Source of the DNA: Pyrinomonadaceae bacterium
GTDB taxonomy: Bacteria > Acidobacteriota > Blastocatellia > Pyrinomonadales > Pyrinomonadaceae
DNA length: 54,441 nucleotides
Direction: 5' to 3'
Assembly (NCBI GenBank): GCA_013811945.1
Contig: JACCUI010000116.1
Location: 1 to 54,441 of the forward strand
Positions 1-54,441 of this stretch are shown piece by piece. The position numbers and the translations under genes are program-made. Below the pieces are notes generated by a model, which was given only the letters and a program-made list of their open reading frames with translations, did not search any database and was not told where the DNA came from. The first letter of the stretch is position 1. Every line of letters starts with the position of its first letter.

Positions 1-1205
1 AGCTCAGCGGTCTCGATCTTTACCGGAATGCCGACGACCTTCAGATAATCGTAGATGACTCCAGCGTCATTCCTTTTTGCCACGCTGCTTCCGGAGATTT
101 TAAAGACTACCGACTTGGAAAAACGCAGCTGTGGTCCATCACCGTCCGGATCTCTGAACCCAGCCTCATCCAGCAATTTCTTCGACATTGCCGGATCGAA
201 GGAATAGATGTGTCCGGGCGTGTACGCCCAGGAATCCTCGGGCAAAATCGAGTGGGCAATCTTTCCTTGTCCGAGGAGTAGATCGCGGATCAGACTCTCG
301 CGATCGATGGCATGGGCAATGGCCTGTCGTACCCGAATATCGTTTAAGGGAGATTGCGTCGTATTGAACGTCAGCAGGTTCAAGTTGGAACCTTTGAATT
401 GCAGTACCTGAAGGTTTGGATCCCTTTCCAGCGACTTGACCGCATCAGGTGAAAGGTTGGTAGGCAGGGGGGCAATGTCGATGCGGCCGGATTGGAGTTC
501 TGCCTGGAGCGCATTGGTGTCGGCAATCACACGCACTCTGAGAGTCGGAAGTTTTGCCGGTCCTTGCCAGTACTCCGGGTAGGCCTCCAGGTCGACCACC
601 TGCTGCGAATTGTCGTAACGCACAAACTTGAATGGACCAGAGCCGAGCGGATGATCTTTCTGACCGGCATAACTGTCTTTCGGGATAATCGCCACCGGAA
701 CCAGATTGGTAAGCAATCCAACCCACGGCTTCGTCAGGGTGACGACCAGAGTTTTTGCATCTGGGGCTTCAACTCTCGTCACATAGCTTTTCTTGTTGTC
801 TCCCGATCCTTCATAAAAGCTGGCAGACTTGGCGAAGTTGCTGGACAAGACGAGGTCGAGCGTGTATTTGGCGTCGGCAGAAGTGAGCGGTCGTCCATCA
901 TGGAATTTGACTCCTTCCTGAAGCGTGAAGGTGTAAGTCAGTCCATCATCTGAGTGCTGAATGTTAGACGCCAGTTCCCCAACGTAGTCAAACTTCTCGT
1001 TCTTCTTCACGAGGGAATTGAACATTAGCGTTCGCACTCGCTCGCTCGCCGTATCAACCGAAGGGGAGCCGATGGGATCGATGGTGCGGATGTTATCCCC
1101 CAGCGCGATTACGAAGGCCCCGCTCTTTCGCCGGCAACCGGCCGGGAACAGCGCACCCATTAGCAGCAGAGAAAAAAGAGCAAGTATCGCTCTCCTGGCT
1201 ATCAT
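1..1205 (-). CDS. Peptide ABC transporter substrate-binding lipoprotein (SBP_bac_5 family), 3' end beyond window
   Basis: Reading the minus strand from the ATG at 1205-1203, the frame stays open to the window edge (about 401 residues seen). The N-terminus MIARRAILALFSLLLMGALF followed by PAGC is a lipoprotein signal with the likely lipidated Cys at residue 24, so the product should be membrane-anchored in the periplasm. Family hallmarks are GLTYTFTLQEGVKFHDG, HPLGSGPFKFV and DIRVRQAIAHAIDRE, typical of oligopeptide/nickel-binding proteins of the DppA/OppA type. The start codon overlaps the nagZ stop codon (ATGA, 1205-1202), which indicates translational coupling. Given the NagZ neighbour, muropeptide or other peptide capture is a reasonable inference, but the substrate cannot be read from sequence. 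Permease and ATPase genes, if linked, lie outside the window. Confidence 0.9.
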   Translation of the reverse strand, partial: MIARRAILALFSLLLMGALFPAGCRRKSGAFVIALGDNIRTIDPIGSPSVDTASERVRTLMFNSLVKKNEKFDYVGELASNIQHSDDGLTYTFTLQEGVKFHDGRPLTSADAKYTLDLVLSSNFAKSASFYEGSGDNKKSYVTRVEAPDAKTLVVTLTKPWVGLLTNLVPVAIIPKDSYAGQKDHPLGSGPFKFVRYDNSQQVVDLEAYPEYWQGPAKLPTLRVRVIADTNALQAELQSGRIDIAPLPTNLSPDAVKSLERDPNLQVLQFKGSNLNLLTFNTTQSPLNDIRVRQAIAHAIDRESLIRDLLLGQGKIAHSILPEDSWAYTPGHIYSFDPAMSKKLLDEAGFRDPDGDGPQLRFSKSVVFKISGSSVAKRNDAGVIYDYLKVVGIPVKIETAE

Positions 1206-2353
1206 AGGACTGTACCTCCGTACGTGTAGTTCAGTTTCTCGTTAAGCTCCTTAGTCTCGGCTGAGAGTGCTTGAAAGCGTTCTATGTCCAGCGGCAAGGG
1301 TTCTCTAATGATCTCCTTAGTGGCGGCGATGCGTGTTAGTGATGCGCGAATACGCCCTTCAGCGAGCTTGCCTGACTGCGCTGTTTTCAGGAGCGCGTGA
1401 TAACCGCGGCGAATCACGTCGGGACGGGCGCAAATGAGCATCATGTCTTCCCCGGCAACGAAGGCCCGGATAGCTGCTGCGTCAATATCGCAGTGGCGCG
1501 AGATCGCGCCCATCTCCAGGTCGTCTGTTACGACGAGATGCTGGTAACCCAACTCCTCGCGCAGCACCCGGGTCACGATGTTATGACTGAGCGAAGCAGG
1601 CTCGAGTAAGCCCCCGGCAAACTCCTGGCGGATATCGATGTTTGGGAAACCACCGTGACTCACCATAACGCAGCGAACTCGATCGTCTTTGCGTTGGAAT
1701 AGTTCTATGTAGGGGGCGAGGTCTTGCGCAATTAGATCGTCATGCGAGAGTTTGACCAACGGCATCTGCTCGTGTGAGTCAACTTCGCCTGCGCCGATAC
1801 CGGGAAAGTGTTTAAGACAGCCGATGATTCCAGTTTCCTGCAAGCCGCGCAGGTAGACGGTGGTGTAACCAAGGACCTCACCCGGGGAACGACCAAAAGA
1901 GCGTGAGTAAAGTCCGTTGGAAAGCAGGTCGCGCTCGTCAGTCATAATGGACATAACAGGCGCGAAGTTCATGTTGAAGCCCAGCATGCGAAGGACTTCA
2001 CCTGTGATACGGCCAAGCGAGCGGGACGCCGCGAGATCACCATGCTGGCGAATCGTACGGGCGGCCGGCATGGGTGTAAAAATCTTCCGCAGCCTATCGA
2101 CAAGTCCGCCTTCCTGATCGATACCCACGAGGGGCTCAACCGGAAGGAGTTCACGCACACCGTCCACCAGATTCCGCAACTGTTGCGGACTGGCAACGTT
2201 GCGGCCAAAGATAATGATCCCGCCGGGTCTTACTTCCTCGATCAGGGTGCGCGCCTCGGCGTCGAGTTCTGTGCCCGGAAGACCGATGAAGAAAAATTGT
2301 CCTACTTGTTGCTCGAGGGGGATGGAGTAAAGTGAATCCGATGGCATTTTCAA
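1202..2353 (-). CDS. nagZ: Beta-N-acetylhexosaminidase, glycoside hydrolase family 3 (NagZ-like)
   Basis: This 383-residue protein has the compact GH3 (beta/alpha)8 architecture of NagZ, without the second GH3 domain. Visible motifs are GGIIIFGRN, the substrate-binding GIDQEGG, LGFNMNFAPV, the loop KHFPGIGAGEVDSHEQMP carrying the Asp-Ser-His acid/base site, and VTDDLEMGAI with the nucleophile Asp. The family removes N-acetylglucosamine from muropeptides during cell-wall recycling, normally in the cytoplasm; no signal peptide is seen here. The stop overlaps the start of the downstream peptide-binding lipoprotein gene, so the two genes form one operon. A link between wall recycling and peptide uptake is inferred from that coupling. 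Confidence 0.92.
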   Translation of the reverse strand: MKMPSDSLYSIPLEQQVGQFFFIGLPGTELDAEARTLIEEVRPGGIIIFGRNVASPQQLRNLVDGVRELLPVEPLVGIDQEGGLVDRLRKIFTPMPAARTIRQHGDLAASRSLGRITGEVLRMLGFNMNFAPVMSIMTDERDLLSNGLYSRSFGRSPGEVLGYTTVYLRGLQETGIIGCLKHFPGIGAGEVDSHEQMPLVKLSHDDLIAQDLAPYIELFQRKDDRVRCVMVSHGGFPNIDIRQEFAGGLLEPASLSHNIVTRVLREELGYQHLVVTDDLEMGAISRHCDIDAAAIRAFVAGEDMMLICARPDVIRRGYHALLKTAQSGKLAEGRIRASLTRIAATKEIIREPLPLDIERFQALSAETKELNEKLNYTYGGTVL

Positions 2354-2796
2354 ATGAACAGTACAACCCTTCCTTCGTCATATCGCGCAGAGAGTTTAGC
2401 ATGAGAGAACTAGATAGTCAGAAAGCCATGCAACCGCGGAACCGGGAGCGATTTGAGGTTGGGTGAAAACCCGAAACGGCGGGGGTAATTTGCAAGTCAG
2501 GAAGGCGGACCCTCTCCCCGCCTCAAGCTGAGAGCCACTCAGCAAACCCGATATCCTCATCTGCTCATTTCAAGCTATACCAGTCCATCTCTTTCTTCGT
2601 TCTTGTTTTCGTCGTATGAGTCGGACAGCGTCCACCTTCCTGACCTGCAAGATAGCGGAGCTTGACCGTCCTTTTTGAGGATCGGGTCTTCGCTTGCGAC
2701 CGCAGCACGCTAAGTCTCGGGCCGGCTGCGTTTCACACTGCATGAAAGCCGAAGTTAATTATTTATCTTTCCTGCCTTAAGTAGTATAAAACCGAG
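2354..2796. other. Intergenic region between divergent nagZ and the Oar-like receptor
   Basis: About 440 bases separate two divergently transcribed genes, so promoters for both must lie here. No protein-coding gene is supported. The stretch around 2430-2525 is structured (see the separate entry). An A/T-rich block at about 2755-2790, including tagtataaa, could hold the receptor promoter -10 region, but I see no convincing paired -35 box. Confidence 0.5.
2440..2522 (+). promoter_or_regulatory. Structured leader upstream of the TonB receptor, weakly cobalamin-riboswitch-like
   Basis: The segment gggtgaaaacccgaaacggc (2461-2480), followed about 14 bases later by agtcagga, recalls two conserved boxes of cobalamin riboswitches in the right order. 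A stem can form between ggcgggg (2478-2484) and ccccgcc (2516-2522). The central GCCACTG-containing region of a full riboswitch is missing, so this may be a degenerate copy, a different structured leader or chance. Confidence 0.22.
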
Positions 2797-5700
2797 ATGC
2801 CTCAGGAAATCATGAACCAGGAAGTTTTTACCCGCGCATCGATCATTTCCTTTTTCTTCACATGTCTGTTGTTAAGTGGCGTTACCGAGGTGCGAGCTCA
2901 AGACACGGTCACCGGCGCCTTCGAGGGCATCGTGAGCGATAGCCAATCCGGAGTCGCAATAAAAGGTGCAGTCGTGGAGATTATCAACGAACAAACCGGA
3001 CTGAGTCACAGTCTCAATACCGACTTTCGAGGCCGCTTCTACCAGGGCTTGCTTATTCCCGGGATTTACCGAGTACGCGTATCAATGCCAGGGTATCAGA
3101 CTCGCGAAGTATTGCAGCGTTTGAAAATCACCTACACCGGTGAAGTCGTGCCGGTTCCGGTGGCGCTCGATCCAGCCCCGGCAACAGTGACGCCGACAGC
3201 ATCGCCGTCGCCAACGGTCACGCTGGGAGTTGAAGACACGGACGTTCGCAGCAGCATTGTTAGAAGTGATGGCCGGCGTGGCGGCTCCTTCAACGAAGAG
3301 GAGGTGTCGACGCTTCCACTCGGTGCGGCCACGCGTGTTCGCACCTTTGATGAGCTCACTCTCCTGCTACCTGGAATTGCTCCGCCGCCGCAAACACTCG
3401 GCAGCGTCGCCGGGCCGGGTGTCGGCGCAGGTGTCGGCTCAGCCGGCCAGTTTGCAGTCAATGGGTTAAGGTCGCGAGCTAACAATTTTACTGTGGACGG
3501 CTCCGACAATAACGACGAAGACATCGGGGTAAGACGGCAGGGTTTTGTGGCCCTCATTCCGCAACCCATCGAATCCATTAAAGAGTATCAAGTAATTACC
3601 CTGTTGGCGCCCGCACAGTTTGGACGAAACATCGGGGCCCAGGTGAACGCTGTATCAAAATCGGGTGGCAATGCTACCCACGGCACCGCCTACACTTTCT
3701 TCAATTCAAGTCAGCTTAACGCGCGCAACTTTTTCGATACGAACTTCGGAAACAGTGCTACGCCCCTCAGAGCACAGGGAAAACCTGTGCTGCTTAACGG
3801 CAGACCAGTAATAGTCACGAATCAAAGCGGAGAGGAAGACTCGTTTACTCTGACAACGGGAGGGCTGGTTTTGGGTGGTCCATTGGTGCCCAACGAGCCT
3901 GGGGGTTCGGGGCGAAGCATGTTCTATTTCATTTCAGCCGAAGGGCAGAACGTAAATGCGACCAAGGAGGAGAGCTTTGCCGTGCCTATGGTTGAGCAGC
4001 GTGGAATCTTCAGGAGTGGAGCTACCGGTCTCTCCGCCGATCCGTTCACGGGTCAGCCGGTGGTGAGCTTTCCCGCGACGGTAAGTGGCGATGCCATTTT
4101 CAGTCTCTATCCTTTTCCCAACAATCCCAATGGCATATACGGTACGAATACATTCACTCAGGTTTTGCCGGCGCGTCAACAAGGCAAAGTGCTCTCAGGG
4201 AAATTGGATGCCAACTTCAAATTTGGCCAGAGGCTGCAGAGCTTGACGTCGCGGTATAATTTTACCGATGATTTCAGGGATATCCCCGTAACCGGCGGCG
4301 CGGTGTTTTCTTCGATCCGGCCGAATGTGCGCACGCAGAACTTTTCCAACTTTCTCAATAGCGAACTCAGCTCGCCGAACAACACCACCAGAGTTTTCAA
4401 TCAGCTCAGAGCGTCTTACGGGCGCACGCGACTGGTCTTTGAGGAGTTGCGTGACCAGGAGTTTCTCCGCCCCAGCAGATTGGCTAGCACCTTTGGCCGA
4501 AACGAAAACTTGTTTTTGCTGAATGCACCTCTGAGAGTAAACGATACTCTCCCGGGCTCCGCCAATGTCCTCTATGACAGGTTCTTCAATTTCAACATTG
4601 AGGATATCCTCGGGCCAGTGGGTCAGGTTTCGATCGCTGGATTCAGTCCCGTAGGCGTTGACGTATTCAACTTCCCACAGCGGCGCGTGAATAACACTTA
4701 TCAACTGGCCGACACGCTCACGATGCGTTTCGGCAACCACGCCCTGACTTTTGGAGCAGACTTTCGCCGCTCGGAGCTTAATAGTGAACTCCCGGTCAAC
4801 GCCCGCCCGTTAATCACTTTTGGCGGAGCGCCGCGACTAAGAACGAATGCACAAGGCAGTCTCGAACTATCTGGGTTCATCAGCGCTGTCGATCTCGCAG
4901 CCGCGTCGGCTCCCAGCGGCTTCTTTCAAACAGTGACCCCCGGCGTCAGCTCCGCTATCAGTCTCCGCTATTACCAGTGGAACTATTTCGCTCAGGACGA
5001 ATGGCGCATGAGGCCGAACCTGACGTTATCACTGGGCCTGCGTTACGAATACAACACTCCGCCGCGTGAGACGGCCCGGCGTATTGAAAACACTTTTGCC
5101 GACCCGGCACTAGCCCTGGTGCCGGGTCTGCGAAGATTTCTAGATGGGCGAATGGAGATTTTTGACGCCGACAGAAATAACTTTGGTCCGCGGGTCGGTC
5201 TGGCTTATTCGCCTGCACTGTTTGGACCAAACCGGACCAGTGTCTTCCGTTTGGGTTACGGAATATTTTTTGATCAGGCCCTTGGAGCGGTTGTCAGCCA
5301 GTCGCGAAATGTTTTTCCAAACTTTTTAACGCTCAATTTAGCCGGCGGCATATCAACGCAGGCCGGCGTTGGCTTCGTCATAACCGATCCGAGTCTTCCG
5401 TTCTTCCCCTGTCGTGATAGCCAGGGATCTGTGAGATTCCTGCCGGTAACTCAACCAGGCACCTTGAACACGTTCAATTCGCAGATGTCTCTCAGCTGTC
5501 TGGTAAATATTAATACCTCTTTTCCCGGTGGCTTTGGTTTTACGTTGCCCGCGCGCGAATTGGAGATGCCCACGGCGCACCACTACGCTTTCACTTTCGA
5601 ACAACAGTTGCGCAACAACCTGGTTATGTCTTTGGGCTACGTCGGCACTCAAGGTCGTCATTTGCTTCGTCTGACCACGCCAAATTTGGGTCCCAATGCT

Positions 5701-6573
5701 TACCTTTTTCCTACGCGCATAAATGTCGTTGGCAATCAACCTAACGTTTCGGGTTTCGCGACCGGGCCGGGTCAGCGCATCCAACCAAACGGAGTGATCG
5801 TCGGCAGCCGGCCCACACCGACCGCCGGCGCAGTCAACATCTATGAAAGCTCCGCGAACTCACGTTACGACTCCATGCAGATGCATTTGCGCGGCCGCTT
5901 CCCCAAAGCTGTTCAATACCAGATTGCCTACACGTTATCTCGATCAATCGACGATGTTTCAGATGTGTTTGATCTTGCCGGCGCCTCGGCACTCCCGCAA
6001 AACAGTTTGACTTTCGCAGGTGAACGAGCACCTGCAAATTTCGACGCGCGCCACAGGCTTTCGTATAGCTTTGGATACGACCTGCCGGCGTTCGCTAACG
6101 CCAGCAGAGCAACTCGGTTACTCCTTGGTGGATTCCAGCTCGCCAGCCTGGGACGTTTTCAAAGTGGACAGCCTTTTACAGTTAACAACGTTTGGGACGT
6201 AAACCTTGACGGTAACCTGACCGATCGTTTGAACACCACTCAGGGGCTGGAAATTACCGGTGACGGGAGTCGCCCTTTAATTCTGGTAACGCCCGAACCC
6301 GCATCACTGGCAGCTCCAATCGGACAGGATGGTCAGATTGATCGTAATTCCTTTCGAGCAGGCAACATTCTGGAACTCGACCTGGCTCTGGTGAAGAGTT
6401 TTGCTTTTGCCACTCAGCAGCGACTAACCGTGCGCGCGGAGATCTTTAACTTAATAGACCGGGCGAATTTTGGCATTCCTATACGCTTCCTCGGCGCCGC
6501 GGGCTTCGGACGGGCTGTCGATACAATCACTCCCGGCCGGCGGATTCAGTTCGTACTGAAGTACTCGTTTTGA
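2797..6573 (+). CDS. Oar-like TonB-dependent outer-membrane receptor with carboxypeptidase-regulatory N-terminal domain
   Basis: The product is 1258 residues. A signal peptide with a long hydrophobic core (residues about 15-30) ends at VRAQ (residue 35). A carboxypeptidase-regulatory-like beta-sandwich follows (about 38-118, with TDFRGRFYQGLLIPG), then a proline/threonine-rich spacer. The plug region (about 165-300) contains VNGLRSRANNFTVDGSDNND and FGRNIGAQVNAVSKSGGN, and the rest is a large beta-barrel ending in the aromatic residue F (VLKYSF), as outer-membrane barrels do. Size and order match the Oar-type receptors that are greatly expanded in Acidobacteria and usually import glycans or peptides; the ligand is unknown. 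ATG 2797 gives the longest form; ATG 2812 (residue 6) is an equally good start. No TonB box could be assigned with certainty. Confidence 0.9.
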   Translation: MPQEIMNQEVFTRASIISFFFTCLLLSGVTEVRAQDTVTGAFEGIVSDSQSGVAIKGAVVEIINEQTGLSHSLNTDFRGRFYQGLLIPGIYRVRVSMPGYQTREVLQRLKITYTGEVVPVPVALDPAPATVTPTASPSPTVTLGVEDTDVRSSIVRSDGRRGGSFNEEEVSTLPLGAATRVRTFDELTLLLPGIAPPPQTLGSVAGPGVGAGVGSAGQFAVNGLRSRANNFTVDGSDNNDEDIGVRRQGFVALIPQPIESIKEYQVITLLAPAQFGRNIGAQVNAVSKSGGNATHGTAYTFFNSSQLNARNFFDTNFGNSATPLRAQGKPVLLNGRPVIVTNQSGEEDSFTLTTGGLVLGGPLVPNEPGGSGRSMFYFISAEGQNVNATKEESFAVPMVEQRGIFRSGATGLSADPFTGQPVVSFPATVSGDAIFSLYPFPNNPNGIYGTNTFTQVLPARQQGKVLSGKLDANFKFGQRLQSLTSRYNFTDDFRDIPVTGGAVFSSIRPNVRTQNFSNFLNSELSSPNNTTRVFNQLRASYGRTRLVFEELRDQEFLRPSRLASTFGRNENLFLLNAPLRVNDTLPGSANVLYDRFFNFNIEDILGPVGQVSIAGFSPVGVDVFNFPQRRVNNTYQLADTLTMRFGNHALTFGADFRRSELNSELPVNARPLITFGGAPRLRTNAQGSLELSGFISAVDLAAASAPSGFFQTVTPGVSSAISLRYYQWNYFAQDEWRMRPNLTLSLGLRYEYNTPPRETARRIENTFADPALALVPGLRRFLDGRMEIFDADRNNFGPRVGLAYSPALFGPNRTSVFRLGYGIFFDQALGAVVSQSRNVFPNFLTLNLAGGISTQAGVGFVITDPSLPFFPCRDSQGSVRFLPVTQPGTLNTFNSQMSLSCLVNINTSFPGGFGFTLPARELEMPTAHHYAFTFEQQLRNNLVMSLGYVGTQGRHLLRLTTPNLGPNAYLFPTRINVVGNQPNVSGFATGPGQRIQPNGVIVGSRPTPTAGAVNIYESSANSRYDSMQMHLRGRFPKAVQYQIAYTLSRSIDDVSDVFDLAGASALPQNSLTFAGERAPANFDARHRLSYSFGYDLPAFANASRATRLLLGGFQLASLGRFQSGQPFTVNNVWDVNLDGNLTDRLNTTQGLEITGDGSRPLILVTPEPASLAAPIGQDGQIDRNSFRAGNILELDLALVKSFAFATQQRLTVRAEIFNLIDRANFGIPIRFLGAAGFGRAVDTITPGRRIQFVLKYSF

Positions 6574-6706
6574 GCGTTTGGACGGAAGGCGCGCTGCCGG
6601 GTGCATAGACCATCCTGCCTACCACAAGGAAAATCGCTTCGCTCATAGGGGGCCAGCCTTATCCATGGCGTCGGGCAGTCGGAAAAAGGGTTGTGCGAGC
6701 GGCACG

Positions 6707-6879
6707 ATGCAGTATCTCGGCTGTTTGCGGCGTAACCCCAACGATGCGCCAAACAGAACTTTGCCGGTTACGACTTCTGGCTGGGAAAACTCAATGAGTT
6801 CAACGGCAATTTCGTCAACTCCGAGATGGTCAAAGGGTTCACCGTCTCCGGCCAATACCAGCAAAGATTCGGACCTAAC
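6707..6879 (+). pseudogene. Relic of a DUF4214 domain C-terminus, frameshifted
   Basis: Translation from 6707 gives MQYLGCLRRNPNDAP. A one-base frame change near 6752-6755 then gives GYDFWLGKLNEFNGNFVNSE and ends at QQRFGP with a stop at 6877. This closely parallels the end of the larger pseudogene at 10620-10795 (MQYLGYLRRNPNDAP, then NGNFVNTEMVKAF and KQRFGP). It is therefore the decayed tail of a second DUF4214 surface protein; the rest of that gene is missing. The fragment has no start or expression signals of its own. Confidence 0.75.
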
Positions 6880-6898
6880 AGGCTGCTGAAATACTAAG

Positions 6899-6976
6899 AA
6901 CGATCCACGAAACACACGAAGCGGCACGAAAAGAGCCCCTTAGTTTGAGTCATTTCGTGTGCTTCGTGGATCGCCT
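6899..6976. repeat. Dispersed inverted repeat of the cgatccacgaa family
   Basis: The left arm, beginning cgatccacgaaacacacgaa (6901), is mirrored about 35 bases later by tttcgtgtgcttcgtggatcg-type sequence ending near 6974. The same word family recurs at 21437-21530 and 27503-27585, always between genes, so this is a genome-wide intergenic repeat that can form a hairpin. Confidence 0.75.
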
Positions 6977-7130
6977 TATTCTCGAGAATGGACCACCATT
7001 TTTTCAGCCGCCTTCTAAGAGATAAGTCTGCTCTTCTTTCCGAACAGCAACAGCGCCGAACACGCGTGTCCGTTCCCGTATCACAAAACTTCAGGAGCCC
7101 GTGCTGAATGCGCCAGGAATTGTAGTAGGC

Positions 7131-7286
7131 CTCTCATTCACACCCTGCTTTAGCTGGGTGATAGTGAGGAGCGAGCGCTCTTGCCATAACCGTTTGAACG
7201 GTTAGGCAGCGCAACGAAAACCGTTAAAACGGTTCGTTAGATTCGTCGGTCTACCGGCACCCAGCTAAAGCAGGGTGTGATGAGAA
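7131..7286. repeat. Nested inverted-repeat element (MITE/REP-like), about 155 bases
   Basis: Two 27-28 base arms at 7133-7160 and 7258-7284 are inverted copies differing by a single-base gap. Each arm contains caccctgctttagctgggtg (or its complement), itself an imperfect hairpin. The interior holds two further short palindromes, aaccgtttgaacggtt (7188-7203) and aaccgttaaaacggtt (7219-7234). No transposase gene is present, so it would have to be a non-autonomous mobile element or a structured RNA. The remaining bases between the receptor and the pseudogene hold nothing else I can support. Confidence 0.6.
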
Positions 7287-7385
7287 GCCCCGGCTTATGC
7301 CTTCTCCCCTACCTTGGACACGCGGTCTCCAAACTTGGAACACCGAGCACCCTCGCAAACGTCATCCAGCTAACGGCATTGGAAA

Positions 7386-10300
7386 GTGTTTAGTGTGCGT
7401 GCCGCCGGCAGCGGCTACCCATCAATTAAAGCGATAAATGGTCACGAGGTTCCGACTTCTTATGCGGGTCCTGAGAATCTGCAAGCTGCGTTGGAGCAGA
7501 ATCGGGCCGAGCCCGTAAGTCTGGCAGCCGCTGATTTCGATGAAGACGGTGTACCAGACCTCGTGACTGGCTACTCACACGATGGTCGCGGCATCGTCTC
7601 TCTGCGACGAGGCAATGTTGATTCCATTTACCCCAATAGTCCCGAGGCCAAACAAAGAGAGATTACCGGCAACTTCATAACTGCTCCATTTCTTTCGCCT
7701 GCTCATGTCTTTCAGGTACCAATTGCCCCTGACTTCATCGGCACTGGCGATTTCGACGCGGACGGTCACTGGGACGTGGTGGTAGCTGCGCGTGGCAAAG
7801 AGTTTTTATCACTCTTGCGCGGTAACGGGCGGGGCAATTTTGAAGTGCCGAATGACATCCGCTTGCCCGGGGCTGTGACCGCGCTAATCACCGGCGAGAT
7901 CAATCGGGCCGACGGTCTCGCGGACGTGTTGGTTACCGTCGATGGGGAAGGTGGAGCAAAGGCTTTGGTTTACGAAGGGCCCGCCGGCGCACTCAAGACC
8001 CCACCGGAGAGTTCCGACTCCCGGCGCCCGCGAACTCCCTGGCGCTGGGGCAGTTGAGTTCCGCCTACACGATCGACCTGGCCGTCGCCGCCGGTTCGGA
8101 GTTGTTGCTCGTGTACGGTCGTGATCGAAAATTGACTCTCCCACTCAAGGAACAAGAGTCAGTTCGGCCGGCACGCGTCGAGCGCCGTTCTTTCACCGGC
8201 GCGGTGAAGTCGGTGGTGATTGGCAGGTTCGACGAGAGCCCGTGGTCAGAGATCGCAGCACTCGTCGCGGGCGGCGAGGTTCAGCTGCTGAGTCGTGGCG
8301 TAGCGAAGCGGCGAGGCCGAGGCAAGGAACCACTTTTCGCGGAGTGGATGAAACGCGAACTCCCGTCACCAGGGCCAGCGGCCGAGCGGTTGATCGTCGC
8401 GAACGTCTCCACATCCGCCGCAGACGATTTATTGGTGCTCGATTCTTCGGATGGGCAAGTGCGTATCTTGCGGGCTGGGCGGGAGAGTAAATCGTCCGTC
8501 GGCCCACCTGCTCGGAATGAAGGATTCGCAGCACGAATCATTATCGTTGACCGTGGGACTTGCTGAAACGGTGGCGGTGCTGCCTATGCAGCTTGACACT
8601 GATGCTTTGACGGATCTCGTGATGTTGCGGCAGAACGAGATTGAGCCGGCAGTGGTGCTGACGGCGTCAACTGCCAGGCTTGGGGCCGGCGCAGACTTTG
8701 CGCAAACATCGAAACTGGCCGCGAAGCTCGACAACGAAGAATGGCGTGCCGCTGCTTCCGCCGCTGGCGATCTGCAAGAGTCTCATCGCAATTCGGCACG
8801 AAGGGCGGCGCCACCCGGTCGACGCCTCGCGTAAAGCCGAGCGCCAAAGAAGAACAAACAATACGTCCGCTGGCGCCCAGCTGCCCGTCGTCGTCGATCA
8901 ATGTTGGGCAGACTATCGACGGAACGCTAGCTACGACTGACTGCTTTCTCGACGATGGGAGCTATGTGGATTTTTACACTTTCACCGGTACGGCCGGGCA
9001 GCAGGTGTCGATCACTTTGAACTCGGTGTCTATGTCGATGCTGACTCGGTCGACATCTATGTCAATTCTAACGTCATCGCTTTTAATGGTCGGAGTGGTG
9101 TCCGTATTCCCGATGCTAACGGCATTCTCAATGACAGCGACAATTCCGGAAGGCTCATTAACCTCGACTTAAACTACATTTTCGGCAACTCCAGCCGAGC
9201 AGTCGACCTGGGCTTTGAGGGGATTACACCTAACGATCCGGGTGACGTGGATGGCGGCGCTAATTTGCAACAGAACTTTCCGGATCTCGCCTCCTCTACG
9301 ATAGCGCTCCACGAAGGCCCGCAGGAAGTTGGCGCTCCGGCAAATGCCGCCCTGACCAATGTCAGAGGAACGCTTAACAGTTCACCGAATACGAACTTTA
9401 CCGTGCACTGGTACTTTAGCGACGATGCACAATGCATCGCGGGTCAAGCAGGAAGCAGACCCCTTGTCTTTGACCGGATTGCGAATGTGAACACAGATGG
9501 AAGCGGTAACGCGCCATTCATAATACCGTTCAACTTTCCCGCCGGAATCACCAGGGGAATCATAAACTGTTCGGCCACCGACCCTCAGGGCAATACATCA
9601 GAGTATTCCGCCTGCTTCTCGGTGGTCGCCGGGGGAACCCCCACACCTACGCCCACGCCGGCACCGATGACGATTCAATTCAGCTCAGCCGTCGCGAGTG
9701 TGAGTGAAAACGGTGGCAGCGCGACTGTGACTGTGAATCGCTTCGGCAACAACTCCGGAGTGGCCACGGTCGACTATGCCACCAGCGACCTTGCAGGGCT
9801 GGCCGATTGCAATGCACTGAACTCGGGTAAAGCCTCATCACGCTGCGACTATGCTACAGCAATCGGGCGGCTGCGCTTTGCCGCCGGTGAAAGCTCCAAG
9901 CCTATCTCTGTGCTCATCGTTGACGACGGCTATGGAGAAGGCGACGAGCAATTCCACATCATTCTCAGCAACGCCGTGGGTGCGAATCTGGGGGCGTCCA
10001 GCACCGCTACGGTTACTATCAATGACAACGAGACGGCAAACGGAGGAAATCCGATCAACCAGCCAGGCTTCTTCGTGCGCGAGCACTACCTGGATTTCTT
10101 TAGTCGAGAGCCTGACCCCAGCGGCCTGGCCTTCTGGACTAATGAGATCACTTCTTGTGGAACCGATACGGCTTGCATTGAGCTGAAGCGCACCAACGTG
10201 TCGGCGGCCTTCTTCCTCTCGATCGAGTTTCAGCAGACGGGTTATTTGGTCTACCGGATGTACAAAGCCGCCTACGGCGGCACCCCTGTGCCGGTAAGGT

Positions 10301-10795
10301 TCAACGAGTTTCTGCCGGACACGCAGCAGATCGGGCTGGGAGTAGTGGTAGGACAGACTGGCTGGGAGCAGGTGTTAGAGAACAACAAGAATCTCTTCGC
10401 CGCAGACTTCGTGGGACGGTTGCGGTTTGCGACAGCCCACCCGACGACGCGGACGGCGGCGGAATTTGTTGAATGCTTGCGTCATACCTACGCCAGCAGA
10501 GCGCACGGCTCCCATCAGCGAGTTTGGCAGTGGCGACACAGCGGGTCGCGCTCGCGTGTTGCGGCGGGTGGCGGAGAACCCGACGCTGGCACAACAGGAG
10601 TTCAACAAAGCGTTTGTGCTGATGCAGTACCTGGGATACCTGAGAAGGAATCCGAACGATGCACCGGATGGAAATTTTGACGGTTACAACTTCTGGCTCG
10701 CGAAACTCAACCAGTTCAATGGCAACTTCGTAAACACCGAGATGGTGAAAGCCTTCATCGTCGCGGGCGAATACAAACAAAGGTTTGGCCCATGA
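7386..10795 (+). pseudogene. Large VCBS/FG-GAP, beta-helix, Calx-beta, DUF4214 surface protein, broken by about five frameshifts
   Basis: The pieces read in order across three frames. VCBS/FG-GAP repeats (AADFDEDGVPDLVTGY, GDFDADGHWDVVVAAR) run from 7386 to about 8003, and more beta-propeller-like sequence follows to about 8730. Then come a pre-peptidase-like segment (FYTFTGTAGQQVSITLNS, about 8960-9025), a parallel-beta-helix-like part (SNVIAFNGRSGVRIPDANG), a TPTPTPTPAP linker, a Calx-beta domain (about 9670-10035, with TVTINDNE), and DUF4214 from FFVREHYLDFFSREPDPSG to KQRFGP. Frame changes lie near 8003, 8500-8560, 8740-8830, 9028 and 10505. A stop precedes the first readable part and no signal peptide is found, so the 5' end is also lost. 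Intact large genes on both sides argue against general assembly error. Confidence 0.8.
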
Positions 10796-11283
10796 GATAG
10801 GGAGCCCGCGAAGCGGACGGCAGCGCCCTGTCAGAACAGGAAGCGGTACCGACCTGATCTGATCTGCGGCGGCTCTCAGCGAACAAGAAGAGATCGTTGA
10901 ATTAAACATTACTCGAACAAGATCACTCATCTGCTGTCGCCACGCTTCGCGGGCTTGCCACCTTTTCGGACACGCTACCTAGGGTTCCGCTTCGCTTCAC
11001 CCTTCGCTTTATGCTGTCACCCGGTTCCCGGGTTCTAAATCCGATTGTCGGCGCCAACTGCCGTTACCTCACTAGGCAAGCGATAGTGGGTCAGTCACGA
11101 ACTTACCCACTACTGGACTAGAGTGTTCTAGGCAAGGCGCGGAGTTTCTGCGATAATCCGGGCGTCGCGCTAGCTTGTATTTACTTTGCCGCTTTATGCA
11201 GGCTCTCTTACACTGACTAAATAAAGCCATCCTGCAAAACACCTCGCTCTCGTTAAATAGGGTGAGTTCTCCATGAGAAGCAG
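10796..11283. other. Intergenic region upstream of the WD40-caspase gene
   Basis: I find no supported gene in these 488 bases. At 10831-10854 there is a degenerate copy (tcagaacaggaagcggtacc) of the hairpin arm found at 24876-24903. The caspase promoter probably lies in the last 200 bases, but no clear -35/-10 pair stands out. Confidence 0.5.
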
Positions 11284-14200
11284 ATGAGTTGTCCCCTGAC
11301 TCAGGATCTATATCGGACTCGAGGGCCCTCGCGGCGCCGGGTTCATCACATATTAGCGTTAACCAGAATCGCGGCATCCCTTCTCAAGACTTTTCCCGCG
11401 CGTGCGTTTTCTTTGAGTAGATCGCTCCTTGCCGTTATTGCCCTTGCTCTGTTGCTGTCGGGTTCACCCGGGTCACACTCGCAATCCTCGAGCCCCGCAA
11501 ACGCGGCGCCTGAGCTTGTGATTCAGACCGGGCATAGTTCCAGAGTCAATTGCGCCGTGTTCGCACCAGACCGGCGCTGGCTTGCTTCGGGCAGCGCTGA
11601 CAACACCATCAGATTGTGGGACGTGGAATCGGGTAGCGAACTGCGCGCTTTAACTGGTCACAACAACTGGATCAAGTCGCTGGCTATCAGTCGCAACGCC
11701 GAAATCTTGGCTTCTGGTAGCAACGATCGCACAGTGAAACTCTGGGATGTTTCTTCCGGCCGCGAACGCGCCACGTTGGTCGGGCACAATGGCCCGGTTG
11801 AAGTAGTGTTGTTCAGTCCGGATGATCGCTGGCTGGTTTCCGGAAGCACGGACGGGACGATCAAGATCTGGGAGAGCGCCACCGGCAGGGAAGTGCAAAC
11901 ACTGAAAGGTCATGCGGCCGGGATAACGAGCTTAGCATTCAGCGCTGATGGGAGGACAGTGGCGTCGGGTAGCACCGACAAGAGCATCAAGGTTTGGGAC
12001 ACGTCTAACTGGACCTCGCTCAGAAGTCTCAACAAACATTCTGCAAAGATCACAACCCTGACTTTTAGTCCCAGCGGTCAGCGTTTAGCATCGGGAGGGG
12101 CTGACGGCACGATCCTCATATGGGACACCGCGAACGGGCGCGATCGCCTTACGATGAAACGTAGCTCAAGCGCGGTCTTGTCCGCGGCCTTTATGAGCGA
12201 CGGCGAGTTGGTCTCGACCGGCGCGGATGGAGCCATCGTGTCTTGGGACGTCTTAGTCGGCAAAGAACGACGTGTGGTCGCGGGCGCACCGGAGGTCGAA
12301 GAGATCTTATTTGCAACGCTCAGCAAAGACGGAGCCATGGTAGGCTCGAGCCTGGGAACCAAGTCGGTAGACTTGCGAGACTCAGCAACCGGAGTTTTTT
12401 TGAGGAGACTTGAGAGTCATTCCGTTAGTTTCTATGCGGTTGCTTTTAGTCGCGACGGCAGATGGCTGGCCTCGGGTGCTAACGATCGCACGGTAAGACT
12501 CTGGCAGATCGCCACGGGCCGGGAGCTTCCAAAGCTTGCCGGGCATTCCGGCTGGATATCCGCGATCGCTTTTAGTCCAGATAGCGGTCTGTTAGCTTCC
12601 GGCAGTAACAGCGGTGAAGTGAAGCTATGGGACGTTAATACCGGTCGTGAAACTCTTAGTCTGCCCCATAGTCAGGAGCGCATTCACACAATAGCTTTCA
12701 GTCCAGATGGAAAATGGCTGGCCGCGGCTGGAACCGAGAAGACAGTTCACCTGCTGGAGGTGGCCACAAAGCAATCACGGAGACTGACGGGCCATTCCGG
12801 AGAGATAACGAGTCTCGCCTTCTTGCCAGACTCATCGTTGATCGCATCCGGCAGTACCGATAAGACCGTTAAACTGTGGAACCCGAGCACCGGAAGCGTG
12901 GTCAGAACTTTTGACGCGATCGGTGATCAGGTCAATGCTGTTGCGTTCAGTCATGACGGTAAGACTCTGGCCGCCGGTACGGCGGACAAGAAGATCGCTC
13001 TGCTTCCTTTGGGTTCCGGCGAACCGCGCTTACTAAATGGCCACGGCGGCGACATTCTAACGCTTGCGTTTAGTCCCGACGGTCGTTGGCTGGCCTCCGG
13101 AAGTATCGACGAAACAGTGGGGCTCTGGAATCCGCAGACTGGTCAAGAGGCTCACAGATTGGTCGGCTCTTCTGGCGCAATAAACAGCGTGGCCTTTAGT
13201 AGCGACTCGCGGTGGCTAGTCTCCGGCAACGGCGACGGCAGTATGATCGTGTGGAGTGCGGGAACTGGAAACCTGGTCGCGAACATGGTTTCAATCCCAA
13301 GCCGTGACGACTGGCTGGTTGCTACTCCGGGCGGACTATTTGACGGATCACATGCGGCTTGGAAGTTTTTGCTCTGGAGATTTGCGCAATGTACATTCAA
13401 AGTTGCACCCGTCGAATCCTTCTTCAACGAATTCTATTACCCTGGGCTGCTCGCCGAGATTTTCGCGGGTAAGAACCCTCAGCCGAGGACGGACATATTA
13501 AAAAAGGATAGACGCCAGCCACAAGTAAGTCTGGGGACCGTGGAATCATATGCCCCAGCTGATAAGATCGCGCGCCGAACGGTGCGTTTAAAAGTCGAGG
13601 TTGTTGAAGCAGGTCCTGGCGCTGACCATGCCAAAGGTAGCGGCGCTCGCGACCTGCGCCTGTTTCGGAACGGCTTGCTCGTACAGACCTGGAAAGGCGA
13701 CGTGTTGGGAGGTCGTTCGAAAGAAACCATTGAAACGGAGGTGCCGATCGTCGCCGGTGAAAACAAGTTCACCGCCTACGCGTTCAATCAGGACAACGTC
13801 AAGTCGACAGACTCGCAGGTCTCGGTAACCGGCGCGGATAATCTTCGACGCAGAGGCACGGCGTATTTGCTCGTGGCGGGAGTCGGCAATTACGCTAACC
13901 CGCAGTACAATCTCAACTACAGTGTCGCAGATGCCACGGCGATTGGTGATCAGCTAAAAATCCACCAGGAAGTCCTGGGTCGGTACCACCCCATCGAAGT
14001 CATTCCGCTGCTTAATGAGGACGCCACGAAGGCGAATATCCTGCTCGCCTTAAGACTGCTCGCAGGCACGGCCACGGGTCCTCTGCCAAAAGATTCTCCG
14101 GCTGCGCTTGCAAAAATTCGGTCGGCCCAACCCGAAGATGCGGTTGTCTTTTACTTTTCTGGCCACGGAACGGCGGAGGGGGATCGGTTCTATCTCCTAC

Positions 14201-14778
14201 CGCACGATATTGGTTATCAGGGTTCCCGTTCACGGCTCGGTAAAGATGGGCTGGCTACTATCCTCACTCATAGCATTTCCGATCTTGAGCTTGAAGAGGC
14301 TCTCAAGCCGGTGGACGCTGATCAGTTGCTCCTGATTATTGATGCTTGTAATTCGGGTCAGGCATTGAAAGCCGAGGAAGAGCGGCGCGGTCCAATGAAT
14401 ACTAAAGGCTTGGCGCAACTGGCTTACGAGAAGGGAATGTATGTTTTGACCGCGTCACAAAGTGATGAGGTGGCTTTTGAATCGGCGGGACTTAAACACA
14501 GCTACCTGGCCTATGCCCTCGTCGAAGAAGGAATAAAGTCCGGCGCCGCAGACGGGGACCGCAACGGACAGGTGTTCTTAAAGGAATGGTTTGATTACGC
14601 TACCGAACGCGTCCCCCGGATCGGAAAAGAGAAACCGCGCGCCGGAAAACAATTGGAAGAGATCGATCCCGACGAGCAGCGGGTGCAGCGTCCGCGGGTT
14701 TTCAATATGCGTCAGGGCGGAGCCGAACGATTCGTGATTGCGCGCCTCGCGGGCCGGGCTTTAAGTCTCAAAATCTGA
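11284..14778 (+). CDS. WD40-repeat caspase-family peptidase (C14), exported
   Basis: The product is up to 1164 residues. A hydrophobic segment SLLAVIALALLLSGSPGSHS (about 46-65) looks like a signal peptide; a TTG at 11413 would place it right at the N-terminus, so the annotated ATG may be too far upstream. Fourteen WD40 repeats follow (about 78-665, for example LASGSADNTIRLWDV and LASGSNDRTVKLWDV), enough for two seven-bladed propellers. An Ig-like linker region (about 740-855) leads to a caspase p20-like domain (about 858-1110). The catalytic dyad is intact: His961 in YFSGHG and Cys1022 in IIDACNSGQ. WD40-caspases are typically self-processing or effector proteases activated by partner binding. 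The kinase-cyclase gene starts 57 bases downstream, suggesting co-transcription. The substrate is unknown. Confidence 0.88.
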   Translation: MSCPLTQDLYRTRGPSRRRVHHILALTRIAASLLKTFPARAFSLSRSLLAVIALALLLSGSPGSHSQSSSPANAAPELVIQTGHSSRVNCAVFAPDRRWLASGSADNTIRLWDVESGSELRALTGHNNWIKSLAISRNAEILASGSNDRTVKLWDVSSGRERATLVGHNGPVEVVLFSPDDRWLVSGSTDGTIKIWESATGREVQTLKGHAAGITSLAFSADGRTVASGSTDKSIKVWDTSNWTSLRSLNKHSAKITTLTFSPSGQRLASGGADGTILIWDTANGRDRLTMKRSSSAVLSAAFMSDGELVSTGADGAIVSWDVLVGKERRVVAGAPEVEEILFATLSKDGAMVGSSLGTKSVDLRDSATGVFLRRLESHSVSFYAVAFSRDGRWLASGANDRTVRLWQIATGRELPKLAGHSGWISAIAFSPDSGLLASGSNSGEVKLWDVNTGRETLSLPHSQERIHTIAFSPDGKWLAAAGTEKTVHLLEVATKQSRRLTGHSGEITSLAFLPDSSLIASGSTDKTVKLWNPSTGSVVRTFDAIGDQVNAVAFSHDGKTLAAGTADKKIALLPLGSGEPRLLNGHGGDILTLAFSPDGRWLASGSIDETVGLWNPQTGQEAHRLVGSSGAINSVAFSSDSRWLVSGNGDGSMIVWSAGTGNLVANMVSIPSRDDWLVATPGGLFDGSHAAWKFLLWRFAQCTFKVAPVESFFNEFYYPGLLAEIFAGKNPQPRTDILKKDRRQPQVSLGTVESYAPADKIARRTVRLKVEVVEAGPGADHAKGSGARDLRLFRNGLLVQTWKGDVLGGRSKETIETEVPIVAGENKFTAYAFNQDNVKSTDSQVSVTGADNLRRRGTAYLLVAGVGNYANPQYNLNYSVADATAIGDQLKIHQEVLGRYHPIEVIPLLNEDATKANILLALRLLAGTATGPLPKDSPAALAKIRSAQPEDAVVFYFSGHGTAEGDRFYLLPHDIGYQGSRSRLGKDGLATILTHSISDLELEEALKPVDADQLLLIIDACNSGQALKAEEERRGPMNTKGLAQLAYEKGMYVLTASQSDEVAFESAGLKHSYLAYALVEEGIKSGAADGDRNGQVFLKEWFDYATERVPRIGKEKPRAGKQLEEIDPDEQRVQRPRVFNMRQGGAERFVIARLAGRALSLKI

Positions 14779-14799
14779 GATCTCAGATCTGAGATCTCA
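14776..14799. repeat. Perfect 24-base palindrome overlapping the caspase stop codon
   Basis: The 24 bases are identical to their own reverse complement and contain overlapping gagatctc and cagatctg units. The first three bases are the TGA stop of the caspase gene. It could form a hairpin at the mRNA end or be a binding site for a dimeric protein; no T-tract follows, so it is not a standard terminator. Confidence 0.85.
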
Positions 14800-14835
14800 A
14801 ATAAGTTGAAAGACCTCGTCAATATCGTAGTCTAA

Positions 14836-17067
14836 ATGGAAGAACTAGAACCTTTAACTGAAGCCAACACCATAGAAACGGGCGTAAGCGACCCGGCTGC
14901 GGTCACGCGTATCGATGAGGAACCACTCATTGGATCAATGCTGAGTGGACGTTATCTGGTGAAGCGCAAGCTCGGCCATGGGGGCTTCGGCGTGGTCTAT
15001 CTCGCCTCTGACGAAAAAATGCTGTCCCGGCCAGTGGTGGTCAAAGCCTTGCTGGAGAGTGAGGGCAAAAACGAATGGACTGTAAGAAAATTCAAACAGG
15101 AGATTGAGGCCCTGGCGCGAATCGACCACCCCAGCATCGTAGGCATTTTCGATGTGGGTGAGCTGCCCGATGGCAAGCCATATATTGTTATGCAGTATGT
15201 CGATGGCTTCGGTCTCAGGCTGATTATCACTCCCGAGGGAGTGGATTTTTGGCGAGCCGCAAACATCATGAGGCAAATTGGACGCGCACTTACCGCTGCT
15301 CATGACCGCGGAATTTTGCATCGCGATCTAAAGCCTGAGAACATCATGATCCAAACGCTTGGCGACGGCGAGGAGCAGGTCAAGATTATCGATTTTGGGA
15401 TCGCCAGAGTTAAGAACTCGGTAATTTCGAAGAGCACTGCCAGCGATCGAAGTGTAGGAACCATTGCCTACATGTCGCCGGAACAACTAAGTGCCGGGCA
15501 GCTCTCACAGGCCAGCGACGTATACTGCTTCGGTGTCATCGCGTATGAGCTGCTGACCGGAAGGCGGCCGGCAAATCCGGAATCTGCGTATCAACTGCTG
15601 GAGATGCAGCGTTCAGGAGTGCGCATTAAGCCGGTGGACTTGCGTCCGGGGCTCCCGCAACAAGCTGACGCGATAATACTCAAAGCACTTTCGTTCGATC
15701 CTAAAGACCGATACCAGCGGGCGCGCGATTTCGGCGATCTTCTGTCCAGTGCCTTGCTGGGTGACGATGAACAAACTGTCCTCGCGGGCCATCCTGCGCT
15801 AGCAAACGCAAGTGAGCGTGCGGAAGGGACGGTGACGGTTCCAGAAACCGCCCACGTCCTGTTCATGGACATCGTTGGCTACTCGAAGATGCTGATTGAC
15901 GAACAGCCAGCTTGTTTGCAGAAGCTTCAGTCAATCGTCGGCAGAACGGAAGATTTTAACCGGGCTCAGGCTACCAAACAGCTAATCCGTCTGCCCACGG
16001 GCGACGGCATAGCCCTCGTATTTTTTGGTGATCCCGAGGCTCCCCTTCGTTGTGCGTTGGACATTGCGTATGGTTTGAAAGACTGCCCGGAAGTGAAGTT
16101 GCGAATGGGCATCCACAGCGGGCTGGTCTACCGCATGGCCGACATCAATACCAACATGAATGTTGCGGGCGGCGGGATCAATATCGCTCAACGCGTGATG
16201 GACTGTGGCGACGCCGGTCATATTCTGGTTTCGAAGCGGGTCGCGGACGATCTGATGGAACTTGCTCGTTGGGCTCCTTGCCTTCACCACCTTGGCGAAG
16301 CCGAAGTGAAACACGGCGTGCGGGTGCCTTTGTTCAACCTTTACACCGACGACGTGGGTAACCGGGAAATGCCGGCCAAACTACGTGCCGCTGCTCCCTC
16401 GCTCGCGCCCAATCGAATGGCGAGGATCGCTGCCGCCGCCTTGGGCGTATTATTAATTGGAACGGCCGCCTTCTTTGTGTTGAAGGCTCGCAACGGTGCG
16501 ACCGAAGGGGCGGCCCCGGTTGTGCCGGCTCTGCCTGAACGAAAGCTCACCTACTCGCTCACCGTACAAAAGATGCGTGAGGGTAAGACCGATGGTGGTG
16601 AGATCGAGATGACTGGGCAAGAAGTCTTCGGCAACGGCTGGAAATTTCGCTTCAACATCGTGCCGGAGCAGGCGGGCGCGTTGTATCTGCTCAATGAAGG
16701 CCCGGGACCGGGCGGCGCTACGGAATATAATGTTTTGTTTCCGACTCGTAAAACGGGAAGTGCGGCTCAAATCGGGGCCTTTGAGAAAGTGCAAACCGGC
16801 TGGAATTATTTTAATGAACACACGGGAGTGGAAAAACTCTGGATTATATGGTCGACCAACCCCGTTCCTGATCTTGACGGCGTATTTCGAGACGCTGCAA
16901 GCAACAAGGGCGTATTAGCTGAGGCTCAAATCGGCAAGGTTCAAAAATATTTGCACTCCTCCACTGTCGCTAAGGCCGAGGCAAACAAATCAGGGGACGC
17001 GACAGTGGTCAAAGCCAAAGGAGATATTGTGGTCAGCGAGGTCAAGTTATCTCACAAGGCCTACTAG
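14836..17067 (+). CDS. Ser/Thr protein kinase fused to class III nucleotide cyclase, transmembrane segment and DUF4384
   Basis: The 743-residue protein starts with a kinase domain (about 40-300): glycine loop GHGGFGVVY, ATP-binding Lys70, catalytic HRDLKPEN with Asp164, DFG with Asp186, and MSPEQL in the activation segment. All key residues are present. A class III adenylate/guanylate cyclase domain follows (about 335-495), with metal-binding Asp345 in FMDIVGYSKM and Asp390 in PTGDG, then RMGIHSG and the NIAQR transition-state motif. One transmembrane helix (about 528-549) places the C-terminal DUF4384 domain (about 565-690) in the periplasm, with kinase and cyclase in the cytoplasm. It lies between an exported caspase and an exported DUF4384 protein, so a transmembrane signalling role with them is inferred. 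Whether it makes cAMP or cGMP cannot be told. Confidence 0.9.
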   Translation: MEELEPLTEANTIETGVSDPAAVTRIDEEPLIGSMLSGRYLVKRKLGHGGFGVVYLASDEKMLSRPVVVKALLESEGKNEWTVRKFKQEIEALARIDHPSIVGIFDVGELPDGKPYIVMQYVDGFGLRLIITPEGVDFWRAANIMRQIGRALTAAHDRGILHRDLKPENIMIQTLGDGEEQVKIIDFGIARVKNSVISKSTASDRSVGTIAYMSPEQLSAGQLSQASDVYCFGVIAYELLTGRRPANPESAYQLLEMQRSGVRIKPVDLRPGLPQQADAIILKALSFDPKDRYQRARDFGDLLSSALLGDDEQTVLAGHPALANASERAEGTVTVPETAHVLFMDIVGYSKMLIDEQPACLQKLQSIVGRTEDFNRAQATKQLIRLPTGDGIALVFFGDPEAPLRCALDIAYGLKDCPEVKLRMGIHSGLVYRMADINTNMNVAGGGINIAQRVMDCGDAGHILVSKRVADDLMELARWAPCLHHLGEAEVKHGVRVPLFNLYTDDVGNREMPAKLRAAAPSLAPNRMARIAAAALGVLLIGTAAFFVLKARNGATEGAAPVVPALPERKLTYSLTVQKMREGKTDGGEIEMTGQEVFGNGWKFRFNIVPEQAGALYLLNEGPGPGGATEYNVLFPTRKTGSAAQIGAFEKVQTGWNYFNEHTGVEKLWIIWSTNPVPDLDGVFRDAASNKGVLAEAQIGKVQKYLHSSTVAKAEANKSGDATVVKAKGDIVVSEVKLSHKAY

Positions 17068-17286
17068 TGGCCGGTAACCTAGAAGATCTCTTTGCCGCAG
17101 GGTTTGCCGATGTGATCGTGGTAACGAATAATCAATTCGTTAGTTGAGTGCGATCGCTACCGCTCCCGGTTCTGTAAATGGAGTCGCGTTGGAACACTCA
17201 ATTGCGGGAACTGACCGTGATAATTTCAACGCTACGGTCCACTAGTAACATCTAAAGCAGAACGGCGCCATAGCAGCGGAGGGTCT
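17068..17286. repeat. Short intergenic gap with a single arm of the gctaccgctc repeat
   Basis: The bases atcgctaccgctcccggttc (from 17153) match one arm of the hairpin repeat at 24925-24952. No gene is seen. A good ribosome-binding site, ggaggg, sits just before the next start at 17287. Confidence 0.6.
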
Positions 17287-18219
17287 ATGATTATTGGGAG
17301 AACACTTCGAACAGTATCGGGATGGGCTTGCGGAATCGTCATAGTTCTGTCAGCCGGAAGTTTTGCAACCGCTCTGGCTCAGGAAGAGGGCTCGAAGGGA
17401 ATCAAAGCCGAAGAATTCATTAGAGACCGGCCCACGAAGCCTGCCGTCGGAAGAAGAACCGTAGCGCCCAAGAAACCCACCTATAAGTCGTCCCACATTG
17501 CGGCCGCCGCGGCTGTTCCGCCTCCGGGCAAAGTGTTTGCTCAAGTTGGCGTTACCCTTTGGCGCTTTCGCCCGTCAACGTCAGGCGACAAGACAAAGGA
17601 ACTGGTGGAAGAAGGAGAATCGGAGCGGACCGAGTGGAGCCTGGAACGAATGGAGGAGGGAACTCTCCTGACTCCTGGCCAGAAGGTACGCCTCAGCATT
17701 GAATCCCTCTCGAGGGACGGCTACCTCTACGTAATCAATCGGGAAGAGTATGCCGATGGTTCATTAGGCGACGCACGGCTTATCTTTCCGACTAAGAAAA
17801 CTCTTGAGGGTGCGAATCGCGTCAAGGCAGGGAAGATGGTCTACATTCCCGGACCGCCAAATTATTTCCGCATCAAGCCCAGTTCGAGCTCCAAGGGACA
17901 CGTCGCCGAAGTCCTGACCGTGCTGGTCTCGTCAAAACCTCTCATCGATCCCCGCCAGCTCTCTGAAACGACCATCACCCTGCCGAAAGAAACTGTCGAA
18001 GGGTGGGAGATGCAGTGGGCAACTCAAGCGACCAAGTTTGAGATGGAAGGGGGCGCCGGTCGAGTCATGACGGAGAAGGAGCAATCGGCAGCTTCCGCAG
18101 ATGCGGCGTCACTGTCACAAGACGATCCGGTACCCCAAACCATTTATCGCTTGGCCATTAAGCCAGAGGACGCGCTAGTGATCAGGCTGCCCCTAAAATT
18201 TACACCGCTTAAGCCATAG
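17287..18219 (+). CDS. Secreted DUF4384-domain protein
   Basis: This 310-residue protein has a signal peptide (hydrophobic CGIVIVLSAGSFATALAQ, cleavage likely near residue 32). A low-complexity stretch rich in Lys, Pro and Ala follows, then a DUF4384-like region (about 85-215, with RLSIESLSRDGYLYVINREE and ARLIFPTKK). The same domain type forms the periplasmic end of the upstream kinase-cyclase, so the two proteins may act on the same ligand or on each other. ATG 17287 is preceded by GGAGGG at proper spacing. The protein has no recognisable catalytic motif; DUF4384 is often found with caspase-like and kinase proteins, which fits this location. Confidence 0.78.
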   Translation: MIIGRTLRTVSGWACGIVIVLSAGSFATALAQEEGSKGIKAEEFIRDRPTKPAVGRRTVAPKKPTYKSSHIAAAAAVPPPGKVFAQVGVTLWRFRPSTSGDKTKELVEEGESERTEWSLERMEEGTLLTPGQKVRLSIESLSRDGYLYVINREEYADGSLGDARLIFPTKKTLEGANRVKAGKMVYIPGPPNYFRIKPSSSSKGHVAEVLTVLVSSKPLIDPRQLSETTITLPKETVEGWEMQWATQATKFEMEGGAGRVMTEKEQSAASADAASLSQDDPVPQTIYRLAIKPEDALVIRLPLKFTPLKP

Positions 18220-18321
18220 CCGGTGCCACTGGCAGTTAGATCTTAGTGCTGACTCTAAAGTTCGCTGACAACATAGGGTCTGAATGGTTGCTTGTGAAAG
18301 TCGAAGGCTATGCCAACTCGA

Positions 18322-18338
18322 GGCGGGGGTAACCCGCC
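18322..18338. terminator. Possible hairpin between convergent genes
   Basis: The sequence ggcgggggtaacccgcc can form a six-base G/C stem midway between the DUF4384 gene and the convergent mutS gene. No T-tract follows on either strand, so its role as a terminator is only suggested by position. Confidence 0.25.
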
Positions 18339-18400
18339 CTTCCCAACCTGCGAGATTTTCGTGGTCAGGAGGCTCGCCATCTTGAAGGCTTCTCCCAGAT

Positions 18401-21262
18401 CTAGAGCAACCGCTGACGCAACGCGCGCAGCAACTCCCACGCTTCTTCAAGCGAAAGGTGGTCGGTGTCAAGGTTTCGAATATCGTCGACGACCTTTTGA
18501 TTGGCCAGATCGAAGAGTGATGTTTGCGCGGCGAGTTTTCTGCGGCCCGCTCGTTTCGTCACTTCCGAGAGGGCATCGCTTGCAGAGCCTGCCTCCCAGG
18601 CCGGCCCTATACCCGCCGCTCCCCCCACAGCAGCGGAAGCCGCTCTAGCCTCTTCCGCAAACCTCGTTCGCTGCTCCAGAATCTGGTCCTCTTCCGCAAA
18701 AACATCCAGTTCATAACGCTCAAGTCGCGCTAAAACCGATCGCGCATTTGCGAGCACGGCGGGCGGCAGGCCTGCCAATCGCGCTACTTCGATTCCGTAA
18801 GACTTGGAAGCGCGACCGCGTTCAAGCCGGTGCAGAAAGACCACCTCACCTTCGCGCTCAGTGGCAATGATCTGATAGTTCTGGCCACCGGGGAGTCTTT
18901 CGGCGAGTTCAGTCAGTTCGTGATAGTGAGTAGCGAAGAGAGTCTTGGCGGCGTGTTCGGCGGAGTCGTGCAAGTATTCTGCCACTGCCCAGGCGATCGA
19001 CAGTCCGTCGAAGGTTGCAGTGCCTCGTCCAATCTCGTCCAGCAGCACAAGGGAGCGCGGCGTGGCGCTGTGCAGAATTGAGGCCGTCTCAGTCATCTCC
19101 ACCATAAAAGTGGAACGACCTCGGGTGAGATCGTCGGAGGCGCCCACTCGTGTCCAGATGCGATCAAACAAGGGTAGTCTCGCTTTGTCGGCCGGAACAA
19201 AGCCACCCATCTGGGCCAGCAGACAGATGATTGCAGTTTGTCTCAGCACAGTACTCTTGCCGCCCATGTTTGGACCGGTGATGATCAGCAACCGGTCTGT
19301 AGAGTTGTTCATGTAGAGGCTGTTGGGGACAAAGGGATGTTCGTTAAAGATTTCAATTACCGGATGGCGCCCCTGAACAATCTCGATTTCATCGCCATCG
19401 TGTATGACGGGCCGAACAAAACGACGTCGCACAGCGGCTTCGGCGAGAGAAGCGAGGGCATCCATTGCCGCGAGGGCCCTAGCTGTGGCTTGAATGCGCC
19501 TTGACTCGGCAGCAACCTGACGACACACCTCGGTAAAGAGCTCGGTTTCCAGCCGAATGATTCGCTCTTCCGCACCCAGGACCTTCTTTTCCCAGTCCTT
19601 TAATTCCGGAGTTGTATATCTTTCGGCGTTGGCGAGGGTTTGTCGTCTCTCGTAGTCCTCGGGCACACGCCCCGCGTTAGCCTTCGACACTTCTATGTAA
19701 TAGCCAAAGACGCTGTTGTATCTGATGCGAAGATTTCCAATGCCGCTGCGACGACGCTCGGTAGCTTCCAGCGCGGCGATGGTTTGCTTAGCATTGCGGC
19801 TGGTTGAGCGCAATTCATCAAGTTCGGCGGAGTAGCCGGCACGAATTGTATCGCCGTCGCTCAGCTTCGCCGGTGGATCATCACTAATAGCTCCAGCCAG
19901 GAGGGTGCGCAGTTCCGGCATCTCGTCAGTACTTTCACACAAAACCTGCAACAGAGAGGATTGGGCGTCTGACAGAAGAGCCCGGACATGAGGAATCTGG
20001 TTCAGTGAACGCCGAATGCAGTCCACATCGCGCGGCGTAGCCGAGCCCAAATTAATTCTGCCGTTCAAACGTTCGAGATCTGAAACCTCTTTCAGGAGCG
20101 TTCGGAGTTTGTCTCGCAAGATGTGTGACGCACTTAGATCTTCGACGGCTGAGAGGCGGGCTTCAATTCCTCCTCGTCGTACGGAGGGACGCAGCATCCA
20201 CGACCGCAGCAGACGGGCCCCCATACCGGTCACTGTTTCGTCGATCACGTCGAGCAGTGATCGACCCGACGCGCCACCCAACGACTCAACCAGTTCGAGG
20301 TTCCGAACGGTAACGCCATCGAGCACCAGGTGGTCCTGGGGTTCGAAGTAGACCAGATCCGTGATGTGCGCGGCAGCCGCGCGTTGGGTATCGCGGGCAT
20401 AGCGCAAACATGCTCCGGCGGCCCGGATCGCTTCGTGCTTGCCCTTGAGGCCGTAGCCTTCGAGCGAGCGCACGCCAAACTGATTCCGCAAGAGGGTAGC
20501 GCCTTCGTCTTCCTGCCAAAGCCAATCGTCGAGCGGGGTTAAAGTCGCATCAATTAACTGGTCGTTTGAGGAACCCTGTGAGGAACCCTCTGAGGATCCA
20601 TTGCCCGTTTGAGACTTATCTCCCTGGGAGTCTGATCCTGAATTGGCTTCGATAGAGAGGGGCAAAGGTGCAGTTTGCACCTTTTCTGAGAGTCCAGTCT
20701 TGATCAGGAGAGTCAGCGAAGCAGGGAATAGCAATTCGCGAGGTGCATAGGATTCGAGGTCCGCTCGAATCTTTTCCCAGGCGTTTGGGCCACTTTCCTG
20801 CGTGGACCGAAACTCCCCTGTTGAGATATCGAGGAACGCGGCGCCGACGGTCTCACCGGCGCTGCACACCGCGGCCAGAAAGACTGATTCGCGTGCTTCC
20901 AGAAGTTGGGGGTCGATGGGCGTTCCGGGCGTGACGATACGGACTACTTCGCGGCGTACCAGCTTTTTCGTCTTGGACGCATCTTCGGTCTGTTCGCAGA
21001 TTGCGACTCGAAATCCACGCCGGACCAGACGGGCGATATAGTTGGCCGCAGAGTGGTGAGGTACGCCACACATTGGCACCGGATCACCGCGCTCCTTGTG
21101 GCGCGCGGTCAGGGTGATTTGCAATTCGCGAGAGCCAACAACGGCGTCTTCAAAGAAGAGCTCATAAAAGTCGCCCAGCCGAAAGAAGAGCAAGGTCCCT
21201 GGATGCTGCTGCTTCAGCTCGAGGTACTGGCGCAGCATTGGGGTGGAATTGACAATGTTCAT
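18401..21262 (-). CDS. mutS: DNA mismatch repair protein MutS
   Basis: The 953-residue protein begins with the mismatch-recognition domain, including LGDFYELFFEDA, which carries the Phe-X-Glu DNA-contact motif. Connector, lever and clamp regions follow. The ATPase has Walker A GPNMGGKST, LVLLDEIGRGT (Walker B) and FATHYHELTELAERL. MutS binds mispaired bases and recruits MutL. The protein is about 80-100 residues longer than usual; part of this is a Ser/Gly/Gln-rich insert near residue 210-235 (NSGSDSQGDKSQTGNGSSEG), coded by DNA with short direct repeats (gaggaaccct twice near 20567-20593), which sits between domains and should be tolerated. No mutL is nearby. Confidence 0.97.
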   Translation of the reverse strand: MNIVNSTPMLRQYLELKQQHPGTLLFFRLGDFYELFFEDAVVGSRELQITLTARHKERGDPVPMCGVPHHSAANYIARLVRRGFRVAICEQTEDASKTKKLVRREVVRIVTPGTPIDPQLLEARESVFLAAVCSAGETVGAAFLDISTGEFRSTQESGPNAWEKIRADLESYAPRELLFPASLTLLIKTGLSEKVQTAPLPLSIEANSGSDSQGDKSQTGNGSSEGSSQGSSNDQLIDATLTPLDDWLWQEDEGATLLRNQFGVRSLEGYGLKGKHEAIRAAGACLRYARDTQRAAAAHITDLVYFEPQDHLVLDGVTVRNLELVESLGGASGRSLLDVIDETVTGMGARLLRSWMLRPSVRRGGIEARLSAVEDLSASHILRDKLRTLLKEVSDLERLNGRINLGSATPRDVDCIRRSLNQIPHVRALLSDAQSSLLQVLCESTDEMPELRTLLAGAISDDPPAKLSDGDTIRAGYSAELDELRSTSRNAKQTIAALEATERRRSGIGNLRIRYNSVFGYYIEVSKANAGRVPEDYERRQTLANAERYTTPELKDWEKKVLGAEERIIRLETELFTEVCRQVAAESRRIQATARALAAMDALASLAEAAVRRRFVRPVIHDGDEIEIVQGRHPVIEIFNEHPFVPNSLYMNNSTDRLLIITGPNMGGKSTVLRQTAIICLLAQMGGFVPADKARLPLFDRIWTRVGASDDLTRGRSTFMVEMTETASILHSATPRSLVLLDEIGRGTATFDGLSIAWAVAEYLHDSAEHAAKTLFATHYHELTELAERLPGGQNYQIIATEREGEVVFLHRLERGRASKSYGIEVARLAGLPPAVLANARSVLARLERYELDVFAEEDQILEQRTRFAEEARAASAAVGGAAGIGPAWEAGSASDALSEVTKRAGRRKLAAQTSLFDLANQKVVDDIRNLDTDHLSLEEAWELLRALRQRLL

Positions 21263-21724
21263 GACTAAGTGAGGATTGAAAGGCTAAACGCGCAAATATT
21301 AATCCGAAAATCGTGATTGGTAAATGGTAAGCAGTGAAAGCAGAGTCTAGAGATCATAGTCTAACTAAAAAACAGTCTCAAGAAGTCAGCGCGACCGGGT
21401 TATTTTTCATCTGTCATTGAGCGTTGTTTACCACTTGTTCGTGTCTGTTCGTGTGATTCGTGGATGGTTCTGTTCTCTCGGCCAGACAAACGAATCCACG
21501 AAGTAACACGAAACACCACGAATTGAGAACCAAAGAAATGACAAAATGAAAACTGTCAAATCACAAGTGGAAAATGATCCGAGTCACCCTATCACATTTA
21601 CGATTCACCATTCACGATTCAGCAGAATATATGGTAATTTCCAGCCTCAACTTTTCGGTGGTCGCGATATTTGCCGCTACGTTAACGCCGGCGCGGACTC
21701 GCGAATTGTAACTTATTTGGCGGA
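21263..21724. repeat. Intergenic region filled with dispersed repeats
   Basis: No gene is supported in these 462 bases between divergent mutS and gmhA. At 21437-21530 there is an inverted pair of the ttcgtgtgattcgtggat / atccacgaagtaacacgaa type, the family also seen at 6899 and 27503. Next to it is an A-rich stretch resembling the tgacaaatgaaaa and cattcacgattc filler repeats also seen near 27460-27625. Promoters of both flanking genes must lie here, but none can be picked out. Confidence 0.65.
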
Positions 21725-22336
21725 GTGAATCGCAAGGTGGATAACGCGCCGAAATCAGGAAGCCTGACAGCAGCAACGCTTTTGCAGCGTTCTCTGCAGG
21801 AACATTTGGAAGCGATCCAGGCAGTGCTCCAAACACGAATCGTTGAGATTGAGCGTAGCGGCGAAATGATCTGTGCCGCACTGGACCAGGGCCATAAGGT
21901 TTTACTATGCGGAAACGGCGGAAGTGCTGCCGACGCTCAGCACATTGCCGCGGAACTCGTGGGTAGATATGAGCGGCAAAGGCGCGCTTGGCCGTCGATA
22001 GCCCTGACCACCGATACCTCTGCTCTTACCGCTCTAAGCAATGATTTTGGGTACGAAGAAGTCTTCGCACGCCAGGTCCAGGCGCTTGCCGGCGAGGGTG
22101 ATGTCTTAATCGCACTCAGCACGAGCGGCTCATCTGCGAATGTAATTAAGGCCGCGGAGGCGGCCAGAAAGCTGAGCTGCCGGACAATTGCGCTAACTGG
22201 CGGGACCGGCGAGCCTCTTGCTTCACTCTGCGATATAGCGGTCAGCGTCCCTTCCCAGCGAACCTCACGCATACAAGAAGCACACATAACTATTGGACAT
22301 CTGTGGTGTGAAATGGTGGACGCGCAGCTTAGATGA
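21725..22336 (+). CDS. gmhA: Phosphoheptose isomerase (SIS domain)
   Basis: The 203-residue protein has an N-terminal helical segment and a SIS fold with LLCGNGGSAADAQHIAAELV, ALTTDTSALTALSNDFGYEE, ALSTSGSSANVIKAAEAA and the C-terminal HITIGHLWCEMVD, all diagnostic of GmhA. The enzyme converts sedoheptulose 7-phosphate to D-glycero-D-manno-heptose 7-phosphate, the first step towards ADP- or GDP-heptose for lipopolysaccharide core or surface glycans. This fits the polysaccharide locus that begins 1.2 kb downstream. Other heptose genes (gmhB, hldE) are not in the window. The start is uncertain: GTG 21725 or GTG 21740; neither has a strong ribosome-binding site. Confidence 0.93.
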   Translation: MNRKVDNAPKSGSLTAATLLQRSLQEHLEAIQAVLQTRIVEIERSGEMICAALDQGHKVLLCGNGGSAADAQHIAAELVGRYERQRRAWPSIALTTDTSALTALSNDFGYEEVFARQVQALAGEGDVLIALSTSGSSANVIKAAEAARKLSCRTIALTGGTGEPLASLCDIAVSVPSQRTSRIQEAHITIGHLWCEMVDAQLR

Positions 22337-22695
22337 GGCTACGATTTCGGCACATTACCCCGAAGGAACTCGAAAACGCAGTGAATCTGCAAACCTCAAC
22401 AACTACCAGGTACTACAATACCCAAACAGGAATTTCCTTGACAGAAGTAGTCGATGGAATTAGGCTCTGCCTCACAATCAGTCAGCTTATCCGGCTCTCC
22501 AATGGTTTTACCCCGATAGGGCCGGATATTTAGAAAAAAAAATCTATTTTGATTACACGAGGAGAACCCGGGAGAAGTGCAGTTCCGGTCCAGTCCCCAT
22601 CCTGTTTAAGAACGCAACTCACGGCCCGTTTGCCCAGAGGGGAACAAAGTTGTTCGTTCCACTTCCTGCCGCGAGTAACTTTTCAATAATACAGA
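22337..22695. other. Gap between gmhA and the LuxR-type regulator
   Basis: I see no supported gene. A 66-codon frame beginning in the gmhA stop codon has no family features and I do not accept it. The stretch aaaaaaaaatctattttgat (about 22532-22551) is the only strongly A/T-rich part and might belong to the regulator's promoter. Confidence 0.4.
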
Positions 22696-23328
22696 ATGTT
22701 CCCCCAGAATCCCCCGCTTATCTCCGAAGTAGATTCAAAAACCTACCCTTTAGGCGAGTACAGCGAACATTTCCAGGGCCGGCCCACCATGGCTCTCGTG
22801 GCGTTGAGCCACACTCCAGTTGAACATCGGCTCTATCGAGCGATGCTTTTTGCATTAGAGGAAAACGCAAAGCCTGCCGCCTTGCTGACTGCTCGCCGCT
22901 TAATGACCCTCACCGGCATAACCAGCCTCAGCACCATCCGTCGCGGCCTGGAAGGCTTACTGTCGAAATTCAGTATTGAGCGCGAACAGAAGATTGACGG
23001 GAATGTCACTCGCGAGGCTGGTGCCGCTTATCGCGTCTACCCGCCGGAAGAGGTGATTTCCAGACGTCGCGAGAGTGGGTTTGCCGGAATTGAACGTGGA
23101 GAGTTGAACCAGTCGTTCGAGCGCGCCATCACCAGGGTCGTCGAGCATCGAAACCTGAGCCGGCGAGAAGCACAGGTCGCGCTTTGTTGCGTCGAAGGAT
23201 TAACCAACGCGCAAATTGGTAGTCGTCTCCAGGTCACCGATCAGACGGTGAAGTTCCATCTGCGCCATATCTTCATCAAGTTTGGAGTGAGGAGACGAGC
23301 GGAGTTGATATCGAGACTGCTCATGTGA
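22696..23328 (+). CDS. LuxR-family transcriptional regulator without receiver domain
   Basis: The 210-residue product ends in a LuxR/GerE helix-turn-helix (about 152-208: LSRREAQVALCCVEGLTNAQ, then RLQVTDQTVKFHLRHIFIKF). The N-terminal half (about 35-115) resembles a winged-helix domain, with LLTARRLMTLTGITSLSTIR and RRGLEGLLSKFSIE reading like a recognition helix and wing. There is no phospho-acceptor domain, so it is not a classic response regulator. It sits directly upstream of the polysaccharide genes on the same strand and is the only regulator nearby, so control of that locus is a reasonable inference. The ATG at 22696 has no strong Shine-Dalgarno; a second ATG at 22789 is possible. Confidence 0.82.
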   Translation: MFPQNPPLISEVDSKTYPLGEYSEHFQGRPTMALVALSHTPVEHRLYRAMLFALEENAKPAALLTARRLMTLTGITSLSTIRRGLEGLLSKFSIEREQKIDGNVTREAGAAYRVYPPEEVISRRRESGFAGIERGELNQSFERAITRVVEHRNLSRREAQVALCCVEGLTNAQIGSRLQVTDQTVKFHLRHIFIKFGVRRRAELISRLLM

Positions 23329-23331
23329 GAA

Positions 23332-23433
23332 GAATTTCGGAATTCAGATTTCGGAATTGCGAGTTGGATTGGCGAATGTTACCGGATCAAGTTCTGAAAA
23401 TCCAAAATTCGAACTCCGAAACCGAAATTTTTT
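23332..23433. repeat. Inverted pair of the aatttcgga / tccgaaatt repeat family
   Basis: Copies gaatttcggaattcagattt (from 23333) and ctccgaaaccgaaatttttt (from 23414) face each other just after the LuxR gene, so a long imperfect hairpin ending in a T-run can form and may serve as terminator. Other members of the family lie at 28470, 28714, 28885, 45724, 45983 and 50310. Between 23434 and 23562 I see only a small hairpin, gcctcgcaaaagaggc (about 23457-23472). Confidence 0.7.
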
Positions 23434-23562
23434 GATTATTTTGACAACCTGATGCTGCCTCGCAAAAGAGGCTTCCCCGCGGGGTACTGTGTGTGACCAC
23501 TTCTGGATGCTAATCCGAAGTACATGCAAGGGCACGGGTGTACTTAGCTGTCGGACAAAAAA

Positions 23563-23844
23563 ATGAATACAAAAAAAGACAAGAAGAAAAAGGTAAAGAA
23601 GAAAAAGACGGCGCTGGTGATTTGCCGCGACCGAAAGGAGTTTTGGACCACTCAAGCACAGTTTTGGCAGTGGGTAAGAGAAGGCATCGTGGTTAAGACA
23701 GATGACTGGCCCTTGACCGGAACGTTTCAGCGGGAACACGAAGAATTGTTAGTCATATTGAGTAATACGGTACTAAACCTGGCGCATCCGAACCACATGC
23801 GCGAGGCATTGTTGTCCCGGCGAATCGGGATGGGAGGAAAATAA
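23563..23844 (+). CDS. Small lysine-rich hypothetical protein at the head of the polysaccharide locus
   Basis: This 93-residue protein starts with an extremely basic tail (MNTKKDKKKKVKKKKTALVI). A globular-looking remainder includes EFWTTQAQFWQWVREGIVV and HEELLVILSNTVLNLAHPNH, with four Trp residues. It ends two bases before the GTG of the Wza-like gene, so the two are almost certainly co-translated. No known family is recognised. The basic tail could contact membrane phospholipid or nucleic acid; this is only an inference from charge. The start has no clear ribosome-binding site but is preceded by an A-run. Confidence 0.6.
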   Translation: MNTKKDKKKKVKKKKTALVICRDRKEFWTTQAQFWQWVREGIVVKTDDWPLTGTFQREHEELLVILSNTVLNLAHPNHMREALLSRRIGMGGK

Positions 23845-23846
23845 CG

Positions 23847-24869
23847 GTGATGATTAAGTACATTTGTACGGTTGTTTTGTGTGTTGCGTCATCGCAGTTA
23901 ACCTTTGGCCAGCAACCAGCCCAGCATCCGGTCGCGACCGCCCCTGAAACTATCGCGGATAGAGCTGTCACACCTCAGCCTGTAGCTACACTCGGCACCA
24001 CTCCCGAACCCGATGATCGCTATCGTATCGGGCCGGGCGATGTGCTCGATATACGCATACTCAATCGTCCGAATCTCTCGCGGGAGTCTGTTCGCGTGGA
24101 AGGCAATGGAATGATTCGCATGCCTTTGATCGATACTGAGATAAAGGCTGCCTGCCAGACTGAAGGTGAGCTGGCGAAGGAAATAGCGAGTAGGTACCTG
24201 AAGTTTTATCGGAATCCTCAAGTGGACGTATTCATCAAGGGTTATCATTCCAGACAGGTTGCTATCATCGGCGCCGTCAACGACCAAAGCCGTTTTGAAT
24301 TGCAGCGGCGGGTTCGGCTGCTTGAATTACTCACTTACGCTAAAGGTCCATCCGCAAGAGCTGGGCAAACGATCAACGTTGTCCATTCGCCGCAAGCCTG
24401 GGCTTGCACCAAACCCGGCGCGGGTCAGGTCGCCTCCGCCTTTTCCAGTTATAAGCTTAGCGAAACGCTCCTGGGCTACCCCAGCGCTAACCCTTATCTC
24501 GAACCAGGGGACATCGTCACGCTCCCCGAAGCTGACCAGGCATACGTGGTAGGCAATGTGTTCACTCCGCTGACAATTCCTCTGAAGGAGCCGATCACCT
24601 TATCGCGGGCAATTGCCATGGCAGGCGGCGTCAGACAGGACACCAAGAAGGACAAAATCCGAGTGCTAAGACAAGAGCCGGGAAGCGTGACTAAAAAAGA
24701 GATAATCGTCAATCTCTCCGCTATCGAGAAAAAGCGAGCGGAAGACATCGCGCTACTGCCCAATGACATAGTTGAAGTGCAGACTTCGGAAGGAAAAGCC
24801 CTCCTCCGCAGCCTGATAGGCGGAGCGGGTTCGAGCGTCTCGCAGCTGCCCATCCGCGTTATACCTTAA
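23847..24869 (+). CDS. Wza-like polysaccharide export protein (Poly_export/SLBB)
   Basis: The 340-residue protein starts at GTG 23847 or ATG 23850 behind GGGAGGAAAA. A signal peptide (YICTVVLCVASSQLTFGQ) is followed by the polysaccharide export domain (about 55-130: YRIGPGDVLDIRILNRPNLS and NPQVDVFIKGYHSRQVAIIG) and two SLBB-like segments (about 130-185 and 230-300: VVGNVFTPLTIPLKEPITLS and RAIAMAGGVRQD). Proteins of this family form the periplasmic/outer-membrane channel for capsule or exopolysaccharide export. There is no clean lipobox, unlike E. coli Wza. The tyrosine-kinase co-polymerase gene follows after a hairpin repeat. Confidence 0.92.
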   Translation: MMIKYICTVVLCVASSQLTFGQQPAQHPVATAPETIADRAVTPQPVATLGTTPEPDDRYRIGPGDVLDIRILNRPNLSRESVRVEGNGMIRMPLIDTEIKAACQTEGELAKEIASRYLKFYRNPQVDVFIKGYHSRQVAIIGAVNDQSRFELQRRVRLLELLTYAKGPSARAGQTINVVHSPQAWACTKPGAGQVASAFSSYKLSETLLGYPSANPYLEPGDIVTLPEADQAYVVGNVFTPLTIPLKEPITLSRAIAMAGGVRQDTKKDKIRVLRQEPGSVTKKEIIVNLSAIEKKRAEDIALLPNDIVEVQTSEGKALLRSLIGGAGSSVSQLPIRVIP

Positions 24870-24875
24870 GACTTC

Positions 24876-24952
24876 TCAGAACGGCGAGCGGTAGCGATCC
24901 GGTCTCAACTCTGACAGGACACAAACCCGGTCGCTACCGCTCGCGGTTCTGA
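24876..24952. repeat. 28-base inverted repeat between the Wza-like and Wzc-like genes
   Basis: Arms at 24876-24903 and 24925-24952 are near-perfect inverted copies (core gagcggtagcgac) separated by 21 bases. Single related arms occur at 10831-10854 and 17153-17174, so this is a dispersed family. Within the operon the hairpin may moderate read-through or stabilise the upstream mRNA. Confidence 0.8.
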
Positions 24953-24981
24953 CACTTATTCCGAAATTCAGAGGGTGACCA

Positions 24982-27414
24982 ATGAATCCATCTCGTGAAT
25001 TAGCGAAGAGAGAGCCGGAGCCGGCCGCGATCGAGAAACCGATTGAGGGGGTCGCCGCTCCGCACTCCTATAATTACGGAGTCGATCCCAATGCCGAGAC
25101 GGAGGTCCATCTCCTGGACTACTGGCGGGCAGTGCGAAAGCGATTGTGGTTGGTGATCAGCATTGTCGTTCTGGTAACCATGCTTTCCGTGCTCTATGTG
25201 GCTCGCAAGCCCGATATCTACCAGGCAGAAGCTCGAGTGCAGGTGGATCTCGAAAACAATGCTGCACTCGTAGGCAGGACCCCCTACGTAATCGGTCCCG
25301 CCAACGATCCAACCTACTTCAATACCCAGTTGCAGATTCTCACTAGCCCGGGCCTGCTTCGACGCGTGGTCAAGACGCTGGACCTGGAGCATAACCCTGA
25401 CTTTTTTAAGGGCAGCTCAACCCAGAAGCGATCCACCTGGCAGACAGTGATGCGGATGGTAGGTCTGGGCAGCGAACCGCCGGAAGATCCAAAGTCTCGA
25501 CCTCGCGACGAATTGCCGCTCAGGACAACCGTGGCGCCCGCCAGTTCAAGAGAAGATCTGGTGGAAGCGAAACAACTCTCGCGCTATGTCGGAGCGATTC
25601 TGGGCAACTTGAGAGTTAACCCCGTTAAAGAAACCCGCGGTTATTACAAAGAAACCCGTTTGATCGATGTGAGCTTCACGCATACCGACCCACAAGTCGC
25701 GGCCAAGGTGGTTAATGCAATCGCAGAAACCTACGTCTTTTCGAACCTGGAAAAGAAGACCGAAACCAATACCAGCACGGGCGATTTCCTTCAAAAGCGC
25801 GTTGCCGAGTTGCAGCAACAAATTCGTGAGGATGAAGAGCGGCTCGTCAATTACGCCAGGAACAACCAGATAATTTCGCTGGACGCGAGCCAGAACACAG
25901 TTGTTGCGCGCCTCGCCGGTCTAAGCAGTCAGCTCCTCGAGGCCGAGAATGATCGCAAGCGCGCGGAGGCTGACTACCACGGAGCGAAATATGAGGGCGC
26001 TGCGAGTGCGCTGGTGGACGCCGATGAAAAACGCATCGGTGATTTAGAGTCGAGATTGGCGGACCTTCGTCAGAAGCGGGCCCAGTTGCTGGTCGAGGCC
26101 ACCGAGGAAGCCCCCGAAGTTAAGGAAGTAACCCAACAAATTCGAGAGCTGGAAAGCCAGGTCAAAGATCTTCGCAGTCGAAAAAGTACCACCTTGCTGA
26201 CAAACCTGGAAACTCGTTATCGACAAACATCGGCGCGCGAGGAAGCGCTGCGAAAAGCTTTCGATAAGCAGCGCTCGGAGACCCTGACGCAGAACGAAGC
26301 AGCTATCAACTACCGCATCATTCAGCAGGAGATCGAAACCAACAAAAGTCTGCTTGCCAATTTGTTGCAGCGTTCCAAAGAGAACGACGTCGTCATGGCC
26401 GGTAAGCCGAACAACATCTCGATCATTGACTACGCGATCGCGCCTGACGGTCCTATTGGACCAAACCGAATGAGGACGGTGTTCATCGCGCTCTTCCTTT
26501 CGACCGGGCTGGGAGTTGGCTTCGCACTCTTTCTCGAGTACCTGGACGACACCGTGCATTCCACTGATGAAGTCGAGCGCTTGCTGCACTTGCCGGCGTT
26601 GGCGGTTATCCCCTCGGTAGGCGCAGGCACGCGTCGACGCCTGCTTGGTGGCCCGGGAGCACTGCAAAAGCATAATGGACACCTGGCCACAAATCCGGAG
26701 CTATTGATGAACGTGGATGGCCGTTCACCACTTGCCGAATCCTACCGACACCTGCGCACTTCTGTATTGCTTTCCACAGCCGGCCGTGCTCCCCGATCCC
26801 TGCTGGTCACTTCCAGCCTACCTGGCGAAGGGAAGACAACCACGGCAGTAAATACGGCGATTAGTCTGGCCCAGACCGGGGCCAGCGTCGTGATCATAGA
26901 TGCCGATATGCGGCGCCCGCGCTTGCACTCGATTTTCAACCTGAGCGATCGGGCCGGGCTGAGTTCAATCCTGTCGAGTGATTTATCAGAAGCGGGCATT
27001 CTTGAGCTCGTGTGGAAAGACGAAGTTACCGGATTGCATCTGCTTACCTCGGGACCCATCCCGCCCAACCCCGCGGAGTTGCTGGGATCGGATCAGATGC
27101 GCCGGCTTATCGCGGCCTTGCAATCAAACTTTAGTCACGTGGTGGTGGATTCTCCTCCCGTTAGCTCCTTCACTGATGGCGTGCTGATTTCTTCCATGGT
27201 CGACGGAGTATTACTGGTAGTCCACGGCGGCAAGAGCTCGCGCCACATCGTGAAGCGTTCGCGGCAGTTGCTGCAGGATGTAGGCGCGAAGATCTTTGGC
27301 GTGGTGCTGAATAACGTTAGCCTACAGTCGCATGACTACTACTACTATCAGCGCTATTACAGCCGGCGCTACTACGATAAAGACGTCGACCAGCAAGCAG
27401 TCGCCGGTAGATAG
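24982..27414 (+). CDS. Wzc/GumC-CpsD-like polysaccharide co-polymerase with tyrosine autokinase domain
   Basis: The 810-residue protein has a Wzz-type N-terminus with a transmembrane helix (about 56-74, LWLVISIVVLVTMLSVLYVA). A long periplasmic coiled-coil region follows (about 265-470), then a second helix (RTVFIALFLSTGLGVGFALF, about 495-515) and a cytoplasmic BY-kinase. The kinase has Walker A PGEGKTTT (Lys618), Walker A' VVIIDADMRRPR and Walker B VVVDSPP. The C-terminus carries a tyrosine cluster (YYYYQRYYSRRYYDKD), the expected autophosphorylation tail. Such proteins control chain length and export together with the Wza-type channel encoded just upstream. Cycles of tyrosine phosphorylation are expected to regulate assembly; the matching phosphatase is not in the window. 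Confidence 0.95.
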   Translation: MNPSRELAKREPEPAAIEKPIEGVAAPHSYNYGVDPNAETEVHLLDYWRAVRKRLWLVISIVVLVTMLSVLYVARKPDIYQAEARVQVDLENNAALVGRTPYVIGPANDPTYFNTQLQILTSPGLLRRVVKTLDLEHNPDFFKGSSTQKRSTWQTVMRMVGLGSEPPEDPKSRPRDELPLRTTVAPASSREDLVEAKQLSRYVGAILGNLRVNPVKETRGYYKETRLIDVSFTHTDPQVAAKVVNAIAETYVFSNLEKKTETNTSTGDFLQKRVAELQQQIREDEERLVNYARNNQIISLDASQNTVVARLAGLSSQLLEAENDRKRAEADYHGAKYEGAASALVDADEKRIGDLESRLADLRQKRAQLLVEATEEAPEVKEVTQQIRELESQVKDLRSRKSTTLLTNLETRYRQTSAREEALRKAFDKQRSETLTQNEAAINYRIIQQEIETNKSLLANLLQRSKENDVVMAGKPNNISIIDYAIAPDGPIGPNRMRTVFIALFLSTGLGVGFALFLEYLDDTVHSTDEVERLLHLPALAVIPSVGAGTRRRLLGGPGALQKHNGHLATNPELLMNVDGRSPLAESYRHLRTSVLLSTAGRAPRSLLVTSSLPGEGKTTTAVNTAISLAQTGASVVIIDADMRRPRLHSIFNLSDRAGLSSILSSDLSEAGILELVWKDEVTGLHLLTSGPIPPNPAELLGSDQMRRLIAALQSNFSHVVVDSPPVSSFTDGVLISSMVDGVLLVVHGGKSSRHIVKRSRQLLQDVGAKIFGVVLNNVSLQSHDYYYYQRYYSRRYYDKDVDQQAVAGR

Positions 27415-27629
27415 CTTATGGTGCGGCATACGTTCAACTACGGAACCGGGTTATTTTCCACTTGTCATTTGACATTTTTCATTTGGCCATTTTTCTGAAT
27501 CTCATTTCGTGGTGCTTCGTGTTACTTCGTGGATCGTTGCCTGGCCAAGAGATGAGAACGATCCACGAACCTCACGAATGGACTCGAAAAAGAAGTAAAT
27601 AACTGCGAATGAAAAATGGAGAATGACAA
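27415..27629. repeat. Intergenic repeats of the cattt and cttcgtggatc families
   Basis: The stretch 27463-27500 is made of catttgacatttttcattt-like words. Bases 27503-27585 hold an inverted pair of the cttcgtggatcgtt / aacgatccacgaa family also found at 6899 and 21437. No gene is supported. Confidence 0.65.
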
Positions 27630-28469
27630 ATGGACAATAACCCGAGTTCGTTGCCCATTTTCTTTATTCGTCCAGCCAGTAGCTGGAGTTCGATTGGACT
27701 GAAGGAGCTCTGGGAATATCGAGAGTTGCTTTACTTCCTTGTCTGGCGCGATGTGAAGGTGCGCTATAAGCAAACCGCGCTCGGTGCTGCTTGGGCCATC
27801 ATCCAGCCTCTAATGATGATGGTAGTTTTCAGTTTGTTTTTCGGATATCTTGCAAAAGTGCCATCTGACGGGATTCCTTACCCAATCTTCACCTTTTGCG
27901 CGCTTCTGCCCTGGCAACTATTTGCTCACGCTTTGACCGAATCAAGTAATAGTCTCGTGGCAAACGAGCGTTTGATTACCAAGGTTTATTTTCCTCGTCT
28001 GGTCGTTCCCATTGCCGCCGTCCTCGGAGGAATGGTGGATTTCGCGGTAGCTTTCGCGATTCTGGTGGTGATGATGCTCTATTACGGCATTGTTCCAACC
28101 TGGGCCTTAGTTACCCTCCCAACATTCATTCTTTTGGCCATTATGACGGCACTCGGGGTGGGTCTCTGGCTCTCAGCGCTTAACGTGCAGTATCGGGACG
28201 TACGTTACACAATCGGTTTTCTGATCCAATTCTGGTTGTTTGCGACGCCTGTTGCTTATTCGAGTTCGATAGTCCCTGAGAGATGGCGACTGCTCTACGG
28301 TTTGAATCCTATGGCGGGCGTAGTAGAAGGATTTCGCTGGGCGCTGCTGGGGAAATCGGAACCTCCGGGGGCGCTGCTGGCTGTTTCCGTCGCGGTCGTC
28401 ATCCTAATCCTCGTCGGCGGACTCTACTACTTCCGGCGAATGGAGCAAGAGTTTGCAGATGTGGTCTGA
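27630..28469 (+). CDS. wzm: ABC-2 type polysaccharide export permease (Wzm-like)
   Basis: The 279-residue protein begins with a cytoplasmic segment carrying ELWEYRELLYFLVWRDVKVR, which is typical of Wzm/TagG/KpsM permeases. It then has about six membrane helices, including WAIIQPLMMMVVFSLFFGYL, FAVAFAILVVMMLYYGIV and LLAVSVAVVILILVGGLYYF. The motif SSIVPERWRLLYGLNPMAGV near residue 210-230 is also characteristic. With the Wzt ATPase downstream it would export undecaprenol-linked glycan across the inner membrane. The gene follows a repeat-filled gap, so it may have its own promoter or depend on read-through from the co-polymerase gene. Confidence 0.94.
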   Translation: MDNNPSSLPIFFIRPASSWSSIGLKELWEYRELLYFLVWRDVKVRYKQTALGAAWAIIQPLMMMVVFSLFFGYLAKVPSDGIPYPIFTFCALLPWQLFAHALTESSNSLVANERLITKVYFPRLVVPIAAVLGGMVDFAVAFAILVVMMLYYGIVPTWALVTLPTFILLAIMTALGVGLWLSALNVQYRDVRYTIGFLIQFWLFATPVAYSSSIVPERWRLLYGLNPMAGVVEGFRWALLGKSEPPGALLAVSVAVVILILVGGLYYFRRMEQEFADVV

Positions 28470-28731
28470 AGAATTTCGGATTGCGGATTGCGGGATGAAG
28501 AAAAGGAATTTCAGCCGCGGATTTACGCAGATCAAACGCGGATCTGAAAGAGAGAAAGGGGATTCAGAGAAAGATAAGGACACGTCACGGTGACGAGGAA
28601 ACGATAGAGAAGATCTTTTTGAGCAGTCACCGAATGGGTGAGATCCGTACGGGAAGGGAAGCTCTTTCAGATTTGCGTAATCCGCTTAATCCGCGGGTGA
28701 TATGGTTTTAAATTCGCAATCCGAAATTTTA
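28470..28731. repeat. Repeat-rich spacer between wzm and wzt
   Basis: Bases 28470-28495 are a gaatttcggattgcggattg copy. Bases 28510-28550 and 28665-28695 carry opposed ccgcggatttacgcagatc / gatttgcgtaatccgc words that can pair, and 28713-28730 is another attcgcaatccgaaatttt copy ending at the wzt start. No gene is seen. Confidence 0.65.
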
Positions 28732-30045
28732 ATGCCTGATATCGCCATTCGCTGCGAAGGTCTAAGCAAGCAGTACCGCATCGGTGAGCGCGAGACGTAC
28801 AAAGCGTTGCGCGACGTAATCACTGACGCCGCAGCCTCTCCATTCCGTCGTCTTCGTTCAGTGATAGGTAGCGGAAACGGTTCTTCAATTCGCAATCCGA
28901 AATCCGAAATCCGAAATTCCTTCTGGGCCCTCGACGATGTCTCGTTCGAAGTTAAGCGTGGCGAAGTAGTCGGGATCATCGGCCGAAACGGGGCAGGGAA
29001 GAGCACGCTGCTCAAGATTCTTTCGCGCATAACCAAACCCACTCGCGGGCATGCAAAAATCCACGGCCGCGTCGGTTCGCTGCTGGAGGTGGGGACAGGC
29101 TTTCATCCCGAACTAAGCGGCCGGGAAAACATCTATCTCAATGGCGCCATCCTGGGAATGCGCAAGACGGAAATCGAGAGAAAGTTTGACGAAATAGTCG
29201 CCTTCGCGGAAGTTGAGAAGTTTATCGATACTCCCGTGAAAAGATATTCCAGCGGTATGTACGTCCGCCTGGCCTTCGCCGTCGCCGCGCATATGGAAAC
29301 GGAGGTGCTGCTCGTCGATGAAGTGCTGGCGGTCGGCGATGTCCAATTTCAGAAGAGGTGCCTCGGAAAAATGGGGGAAATCGCCGCTCGAGGTCGAACC
29401 GTTTTGTTCGTTAGCCATAGCATGCCAGCTATCGAGCGTCTATGTCAGAGAGCAATACTGCTCGGTGATGGAAAAATTCTCAATGATGGACCCGCATCTA
29501 TTGTCGTTGACTCCTATCTCAATTCTGGAGTAAACAGCCCAGCTTTAAGGGAATGGTTGGATCTGGCGAGAATCCCAGGTAACGAGGTTGTGCTCGTCAA
29601 GCGGGTTCGCGTGTGTTCCCAGCAAGGAGGTACCGTTGAGTCAAGTGACATTCGAGAAGCAATCGGCATCGAGATGGTTTATGAGGTTCTAGAAGAAGGT
29701 AGGGTTCTCGTGCCGAATTATCATTTAGTAAATGAGGACGGTACTTGTATTTGTGTGATTCAGGATCTCGGCGAAGAATGGCGACAGCGTCCGCGGCCCA
29801 TCGGCATTTACACTAGCACTGCTTGGTTGCCGGGAAATTTTCTTGCGGAGGGCCGAGTGCTGGTGTCAGCCGCGATCAGCACTTATTCACCTTTCATTGT
29901 CCACGTTTTCGAACGAGACGTTGTCGGTTTTAGAGTTGTTGAGAGTTTCGACGGACACTCAGCTAGGGGCGACTACGGTGGCCACATGCCGGGCGTAGTT
30001 CGACCAATCGTGCCGTGGACAACTTTTCAAAATACCAACGCGTAG
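28732..30045 (+). CDS. wzt: ABC transporter ATP-binding protein with C-terminal glycan-recognition domain (Wzt-like)
   Basis: Starting at ATG 28732 the product is 437 residues. The ATPase domain has Walker A GRNGAGKST (84-92), the signature region YSSGMYVRLAFAVA, Walker B VLLVDEVLAVGD and the switch His in LFVSHSM. The C-terminal part (about 275-430) is beta-rich and matches the position and size of Wzt-C, which in known systems reads the chain-terminating modification of the exported glycan. An upstream ATG at 28702 would only add ten residues coded by an intergenic repeat, so I reject it. Near residue 50-63 a copy of the same repeat family is inserted in frame and translated as IRNPKSEIRNS. 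The methyltransferase gene follows closely. Confidence 0.92.
   Translation: MPDIAIRCEGLSKQYRIGERETYKALRDVITDAAASPFRRLRSVIGSGNGSSIRNPKSEIRNSFWALDDVSFEVKRGEVVGIIGRNGAGKSTLLKILSRITKPTRGHAKIHGRVGSLLEVGTGFHPELSGRENIYLNGAILGMRKTEIERKFDEIVAFAEVEKFIDTPVKRYSSGMYVRLAFAVAAHMETEVLLVDEVLAVGDVQFQKRCLGKMGEIAARGRTVLFVSHSMPAIERLCQRAILLGDGKILNDGPASIVVDSYLNSGVNSPALREWLDLARIPGNEVVLVKRVRVCSQQGGTVESSDIREAIGIEMVYEVLEEGRVLVPNYHLVNEDGTCICVIQDLGEEWRQRPRPIGIYTSTAWLPGNFLAEGRVLVSAAISTYSPFIVHVFERDVVGFRVVESFDGHSARGDYGGHMPGVVRPIVPWTTFQNTNA
28885..28919 (+). repeat. In-frame copy of the tccgaaa repeat inside wzt
   Basis: The DNA contains attcgcaatccgaaatccga with two further aatccga-type units, the same word that occurs in intergenic copies at 28470, 28714, 45724 and 50310. 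Here it is translated as IRNPKSEIRN, in the linker just before the ATPase core, without disrupting the frame. Confidence 0.85.
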
Positions 30046-30071
30046 ACGCATGCTGCTCTCCCGAGTCCCTC

Positions 30072-30929
30072 ATGTCAACTGAACTTGCGGGTTCGAACAA
30101 CTCTATGCCCCCGGAACTGCCGCCGACCGGCGAACGCCTTCATACAAGCGAACATGGCGTTTCCATGCTGGAACATTTGCACAGATATGCACTAGCTCGA
30201 TCACTGTGCCAGGACAGAAATGTTTTGGATATTGCGTGCGGCGAAGGATATGGCTCGAACCTGCTCGCTCAGGCTAGTGCCAGGGTCATTGGCGTTGACA
30301 TTTCGGCTGATGCGATAAGTCATGCGGCAGCAAAGTATAAAAGGAATAATCTGTGCTTTGTAGAGGGTTCCGCAGATCGTATCCCGTTGGGGGCGGGTGT
30401 TGTCGATATCGTGGTCAGCTTTGAAACACTAGAGCACCACGATCGGCATCTGGAAATGATCTCAGAGACTAAAAGAGTATTACGTCCTGAAGGCATGCTT
30501 ATCATTTCAACGCCTGACAAGTTGCACTACACGGACTTGCCTAACTACCTTAATCCCTTCCACCAAAAGGAGCTTTACCTTGAGGAATTCAGAGGTTTAC
30601 TGCGCAGCCAATTTCGTAACGTAGGGATGCTGTTACAGAAGGTTGTTTATTGCTCCTTGATAAGTCCAGAGACCAAGGCGCAGGGCTTTACTGAGTATTG
30701 GGGCACCTATTCGAATATTGGGTCCTCAGAGATGCTGGAACAACAAGTCTACAATATCTGCATTGCCTCGGATGCAGAGCTACCAGAGGCAGGCCTTAGC
30801 ATATTCGACGGCTCTGATATGTTAGCCGAGGACATTGATCGGAGAGTGCTGTTGTATGCCAACTCAAGGTCTTATCGTCTAGGCCGTGCACTAACGTGGC
30901 CGCTCCGAAGGCTACTGCGGAAATCGTAA
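30072..30929 (+). CDS. SAM-dependent class I methyltransferase
   Basis: From ATG 30072 the protein is 285 residues. Motif I is VLDIACGEGYGSNLLAQA, with the acidic end of strand 2 in VIGVDISADAI, then FVEGSADRIPL and VVSFETLEHH (motif post-I and IV), a standard Methyltransf_11-type fold. The acceptor is not known. Because it directly follows a Wzt with a glycan-binding C-terminal domain, it may methylate the non-reducing end of the chain as a termination signal, as in known ABC-dependent O-antigens; this is inference. A GTG at 30015 would overlap wzt by 31 bases and adds residues unlike the family. The C-terminus YRLGRALTWPLRRLLRKS is basic and may bind the membrane. Confidence 0.88.
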   Translation: MSTELAGSNNSMPPELPPTGERLHTSEHGVSMLEHLHRYALARSLCQDRNVLDIACGEGYGSNLLAQASARVIGVDISADAISHAAAKYKRNNLCFVEGSADRIPLGAGVVDIVVSFETLEHHDRHLEMISETKRVLRPEGMLIISTPDKLHYTDLPNYLNPFHQKELYLEEFRGLLRSQFRNVGMLLQKVVYCSLISPETKAQGFTEYWGTYSNIGSSEMLEQQVYNICIASDAELPEAGLSIFDGSDMLAEDIDRRVLLYANSRSYRLGRALTWPLRRLLRKS

Positions 30930-30953
30930 ACCACTCCCGCTTTTCGCGATGAA

Positions 30954-31988
30954 ATGAGCTCTGTTGAGAGGCTGTTCCCTGTGAAGTTTTCTGTTGCGAT
31001 GTGCACGTATGACGGGGCTCGGTTCATTCAAGACCAGCTCGACAGCATTGAAAAACAGACTCGCATTCCCGACGAACTGGTAATTTGCGACGATAAATCC
31101 AGTGATGATACGAGAGACATCATCAAATCATTTGCGATTAAAGCGCCATTTCCAGTACGCCTCGAAGCGAACGAAACGAATATAGGGTCAACCAAGAGCT
31201 TCGAAAAGGCAATCAAGCTCTGCCAGGGAGAAATCATCGCTTTATCGGATCAGGATGACGTTTGGCACCCCGATAAATTGATGTCGCTGGAATCGTCTCT
31301 ATTATCATCCCCCAATGCTGGTCTTGTCTTTAGCGATGCAGAGGTCGTGGATGAAGATCTACGTCCTCTCGGCATTAGACTATGGTCCTTCTTTTTTAGC
31401 TCGAAAGAGCGACAGCTCTTCAAATCAGGTCAAGCGCTAGACTTACTTCTGGAAAAGCCGGTGGTCACCGGGGCCACAATGGCTTTCCGAGCTGAATACA
31501 AGAACCTCATACTCCCTATACCAACCGGTACTCAGCTGATTCATGACGCTTGGATTGCTTTGATGATAGCGACTGTCGCCGATTTAGCCTTCATTGGCGA
31601 ACCATTAGTCATGTATCGCCAGCACCCGATGCAACAGACCGGGCTTTTTGCTAAAGCGGACTCGATTGATCGCAAGGATTCCGCCTCTCGCCAGGAGTGT
31701 TTTGAGAATCTAGCTCGTTCTTACCTGAGAGAAACAGATCTATTCGGCAGGGTCCTGAAACAGTTGCAAAGCAGGAGTGACGTCGATCGAAAGAAGCAAA
31801 TCAAAACGGTGGAAGCAAAACTTGCCTGCTTAAACCGGATGGTTGCTCACTATAAAGCACGCGCTGCGGCGAATGCCGGGGCCAAAAGACTATCGCGGAC
31901 GGCGTTGATTCTAAAGGAGCTGCTAACCTTTCGCTATCACCTTTGCTCCAAGGGAACCTTGAGCGCTGTAAGAGACCTGCTCGCTTAA
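30954..31988 (+). CDS. Family 2 glycosyltransferase
   Basis: The 344-residue protein has a GT-A fold. FSVAMCTYDGARFIQDQLDS opens the nucleotide-binding half, DELVICDDKSSDDT follows, and the metal-binding triplet is in ALSDQDDVWHPDKL. The SDQDDVW form and PVVTGATMAFRAE are typical of rhamnosyltransferase-like GT2 enzymes that act in surface polysaccharide synthesis. A basic C-terminal region (about 265-340) may associate with the membrane. It lies 24 bases after the methyltransferase and 18 before the next GT2, within one operon. Donor and acceptor cannot be read from sequence. Confidence 0.92.
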   Translation: MSSVERLFPVKFSVAMCTYDGARFIQDQLDSIEKQTRIPDELVICDDKSSDDTRDIIKSFAIKAPFPVRLEANETNIGSTKSFEKAIKLCQGEIIALSDQDDVWHPDKLMSLESSLLSSPNAGLVFSDAEVVDEDLRPLGIRLWSFFFSSKERQLFKSGQALDLLLEKPVVTGATMAFRAEYKNLILPIPTGTQLIHDAWIALMIATVADLAFIGEPLVMYRQHPMQQTGLFAKADSIDRKDSASRQECFENLARSYLRETDLFGRVLKQLQSRSDVDRKKQIKTVEAKLACLNRMVAHYKARAAANAGAKRLSRTALILKELLTFRYHLCSKGTLSAVRDLLA

Positions 31989-32006
31989 CAGGCACAACGT
32001 CTCAAC

Positions 32007-33011
32007 TTGAATAATCCAAAAGTCACCGTTTGCATTCCCGCCTATAACCGACCTGAGTTCCTTCGTGAGGCGCTAGAGAGCCTCTGTGACCAGGGACTGA
32101 ATCGGGACGAGTATGTGGTCGCTATTTCTAACGACGCCTCTCCTGTTTCACTCGATGAAGTGGTCTCTTGCTTCGAAGAAAAGCTCCGAATAGTTTACCG
32201 AAGGAATTGTACAAACATAGGGCACATTGCGAACTTCGACAGATCGTTAAGCCTGGCCAAGACTCCTTACGTTTCCTTTCTACCAGACGATGATCTAGTC
32301 GCGCCCGGACAACTGGGCCGAGCACTAAAAATCCTTGAGACGCATCCTCAGGTGGTATTGGTTTCCTCTCTGATCGTCACGCAAAGATATCCGGGCGGTC
32401 TTGAAAGCGATATTCACGGTTTTTTCTTGAAGGGAACCGAAACAACATCTTACTCACGACCTTACCATTGGGATAAGACTGAGTGGCTGAGCTTGTCGCT
32501 GGTTAATACTCCTCTATCGATGATCGGCTCGCTCCTGCGACGCGAAACTTTCCATAGCTGCCAGTTATGGAAATCTTATCCGCTCTGGCACGACCGTTTA
32601 ATGCTGGCGGAGATCGCACTGCATGGCGATGTGGTCAGTCTTCCTTGGATTGGTGGATATAACCGCTTAGGGGAACATCAACTGAATGCCCAACTCGCCA
32701 AAACTCACTCTAGTGAGTTCCGGGAGACGACAGAAGCGATACTGGAAATGTGTCGCAGGTCCAATATTCCTGTGATTGACTTTTGGATCGAGCACATTTG
32801 CACCTCCACCTTACTTGAAAGGGTGCGCTTCTTGCGGATGCTGAATAGGGCGCTGCCAGCACCGGTTTATGAAGAGATCAAGAATAAGTGCGAGCGGAGG
32901 CTTGAGACGAAGTTGAATCTTGGTTGGCGTTTGGATCGTTTGGGTTTGCCCAGGCTGATTGTAGAATTAATACGAACTTGTGATCGCCGTTTTTTCCAAT
33001 CCAGCCTGTAA
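32007..33011 (+). CDS. Family 2 glycosyltransferase
   Basis: The start is TTG 32007 (334 residues). The N-terminal GT-A domain shows VTVCIPAYNRPEFLREALES, VVAISNDASP and the DXD-type motif FLPDDDLVAPGQL. Residues 110-330 form the acceptor part, with HWDKTEWLSLSLVNTPLS and the hydrolase-like WHDRLMLAEIALHGDVV, which in this family is often the acidic base region. It is one of two adjacent GT2 enzymes and should add a sugar to the repeat unit. The specificity is unknown. Confidence 0.9.
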   Translation: MNNPKVTVCIPAYNRPEFLREALESLCDQGLNRDEYVVAISNDASPVSLDEVVSCFEEKLRIVYRRNCTNIGHIANFDRSLSLAKTPYVSFLPDDDLVAPGQLGRALKILETHPQVVLVSSLIVTQRYPGGLESDIHGFFLKGTETTSYSRPYHWDKTEWLSLSLVNTPLSMIGSLLRRETFHSCQLWKSYPLWHDRLMLAEIALHGDVVSLPWIGGYNRLGEHQLNAQLAKTHSSEFRETTEAILEMCRRSNIPVIDFWIEHICTSTLLERVRFLRMLNRALPAPVYEEIKNKCERRLETKLNLGWRLDRLGLPRLIVELIRTCDRRFFQSSL

Positions 33012-33044
33012 AAACCACATTAGCATCATATAACTAGTTCTTCT

Positions 33045-33998
33045 ATGAGAATCCTTATTACAGGTGGTCTGGGAACGGTGGGCGCTGGCCTTATCGGAGA
33101 ACTTCGCGGGCGGGGTCACCATGTTGTTTCTTGCGATCTTAATCATCAGCCGGACGAAATCGGCTTTGGACTCCATACAGATGTTGAAGTACCGTCCTAT
33201 GCGCGTTGTGACATCGGTGAGTTTCGCCAGATTGAGCGCGTGTTCGAGCGCACTGGTCCCTTCGATTATGTTTTCAACTGTGCCGCTGAGTTCGGTCGTT
33301 GGAACGGCGAGGACTTCTACGAGACGTTATGGCGCACGAACGCTGTCGGCACCAAGAACGTGATCCGACTGCAGGAGCGTTTGAAATTCCGGTTAATCCA
33401 TTTCTCTTCTTCTGAAGTCTACGGTGATTGGCCGGATCTGATGGTCGAAACGGTGATGGATGAATATGAGATCAAGCAGCTAAACGACTATGCGATGACT
33501 AAGTGGGTTAATGAGATGCAGGTTCGCAACTCGGCCTTGCAGTACGGAACTGAAAGTGTGGTCGTCCGCTTGTTCAACACCTACGGCCCCGGTGAGTACT
33601 ACAGTCCATATCGATCGGTGAACTGCCGGTTTCTCTACTGCGCGTTACATGGACTGCCCTGGACAGTCTTTCGTGGCCACTCTCGCACTTCCACCTACCT
33701 GGCCGACACAGTGCGCACGCTCGCTAACATCAGTCAGAATTTCAAACCAAGTGAAACCTACAATGTCGGCGGCAGTGACCTTCATAGCATCGAAGATCTT
33801 TCGGACGTCGTGCTTAAGGTCACAGGAGCAAGCGCGTCTTTGGTTCAGCATCAGGACTCCGAAATTCTTACCACAAAGCTCAAGCACGTGGACACCACAA
33901 AATCAGTACGCGATCTTGACCATAAGAACTCCTATAGTCTTGAAGACGGTATGCGGCTTACCGCCGACTGGATGCGGCATGTTTACGAGTTACGCTGA
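33045..33998 (+). CDS. NAD-dependent epimerase/dehydratase (extended SDR)
   Basis: The 317-residue Rossmann protein has the nucleotide motif MRILITGGLGTVGAGL, the active-site Ser region HFSSSEVYGDWPD, and the catalytic Tyr-X3-Lys in NDYAMTKWVNE. RLFNTYGPGEYY follows, the usual substrate-side loop of sugar-nucleotide SDRs. It probably makes or modifies a nucleotide sugar for the surrounding transferases (epimerisation, dehydration or decarboxylation); which reaction cannot be decided. The next gene starts within its last 20 bases, so the two are translationally coupled. Confidence 0.9.
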   Translation: MRILITGGLGTVGAGLIGELRGRGHHVVSCDLNHQPDEIGFGLHTDVEVPSYARCDIGEFRQIERVFERTGPFDYVFNCAAEFGRWNGEDFYETLWRTNAVGTKNVIRLQERLKFRLIHFSSSEVYGDWPDLMVETVMDEYEIKQLNDYAMTKWVNEMQVRNSALQYGTESVVVRLFNTYGPGEYYSPYRSVNCRFLYCALHGLPWTVFRGHSRTSTYLADTVRTLANISQNFKPSETYNVGGSDLHSIEDLSDVVLKVTGASASLVQHQDSEILTTKLKHVDTTKSVRDLDHKNSYSLEDGMRLTADWMRHVYELR

Positions 33999-35250
33999 CT
34001 CACGTACAACTTTGCCCGGGGTGCAAGCAGAGATTACCGACGTCACACAAGGGGTTCCGATCCTCTACATGTGCGACTTTCCGCCCTCGAATTTGAGGGG
34101 CGGGAGCGTTCTGATGAGCCGACTACTCGAAACATATCCACAAGGGAAGCTTCGTATTCTTACGGGCTCGTACTTTGACACAGTCTCTCCGGCTGAAGGA
34201 CGGTTGCCATGCGAGCATTCGGTCTTTCCCACTACAAACGAAACAGGACCGTTGGGACTTGGAAGGATAAAAAGTTTTCTTGAGTGGCTGATGATTCCGC
34301 TTCTGATGCTTTACGCGATCTTAATAATAAAGCGGGAACGGATCAAGGTTATTGTCACCATTGCTTACGGCCATTTTTTTATAGCAGCGGCGCTAGCCTC
34401 CCGGGCCACCCGAGTCCCGTTTATTCTCGTGGTTCACGATGACTGGATTCCCGAAATAAGGCGAACTTCCTGGATCTTGAAATCCTTCTGCGTTCCGCTT
34501 TTCCGCTTTGTGGCGAGAAGTGCGGCACACATCTATGGCGTTACTCCCTACATGCAACAGATGCTTAACGCGAAATATGGAGTGGAGTCTGAAGTACAAA
34601 TGCCGGGCATTGAGTGTTCTACCGATTGCTTCCCTTTGCGGGAAGATTCGCACAGCAACACCGAGTGCTTGCGCATTGTCTATTCTGGGACACTGACGAG
34701 GGCTATGGATGATAGCTTCAAGATGCTTCTGACTCTGCTGAAGGGAGACGTCTTGCTGCGCTATGGCATCACGTCGTGGGAATTACACTTGTATGTGATG
34801 GCAACGCCTGAGAACGCGAAACAAGCGGCCTGGTGTCACGAAAACATAAAAGTCCACGGCTGGGTGACTCAGGATGAACTGCGTCGAGCCCTAAGGATGG
34901 CCGACATTCTTTTCCTGCCTTTTTCATTTCGCCAGGAAGAGAGATATGCGACGGAGTTGGCTTTCCCATCGAAGACCGCGGATTACCTCGAAAGCGGCAA
35001 GCCGATATTGATTCTCGCTCCGCCTTATTCAAGTCTTATCAAATATGCCCGCCAATGGGGCTTTGCGGAGGTTGTAGATGAAGCCAGTGAAGAGAAACTG
35101 GCTGAGAAGATCGCTTATATGGCGAAGTCGGCCGAATGTCGCGAACGCCTGATTGTTAAGTCGCAAGCAGCCCTGGAAGAAAACCATAACATTCGCAAGC
35201 AGAGAAAAGGCTTTCGCGAACTCGTCAACCACCTCGCTAGCGGCACCTAG
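33979..35250 (+). CDS. Family 4-like glycosyltransferase
   Basis: I choose ATG 33979 (about 423 residues), which overlaps the SDR gene by 20 bases; GTG 34021 is an alternative. The frame is open further upstream, but that part lies inside the SDR gene. The N-terminal half has LYMCDFPPSNLRGGSVLMSR and a hydrophobic helix (WLMIPLLMLYAILIIKR). The C-terminal half has the GT-B features RIVYSGTLTRAMD, IKVHGWVTQDELRRAL, DILFLPFSFRQEERYATELA and FPSKTADYLESGKPILI. The last motif corresponds to the EX7E-like donor-binding loop (E in ELAFPSKTADYLE). It should transfer one sugar of the repeat unit; the donor is unknown. Confidence 0.88.
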   Translation: MFTSYADSRTTLPGVQAEITDVTQGVPILYMCDFPPSNLRGGSVLMSRLLETYPQGKLRILTGSYFDTVSPAEGRLPCEHSVFPTTNETGPLGLGRIKSFLEWLMIPLLMLYAILIIKRERIKVIVTIAYGHFFIAAALASRATRVPFILVVHDDWIPEIRRTSWILKSFCVPLFRFVARSAAHIYGVTPYMQQMLNAKYGVESEVQMPGIECSTDCFPLREDSHSNTECLRIVYSGTLTRAMDDSFKMLLTLLKGDVLLRYGITSWELHLYVMATPENAKQAAWCHENIKVHGWVTQDELRRALRMADILFLPFSFRQEERYATELAFPSKTADYLESGKPILILAPPYSSLIKYARQWGFAEVVDEASEEKLAEKIAYMAKSAECRERLIVKSQAALEENHNIRKQRKGFRELVNHLASGT

Positions 35251-35310
35251 CTCACGTATTGGCTGAAGAATTTCGTACTGGATTCGATTCTATTTATCAG
35301 ATCTCATTCC

Positions 35311-35997
35311 ATGAGCACTCCAAGCAATTCCATTCGAACGGGCAGCCGTAAAAAAGCGAACTACGTACTTCGGGTACAGGCGGCAATGGAGCGCTACGGA
35401 ACTCGCGCATTCGCTGTCTTGCTTTATCGCAGCTTATGCCAATGGCCGCACCTGAGGTCCAGGGCGATCCGGTTAAAACTGAACCTGCTTCTGCGATCAG
35501 AAATTGCTTCCACGGTGAGGTTCGGTAAGGACGTATTTGTAACCGTTCCCGGCGGCTTGCTTGCGATTGGAGACCGAACCTGGATAGGAGATCGCTGCTT
35601 TATTGAAGTCAGCCCGAATCCGCGAGCTGAGTTGAGCATAGGATCAAACTGCTATTTCGCCCACGATATCCATATTGGGGCCTATCAAGAGATCGTCATC
35701 GGCGACAATGTGCGCGTAGCCGAATTTACCTCATTGCGTGATACTTCTCACAACTACATGGACCGAAGCCAGCCTATAAATCAACAGGGCGACGATGTCG
35801 GAAAGTTGAGCATAGAGGATGACGTGTGGATTGGGCAGGGTTGCATCATTTTGGGTTCCCGGGCAGGCACAGTAATCAGGAAAGGAGCTGTAATAGGTGC
35901 ACATTCGGTTGTGAAGGGCTCGATTCCTGAATACGGAATCGCCGTGGGTGCGCCTGCAAAAATTGTCGGCTACCGAGAAGGTGCTATTGCGAAGTAA
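35311..35997 (+). CDS. Left-handed beta-helix acyltransferase (WbbJ/WcaF-like)
   Basis: The 228-residue protein has a basic helical N-terminus (about 1-65). Hexapeptide repeats run from about 75 to 220 (GDRTWIGDRCFIEVSP, IGSNCYFAHDIHIGAY, IGDNVRVAEFTSLRDTSHNY and DDVWIGQGCIILGSRAG). The His in DTSHNY and the loop after it are as in LacA/WbbJ-type O-acetyltransferases. The enzyme probably acetylates or otherwise acylates a sugar of the polymer using acetyl-CoA. It is preceded by 60 bases without other features. Confidence 0.92.
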   Translation: MSTPSNSIRTGSRKKANYVLRVQAAMERYGTRAFAVLLYRSLCQWPHLRSRAIRLKLNLLLRSEIASTVRFGKDVFVTVPGGLLAIGDRTWIGDRCFIEVSPNPRAELSIGSNCYFAHDIHIGAYQEIVIGDNVRVAEFTSLRDTSHNYMDRSQPINQQGDDVGKLSIEDDVWIGQGCIILGSRAGTVIRKGAVIGAHSVVKGSIPEYGIAVGAPAKIVGYREGAIAK

Positions 35998-36045
35998 GGT
36001 GTCCACGTTGAAGCCCCTACGCCGCACGGTCCCGCTTTGGTCCAA

Positions 36046-37209
36046 ATGAAAAACCGAAAAAGGTTTCTATTAACACAGCGGGCTTGCATAGAACATTATC
36101 CTCCAGTTCTTCATCAGGCGGGCCTTTTAAGCGAAGTGGGAGAGGTGACGATTGTGGACACTCTCAGCGAAGGCGACTCACCCGTGGTTCAAAGCGGCGA
36201 CATGATCGAGAGGGTTCGGATTAAGCCCACCCACTCATCGTTGATATTTCCTCAGGTTAACCGCTTTCGGAATCTCAGGACTTATAACAATACCGTTCGT
36301 CATCAGATGGCTTTGGGGCCCAACGTTGTAATCGCCTTTGAACCGGAGGCCGCCTGCGTGATGCTCAAGATGAAAAAAAAGGGGTTGCACATAAAGCGGG
36401 TCGTTCATCTTCATGAAATGCCTGACCCAGATGCATATGCAGAGAGTTTAGGCGCCAGCTGGGCACTGGCATATCTGAGGAAAAACCTGTCATTGGCTGA
36501 TGCGGTGATTCTACCCGATCGCGACCGGGCAGAATATATTCAATCGAATAGTAGCCTTAAGACTCCACCATTAGTAGTAATGAACTGTCCTCGCAGGCTG
36601 GCGGAATTGCCAGCCTCTCTGTTGCTTCCTTTTCTACGCGAGAGAGGAATTGATTCGTCAAGAATAGTGCACTATCAGGGAGCGGTCGGCCCTGACCACA
36701 AACTTGAAACTGTTATTAAGTCTATGCGGTTCTGGCCGGCCGACTCTGTCTTCGTCATTGTTGGCGCAGGCAGAAAATGGTATCTCAAGAAACTCACCGA
36801 GTTAACGGCTGCCGAAGGCGTGGCGCATCGGGTGATTTTTGCCGGACGAATTCCCTATGACCAACTATTCCAATATGCTATCGGCGCTTCGGTTGGAGTG
36901 ACGTTGCTTGATCCCTCGGGACTCAATACGAAGTTATGCGCCGGGGCAGGCAACAAGCGGTTTGAATATGCCGCCCTCGGCATCCCGCAAGTGACCAATG
37001 ACGGGCCGGGGATCCAAGGTCTGTTTGGGGATACTGGGATTGCGGCAATTGCGAATCACAATGACGTTTCCGAGATCGGGCAGAAAATTTCGCATTACCT
37101 GACCAACGAAGCGTTTGCGCGAGACGCGGGCGCTAAGGCGCGCGCGATCCATCTGCAAAGCTATAACTATGAGCATCAGTTTCAGAAGGTCCTGGAATTC
37201 ATCGGTTGA
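36046..37209 (+). CDS. Family 4-like glycosyltransferase
   Basis: From ATG 36046 the product is 387 residues (a TTG at 36037 adds three). The GT-B fold is seen from RVVHLHEMPDPDAYAESLGA and ADAVILPDRDRAEYIQSNSS in the N-terminal half. The C-terminal half has VHYQGAVGPDHKLETVIKSM, VFVIVGAGRKWYLKKL, VIFAGRIPYDQLFQYA and GNKRFEYAALGIPQVTNDGP, a typical donor-binding loop. It belongs to the run of glycan genes and should add a single sugar; specificity is unknown. Confidence 0.88.
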   Translation: MKNRKRFLLTQRACIEHYPPVLHQAGLLSEVGEVTIVDTLSEGDSPVVQSGDMIERVRIKPTHSSLIFPQVNRFRNLRTYNNTVRHQMALGPNVVIAFEPEAACVMLKMKKKGLHIKRVVHLHEMPDPDAYAESLGASWALAYLRKNLSLADAVILPDRDRAEYIQSNSSLKTPPLVVMNCPRRLAELPASLLLPFLRERGIDSSRIVHYQGAVGPDHKLETVIKSMRFWPADSVFVIVGAGRKWYLKKLTELTAAEGVAHRVIFAGRIPYDQLFQYAIGASVGVTLLDPSGLNTKLCAGAGNKRFEYAALGIPQVTNDGPGIQGLFGDTGIAAIANHNDVSEIGQKISHYLTNEAFARDAGAKARAIHLQSYNYEHQFQKVLEFIG

Positions 37210-37284
37210 CGCATCTCCTGTTATGGGGCCGCGCCCGAGAAAAGCGCTGCGAACCTTTCTCTATCTGCACCACGCCACCAATTG

Positions 37285-38466
37285 ATGATTCAAGCTCCAG
37301 CCAAGAGAATCATCTTCATACCGTTCATTGATGCCTTTGGCGGAGCTGAGCGGTTGATTCTCGATCTATCGAGGTTTCTTTACGAGAAGCAAGTCCCCAA
37401 CACACTCGCATGTTTCAGGCAGACCATCGACTTGCAGTCGTATGCCGACTGGCCATTGCAGGTTCACCAAATACTGCCGGCGAGAAACTCGCTAGCTGAG
37501 GCGCGAGCCTTGTATCGATTCTTAAGGTCAACACAACTGGCGGGAGGCGGGCTCCCACTTATATTCGATCTCAAGAGTGCTTTCTATTCTGGTATAGCTT
37601 CTGCTGGTCCATTCTCCTTACATCTTACCGACCCGCCGAGTTTATTGCCGGCTGACCTTAGCAAGCATGCACCTTCCGCCCGTCGGTCTCGTCAGCAGTT
37701 TAATGTTCTCCCAAGTGAAGGGATAATGCGCGGGCTACGCGCGGAGTTGGCACATCGCTTGAATCGGCGCGGAGTGCGTCGGGCTGCAAAAGTTATCGTA
37801 ATTACGGAAAAGACTCGGAAGGAGTTGCAGTTGCTTTATGGAGTTGACTCATTGGTAGTTCGGCCTGGAGTTTACTCGAATGGTTTGATTCGCGAGTCGC
37901 TCAACCCCGTTTTAGTGAATCCGTTACGCGTGCTTTCCGTCTCTCGATTGGAAACTAACAAAAGAATAGATTGGATCCTGCAAGCACTAGCAGCGCTCAA
38001 CTCGAGTGGGTCTGTCACGAAAACTAGCTGGCTCTTTGAGATAGTAGGCCATGGGCCCGCAGCTGACTCCCTCAAGAAACTTGCCGCGGAATTGGGATTG
38101 GCGGACCAAACATTCTTTCTCGGCCATGTTTCGGATGACGACTTGGCGAAGGCGTATTCGAGAGCCAATCTCTTCGTCATGCCAGCCATACAAGGCTACG
38201 GGTTGCCTGCACTTGAGGCACTCAATCGAGGGTTACCAACCATAATTCACAAAGACTCCGGTGTTAGCGAAATCCTTCGTGGAAGTCCTTGGGTAGAAAT
38301 CATTGATGGCGACAATGGAAGCCTCACCGCAGCTATTGAAACTATGCTTGGGCGCATTAAGAACAAGGGTCTCTTTGATTTTGACATGCCATCTGTGCCG
38401 ACAAACTCCGAATGGGCAAGTGCAGTCTGCAACACATGTGGCTGGATCGAATTCCCAATGAACTGA
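37285..38466 (+). CDS. Family 4 glycosyltransferase
   Basis: The product from ATG 37285 is 393 residues. The acceptor half starts with IIFIPFIDAFGGAERLILDL, the GGAE-type glycine loop of GT4. The donor half has RVLSVSRLETNKRIDWILQA, FEIVGHGPAADSLKKLAAEL, TFFLGHVSDDDLAKAYSRAN and MPAIQGYGLPALEALNRGLP, which carries a Glu of the EX7E motif. The stop codon overlaps the start of the CgeB-like gene (TGATG, 38464-38468), so translation of the two is coupled. Confidence 0.92.
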   Translation: MIQAPAKRIIFIPFIDAFGGAERLILDLSRFLYEKQVPNTLACFRQTIDLQSYADWPLQVHQILPARNSLAEARALYRFLRSTQLAGGGLPLIFDLKSAFYSGIASAGPFSLHLTDPPSLLPADLSKHAPSARRSRQQFNVLPSEGIMRGLRAELAHRLNRRGVRRAAKVIVITEKTRKELQLLYGVDSLVVRPGVYSNGLIRESLNPVLVNPLRVLSVSRLETNKRIDWILQALAALNSSGSVTKTSWLFEIVGHGPAADSLKKLAAELGLADQTFFLGHVSDDDLAKAYSRANLFVMPAIQGYGLPALEALNRGLPTIIHKDSGVSEILRGSPWVEIIDGDNGSLTAAIETMLGRIKNKGLFDFDMPSVPTNSEWASAVCNTCGWIEFPMN

Positions 38467-39629
38467 TGGAGCCGGAACCTCATCGCATTTACACAATTCT
38501 TGCGCCCGGCTTTGCAAAGTGGTGGGGTTCCGATGCCCGAGCCTTGGCCCAAACCTTTCGGCGACTTGGTCACAGGCTGCTGGATATAGATGAGGAAGAT
38601 TATGTTTCTTGGCGCCCGCAGGGAGTGGGACCAAAAGTGATGCGACGAATATTCGGTCGCGTCTGGATGGACGATTACAACCAGGCTGTACTCAGACAAG
38701 CTAATACGTCTTCTTATGATTTTGTTCTAAGCTTCAAGGGGAATTCGCTTAGGCCTGAAACCATTGGTAAGCTGCGGGCTACTGGAAAACCTATTTACAA
38801 TTTCTATCCGGATGTAAGCTTCCGAGATCATGGCCCAAATATTCCTCTGAGTCTCAAGCTGTATAACTGTGTGTTTACGACAAAGTCGTATCACGGCGAA
38901 CGAGAGATCAAACAGTTTGCCATTAGAGATTTAAAGCACGTCCGCCACGGCTTCGATCCGGAAGTGCACAGACCCGTCCCATTGACCTCAGAATTGATCG
39001 GGCATTACGGTGCTGATGTCAGTTTCGTAGGCTGCTGGTCGCCGGAGAAAGAAGAAAAGCTCTTATATCTTCTTAGAGGAGCCGCTGGGATTTCCGTCAA
39101 GGTATTTGGCATGGGATGGCAATATGCGTCCAGTGAATTCAGGAACAGGATGGGACTGGATTTGAGCGCGGGAGTCTTCGGCGATGAGTTAGCTATCGTC
39201 TATTGCGCGTCGAAAGTTAATCTCGGATTGCTAAGTTGTAGCAAGAGTGACCCGAACCTACGGGATCAAACGACAGCTCGTACTTTCCAGATTCCGGCGA
39301 CACAATCATTCATGTTGCACGAGGACACTCCAGAGGTGAGAACCTTCTTTAGGGACGGAAGAGAAGTCATGCTCTTTAGCAGCAAAGAAGATCTGGTCGA
39401 GAAGATCCAATCCGCACTTCAGAGCCCTTCTCTGAGAGAAACCGTTCGCGAAAACGGATACGAGCGGTGCCTGCGGGAACCTTATGACTACTCCAGCGCC
39501 GTGCGAGAAATTCTGTATCGTTTCGAGTTAGAAACAAGCCGCCCTATCTCAGGCAGTGGCATTACCATGAAAAATTGCGGAGAAAATCAAGATTGGACGG
39601 TGTCAGAACCGGAGGTAGCTAAAGCGTAG
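38466..39629 (+). CDS. CgeB-like glycosyltransferase-family protein (DUF3880 type)
   Basis: I choose ATG 38466, which overlaps the previous stop (387 residues); an upstream start at 38412 would lie in the preceding gene. Motifs typical of CgeB/DUF3880 proteins are DFVLSFKGNSLRPETIGKL, PIYNFYPDVSFRDHGPN, DVSFVGCWSPEKEEKLLYLL and IVYCASKVNLGLLSCSKSDP, followed by DQTTARTFQIPATQSFMLHE with the conserved R-X-F-E/Q region of this group. Such proteins have a GT-B fold and are often linked to surface-glycan or spore-coat glycosylation. The acceptor is unknown. Confidence 0.85.
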   Translation: MEPEPHRIYTILAPGFAKWWGSDARALAQTFRRLGHRLLDIDEEDYVSWRPQGVGPKVMRRIFGRVWMDDYNQAVLRQANTSSYDFVLSFKGNSLRPETIGKLRATGKPIYNFYPDVSFRDHGPNIPLSLKLYNCVFTTKSYHGEREIKQFAIRDLKHVRHGFDPEVHRPVPLTSELIGHYGADVSFVGCWSPEKEEKLLYLLRGAAGISVKVFGMGWQYASSEFRNRMGLDLSAGVFGDELAIVYCASKVNLGLLSCSKSDPNLRDQTTARTFQIPATQSFMLHEDTPEVRTFFRDGREVMLFSSKEDLVEKIQSALQSPSLRETVRENGYERCLREPYDYSSAVREILYRFELETSRPISGSGITMKNCGENQDWTVSEPEVAKA

Positions 39630-39654
39630 TACACAAAAATGGCACGATTCGATA

Positions 39655-41166
39655 ATGACTCAAGGTAATTTAGGTTCCTCCACGCGGAAGAGCCACAGCC
39701 ACGCGATGCAGATCTACTTGGTCGCTTCAGTGTGTTTGCTGATAGTTGTACCTTTGAGCTTAGGTGAATATGAATATTCGTGGCTGCAAACATCGCTTGC
39801 GGTACTCTTGCTGGACATTTGTCTCTACCCTTCGGCCCTCTATCTTGCGCAACATAAAGCGGACCTGCCGACGATGCCGGTGTTTTGTCTCGCTTATGCA
39901 TTGCAGTTCGCATTTCCCATTTTCACCCAGGAAGATACGTTTCTTCTCATGGGAGCCGAAGTTAGATATTTGGCGGAAAAGGACGTCGCAATTGCTTTGC
40001 TTTTGGCCATTGCCGGCATCTGTTCTTTACAACTGGGATATTACTGGTTTCAGAGGAGCAACTACCGGAAGGTCGTGCCCGTCGCGCACCTACCGCTGAA
40101 GAAATCGAAGGCCCTGGCTTATTGCGTACTTGTCGGAATCTTTTTGCCGCTGCTGTTTACATTCAAGGGCATTATTCCGGAAGAATTTCAACAGCCATTG
40201 TCCGCCATTCTGCGCGTGCTTCAGAATCAAGTGCTGGTTGTCATCGCCATACTCGGCTGGCTTTTCTACGGCCGCAAGGAGTCCAAGTTTTATGGCGTTT
40301 GGTTGTATGGCCTCGTGATGGTCACTGCAATGAGGGGAATCTCAAGTGGGAGTCTCGAGGACGCTCTGGCACCGATCGGTATATTCTTCGTAGTCAAATG
40401 GCTCTATACGCGTAGGGTTCCCGTCGTCCCTATTGTGGCCACCGCGGCGCTCGTCGTTTTCCTTTCGCCCGTCAAGGCAGACTACCGTGAATGGACTTGG
40501 GTAGCAGATGATCCAGAACTCGCGCAGCAGTCTTCCCTCACTAGAGGTACCCTTTGGATTGAACAGGCCATGGAGTATTGGAAGGACACGCTTTCGGGAA
40601 ACCGCGATTTGGCCGAAGCCACTTCGAGCGCCACCGGCCGAGCTGACTTCATTCATCAGGTGGCGTACATCTATTCCATGACCCCATCAGTGGTTCCATA
40701 TCAGTATGGGAAGACCTACTCTTTCTTTCTGGTGTCCTTCATCCCGCGCCTTTTGTGGCCTGACAAGCCGACGGCGGGAAGTGCGAATGGGTTTTACGCT
40801 GTTACTTACGGGATAAATTCGGAGGAGGGAGCGAAGACGACGACCTTCGGTGTCAGCATTCTGGGCGAGGCTTTTATGAACTTCGGTTGGCCAGGAGTGG
40901 TTCTGATAATGCTCCTTCAGGGAATTCTGATTGGCGCAATGCAACATTCGTTTGGCGGAAGGGACTCCGGGTCCGGAGGTCAGGCGGTGTTTCTCGCCTT
41001 CTTTGTTTACTTCCTGAACGGCATCGGCTCAAGCGCAGAAATCATGTTCGGCGGAATACTACAGAATCTCATTCTGGGCTACCTGCTATTGTTGTGGGCG
41101 CGCCAGAAACCTTCTAGGGACCGGACTCGGGCGTTGCCTCTGGGGCACGCTGCCTTCCTGCGCTGA
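39655..41166 (+). CDS. wzy: Wzy-like O-antigen/oligosaccharide repeat-unit polymerase
   Basis: The 503-residue protein has roughly a dozen hydrophobic helices, starting with QIYLVASVCLLIVVPLSLGE and ending with QNLILGYLLLLWARQK. A large periplasmic loop (about 275-385) contains TGRADFIHQVAYIYSMTP and SFIPRLLWPDKPTAGSANGF; the IPRLLWPDKP signature is common to repeat-unit polymerases. Such enzymes join lipid-linked repeat units in the periplasm. No flippase (wzx) is seen in the window, while an ABC exporter is, which makes the pathway type ambiguous. Confidence 0.88.
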   Translation: MTQGNLGSSTRKSHSHAMQIYLVASVCLLIVVPLSLGEYEYSWLQTSLAVLLLDICLYPSALYLAQHKADLPTMPVFCLAYALQFAFPIFTQEDTFLLMGAEVRYLAEKDVAIALLLAIAGICSLQLGYYWFQRSNYRKVVPVAHLPLKKSKALAYCVLVGIFLPLLFTFKGIIPEEFQQPLSAILRVLQNQVLVVIAILGWLFYGRKESKFYGVWLYGLVMVTAMRGISSGSLEDALAPIGIFFVVKWLYTRRVPVVPIVATAALVVFLSPVKADYREWTWVADDPELAQQSSLTRGTLWIEQAMEYWKDTLSGNRDLAEATSSATGRADFIHQVAYIYSMTPSVVPYQYGKTYSFFLVSFIPRLLWPDKPTAGSANGFYAVTYGINSEEGAKTTTFGVSILGEAFMNFGWPGVVLIMLLQGILIGAMQHSFGGRDSGSGGQAVFLAFFVYFLNGIGSSAEIMFGGILQNLILGYLLLLWARQKPSRDRTRALPLGHAAFLR

Positions 41167-41214
41167 ACCCATCGTTACTGCGTTTCTACTTCCTTTCTGG
41201 TCGGTTCCGCCACA

Positions 41215-42360
41215 TTGATCCTATCGCTGCAAACAACAACCTTCAGCGCTTTTGGTGGGATTCCCACTTATAACCGGTTGGTATGTCGTGTTTTGAATGA
41301 ATTCGGTAAGAGTCAAGTCCTTATTGCCACTGACAAGAACTCTGACATAGAAAGGCCCGCCGCTGAGTTACCAAACCTGAAATTAGAAGCGTTTGCCCAG
41401 AACCGCTTAGCGCTCACACGTCGGGTCGTTCGCCTTGGGTTGGCTCGCGAGTTTGACTTGGTTCTAATTGGACACGTCAATTATGCGCCTCTCGGCTGGC
41501 TCCTCAAAAAGCTTCAGCCACGACGGCGTTATGGCGTGATGTTGTATGGGATTGAAGCCTGGCAGCAACTTTCGCCGCTGCGCCGGCGCGCCTTGCAACA
41601 CGCAGACTTCATGATTTCGATAAGCAACTACACACGGCAAAAAGCCATTCAGGCTAACCTGTTGATCGCGGACCGTGTGCACCTGTTGCCCAACGCGCTC
41701 GAGGCACCCAAGATTGAAGCAATCCCGGCGTCGGATCAATCGCCAGCGATTAAGGGGACCCGTCTTCTCTCTGTGTGTCGTTTGGATCAGAACGAACAAT
41801 ACAAAGGCGTTGACAAGGTGATTGAAGTCTTGCAGGACGTGGCCGGAAGAGTACCGGATGTTCAGTACGTCGTCGTAGGTAGCGGAACGGACCTCGAACG
41901 GCACATGCAATTGGCTCACAAACTTGGTGTCGCGGAGCGAGTTCACTTCTTAGGATTTCTTAGCGATGTCGCTCTGCGAGCCAGCTATCAGGAGTGCGAT
42001 GTGTTTGTTATGCCCAGTGCGGGTGAGGGATTCGGCTTTGTCTTCCTCGAAGCTATGCAGTGTGGGAAACCCATCATCGCTGCGAACAGCGGCGGCGCAC
42101 CTGAGGTAGTACAAGATGGCGTGACTGGACGCCTGGTCGAGTACGGGAACAAAGAACAATTAGCCACAGCTCTTATAGACTTATGTCTTAACCCTGCTAA
42201 ACGCGACAGGCTTGGCCAAGCGGGCTATCAACGATTACAAGAGAACTTTACCTTTCCGCGCTTCAAGCAAAGGCTGACTGAAATCCTTCTGCGGGAACTT
42301 CCGACGGAGGCCGTCTCCAGGATTAGCCGCGCGGAAGGAACGCCATCATGCGCATCCTGA
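41215..42360 (+). CDS. Family 4 glycosyltransferase
   Basis: The start is TTG 41215 (381 residues). The glycine loop is in TTFSAFGGIPTYNRLVCRVL. The donor half contains LLSVCRLDQNEQYKGVDKVI, VQYVVVGSGTDLERHMQLAH, VHFLGFLSDVALRASYQECD and AGEGFGFVFLEAMQCGKPII, a canonical EX7E motif. The end overlaps the next GT4 gene by 13 bases. It resembles the mannosyltransferase/PimB-like branch by motif layout, but the sugar is not certain. Confidence 0.93.
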   Translation: MILSLQTTTFSAFGGIPTYNRLVCRVLNEFGKSQVLIATDKNSDIERPAAELPNLKLEAFAQNRLALTRRVVRLGLAREFDLVLIGHVNYAPLGWLLKKLQPRRRYGVMLYGIEAWQQLSPLRRRALQHADFMISISNYTRQKAIQANLLIADRVHLLPNALEAPKIEAIPASDQSPAIKGTRLLSVCRLDQNEQYKGVDKVIEVLQDVAGRVPDVQYVVVGSGTDLERHMQLAHKLGVAERVHFLGFLSDVALRASYQECDVFVMPSAGEGFGFVFLEAMQCGKPIIAANSGGAPEVVQDGVTGRLVEYGNKEQLATALIDLCLNPAKRDRLGQAGYQRLQENFTFPRFKQRLTEILLRELPTEAVSRISRAEGTPSCAS

Positions 42361-43610
42361 AAACCACGCAGACTTATTATCCTTACCTCAGCAAGGGTGG
42401 ACCACCGGCGAAGGTGCGCGCGATCGCCAGGGGGCTGGCGCGGCGCGGGCATGAAGTCACCGTGTTGACTGCAGACTTAGATCAGGAGCAGGAGGCGGGA
42501 AGAGGAGGTAGGAGCAGGAGGCAGGCGCTGGAGGCAGGCGCAGAACGAGCATCAGGAGCAAACGACGCAGACGGTGGGAGCAGGAAGAGCAGTGCGCGGA
42601 GTTGGGAATCGCGCGATGACGGAGTAAAGGCGATCTACCTGCGCACGCTTCAGAACTACCGAGCGACAACGATAAACCCGCAGATTCTGAGTTTCTGTGC
42701 GCGACGCCTGCGCGACTACGACGTCGTCCATATCTATGGCCTTTACGATCTCTTCGGCTCCATTGCCGCCTGGTTTTGCCGTCGTCGCGAAATCCCATAC
42801 GTGCTTGAGCCGATCGGAATGTTTGGTCCAAAGGTGCGAAGCCAGAAGAAGAAGCGCCTCTACCGAAAACTTATAGGTGATGCATTGTTCGAAGGCGCCA
42901 GCGTTGTCGTTGCCAACTCCGATACGGAGCGGAGAGAGTTAATCGACAGTGGAATTCCCGAAGAGAAGATCGTGCTACGGCGAAATGGTATCGATCTCGC
43001 TGAGTTTCAAACATTGCCTGCGCGCGGCGCCTTCCGCGCTAAGCACAATCTCGACGACAAGACTCCGCTGATACTCTTCCTCGGCCGCATTTCCTTTATT
43101 AAGGGACTTGACCATTTGGTAAAAGCATTTGCGCAATTGGCGCAGGTTCATCGCGACGCCCGTTTGGTAATCGCCGGGCCTGACGACGAGGATGGCTGCG
43201 CTCGCGCAGTTCACGAGTTGATCGAACAGTTTCACCTTCGCGAGCGCGTGAGACTCGCGGGCCCACTCTATGGCGACGAGAAACTTCAGGCCTTTGTTGA
43301 TGCCGACTTTGTCGTGTTGCCCTCGCGCTATGAAAGCTTTGGAAACGTGGCGGCAGAAGCAATAGCCTCCGGAACACCGGTTTTGGTGACGGACCAGTGC
43401 GGCATCGCGCCACTAATTGAGGGAAGCGCGGGTCTGGTTGTTTCCTGCGACGTCGAGAGTTTACGTGATGGTCTGAAACGATTGGTAGAAGAGAAGAATC
43501 TTTTGGCGCAACTGTGCGCCCGTTGTGTGCAGGTTGCGAAAGATCTCTCCTGGGACGAGCCAGTAGAAACAATGGAGCGGCTCTACGAATCGTTAATAGA
43601 ACCAGAGTAA
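42348..43610 (+). CDS. Family 4 glycosyltransferase with a repeat-derived insert
   Basis: The 420-residue protein begins MRILKTTQTYYPYLSKGGPP and has ILFLGRISFIKGLDHLVKAF, ARLVIAGPDDEDGCARAVHE, VRLAGPLYGDEKLQAFVDAD and PSRYESFGNVAAEAIASGTP, a clear GT4 donor site. Between the second and third strands of the acceptor domain (about residues 46-87) there is a hydrophilic insert rich in Gly, Arg, Ser, Ala and Glu, coded by purine-rich repetitive DNA (42484-42606). The insert stays in frame and the rest of the enzyme is intact. It overlaps the preceding gene by 13 bases. Confidence 0.92.
   Translation: MRILKTTQTYYPYLSKGGPPAKVRAIARGLARRGHEVTVLTADLDQEQEAGRGGRSRRQALEAGAERASGANDADGGSRKSSARSWESRDDGVKAIYLRTLQNYRATTINPQILSFCARRLRDYDVVHIYGLYDLFGSIAAWFCRRREIPYVLEPIGMFGPKVRSQKKKRLYRKLIGDALFEGASVVVANSDTERRELIDSGIPEEKIVLRRNGIDLAEFQTLPARGAFRAKHNLDDKTPLILFLGRISFIKGLDHLVKAFAQLAQVHRDARLVIAGPDDEDGCARAVHELIEQFHLRERVRLAGPLYGDEKLQAFVDADFVVLPSRYESFGNVAAEAIASGTPVLVTDQCGIAPLIEGSAGLVVSCDVESLRDGLKRLVEEKNLLAQLCARCVQVAKDLSWDEPVETMERLYESLIEPE
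42484..42606 (+). repeat. Purine-rich repetitive insert inside the GT4 gene
   Basis: The stretch is built from aggagcaggaggc and ggaggcaggcgc words. It interrupts an otherwise normal GT4 reading frame without a stop. Confidence 0.75.
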
Positions 43611-43632
43611 CTGTTGGTGGCGCAGCTTTGCC

Positions 43633-43700
43633 GGCGGGCAACGCCCGCCATTAAACGTTTAGAGCGGGGCGTTGCCCCGCGTTGCAGACAGGATGTCTGC
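43633..43700. repeat. Array of three 17-base hairpins upstream of asnB
   Basis: Three units, each with a seven-base stem and a three-base loop, follow one another: ggcgggcaacgcccgcc (43633-43649), gcggggcgttgccccgc (43664-43680) and gcagacaggatgtctgc (43684-43700). They lie between a GT4 stop and the asnB start at 43716, so the last hairpin ends 15 bases before the start codon and could mask the ribosome-binding region. Confidence 0.85.
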
Positions 43701-43715
43701 GCTCCCAGCAAAAGC

Positions 43716-45722
43716 ATGTGCGGCATTTGTGGAGTAATTGATTTTTCTGAATCGCCGGACGCGGCGGCGGTCGTGCGGCGGATGACGCCGACGATGCTGC
43801 ATCGCGGGCCGGACGATGAGGGCTATCTCGACCGCGGACGCATTTCCCTGGGAATGCGTCGTTTGAGCATCATCGACCTGGAGGGCGGGCACCAACCGAT
43901 CTACAACGAAGATGGCTCCGTGGGAGTCGTGCTCAATGGCGAAATCTACAATTTTCGTGAGCTGGGAAAGCGACTCGAGGATCGCGGCCACAGACTCAGC
44001 ACTCGCTCCGATTCTGAAATCGTTGCTCATGCCTACGAAGAGTGGGGGCCGGCCTGCCTTGATCATTTCCAGGGAATGTTTGCGATCGCCATTTATGACC
44101 GCCGACTAGTGAGCAAGGGAGACTCTCCCCGGAAAGAGAACGGTACACTATTCCTGGCGCGTGATCGTTTTGGTATCAAGCCACTGTATTACTACCAGGA
44201 TGAACACCGGCTGCTCTTTGCATCGGAAGTTCGCACTTTGCTGGCCAGTGGAGCAGTGCCGCGCCGCCTTTCCAGATCTGCGCTCCGGAGTTATCTACTG
44301 TTCGGGTCCGTGAGTGAACCAATGACGCTTGTCGAAGGAGTTTTATCCCTTCCCCCCGGGCACACTATGACGCTCCAATTAAGACTTCGAACCCGATTAG
44401 CAGAACCAAGAAGCTATTGGAATATTGCCCGGAACGGAATGTTTAAGTCGGAGAAGGGGAGACACGGAGAAGGGGAGACACGGGGACGCGGAGACGCAGA
44501 GAACGTTGCGAGTAACGGTCATCCGAGCAAGTCTGATTCAGACTCTGCCTCACATCAAGTGCGAGATTTGCTCGAACAGAGCGTGCGGCGGCACCTGATT
44601 GCAGACGTCCCTGTCGGAGTATTCTTGAGCAGTGGAATAGACTCAACGTCGTTGGCTGCGCTCGCAAGTCAAGAAGTCTCTGGTGTGCATACGTTCACGG
44701 TGGCATTTCCGGAAAAGGAGTTCAGCGAAGCGGCCATAGCGCGTCGAACCGCACAGAAGTTTGGCACTACTCACGAGGAGTTAATGCTCACTAGCGACGA
44801 GATGCTCACGCGATTGAGCGAAGCGGTGGGCGCGCTCGACCAGCCAAGCATTGATGGCATTAATACCTATTTCGTGTCTTGGGGGGCGAGACAGGCGGGA
44901 CTGAAAGTTGCGCTTTCCGGACTTGGCGGTGACGAGGTCTTTGGCGGCTACAACACATTTCGCAGGACGCCACAGTATCAGCGCATCGCGTCAATCGGCA
45001 GTCGAGTGCCAGGAGCGTTACGTTCCGCTATGGCTGCGGCCGTGGCAGGAGCAGGCGAGGGCACGACTCACGGCGACGCTGCGCGAAAGATCGCCGCGCT
45101 CTGGAATGATCCTGAAGCTCTCCCACATCCTTATTTCTTCTGTCGAGCGTTGTTCACGCCTCCGCAGGTTGGCGAGCTAATGAAAGGTCCGCAGAGCGCT
45201 GGGAGCGATCACCTCTGGTGGAATTGGCTTGCGGAAGCTGCGGGGCAGTCGAGCAACCTGGATGGTTTTACGGCAGTTTCCTGCATGGAAGCCCGGTCTT
45301 ATCTGGTGAGCACCCTACTGCGGGACACTGATTCAACGAGTATGGCCCACTCGCTGGAAGTGAGAGTGCCGTTTCTCGATCATACGCTGGTCGAATATGT
45401 GATTCAGCTTTCCGAAGCGACGAAACTCCGCAAAGGAACGCCTAAAGCTTTGCTGGTATCGGCACTGGAAGATCTTCTACCTGCGGAGGTCGTCAACCAG
45501 GAAAAACGAGGATTCACTTTTCCCTGGGAGAGTTGGTTGGGCGGCCCGTTACGACAAGACATCGACAAAGGACTCTCTGAGCTGGCGCCGGCTTTGCGTG
45601 AGACAATCAATCCGAAAAAGGCCGCTGGTGTTTGGCAGAGTTATCTGGCAGGACATACGAGCTGGTCACGACCGTGGAGTCTCTATGTGTTGAACGAATG
45701 GACCAGGCGACACTTGGGATAA
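43716..45722 (+). CDS. asnB: Asparagine synthase (glutamine-hydrolysing) type amidotransferase
   Basis: The start must be ATG 43716, because the product then begins MCGICGVIDF with the N-terminal nucleophile Cys2; the frame upstream is repeat DNA. The protein is 668 residues. The glutaminase domain (2-210) has RRLSIIDLEGGHQPIYNEDG and SEIVAHAYEEWG. The synthetase domain has the PP-loop FLSSGIDSTSLAAL, ALSGLGGDEVFGGYNTF and HSLEVRVPFLDHTLVEYV. A hydrophilic insert of about 30-40 residues (from about residue 242) lies just before the synthetase domain and is coded by tandem-repeat DNA. In polysaccharide and lasso-type peptide loci such enzymes amidate a sugar acid or activate a peptide carboxylate; here either is possible, given the PqqD/HprK genes 0.8-2.2 kb downstream. 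Confidence 0.95.
   Translation: MCGICGVIDFSESPDAAAVVRRMTPTMLHRGPDDEGYLDRGRISLGMRRLSIIDLEGGHQPIYNEDGSVGVVLNGEIYNFRELGKRLEDRGHRLSTRSDSEIVAHAYEEWGPACLDHFQGMFAIAIYDRRLVSKGDSPRKENGTLFLARDRFGIKPLYYYQDEHRLLFASEVRTLLASGAVPRRLSRSALRSYLLFGSVSEPMTLVEGVLSLPPGHTMTLQLRLRTRLAEPRSYWNIARNGMFKSEKGRHGEGETRGRGDAENVASNGHPSKSDSDSASHQVRDLLEQSVRRHLIADVPVGVFLSSGIDSTSLAALASQEVSGVHTFTVAFPEKEFSEAAIARRTAQKFGTTHEELMLTSDEMLTRLSEAVGALDQPSIDGINTYFVSWGARQAGLKVALSGLGGDEVFGGYNTFRRTPQYQRIASIGSRVPGALRSAMAAAVAGAGEGTTHGDAARKIAALWNDPEALPHPYFFCRALFTPPQVGELMKGPQSAGSDHLWWNWLAEAAGQSSNLDGFTAVSCMEARSYLVSTLLRDTDSTSMAHSLEVRVPFLDHTLVEYVIQLSEATKLRKGTPKALLVSALEDLLPAEVVNQEKRGFTFPWESWLGGPLRQDIDKGLSELAPALRETINPKKAAGVWQSYLAGHTSWSRPWSLYVLNEWTRRHLG
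44451..44505 (+). repeat. Tandem repeat insert inside asnB
   Basis: The 16-base unit gagaaggggagacacg occurs twice head to tail (44451-44466 and 44467-44482), followed by related gggacgcggagacgcagag words. The frame is kept, although the unit length is not a multiple of three. Confidence 0.85.
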
Positions 45723-45723
45723 G

Positions 45724-45750
45724 AATTTCGGATTTCGGATTGCGGATTGG
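45724..45750. repeat. Intergenic copy of the aatttcggatttcgg repeat
   Basis: Bases gaatttcggatttcggattg follow directly after the asnB stop. A second partial copy lies at 45983-46003. They match the family inserted in wzt. Confidence 0.8.
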
Positions 45751-45799
45751 AGACCCGGAAGTTGCAAAGATACCAAACTGCTGAAGCTGTGGAGGACGC

Positions 45800-46014
45800 A
45801 TGAGAGTCGAAGAGCTGACTTTCGATGAGCTTAAGATGTGGATTAGCTACGCCCTTGAGCAAAAGCTTGAGGAACTTCTTGGTGATCCTGACTACGAGCT
45901 TCAGTAAAGGAGGATGTCAAAAAGAGGTTACGGCTCTCCCATGAACAGACGGCTAGAAGCTCCGCAGGCGTGCCGATTGTTACGATTTCGGATTTCGGAT
46001 TTGAAAGCGACTAG
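45800..46014 (+). pseudogene. Truncated antitoxin-like small gene, frameshifted
   Basis: A good ribosome-binding site (GGAGGA) precedes ATG 45800. The first 35 codons read MRVEELTFDELKMWISYALE and continue to ELLGDPDYELQ with a stop at 45905. The pattern VEEL-x-LxEEL-x-GDPD is that of a small antitoxin-like family that normally continues with LELRPEV-like sequence for about 30 more residues. Such a continuation (VKEDVKKRLRLSHEQTARSS) is present in another frame from about 45904 until repeat DNA begins near 45983. This points to a one-base frameshift. The short 35-residue form may still be made. No toxin gene is next to it. Confidence 0.5.
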
Positions 46015-46040
46015 ACGAAATTGCGGAGTTGAATCGCTGA

Positions 46041-46401
46041 ATGAGGCATAAACTCATGAGCGTCAACCTTCCACTCGATCAAATGACCACCGAGGAGACT
46101 ATCGTTGAGCCGTCGACACGCTATCGCGTCAGCTTTGCAGCCAAAACGAAGGAGATCGTCACGGGTGGCTTGCCCATGGTGATCGTGACTGCGGCAACGG
46201 GCGAAGGGAAACGCCTCGGGCACGCGACTCCAGTGCAGCAGAACGTTAACGACTGGCAGGTGTTCAGTTGCGATTTCTCTACAGGCCCCTCAACCCACGC
46301 GGTTACCTTCAGCTTGCAGCGAGAAAGCTGTACTACGTCACCGTGTCCGAATCTTTGGCTCTCTGGGGCTTGATAGCTTCTCGCTTGAGGCTCTGAAGTA
46401 A
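46041..46401 (+). pseudogene. Remnant of a carbohydrate-binding-like C-terminal domain, frameshifted near the end
   Basis: The readable part contains EPSTRYRVSFAAKTKEIVTG, GLPMVIVTAATGEGKRLG, NVNDWQVFSCDFSTGPSTHA and VTFSLQRESCTTSPCP. This looks like the jelly-roll tail found at the end of O-antigen ligase/TPR proteins in acidobacteria. After SPCP the expected IFGSLGLDSFSLEAL is in another frame and ends at 46401. The bulk of the parent gene is missing upstream, where only repeat DNA and the antitoxin relic occur. I am fairly confident it is a fragment, less so about the parent family. Confidence 0.5.
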
Positions 46402-46504
46402 AAACGTGAACATAAAAATCAGATTTGAACAGACCTTTTAGTGCGAGGATAATTCCCGCGTGGCATCAGCTGCTTTACCACGTCTAAAGTTTACCTCTAC
46501 TTGA

Positions 46505-47335
46505 ATGCAGAAAGTTGACCGCCTGGATTGGGCGGCCGGTTTCTCTCTCAAGAGCTATGGTGTCCGGATTGGCATCCGGTCAAATAACCCTGCTTATCTG
46601 GCACGGGTTCACGAGCATCTGCCGCACAACTGGGAAAAGATGTCCTCTCCGATCGTTGATCGCCTGTACTCGATTGTCATCGGTGGCGAGGGAGCGCGGC
46701 CGAACATCCGGCGTTTCAATCTCCTTTACGGCAACCACGTGCGCCTCGCGCGCTCGATCGAGCTAGACGAGGTATTTAATACCCTGGAATCGGATCTCCG
46801 CCTTTTTGTAGCTGAGCTGGCGCGTGGCCGCGTTTTTGTACATGCAGGTGTCGTGGGCTGGGAGGGAAGAGCTGTTGTGGTGCCAGGCCGCAGCTACACC
46901 GGCAAGTCAACGCTAGTGGCCGAGTTGGTGCGAGCTGGAGCCACGTACTATTCCGACGAGTATGCAGTATTCGATTCGCGCGGCCGCGTCCACCCGTTCC
47001 CCGGACCTCTTCAGATTCGTCAGGAAGGCGGTTTCAAACAAACCAAGATTGATGTTGCACAATTGGGTGGTCGTCCTGGTTCGAAGCCTCTTCCTGTTGG
47101 GCTAGTTTTGGTGACGCAGTTTAAGAAGGGTGCAAGATGGAGGCCTCGAAATTTGTCATCAGGCGCAGGAGCCCTGGAGCTGCTTTCCAATACAGTCTCG
47201 GCCCGACGCAGTCCCGCGAGCGCGCTTGATGCATTTGACAATGCGGTAGTGGGCGCTCAGATAGTGAAGGGAGCCCGCGGTGAGGCCCAGGAAATCGTGC
47301 CTTTTATCTTGGAGAGAATTAGCAAAAATAGATGA
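46505..47335 (+). CDS. HprK-related serine kinase/NTPase
   Basis: The 276-residue protein has an N-terminal alpha/beta region (about 1-105) and a P-loop domain with GRSYTGKS (residues 128-135) in VVVPGRSYTGKSTLVAELVR, followed by ATYYSDEYAVFDSRGRVHPF (about 150-170). The arrangement matches the C-terminal half of HPr kinase, and most closely the HprK-related kinases found beside PqqD-domain proteins and nucleotidyltransferases. The usual HPr substrate gene is absent. In lasso peptide clusters HprK homologues phosphorylate the precursor peptide; here the PqqD-knottin protein encoded 98 bases downstream is the obvious candidate partner. The start is ATG 46505; no strong ribosome-binding site is visible. 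Confidence 0.82.
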   Translation: MQKVDRLDWAAGFSLKSYGVRIGIRSNNPAYLARVHEHLPHNWEKMSSPIVDRLYSIVIGGEGARPNIRRFNLLYGNHVRLARSIELDEVFNTLESDLRLFVAELARGRVFVHAGVVGWEGRAVVVPGRSYTGKSTLVAELVRAGATYYSDEYAVFDSRGRVHPFPGPLQIRQEGGFKQTKIDVAQLGGRPGSKPLPVGLVLVTQFKKGARWRPRNLSSGAGALELLSNTVSARRSPASALDAFDNAVVGAQIVKGARGEAQEIVPFILERISKNR

Positions 47336-47433
47336 CCCGTGGATTTGATTCGTGATAGACTCTGCGCGTTTCAACGCCAGTTTCTCTTCATTTCGATTCG
47401 ATTCACATCGGGCTGTAGAAAATCGGAGGCCGT

Positions 47434-47946
47434 ATGAAAACTACCCCCAACCGGACGCCAGCTACTGCCAATGGAGAACCCCGTGCGCGGAAAGACGACT
47501 TGATCGTCAAGGAAATGCCTGATGAGGTTCTGGTTTATGACCTGGTGCGCGACAAAGCGCACTGTTTGAATCGTACGGCGGCCCTGGTCTGGAATTATTG
47601 CGACGGCCGGACCGGCGCTGCGGCAATGACCGGACGTTTAGAGCGAGAATTGAATGTCCCTGTTGATGAACGCGTGGTGTGGTTGGCTTTGAATCAGTTG
47701 AGCAAGAATTATCTGCTGGAAGAACAGATTGTGCCGCCCCCGCTGATGGCTGGAATCAATAGAAGGCAGATGATGCGAGCGCTGGGTGTTGCAGCAGTTG
47801 TCGCAGTTCCCGTCGTTACCTCAATTGTCGCCCCTACGCCGGCGCAGGCACAGTCGTGTCGAGGTCCAGGTGTGCCATGTAATAACGACAATCAATGCTG
47901 CTCACTGAATTGCCTAGGGATTGGGACTAATAGAGTTTGTGCCTAA
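47434..47946 (+). CDS. PqqD-domain protein with internal Tat-like signal and C-terminal six-cysteine knottin-like tail
   Basis: The protein is 170 residues. Residues 20-97 form a PqqD/RRE domain (VLVYDLVRDKAHCLNRTAAL, then VWNYCDG and a helical end WLALNQLSKNYLLEE). After the linker PPPLMAGI comes a twin-arginine signal-like segment: NRRQMMRALG (109-118), a hydrophobic stretch to about residue 133, and the cleavage-like site AQA (137-139). The remaining 31 residues hold Cys142, 149, 155, 156, 160 and 169, spacing C-X6-C-X5-CC-X3-C-X8-C, the pattern of inhibitor-cystine-knot miniproteins. A PqqD domain normally binds RiPP leader peptides. Here the chaperone domain and a possible secreted cargo are one chain. 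GGAGG lies about ten bases before ATG 47434. HprK-like kinase upstream and nucleotidyltransferase downstream suggest a common pathway. Confidence 0.88.
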   Translation: MKTTPNRTPATANGEPRARKDDLIVKEMPDEVLVYDLVRDKAHCLNRTAALVWNYCDGRTGAAAMTGRLERELNVPVDERVVWLALNQLSKNYLLEEQIVPPPLMAGINRRQMMRALGVAAVVAVPVVTSIVAPTPAQAQSCRGPGVPCNNDNQCCSLNCLGIGTNRVCA

Positions 47947-47970
47947 AATATTGCCAATTGAAGCTCGAGC

Positions 47971-48008
47971 AGGTGCTGATTGTCCACAGTCAGCACCTAA
48001 TTTATTTT
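47971..48008 (+). terminator. Intrinsic terminator after the PqqD-knottin gene
   Basis: A nine-base stem aggtgctga / tcagcacct (47971-47979 and 47990-47998) with a ten-base loop is followed by aatttatttt. It is one of the few hairpins in the window with a good T-rich tail. It lies immediately before the nucleotidyltransferase frame, so it should limit read-through to that gene. Confidence 0.8.
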
Positions 48009-49119
48009 GGAGACTGTTTCACCACGCTTAACGTCGGCGCCTTTAACGTTGAGTTCTCGATTGCAACATTCTAGTGGTGGGACTCTCGTGGCTGCCACGC
48101 TTGCGGGTTCCTGGCGTGGACTTTCTTCACCTCTGAACATTACCGAGGCCGAGTTAGATCGCGTAACGCCCCTGCTTTATGCGTCGGGCTCCGCTGCGCT
48201 CGGTTGGTGGCGCGTGCGGCAGACAAATTTGAGTGCTACGCCGTCCGCCGCAGTGCTCCACCAAGCATACCGCCTTCAGGCTCTCCAGTCAGCAATCCAC
48301 GAGAAAAAGATCGAAAAAATCTTCCGCCTACTGCGTCAGGCGTCCGTCGATGCCATTTTGGTGAAAGGGTGGCTGGCAGCAGGACTTTATCCCGACGGAG
48401 CGCTTCGCCCTTATGGCGATATCGATCTTTGCTTCCGGCGGGAACATTTCCAAACTGCAAAAGATATTCTGGCAAGCTCTGAAGCGACAGACTGCTGGGT
48501 TGATCCGCACTCACGATTCTCTGAACTGGAATCTCGCAGCTTTGACGAACTCTTCGCCCGTTCCCGACTGGTGGATTTGGGTGCGGAGAAGATTCGGATT
48601 ATGGGCTCCGAGGATCATCTTGCTTTGCTGGCCATTCATCTATTGAAACATGGAGCATGGCGTCCGCTCTGGCTTTGCGATATCGGAGCCGCAATTGAAT
48701 CACTGCCTGCGGAGTTTGATTGGGATTTGTGCCTGGGCAAGAATAAGACTCGTGCCCTCTGGATCATCTGTGCGATTCATCTGTCGCAGGAGTTACTCGA
48801 TGCAGACATACATCCACTGCCAATGTCGCATAGGGCAAAAGAACTTCCCCGATGGTTGGTTAGCATTGTACTGCGACAATGGGCAGCTCCATTCGCCATT
48901 AATCAGCCGCCGATGAGCCATCCGAAGCCGATGGCCAGTTACTTGAAGACCCCGAGAGGTCTTCTAAAAGGTCTACGCGCACGCTGGCCGAATCCGATCA
49001 TTGCCACTGTTAGTGTTAATGGCGAGTTTAATGGTTTTCCGCGTTTACCTTATCAGCTTGGGAACTGCGCACTGCGTTCAGCAGAGTTTTTCTTCCACCG
49101 GTTAAATACTCTTGGATGA
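48007..49119 (+). CDS. Nucleotidyltransferase-fold protein (uncharacterised NTase, PF14907 type)
   Basis: The frame from TTG 48007 has 370 residues; GTG 48088 is a better start in my view, because TTG 48007 lies in the terminator tail. The core nucleotidyltransferase motif is ILVKGWLAAGLYPDGALRPY followed by GDIDLCF (Asp-X-Asp metal ligands, about residues 138-141), then VDLGAEKIRIMGSEDHLALL and HLLKHGAWRPLWLCDIGAAI, as in the NTP_transf_5 family. Proteins of this family are often encoded with HprK-related kinases and PqqD-domain proteins in polysaccharide or lasso-type loci. It may add a nucleotide to a peptide or protein, but the substrate is unknown. Confidence 0.8.
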   Translation: METVSPRLTSAPLTLSSRLQHSSGGTLVAATLAGSWRGLSSPLNITEAELDRVTPLLYASGSAALGWWRVRQTNLSATPSAAVLHQAYRLQALQSAIHEKKIEKIFRLLRQASVDAILVKGWLAAGLYPDGALRPYGDIDLCFRREHFQTAKDILASSEATDCWVDPHSRFSELESRSFDELFARSRLVDLGAEKIRIMGSEDHLALLAIHLLKHGAWRPLWLCDIGAAIESLPAEFDWDLCLGKNKTRALWIICAIHLSQELLDADIHPLPMSHRAKELPRWLVSIVLRQWAAPFAINQPPMSHPKPMASYLKTPRGLLKGLRARWPNPIIATVSVNGEFNGFPRLPYQLGNCALRSAEFFFHRLNTLG

Positions 49120-49239
49120 GTGCCGAGTTGGCGGGCAGTTCTGTAGGAGTTCTGCGGTTCGTCGCGGCGACGAACGTTTACCTTGAGGAAACTCGCGCGT
49201 AAGGGTATTGACTCATTACAGCTCCAATTGCGCGAAGGG

Positions 49240-49980
49240 CGTTTCCGCCCGCACGCAACAAAGGTGTAACTTTCAGCTCGGGTAGCAACCTGGTTTTTCT
49301 TGATAGCGATGATCGGCTCTTGTCTCACGCTCTTGGAGTTGGCATGAAGCACCTTGCTTGATCATGCCGAATGCGCATTCGTGTTCGGTCGTCATCGGGA
49401 GATTGCCGCCGATGGAACAGCACTCTTGACAACCTCTTCGTCGATATCGAGAAGGATCCGATCGGCAGCTACTGCTCTATAACTGCGTGTACACACCGTC
49501 CACGGCAATGTTCCGGCGCGACATCTTTGAGATTGAAGCAGGCTTTGTTTCCCTTTTCGGGGGCGCTGAAGATTATGACCTTTACCTTCGCATCGCCAGG
49601 AAATTCCCCATCTTAGATTACGACGAAATCGTCGCAGAGTACCGCCGACACGATACAAATAAGACAGGCAACAACGCGATGATGTTAAAAGTTTGTGTTT
49701 CTGTTCTGCGCGAACAAAAGGGCTACGTGCGTGGCCACCCGGATTGGGAGGAGGCATATCAAGCTGGGATAACAATTGGCGGCGGCTCTGGGGCGAGAGG
49801 TTGGTGAGCCAAATATGGTCTCGCTTTAAGGAAGGAAGAGAGTGGGAATGCTCCCTGCGGGATATGATGGTGTTGATCCGATATGGCCCGGAAGTGTTTT
49901 CCCGCCAGCTTGTTCGAAAGCTATTTCGTCCTCTGATAGCGGCGCTGGACCATAAGGTTCGAAGATTAGATATCAAATAG
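49240..49980 (+). pseudogene. Broken family 2 glycosyltransferase
   Basis: Pieces of a GT2 are found in succession but in different frames: NLVFLDSDDRLLSHALGVG (about 49283-49340), AECAFVFGRHREIAADGTAL (from 49366), LYNCVYTPSTAMFRRDIFEI (about 49468-49530), AEDYDLYLRIARKFPILDYD and RRHDTNKTGNNAMML (to about 49700), and finally EVFSRQLVRKLFRPLIAALD ending at 49980. At least three frameshifts separate them and the N-terminal nucleotide-binding part is missing. Bases 49120-49239 hold no feature I can name. Confidence 0.7.
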
Positions 49981-50061
49981 CGCGACATCACTGGAGCCAA
50001 AAAGGGAGGTCGTGCCTGTTGGGAAACCCTCCGCGGGTGCCCCTTGTTAGTTTAAGTCATC

Positions 50062-50253
50062 GTGCCGGCATCGAGAATGGATCAATGGACGACTGAAGAT
50101 TGGATCGCCATCCGTCAGGCGGTGGGCCAGTGGCAGTCTCTTTTGCCCGAGAGGGTAAAAGCCATGGACCGAGAAAACGCACCAGGGAAATACCGCGCGG
50201 CTTTGGCCGCAATCAAATCAGCGTCACACGCGAGCCACGAAATCACAAAATGA
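50062..50253 (+). CDS. Possible small hypothetical protein
   Basis: A 63-codon frame reads MDQWTTEDWIAIRQAVGQWQ and then a helical, charged region (from the internal ATG at 50077). It has no recognised family and no good ribosome-binding site. It may be part of a decayed gene, as it sits between a GT2 pseudogene and repeat DNA (50310-50344, tccgaaatttgaatccgaca). I give it low weight. Confidence 0.25.
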   Translation: MPASRMDQWTTEDWIAIRQAVGQWQSLLPERVKAMDRENAPGKYRAALAAIKSASHASHEITK

Positions 50254-50344
50254 CGTTAAATAATAGCTCGTGTTGCTTCGAGTGACACGAGGATCGAGCT
50301 CCCCTTTCTTCTAATTCAAATCCGAAATTTGAATCCGACATTCC

Positions 50345-52297
50345 ATGTACATTCTCGGAATCAACGCTTACCACGGCGATGCTGCGGCGGCGATAACCCG
50401 CAATGGCGAGTTAATTGCCGCGGTTGAGGAGGAGCGCTTTAATCGTTGGAAGCATTGCGCAGGCTTTCCAACTGAATCCGTGCGCTACTGCATCAAGGCA
50501 GCGGGAATCCAGGTTGAGGATCTCGAGCATATCGGAATTTCGCGGGATCCTTCCGCACACCTGCACCGGAAAATCAGGTTTGCGGCAATGAGAGCAGCGA
50601 AGCAATTCAGTAGGCAGACGGCAGGAGGCAGACGGCAGGAGGAATGGGAGACGGGACGCGGGGAAGCGGAGACGGAGAACTTCGACATTGCGCAGACTCG
50701 GCGAGCGTTCGGTTTAGAAGCTGACGGCGATGACACTCTGGCTTTCACCGCGGCACCGCGTCCCCGCGACCCGGCCTCCTCGCCGGAAATTGAAGGCAAC
50801 GGCAACGGCCGAGGATTTCTTCGGCAGGTCGCCGATCGCCTCGGAAATGCTGCCAAGGTGCGTGACTTAAGACACGATCTGGCCAAGGCGTTGGGGGTAT
50901 CGAGGAACACACTGCGCGCGCAGTTTCATAACATCGAACATCATCACGCGCATCTGGCAAGTTCGTTTTACGTGTCTCCCTTTGAGCGTGCAGCCTTGCT
51001 TTCCATCGATGGCTTCGGCGATTTCATTTCGACCATGTGGGCGAAAGGAGAAGGGAACTCGATCGAGGTGCTGGGCCAGGTGGAGTATCCCCACTCTGCT
51101 GGCATACTTTACACAGCTACCACGCAATTCCTCGGTTTTCCGCATTATGGCGACGAAGGAAAAGTCATGGGACTCGCACCTTATGGCACGCCACGATACA
51201 TGGAAGAGTTTCGCGACATTATTCGCACCGACGAAGCTGGGCGGTTTCGTTTGAATCTCGATTATTTTCGCCATCAGGCCGAAGGTGTGGACATGACATG
51301 GGACGATGGCTCGCCCGTAATCGGACGAATATTTTCGGATCAGTTTGCGCAAACCTTTGGCCCGCCACGTCAACCCGGAGCACAGCTAACCCAGCGCGAG
51401 CACGACATTGCCTCCAGCTTGCAGCTCCGTCTGGAAGAAGTAGGTTTTCACGTGCTGCGGCACTTGCACCAGCAAACCGGACTCACCGATTTGGGACTCT
51501 CCGGTGGCGTGGCCTACAACTCCGTAATGAATGGCAAAATATTGCTCAACACTCCCTTCCGGCGTGTCTTCGTGCAGCCGGCTGCGGGTGATAGCGGCAC
51601 AGCGCTGGGAGTTTGTTATGAGATCTACAACGGCATCTTGAACCACAAGCGGGGACTCGCGATTGAGGGCGCTTACACTGGACCAGAGTTTACGAACGCC
51701 GAAATAAGAGCTGAGTTAGAGCGATGCGACCTCACATTCGAGAGCTATTCAGACGATGATCTAACAAAGCGTGCGGCCCAGGATATTGCCGACGGACTGG
51801 TGGTTGGTTGGTTTCAAGGTCGCATGGAATTTGGACCGCGGGCGCTGGGCAATCGCTCGATTGTGGTCGATCCACGGCGCGCCGAAATGAAAGACATACT
51901 GAACGACCGTATAAAGAAACGCGAGCCCTTCCGACCGTTTGCTCCGTCAATTTTGGAAGAACATACTGACGAATACTTCGAACAGAACCATCCAGCTCCG
52001 ACCATGCTGATGGTCTATCAAATCAGGCGGGAGCGTCGCTCTGAGATACCGGCGGTAACGCATGTGGATGGCTCAGGCCGTTTGCAGACAGTCTCGCCAC
52101 ATTTGAATCCGCTTTACTATCAGCTTATCTCAGACTTCCATAAGATAACGGGAGTGCCGGTGGTCTTAAATACTTCTTTCAATGAAAATGAGCCGATTGT
52201 CTGCACCCCGCGTCATGCCATTGACTGTTTCCTAAAGACTCGCATAGATGTGCTGTATCTGGGGAATCAGGCTGTCCGGCGGACACCAAACTCGTGA
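50345..52297 (+). CDS. Carbamoyltransferase (NodU/CmcH family) with repeat-derived insert
   Basis: The 650-residue protein starts MYILGINAYHGDAAAAITRN. The ASKHA-type N-terminal domain has IEHHHAHLASSFYVSPF and LLSIDGFGDFISTMW, which bind the metal and carbamoyl-adenylate, followed by GDEGKVMGLAPYGTPRYMEE. The C-terminal YrdC-like part has QGRMEFGPRALGNRSIVVDP and PVVLNTSFNENEPIVCTP. The family carbamoylates hydroxyl groups of sugars, nodulation factors or antibiotics; here a sugar of the polysaccharide is the likely acceptor. Two hydrophilic inserts occur between the N-terminal strands and the HHH motif (about residues 90-160), the first of them coded by tandem-repeat DNA at 50612-50690. Confidence 0.93.
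   Translation: MYILGINAYHGDAAAAITRNGELIAAVEEERFNRWKHCAGFPTESVRYCIKAAGIQVEDLEHIGISRDPSAHLHRKIRFAAMRAAKQFSRQTAGGRRQEEWETGRGEAETENFDIAQTRRAFGLEADGDDTLAFTAAPRPRDPASSPEIEGNGNGRGFLRQVADRLGNAAKVRDLRHDLAKALGVSRNTLRAQFHNIEHHHAHLASSFYVSPFERAALLSIDGFGDFISTMWAKGEGNSIEVLGQVEYPHSAGILYTATTQFLGFPHYGDEGKVMGLAPYGTPRYMEEFRDIIRTDEAGRFRLNLDYFRHQAEGVDMTWDDGSPVIGRIFSDQFAQTFGPPRQPGAQLTQREHDIASSLQLRLEEVGFHVLRHLHQQTGLTDLGLSGGVAYNSVMNGKILLNTPFRRVFVQPAAGDSGTALGVCYEIYNGILNHKRGLAIEGAYTGPEFTNAEIRAELERCDLTFESYSDDDLTKRAAQDIADGLVVGWFQGRMEFGPRALGNRSIVVDPRRAEMKDILNDRIKKREPFRPFAPSILEEHTDEYFEQNHPAPTMLMVYQIRRERRSEIPAVTHVDGSGRLQTVSPHLNPLYYQLISDFHKITGVPVVLNTSFNENEPIVCTPRHAIDCFLKTRIDVLYLGNQAVRRTPNS
50612..50690 (+). repeat. Tandem repeat insert inside the carbamoyltransferase gene
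   Basis: The 14-base unit aggcagacggcagg occurs twice (50612-50625 and 50626-50639), followed by gggagacgggacgcggggaa-type words that resemble the asnB insert. The frame is maintained. Confidence 0.82.
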
Positions 52298-52366
52298 TAG
52301 AGCGCTGAGTGATGAGTTCTTTTTTAAATCTACGTCCAGCTTGGACTCACCCCAAAGGAGGACCTT

Positions 52367-52749
52367 ATGGCCAAGAGAATTGAACGGTTTGAGGATTTCA
52401 TTGCCTGGCAGAAGGCGAGAAAGCTTACTTCTGAAATCTACATGGTTACAAATCAGGATAAGTTCGCTCGTGATTTGGTCTCAAGGATCAGATTAGGCGT
52501 GCTGCGGTTTCCAGCAGGTCGAATCTCGCAGAGGGATTTGAACGAGGAAGACCGGCAGAGTTTCATCAGTTCCTCTCAGTCGCGAAAGCATCGTGTGCAG
52601 AATTGCGCTCGCAACTCTATGTGGCTCTCCATGTCGGTTATCTGAGTATCGAAATATTCGATGCTTTAATGGCGCAGGCCGGAGAGGTCGGAAAGTTACT
52701 TGGAGGACTGCGCCTCTCAGTCGAGCGCGGGCGCAACTCGTTGAGCTAG
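52367..52749 (+). pseudogene. Four-helix-bundle protein (23S rRNA intervening-sequence family), one-base frameshift
   Basis: AAGGAGG precedes ATG 52367. The N-terminus reads [20 protein letters not shown] and [12 protein letters not shown], as in the S23 ribosomal/four-helix-bundle family. At about 52474 one T appears missing: restoring it gives [14 protein letters not shown], then [40 protein letters not shown] and [17 protein letters not shown] to the stop at 52747. As sequenced the frame instead ends at 52645. The family is of unknown function, commonly found as a solitary gene or in rRNA intervening sequences. Confidence 0.8.
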
Positions 52750-52803
52750 ACATCTGATTTCGACTCATCACTCATCACTCAATACTCATCACTTCCTCAA
52801 ACT

Positions 52804-53817
52804 ATGACTAAAAAAGCTCTCATCACCGGCATCACGGGTCAGGACGGCAGCTATCTGGCGGAAGAGCTGCTCCAACGAGGATACGAGGTCCACGGGCTGG
52901 TGCGGCGCGTTGCGCTGGAAGCACCTCAACGGAGAACGGAGCGGATTGCTCACCTTCTGGACAAGGTCATCCTGCACCCCGCAAGCCTGGAAAGCTATCC
53001 GAGCATTTTCCATATCGTCAGTCGTTACGACTTCGACGAGTGCTACCACCTCGCAGCTCAGAGTTTCGTGGCGGAGAGTTTTGCCGATGGTTTCTCGACG
53101 ATGAACACGAACATTAACGGAACTCACTACATGCTGGCGGCGTTCCGAGAGCTGCGGCCGCAATGCCGTTTCTACTTTGCCGGTTCCAGCGAGATGTTCG
53201 GAAAAGTGCGCGAGGTTCCGCAAAGCGAGTCCACACCGTTTCATCCCCGCAGTCCTTATGGGATCAGCAAAGTTGCCGGCTTCGATCTCACACGCAACTA
53301 CCGCGAAGCCTACGACATGTTCTGCGTCAACGGCATTCTCTTTAATCATGAGGGACCGCGCCGGGGGTTCGAATTTGTGACTCGCAAGATCAGCCACACG
53401 GTTGCGCGAATAAAGCTTGGTCTCGCCAGTAAGCTCCGCCTGGGCAATTTGGAAGCGCAGCGCGATTGGGGTCACGCCCAGGACTACGTGCAAGCAATGT
53501 ACCTGATGCTGCAGCAGCCGGAGCCTGACGACTATGTCATCGCAACTGGAGAATCCCATAGCGTGGGTGAGTTCTGCGACCGAGCCTTTGCCGAGCTTAA
53601 TCTTGACTACCGAAAGTATGTGGTCATTGATGAACGTTTCCGGCGCCCAGCTGAGGTCGATCAACTTGTGGGAGACTCTACTAAGGCGCGCAAGGTGTTA
53701 GGCTGGCGCCCGAAATACACATTCGATGAGTTAGTCAGGGAGATGGTTCAATCTGATCTCGAGGCTCTATCGCGCGCGGAGGGCCGGGAGATATCGAGGC
53801 TGGGGAGTGTCCCCTGA
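52804..53817 (+). CDS. gmd: GDP-mannose 4,6-dehydratase
   Basis: The 337-residue extended SDR has [60 protein letters not shown] and the catalytic [11 protein letters not shown] (Tyr-X3-Lys), then [20 protein letters not shown], all specific for Gmd. It converts GDP-D-mannose to GDP-4-keto-6-deoxymannose, precursor of GDP-fucose, GDP-rhamnose or GDP-perosamine. The follow-up enzyme is not identified in the window, so the final 6-deoxysugar is open. The gene is preceded by actcatcactcaatactcat-type filler repeats. Confidence 0.96.
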
Positions 53818-53888
53818 GCTCGCAGTTGAGGTCCGATTTTCTCTACTTCGGCGGAATTTCGAGTTTCAAATTCAATTTGGATATAAAC

Positions 53889-54441
53889 ATGAGAATCCTT
53901 GTAACTGGTGGTGCAGGTTTTATTGGCTCCCACTTGTGTGAGCAGTTAATCAACGAAGGCCACGATGTAATCTGCTTGGACAACTTTTTTACCGGGCGTC
54001 GCGAAAACATTTTTCACCTCCTTGATAATCCGCGCTTTGAGCTCGTGAGGCATGACGTGACAGAGCCGATACTGCTTGAGGTCGATCAGATCTACAACCT
54101 GGCCTGTCCTGCGTCGCCTATTCACTACCAGTACAACCCTGTGAAGACGGTAAAAACCAGCGTCATGGGGATGATCAACATGCTGGGTTTGGCCAAGCGC
54201 GTCCGTGCTCGCATTCTGCAGGCCTCGACGTCTGAAGTTTATGGCGACCCCCTGGTCCACCCGCAGCCGGAAGAGTATTGGGGAAATGTGAATCCGATTG
54301 GCCCGAGATCGTGTTACGACGAGGGTAATCGTATTGCCGATACGTTGATGATGTATTACAACCGGCAAAATCACTTAGACACGCGCATTGAGCGAATCTT
54401 ACACACCTATCGCCAGCGAATTCTGGAGAATGACGGTCGTG
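53889..54441 (+). CDS. UDP-glucuronate decarboxylase-like SDR, 3' end beyond window
   Basis: From ATG 53889 the frame is open to the window edge (184 residues). The cofactor motif [20 protein letters not shown] is followed by [40 protein letters not shown] and [20 protein letters not shown], all characteristic of UXS-type UDP-glucuronate decarboxylases that make UDP-xylose. However, the usual YDEGK motif reads YDEGN (Tyr143, Asn147), so the catalytic Lys is replaced. A normally conserved NTYGP loop reads HTYRQ. The gene may be decayed or have altered activity. Confidence 0.82.

Follow-up and report, generated by a model that had tools for sequence, protein, structure and literature searches.

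We consider it rather probable that the product of the gene at positions 47434 to 47946 of the 54,441-nucleotide stretch of DNA analysed here (hereafter the window) is a precursor from which a disulfide-rich cystine-knot peptide is made and exported, and that this precursor carries its own RRE as a built-in leader and is probably tailored in trans on a conserved Ser or Thr residue next to the cleavage site. Judged by sequence, it is a member of an apparently undescribed family of fast-evolving, putatively secreted Cys-rich peptides, of which a single genome can have dozens of copies, usually along with only one partner kinase gene. The partner kinase and nucleotidyltransferase, the size of the family and its hypervariability go beyond the initial annotation of this DNA, which had described the precursor.

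The Precursor and Its PqqD/RRE Domain

The initial annotation had read a PqqD/RRE domain, an internal twin-arginine signal and a Cys-rich tail in one frame, and translation of the forward strand bears this out with a single protein of 170 residues (P0001).

47425..47429, + strand: SD-like GGAGG 5' of the precursor gene (direct reading)
47434..47946, + strand: precursor gene, PqqD/RRE domain, RR signal and six-Cys tail (translation, 170 aa)
47491..47718, + strand: N-terminal PqqD/RRE domain (AlphaFold2 pLDDT 93-97; best Foldseek match TbiB1, a lasso B1 protein)
47758..47850, + strand: twin-arginine-type signal, residues 109-139, ending A-Q-A (RR in 99-100 % of 171 aligned homologues)
47851..47943, + strand: six-Cys ICK-type tail, residues 140-170 (Cys pattern, profile matches, tail model)
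47854..47856, + strand: codon of Ser141, the proposed acceptor (S/T in 88 % of homologues)

The protein narrowly passes the PqqD model PF05402 (24.4 bits, cut-off 23.4), and in an AlphaFold2 model of the full precursor, built from a 44-row alignment, residues 23-91 adopt a βββααα domain with pLDDT values of 93-97. For this N-terminal part, Foldseek ranks TbiB1 (prob 1.00, TMt 0.72-0.76) and another leader-peptide-bound lasso B1 protein first, followed by heterocyclase RREs and PqqD. As the lasso B1 structures are the nearest, the domain is an RRE of the lasso B1 type, and its presence in cis is well supported by the Pfam match, the fold order and the TbiB1 match. PqqD proteins are normally peptide chaperones of about 90-110 aa. 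The leader peptide bound by an RRE is usually a separate molecule, which speaks against the proposed reading, in which the PqqD domain would itself take over the role of the leader.

The Twin-Arginine-Type Signal

The motif N109-RRQMMRALG-118, the hydrophobic core and the A137-Q-A139 site are all found as the initial annotation had claimed. Both arginines are near-invariant at the aligned columns of the 171 homologues, for which the motif was not used as a filter, and are mostly preceded by S, N or T at position -1 and followed by hydrophobic residues at 113/114 and K/R at 115. Within the signal columns, Pro126 and Pro134 are conserved to 98 %, Gly118 to 89 % and Ala139 to 84 %. The full Tat motif (S/T/N/G-RR, two hydrophobic residues, K/R, hydrophobic core, and A-x-A) occurs in 139 of 174 members, and the curated Tat models remain below their cut-offs on P0001 (TIGR01409, 13.6 vs 16.7; PF10518, 14.4 vs 22.7). 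An RR export signal is thus well supported by its near-invariance, and Tat is favoured over Sec as the presumable route because the RR pair is invariant and accompanied by K/R at 115. The presence of TatC in 112 of the 119 genomes of the taxonomic family allows this route; no TatC was detected in the genome of the window itself, the assembly of which is only 67 % complete.

If left uncleaved, the RR-hydrophobic segment could instead act as a type II anchor that displays a cystine-knot ectodomain outside the cell and keeps the RRE inside for docking or sensing. One hydrophobic segment after a folded domain and the positive-inside orientation fit such a membrane-anchored form, and the low confidence of the AlphaFold2 model over the hydrophobic stretch (residues 121-139) would suit a membrane segment. 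We nevertheless regard an anchor as unlikely, though conceivable, since the conservation of Ala139 in its A-x-A setting and of the two prolines is typical of a cleavable signal, and the invariant RR is more than an anchor requires. We infer instead that the signal is cleaved and the tail released as a free peptide.

Partner Enzymes and the Locus

Genes for two putative tailoring enzymes lie on either side of the precursor gene, with a hairpin in between.

46505..47335, + strand: HPr-kinase-like protein (K), 276 aa (TIGR04352, 52.6 bits, below the cut-off of 200)
47971..47998, + strand: terminator-like hairpin, 12 pairs then T-rich, between the peptide gene and N (computed)
48007..49119 (start codon uncertain), + strand: NTP_transf_5 nucleotidyltransferase (N) (PF14907, 96 bits, cut-off 31.2)

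K keeps the conserved His113, the P-loop GKST and Asp151, and N keeps the conserved D138-x-D140, so that both enzymes look active. The hairpin has the longest stem among such sites, which occur near chance in this region (6 found, 4.4 expected), and it may permit high expression of the peptide and low expression of the enzyme.

In 47 named loci, for which a six-row alignment served as query, K is present in 33 and N in 38 within 10 kb and on the same strand, in many cases with direct adjacency of the peptide gene and the K/N genes. Of 119 genomes, 81 contain both the peptide and the kinase gene and 32 contain neither, the discordant cases numbering 3 in either direction and the kinase-only ones including contig-edge fragments (Fisher p 4e-22, a value that is inflated by genome relatedness and is not a true probability). 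Concordance is complete in the window's genus (both in 6 genomes, neither in 10). Physical proximity is not a prerequisite: G007 and G034 each have one kinase gene, in a locus without a peptide gene, and in G092 and G100 K and N occur without an intervening peptide gene. That the link between peptide and kinase survives such separation argues for a functional relationship.

These distributions also bear on the question of whether K and N are simply part of the neighbouring polysaccharide locus and tied to the peptide by position alone. The window does hold an exopolysaccharide-type cluster with glycosyltransferases, a Wzy-like protein and an amidotransferase, which is what such an explanation would lead one to expect; it is, however, difficult to reconcile with peptide and kinase genes that co-occur even when apart, as in the four genomes named above, and that are present or missing together within one genus. 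We therefore consider a purely positional association quite unlikely and prefer to read K and N as partners of the precursor.

The polysaccharide cluster also contains a NodU/carbamoyltransferase-type gene (window 50345-52297), and short, repeated TTTCGGATTTCGGATT-like intergenic stretches are present at 45720-45760, 45985-46010 and 50310-50340 of the window. In genome G103, a short PqqD protein of 99 aa (L196:5966-6262, 68 bits) is encoded close to the kinase gene.

The Six-Cysteine Tail

Direct reading confirms the tail spacing given in the initial annotation as C142-X6-C149-X5-C155C156-X3-C160-X8-C169, that is, the C-C-CC-C-C framework with knottin spacing. The tail is separately confident in the AlphaFold2 model of the full precursor (pLDDT 90-91) and reaches a pLDDT of 86 when modelled alone (22 rows). 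A Foldseek search with the 33-aa tail returned mostly cystine-knot structures, but the matches are weak (best E 0.07) because the tail is tiny. A profile of 22 ICK-type tails matched 60 PDB chains at E values up to 1, nearly all of them ICK peptides, with a best E of 8.6e-6, such matches resting largely on Cys spacing. The C-C-CC-C-C order is found in 25 of 75 six-Cys tails, compared with a shuffle mean of 6.4 and a maximum of 14, and many tails of the family are not of the ICK type.

Across 163 homologues, cysteine accounts for 15.5 % of tail residues, 1.9 % of the PqqD core and 0.17 % of the signal. The number of tail cysteines ranges from 0 to 20 and is even in 159 of the 163, the four odd tails including one that looks frameshifted, one fragment and one truncated by the limit of the retrieved sequence; the ends of unrelated open reading frames gave 48 even and 37 odd counts. 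Even counts at many tail sizes imply disulfide pairing. The initial annotation had named two refuting conditions, namely tail cysteines that vary among homologues and a tail that packs into the PqqD fold, the latter being a matter on which the full-length model offers the local confidence of the tail given above. The first condition did not refute it, as in 25 close pairs 97 % of the tail cysteines are kept, compared with 56 % of the other tail residues and 89 % of the non-Cys core residues. Substitution ratios of pooled pairs were saturated, and pN/pS of close pairs alone was used; among the most closely related pairs, pN of the tail exceeds that of the core by a factor of roughly 2 to 12. 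On the sequence level, this combination of a conserved leader and a hypervariable product is the pattern of peptide arsenals. A disulfide-rich, cystine-knot-type tail is hence well supported by Cys parity, Cys conservation and the ICK profile matches.

Alternatively, the tail might take up a metal or a cluster through its cysteines while still in the cytoplasm, assisted by the RRE, and then be exported in a folded state via Tat. Tat is indeed known for exporting folded, cofactor-bearing proteins, and the SCxC-type tails outside the ICK group could hold metal. Nonetheless, the even count over 2 to 20 cysteines, the knottin-type spacing and the fast change of non-Cys residues suit disulfides better, and no fixed metal motif was seen in the tails, which renders metal or cofactor binding very improbable in comparison with disulfide formation.

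The most conserved non-Cys residue of the tail is the Ser or Thr at column 141, two residues past the A-x-A site, which is retained in all 50 homologues where residue 142 is not Cys and in 97 of 116 where it is. We predict Ser/Thr141 to be the acceptor of the kinase modification.

Family Distribution and Repertoire

In the window's taxonomic family (Blastocatellia/Pyrinomonadaceae-type Acidobacteriota), 84 of 119 genomes contain relatives of the precursor, as do 42 of 396 genomes drawn evenly from the phylum, other classes included. Among the named matches, Acidobacteriota MAGs, chiefly Blastocatellia/Pyrinomonadaceae, are joined by single contigs that bear the labels Gemmatimonadetes and Abditibacteriaceae and could be mis-binned. 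The assembled family set comprises 174 distinct members, 163 of which have a clear RR segment, and these 163 homologues with the same architecture rule out a chance match or artefact. At least 30 peptide genes each are present in G007 and G034, scattered singly or in small arrays. That P0001 is an ordinary PqqD chaperone for a separate RiPP, for which the usual size of about 90-110 aa would speak, and that its C-terminal extension is meaningless read-on can practically be dismissed, given that the 163 homologues retain the extension together with its RR, A-x-A and even number of cysteines and that most of the PqqD_rel_X-type proteins recovered by the scan of the phylum have no such tail.

The repertoire includes a number of unusual arrangements. 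One family member (L017:1405-1968) has two tandem ICK-like six-Cys units in a single tail. The proteins of L138 and L139 in G132 pair PqqD with an RR-like signal, and at least in L139 this leader-signal module carries a quite different tail of long, Cys-free Gly/Asp/Thr repeats. In G007 (L080:4104-5900), two peptide genes are interleaved with two 2OG-Fe(II) oxygenase genes (PF13640), and these oxygenases are possible candidates for further tailoring enzymes. A Peptidase_C25 (gingipain-type) protein adjoins a family member in G360 (L146:3017-7387). The second PqqD protein of the window's own genome (G000:C34, L002:1423-2346) lies beside an ABC ATPase fragment and has a long C-terminal part that by eye resembles a transglutaminase-type lasso B protein.

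Proposed Maturation

The N-terminal PqqD/RRE domain would remain in the cytoplasm and dock the precursor onto the HPr-kinase-like and NTP_transf_5 enzymes. Before or during export, the conserved Ser/Thr at the second position past the cleavage site is probably phosphorylated by the kinase; in analogy to the lasso K/N enzymes, the nucleotidyltransferase may then build further on this phosphate. Directed by the RR signal, the C-terminal tail would next pass the membrane, with Tat as the most likely route, whereupon the tail would be cut after A-Q-A and fold with three disulfides. A single kinase could in this manner serve many dispersed precursors.

Comparison with Known Systems

The layout is reminiscent of the prochlorosins, in which many dispersed precursors with a conserved leader and a variable Cys-rich core share one trans-acting enzyme; here, however, the leader is a folded RRE and no lanthipeptide synthetase is involved. 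In borosins, the core is fused in cis to the modifying enzyme and thus likewise sits on a folded biosynthetic domain, whereas the domain of the present family is a recognition element and not an enzyme. Animal and plant ICK/knottin peptides have the six-Cys C-C-CC-C-C framework and the profile match in common with the tail, but the latter is bacterial, RRE-led and putatively RR-exported, and the resemblance is probably convergent.

The closest enzymatic precedent is found among lasso peptides, where an HPr kinase homologue and a nucleotidyltransferase are reported to phosphoglycosylate the product, as in pseudomycoidin (PMC8498205). The B1/K/N set of paeninodin and pseudomycoidin comprises the same three protein types, namely a B1-fold RRE, an HprK-like kinase and a nucleotidyltransferase (PMC8498205), the lasso N being likened by nucleotidyltransferase type and the PF14907 match referring to N of the present locus. 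In contrast to the lasso clusters, the RRE is here fused to the peptide, export would rely on an RR signal, the tail is cystine-rich, and the kinase can be distant from its presumed substrates; moreover, the kinases known from lasso peptides act on a Ser at the C-terminus, whereas the tails lack a conserved one. Among the window genes scanned (a subset of the open reading frames), no lasso cyclase/B2 module was identified. The Asn-synthetase-like gene at 43614-45722 was rejected as evidence of a lasso cluster (211 vs 525 for NF033535, best fit asn_synth_AEB), and it is not among the gene groups common to related loci.

In the HPr-rel-A system (TIGR04352 HprK_rel_A, TIGR04353 PqqD_rel_X), an HprK-like kinase likewise stands beside a PqqD protein, but the TIGR04353 members seen above cut-off have about 90-110 aa and no tail, and TIGR04353 has no match in the window's genome (G000). 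Assignment to an ordinary PqqD of PQQ or HPr-rel-A was rejected on the respective models (kinase, 52.6 vs 200). SynChlorMet systems (ScmC, ScmD) have an ScmC-like kinase, and the PqqD models that 41 of 44 members match include ScmD; these PqqD matches are, however, weak, and the kinase scores only 20.2 bits for TIGR04249, far under the cut-off of 125. Next to the precursor gene, no gene for a radical SAM protein was identified.

Two surveys of RREs deal with discrete domains and with fusions to larger proteins, most of them enzymes, and no mention was found there of a precursor that has an RRE fused to it (PMC7470986, PMC12710340). Searches of the open-licence literature for PqqD with twin-arginine and Cys-rich features, or for ICK peptides in Acidobacteria, found none. 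We know of no RiPP class in which the RRE is carried inside the precursor. Every part of the system is already known; the combination and its scale are new as far as the literature found allows us to say.

Significance

It is possible, though we advance it tentatively, that the family constitutes a new class of ribosomal peptides with the RRE inside the precursor, in which one trans-acting kinase/nucleotidyltransferase set tailors dozens of RR-exported, hypervariable Cys-rich peptides of a genome-wide repertoire on a conserved Ser/Thr, providing a disulfide library with a putative activity in competition or signalling. Such genes would escape mining based on small open reading frames or clusters, as they exceed the usual length of precursor genes and can be dispersed away from the enzyme. 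The findings furthermore raise the questions of how Tat handles a signal positioned after a folded domain and of which role HprK-like kinases play outside lasso clusters. Acidobacteriota belong to the most common and most poorly understood bacteria of soils, and, if the proposed reading is true, they would encode a large and fast-diversifying stock of secreted disulfide-rich miniproteins.
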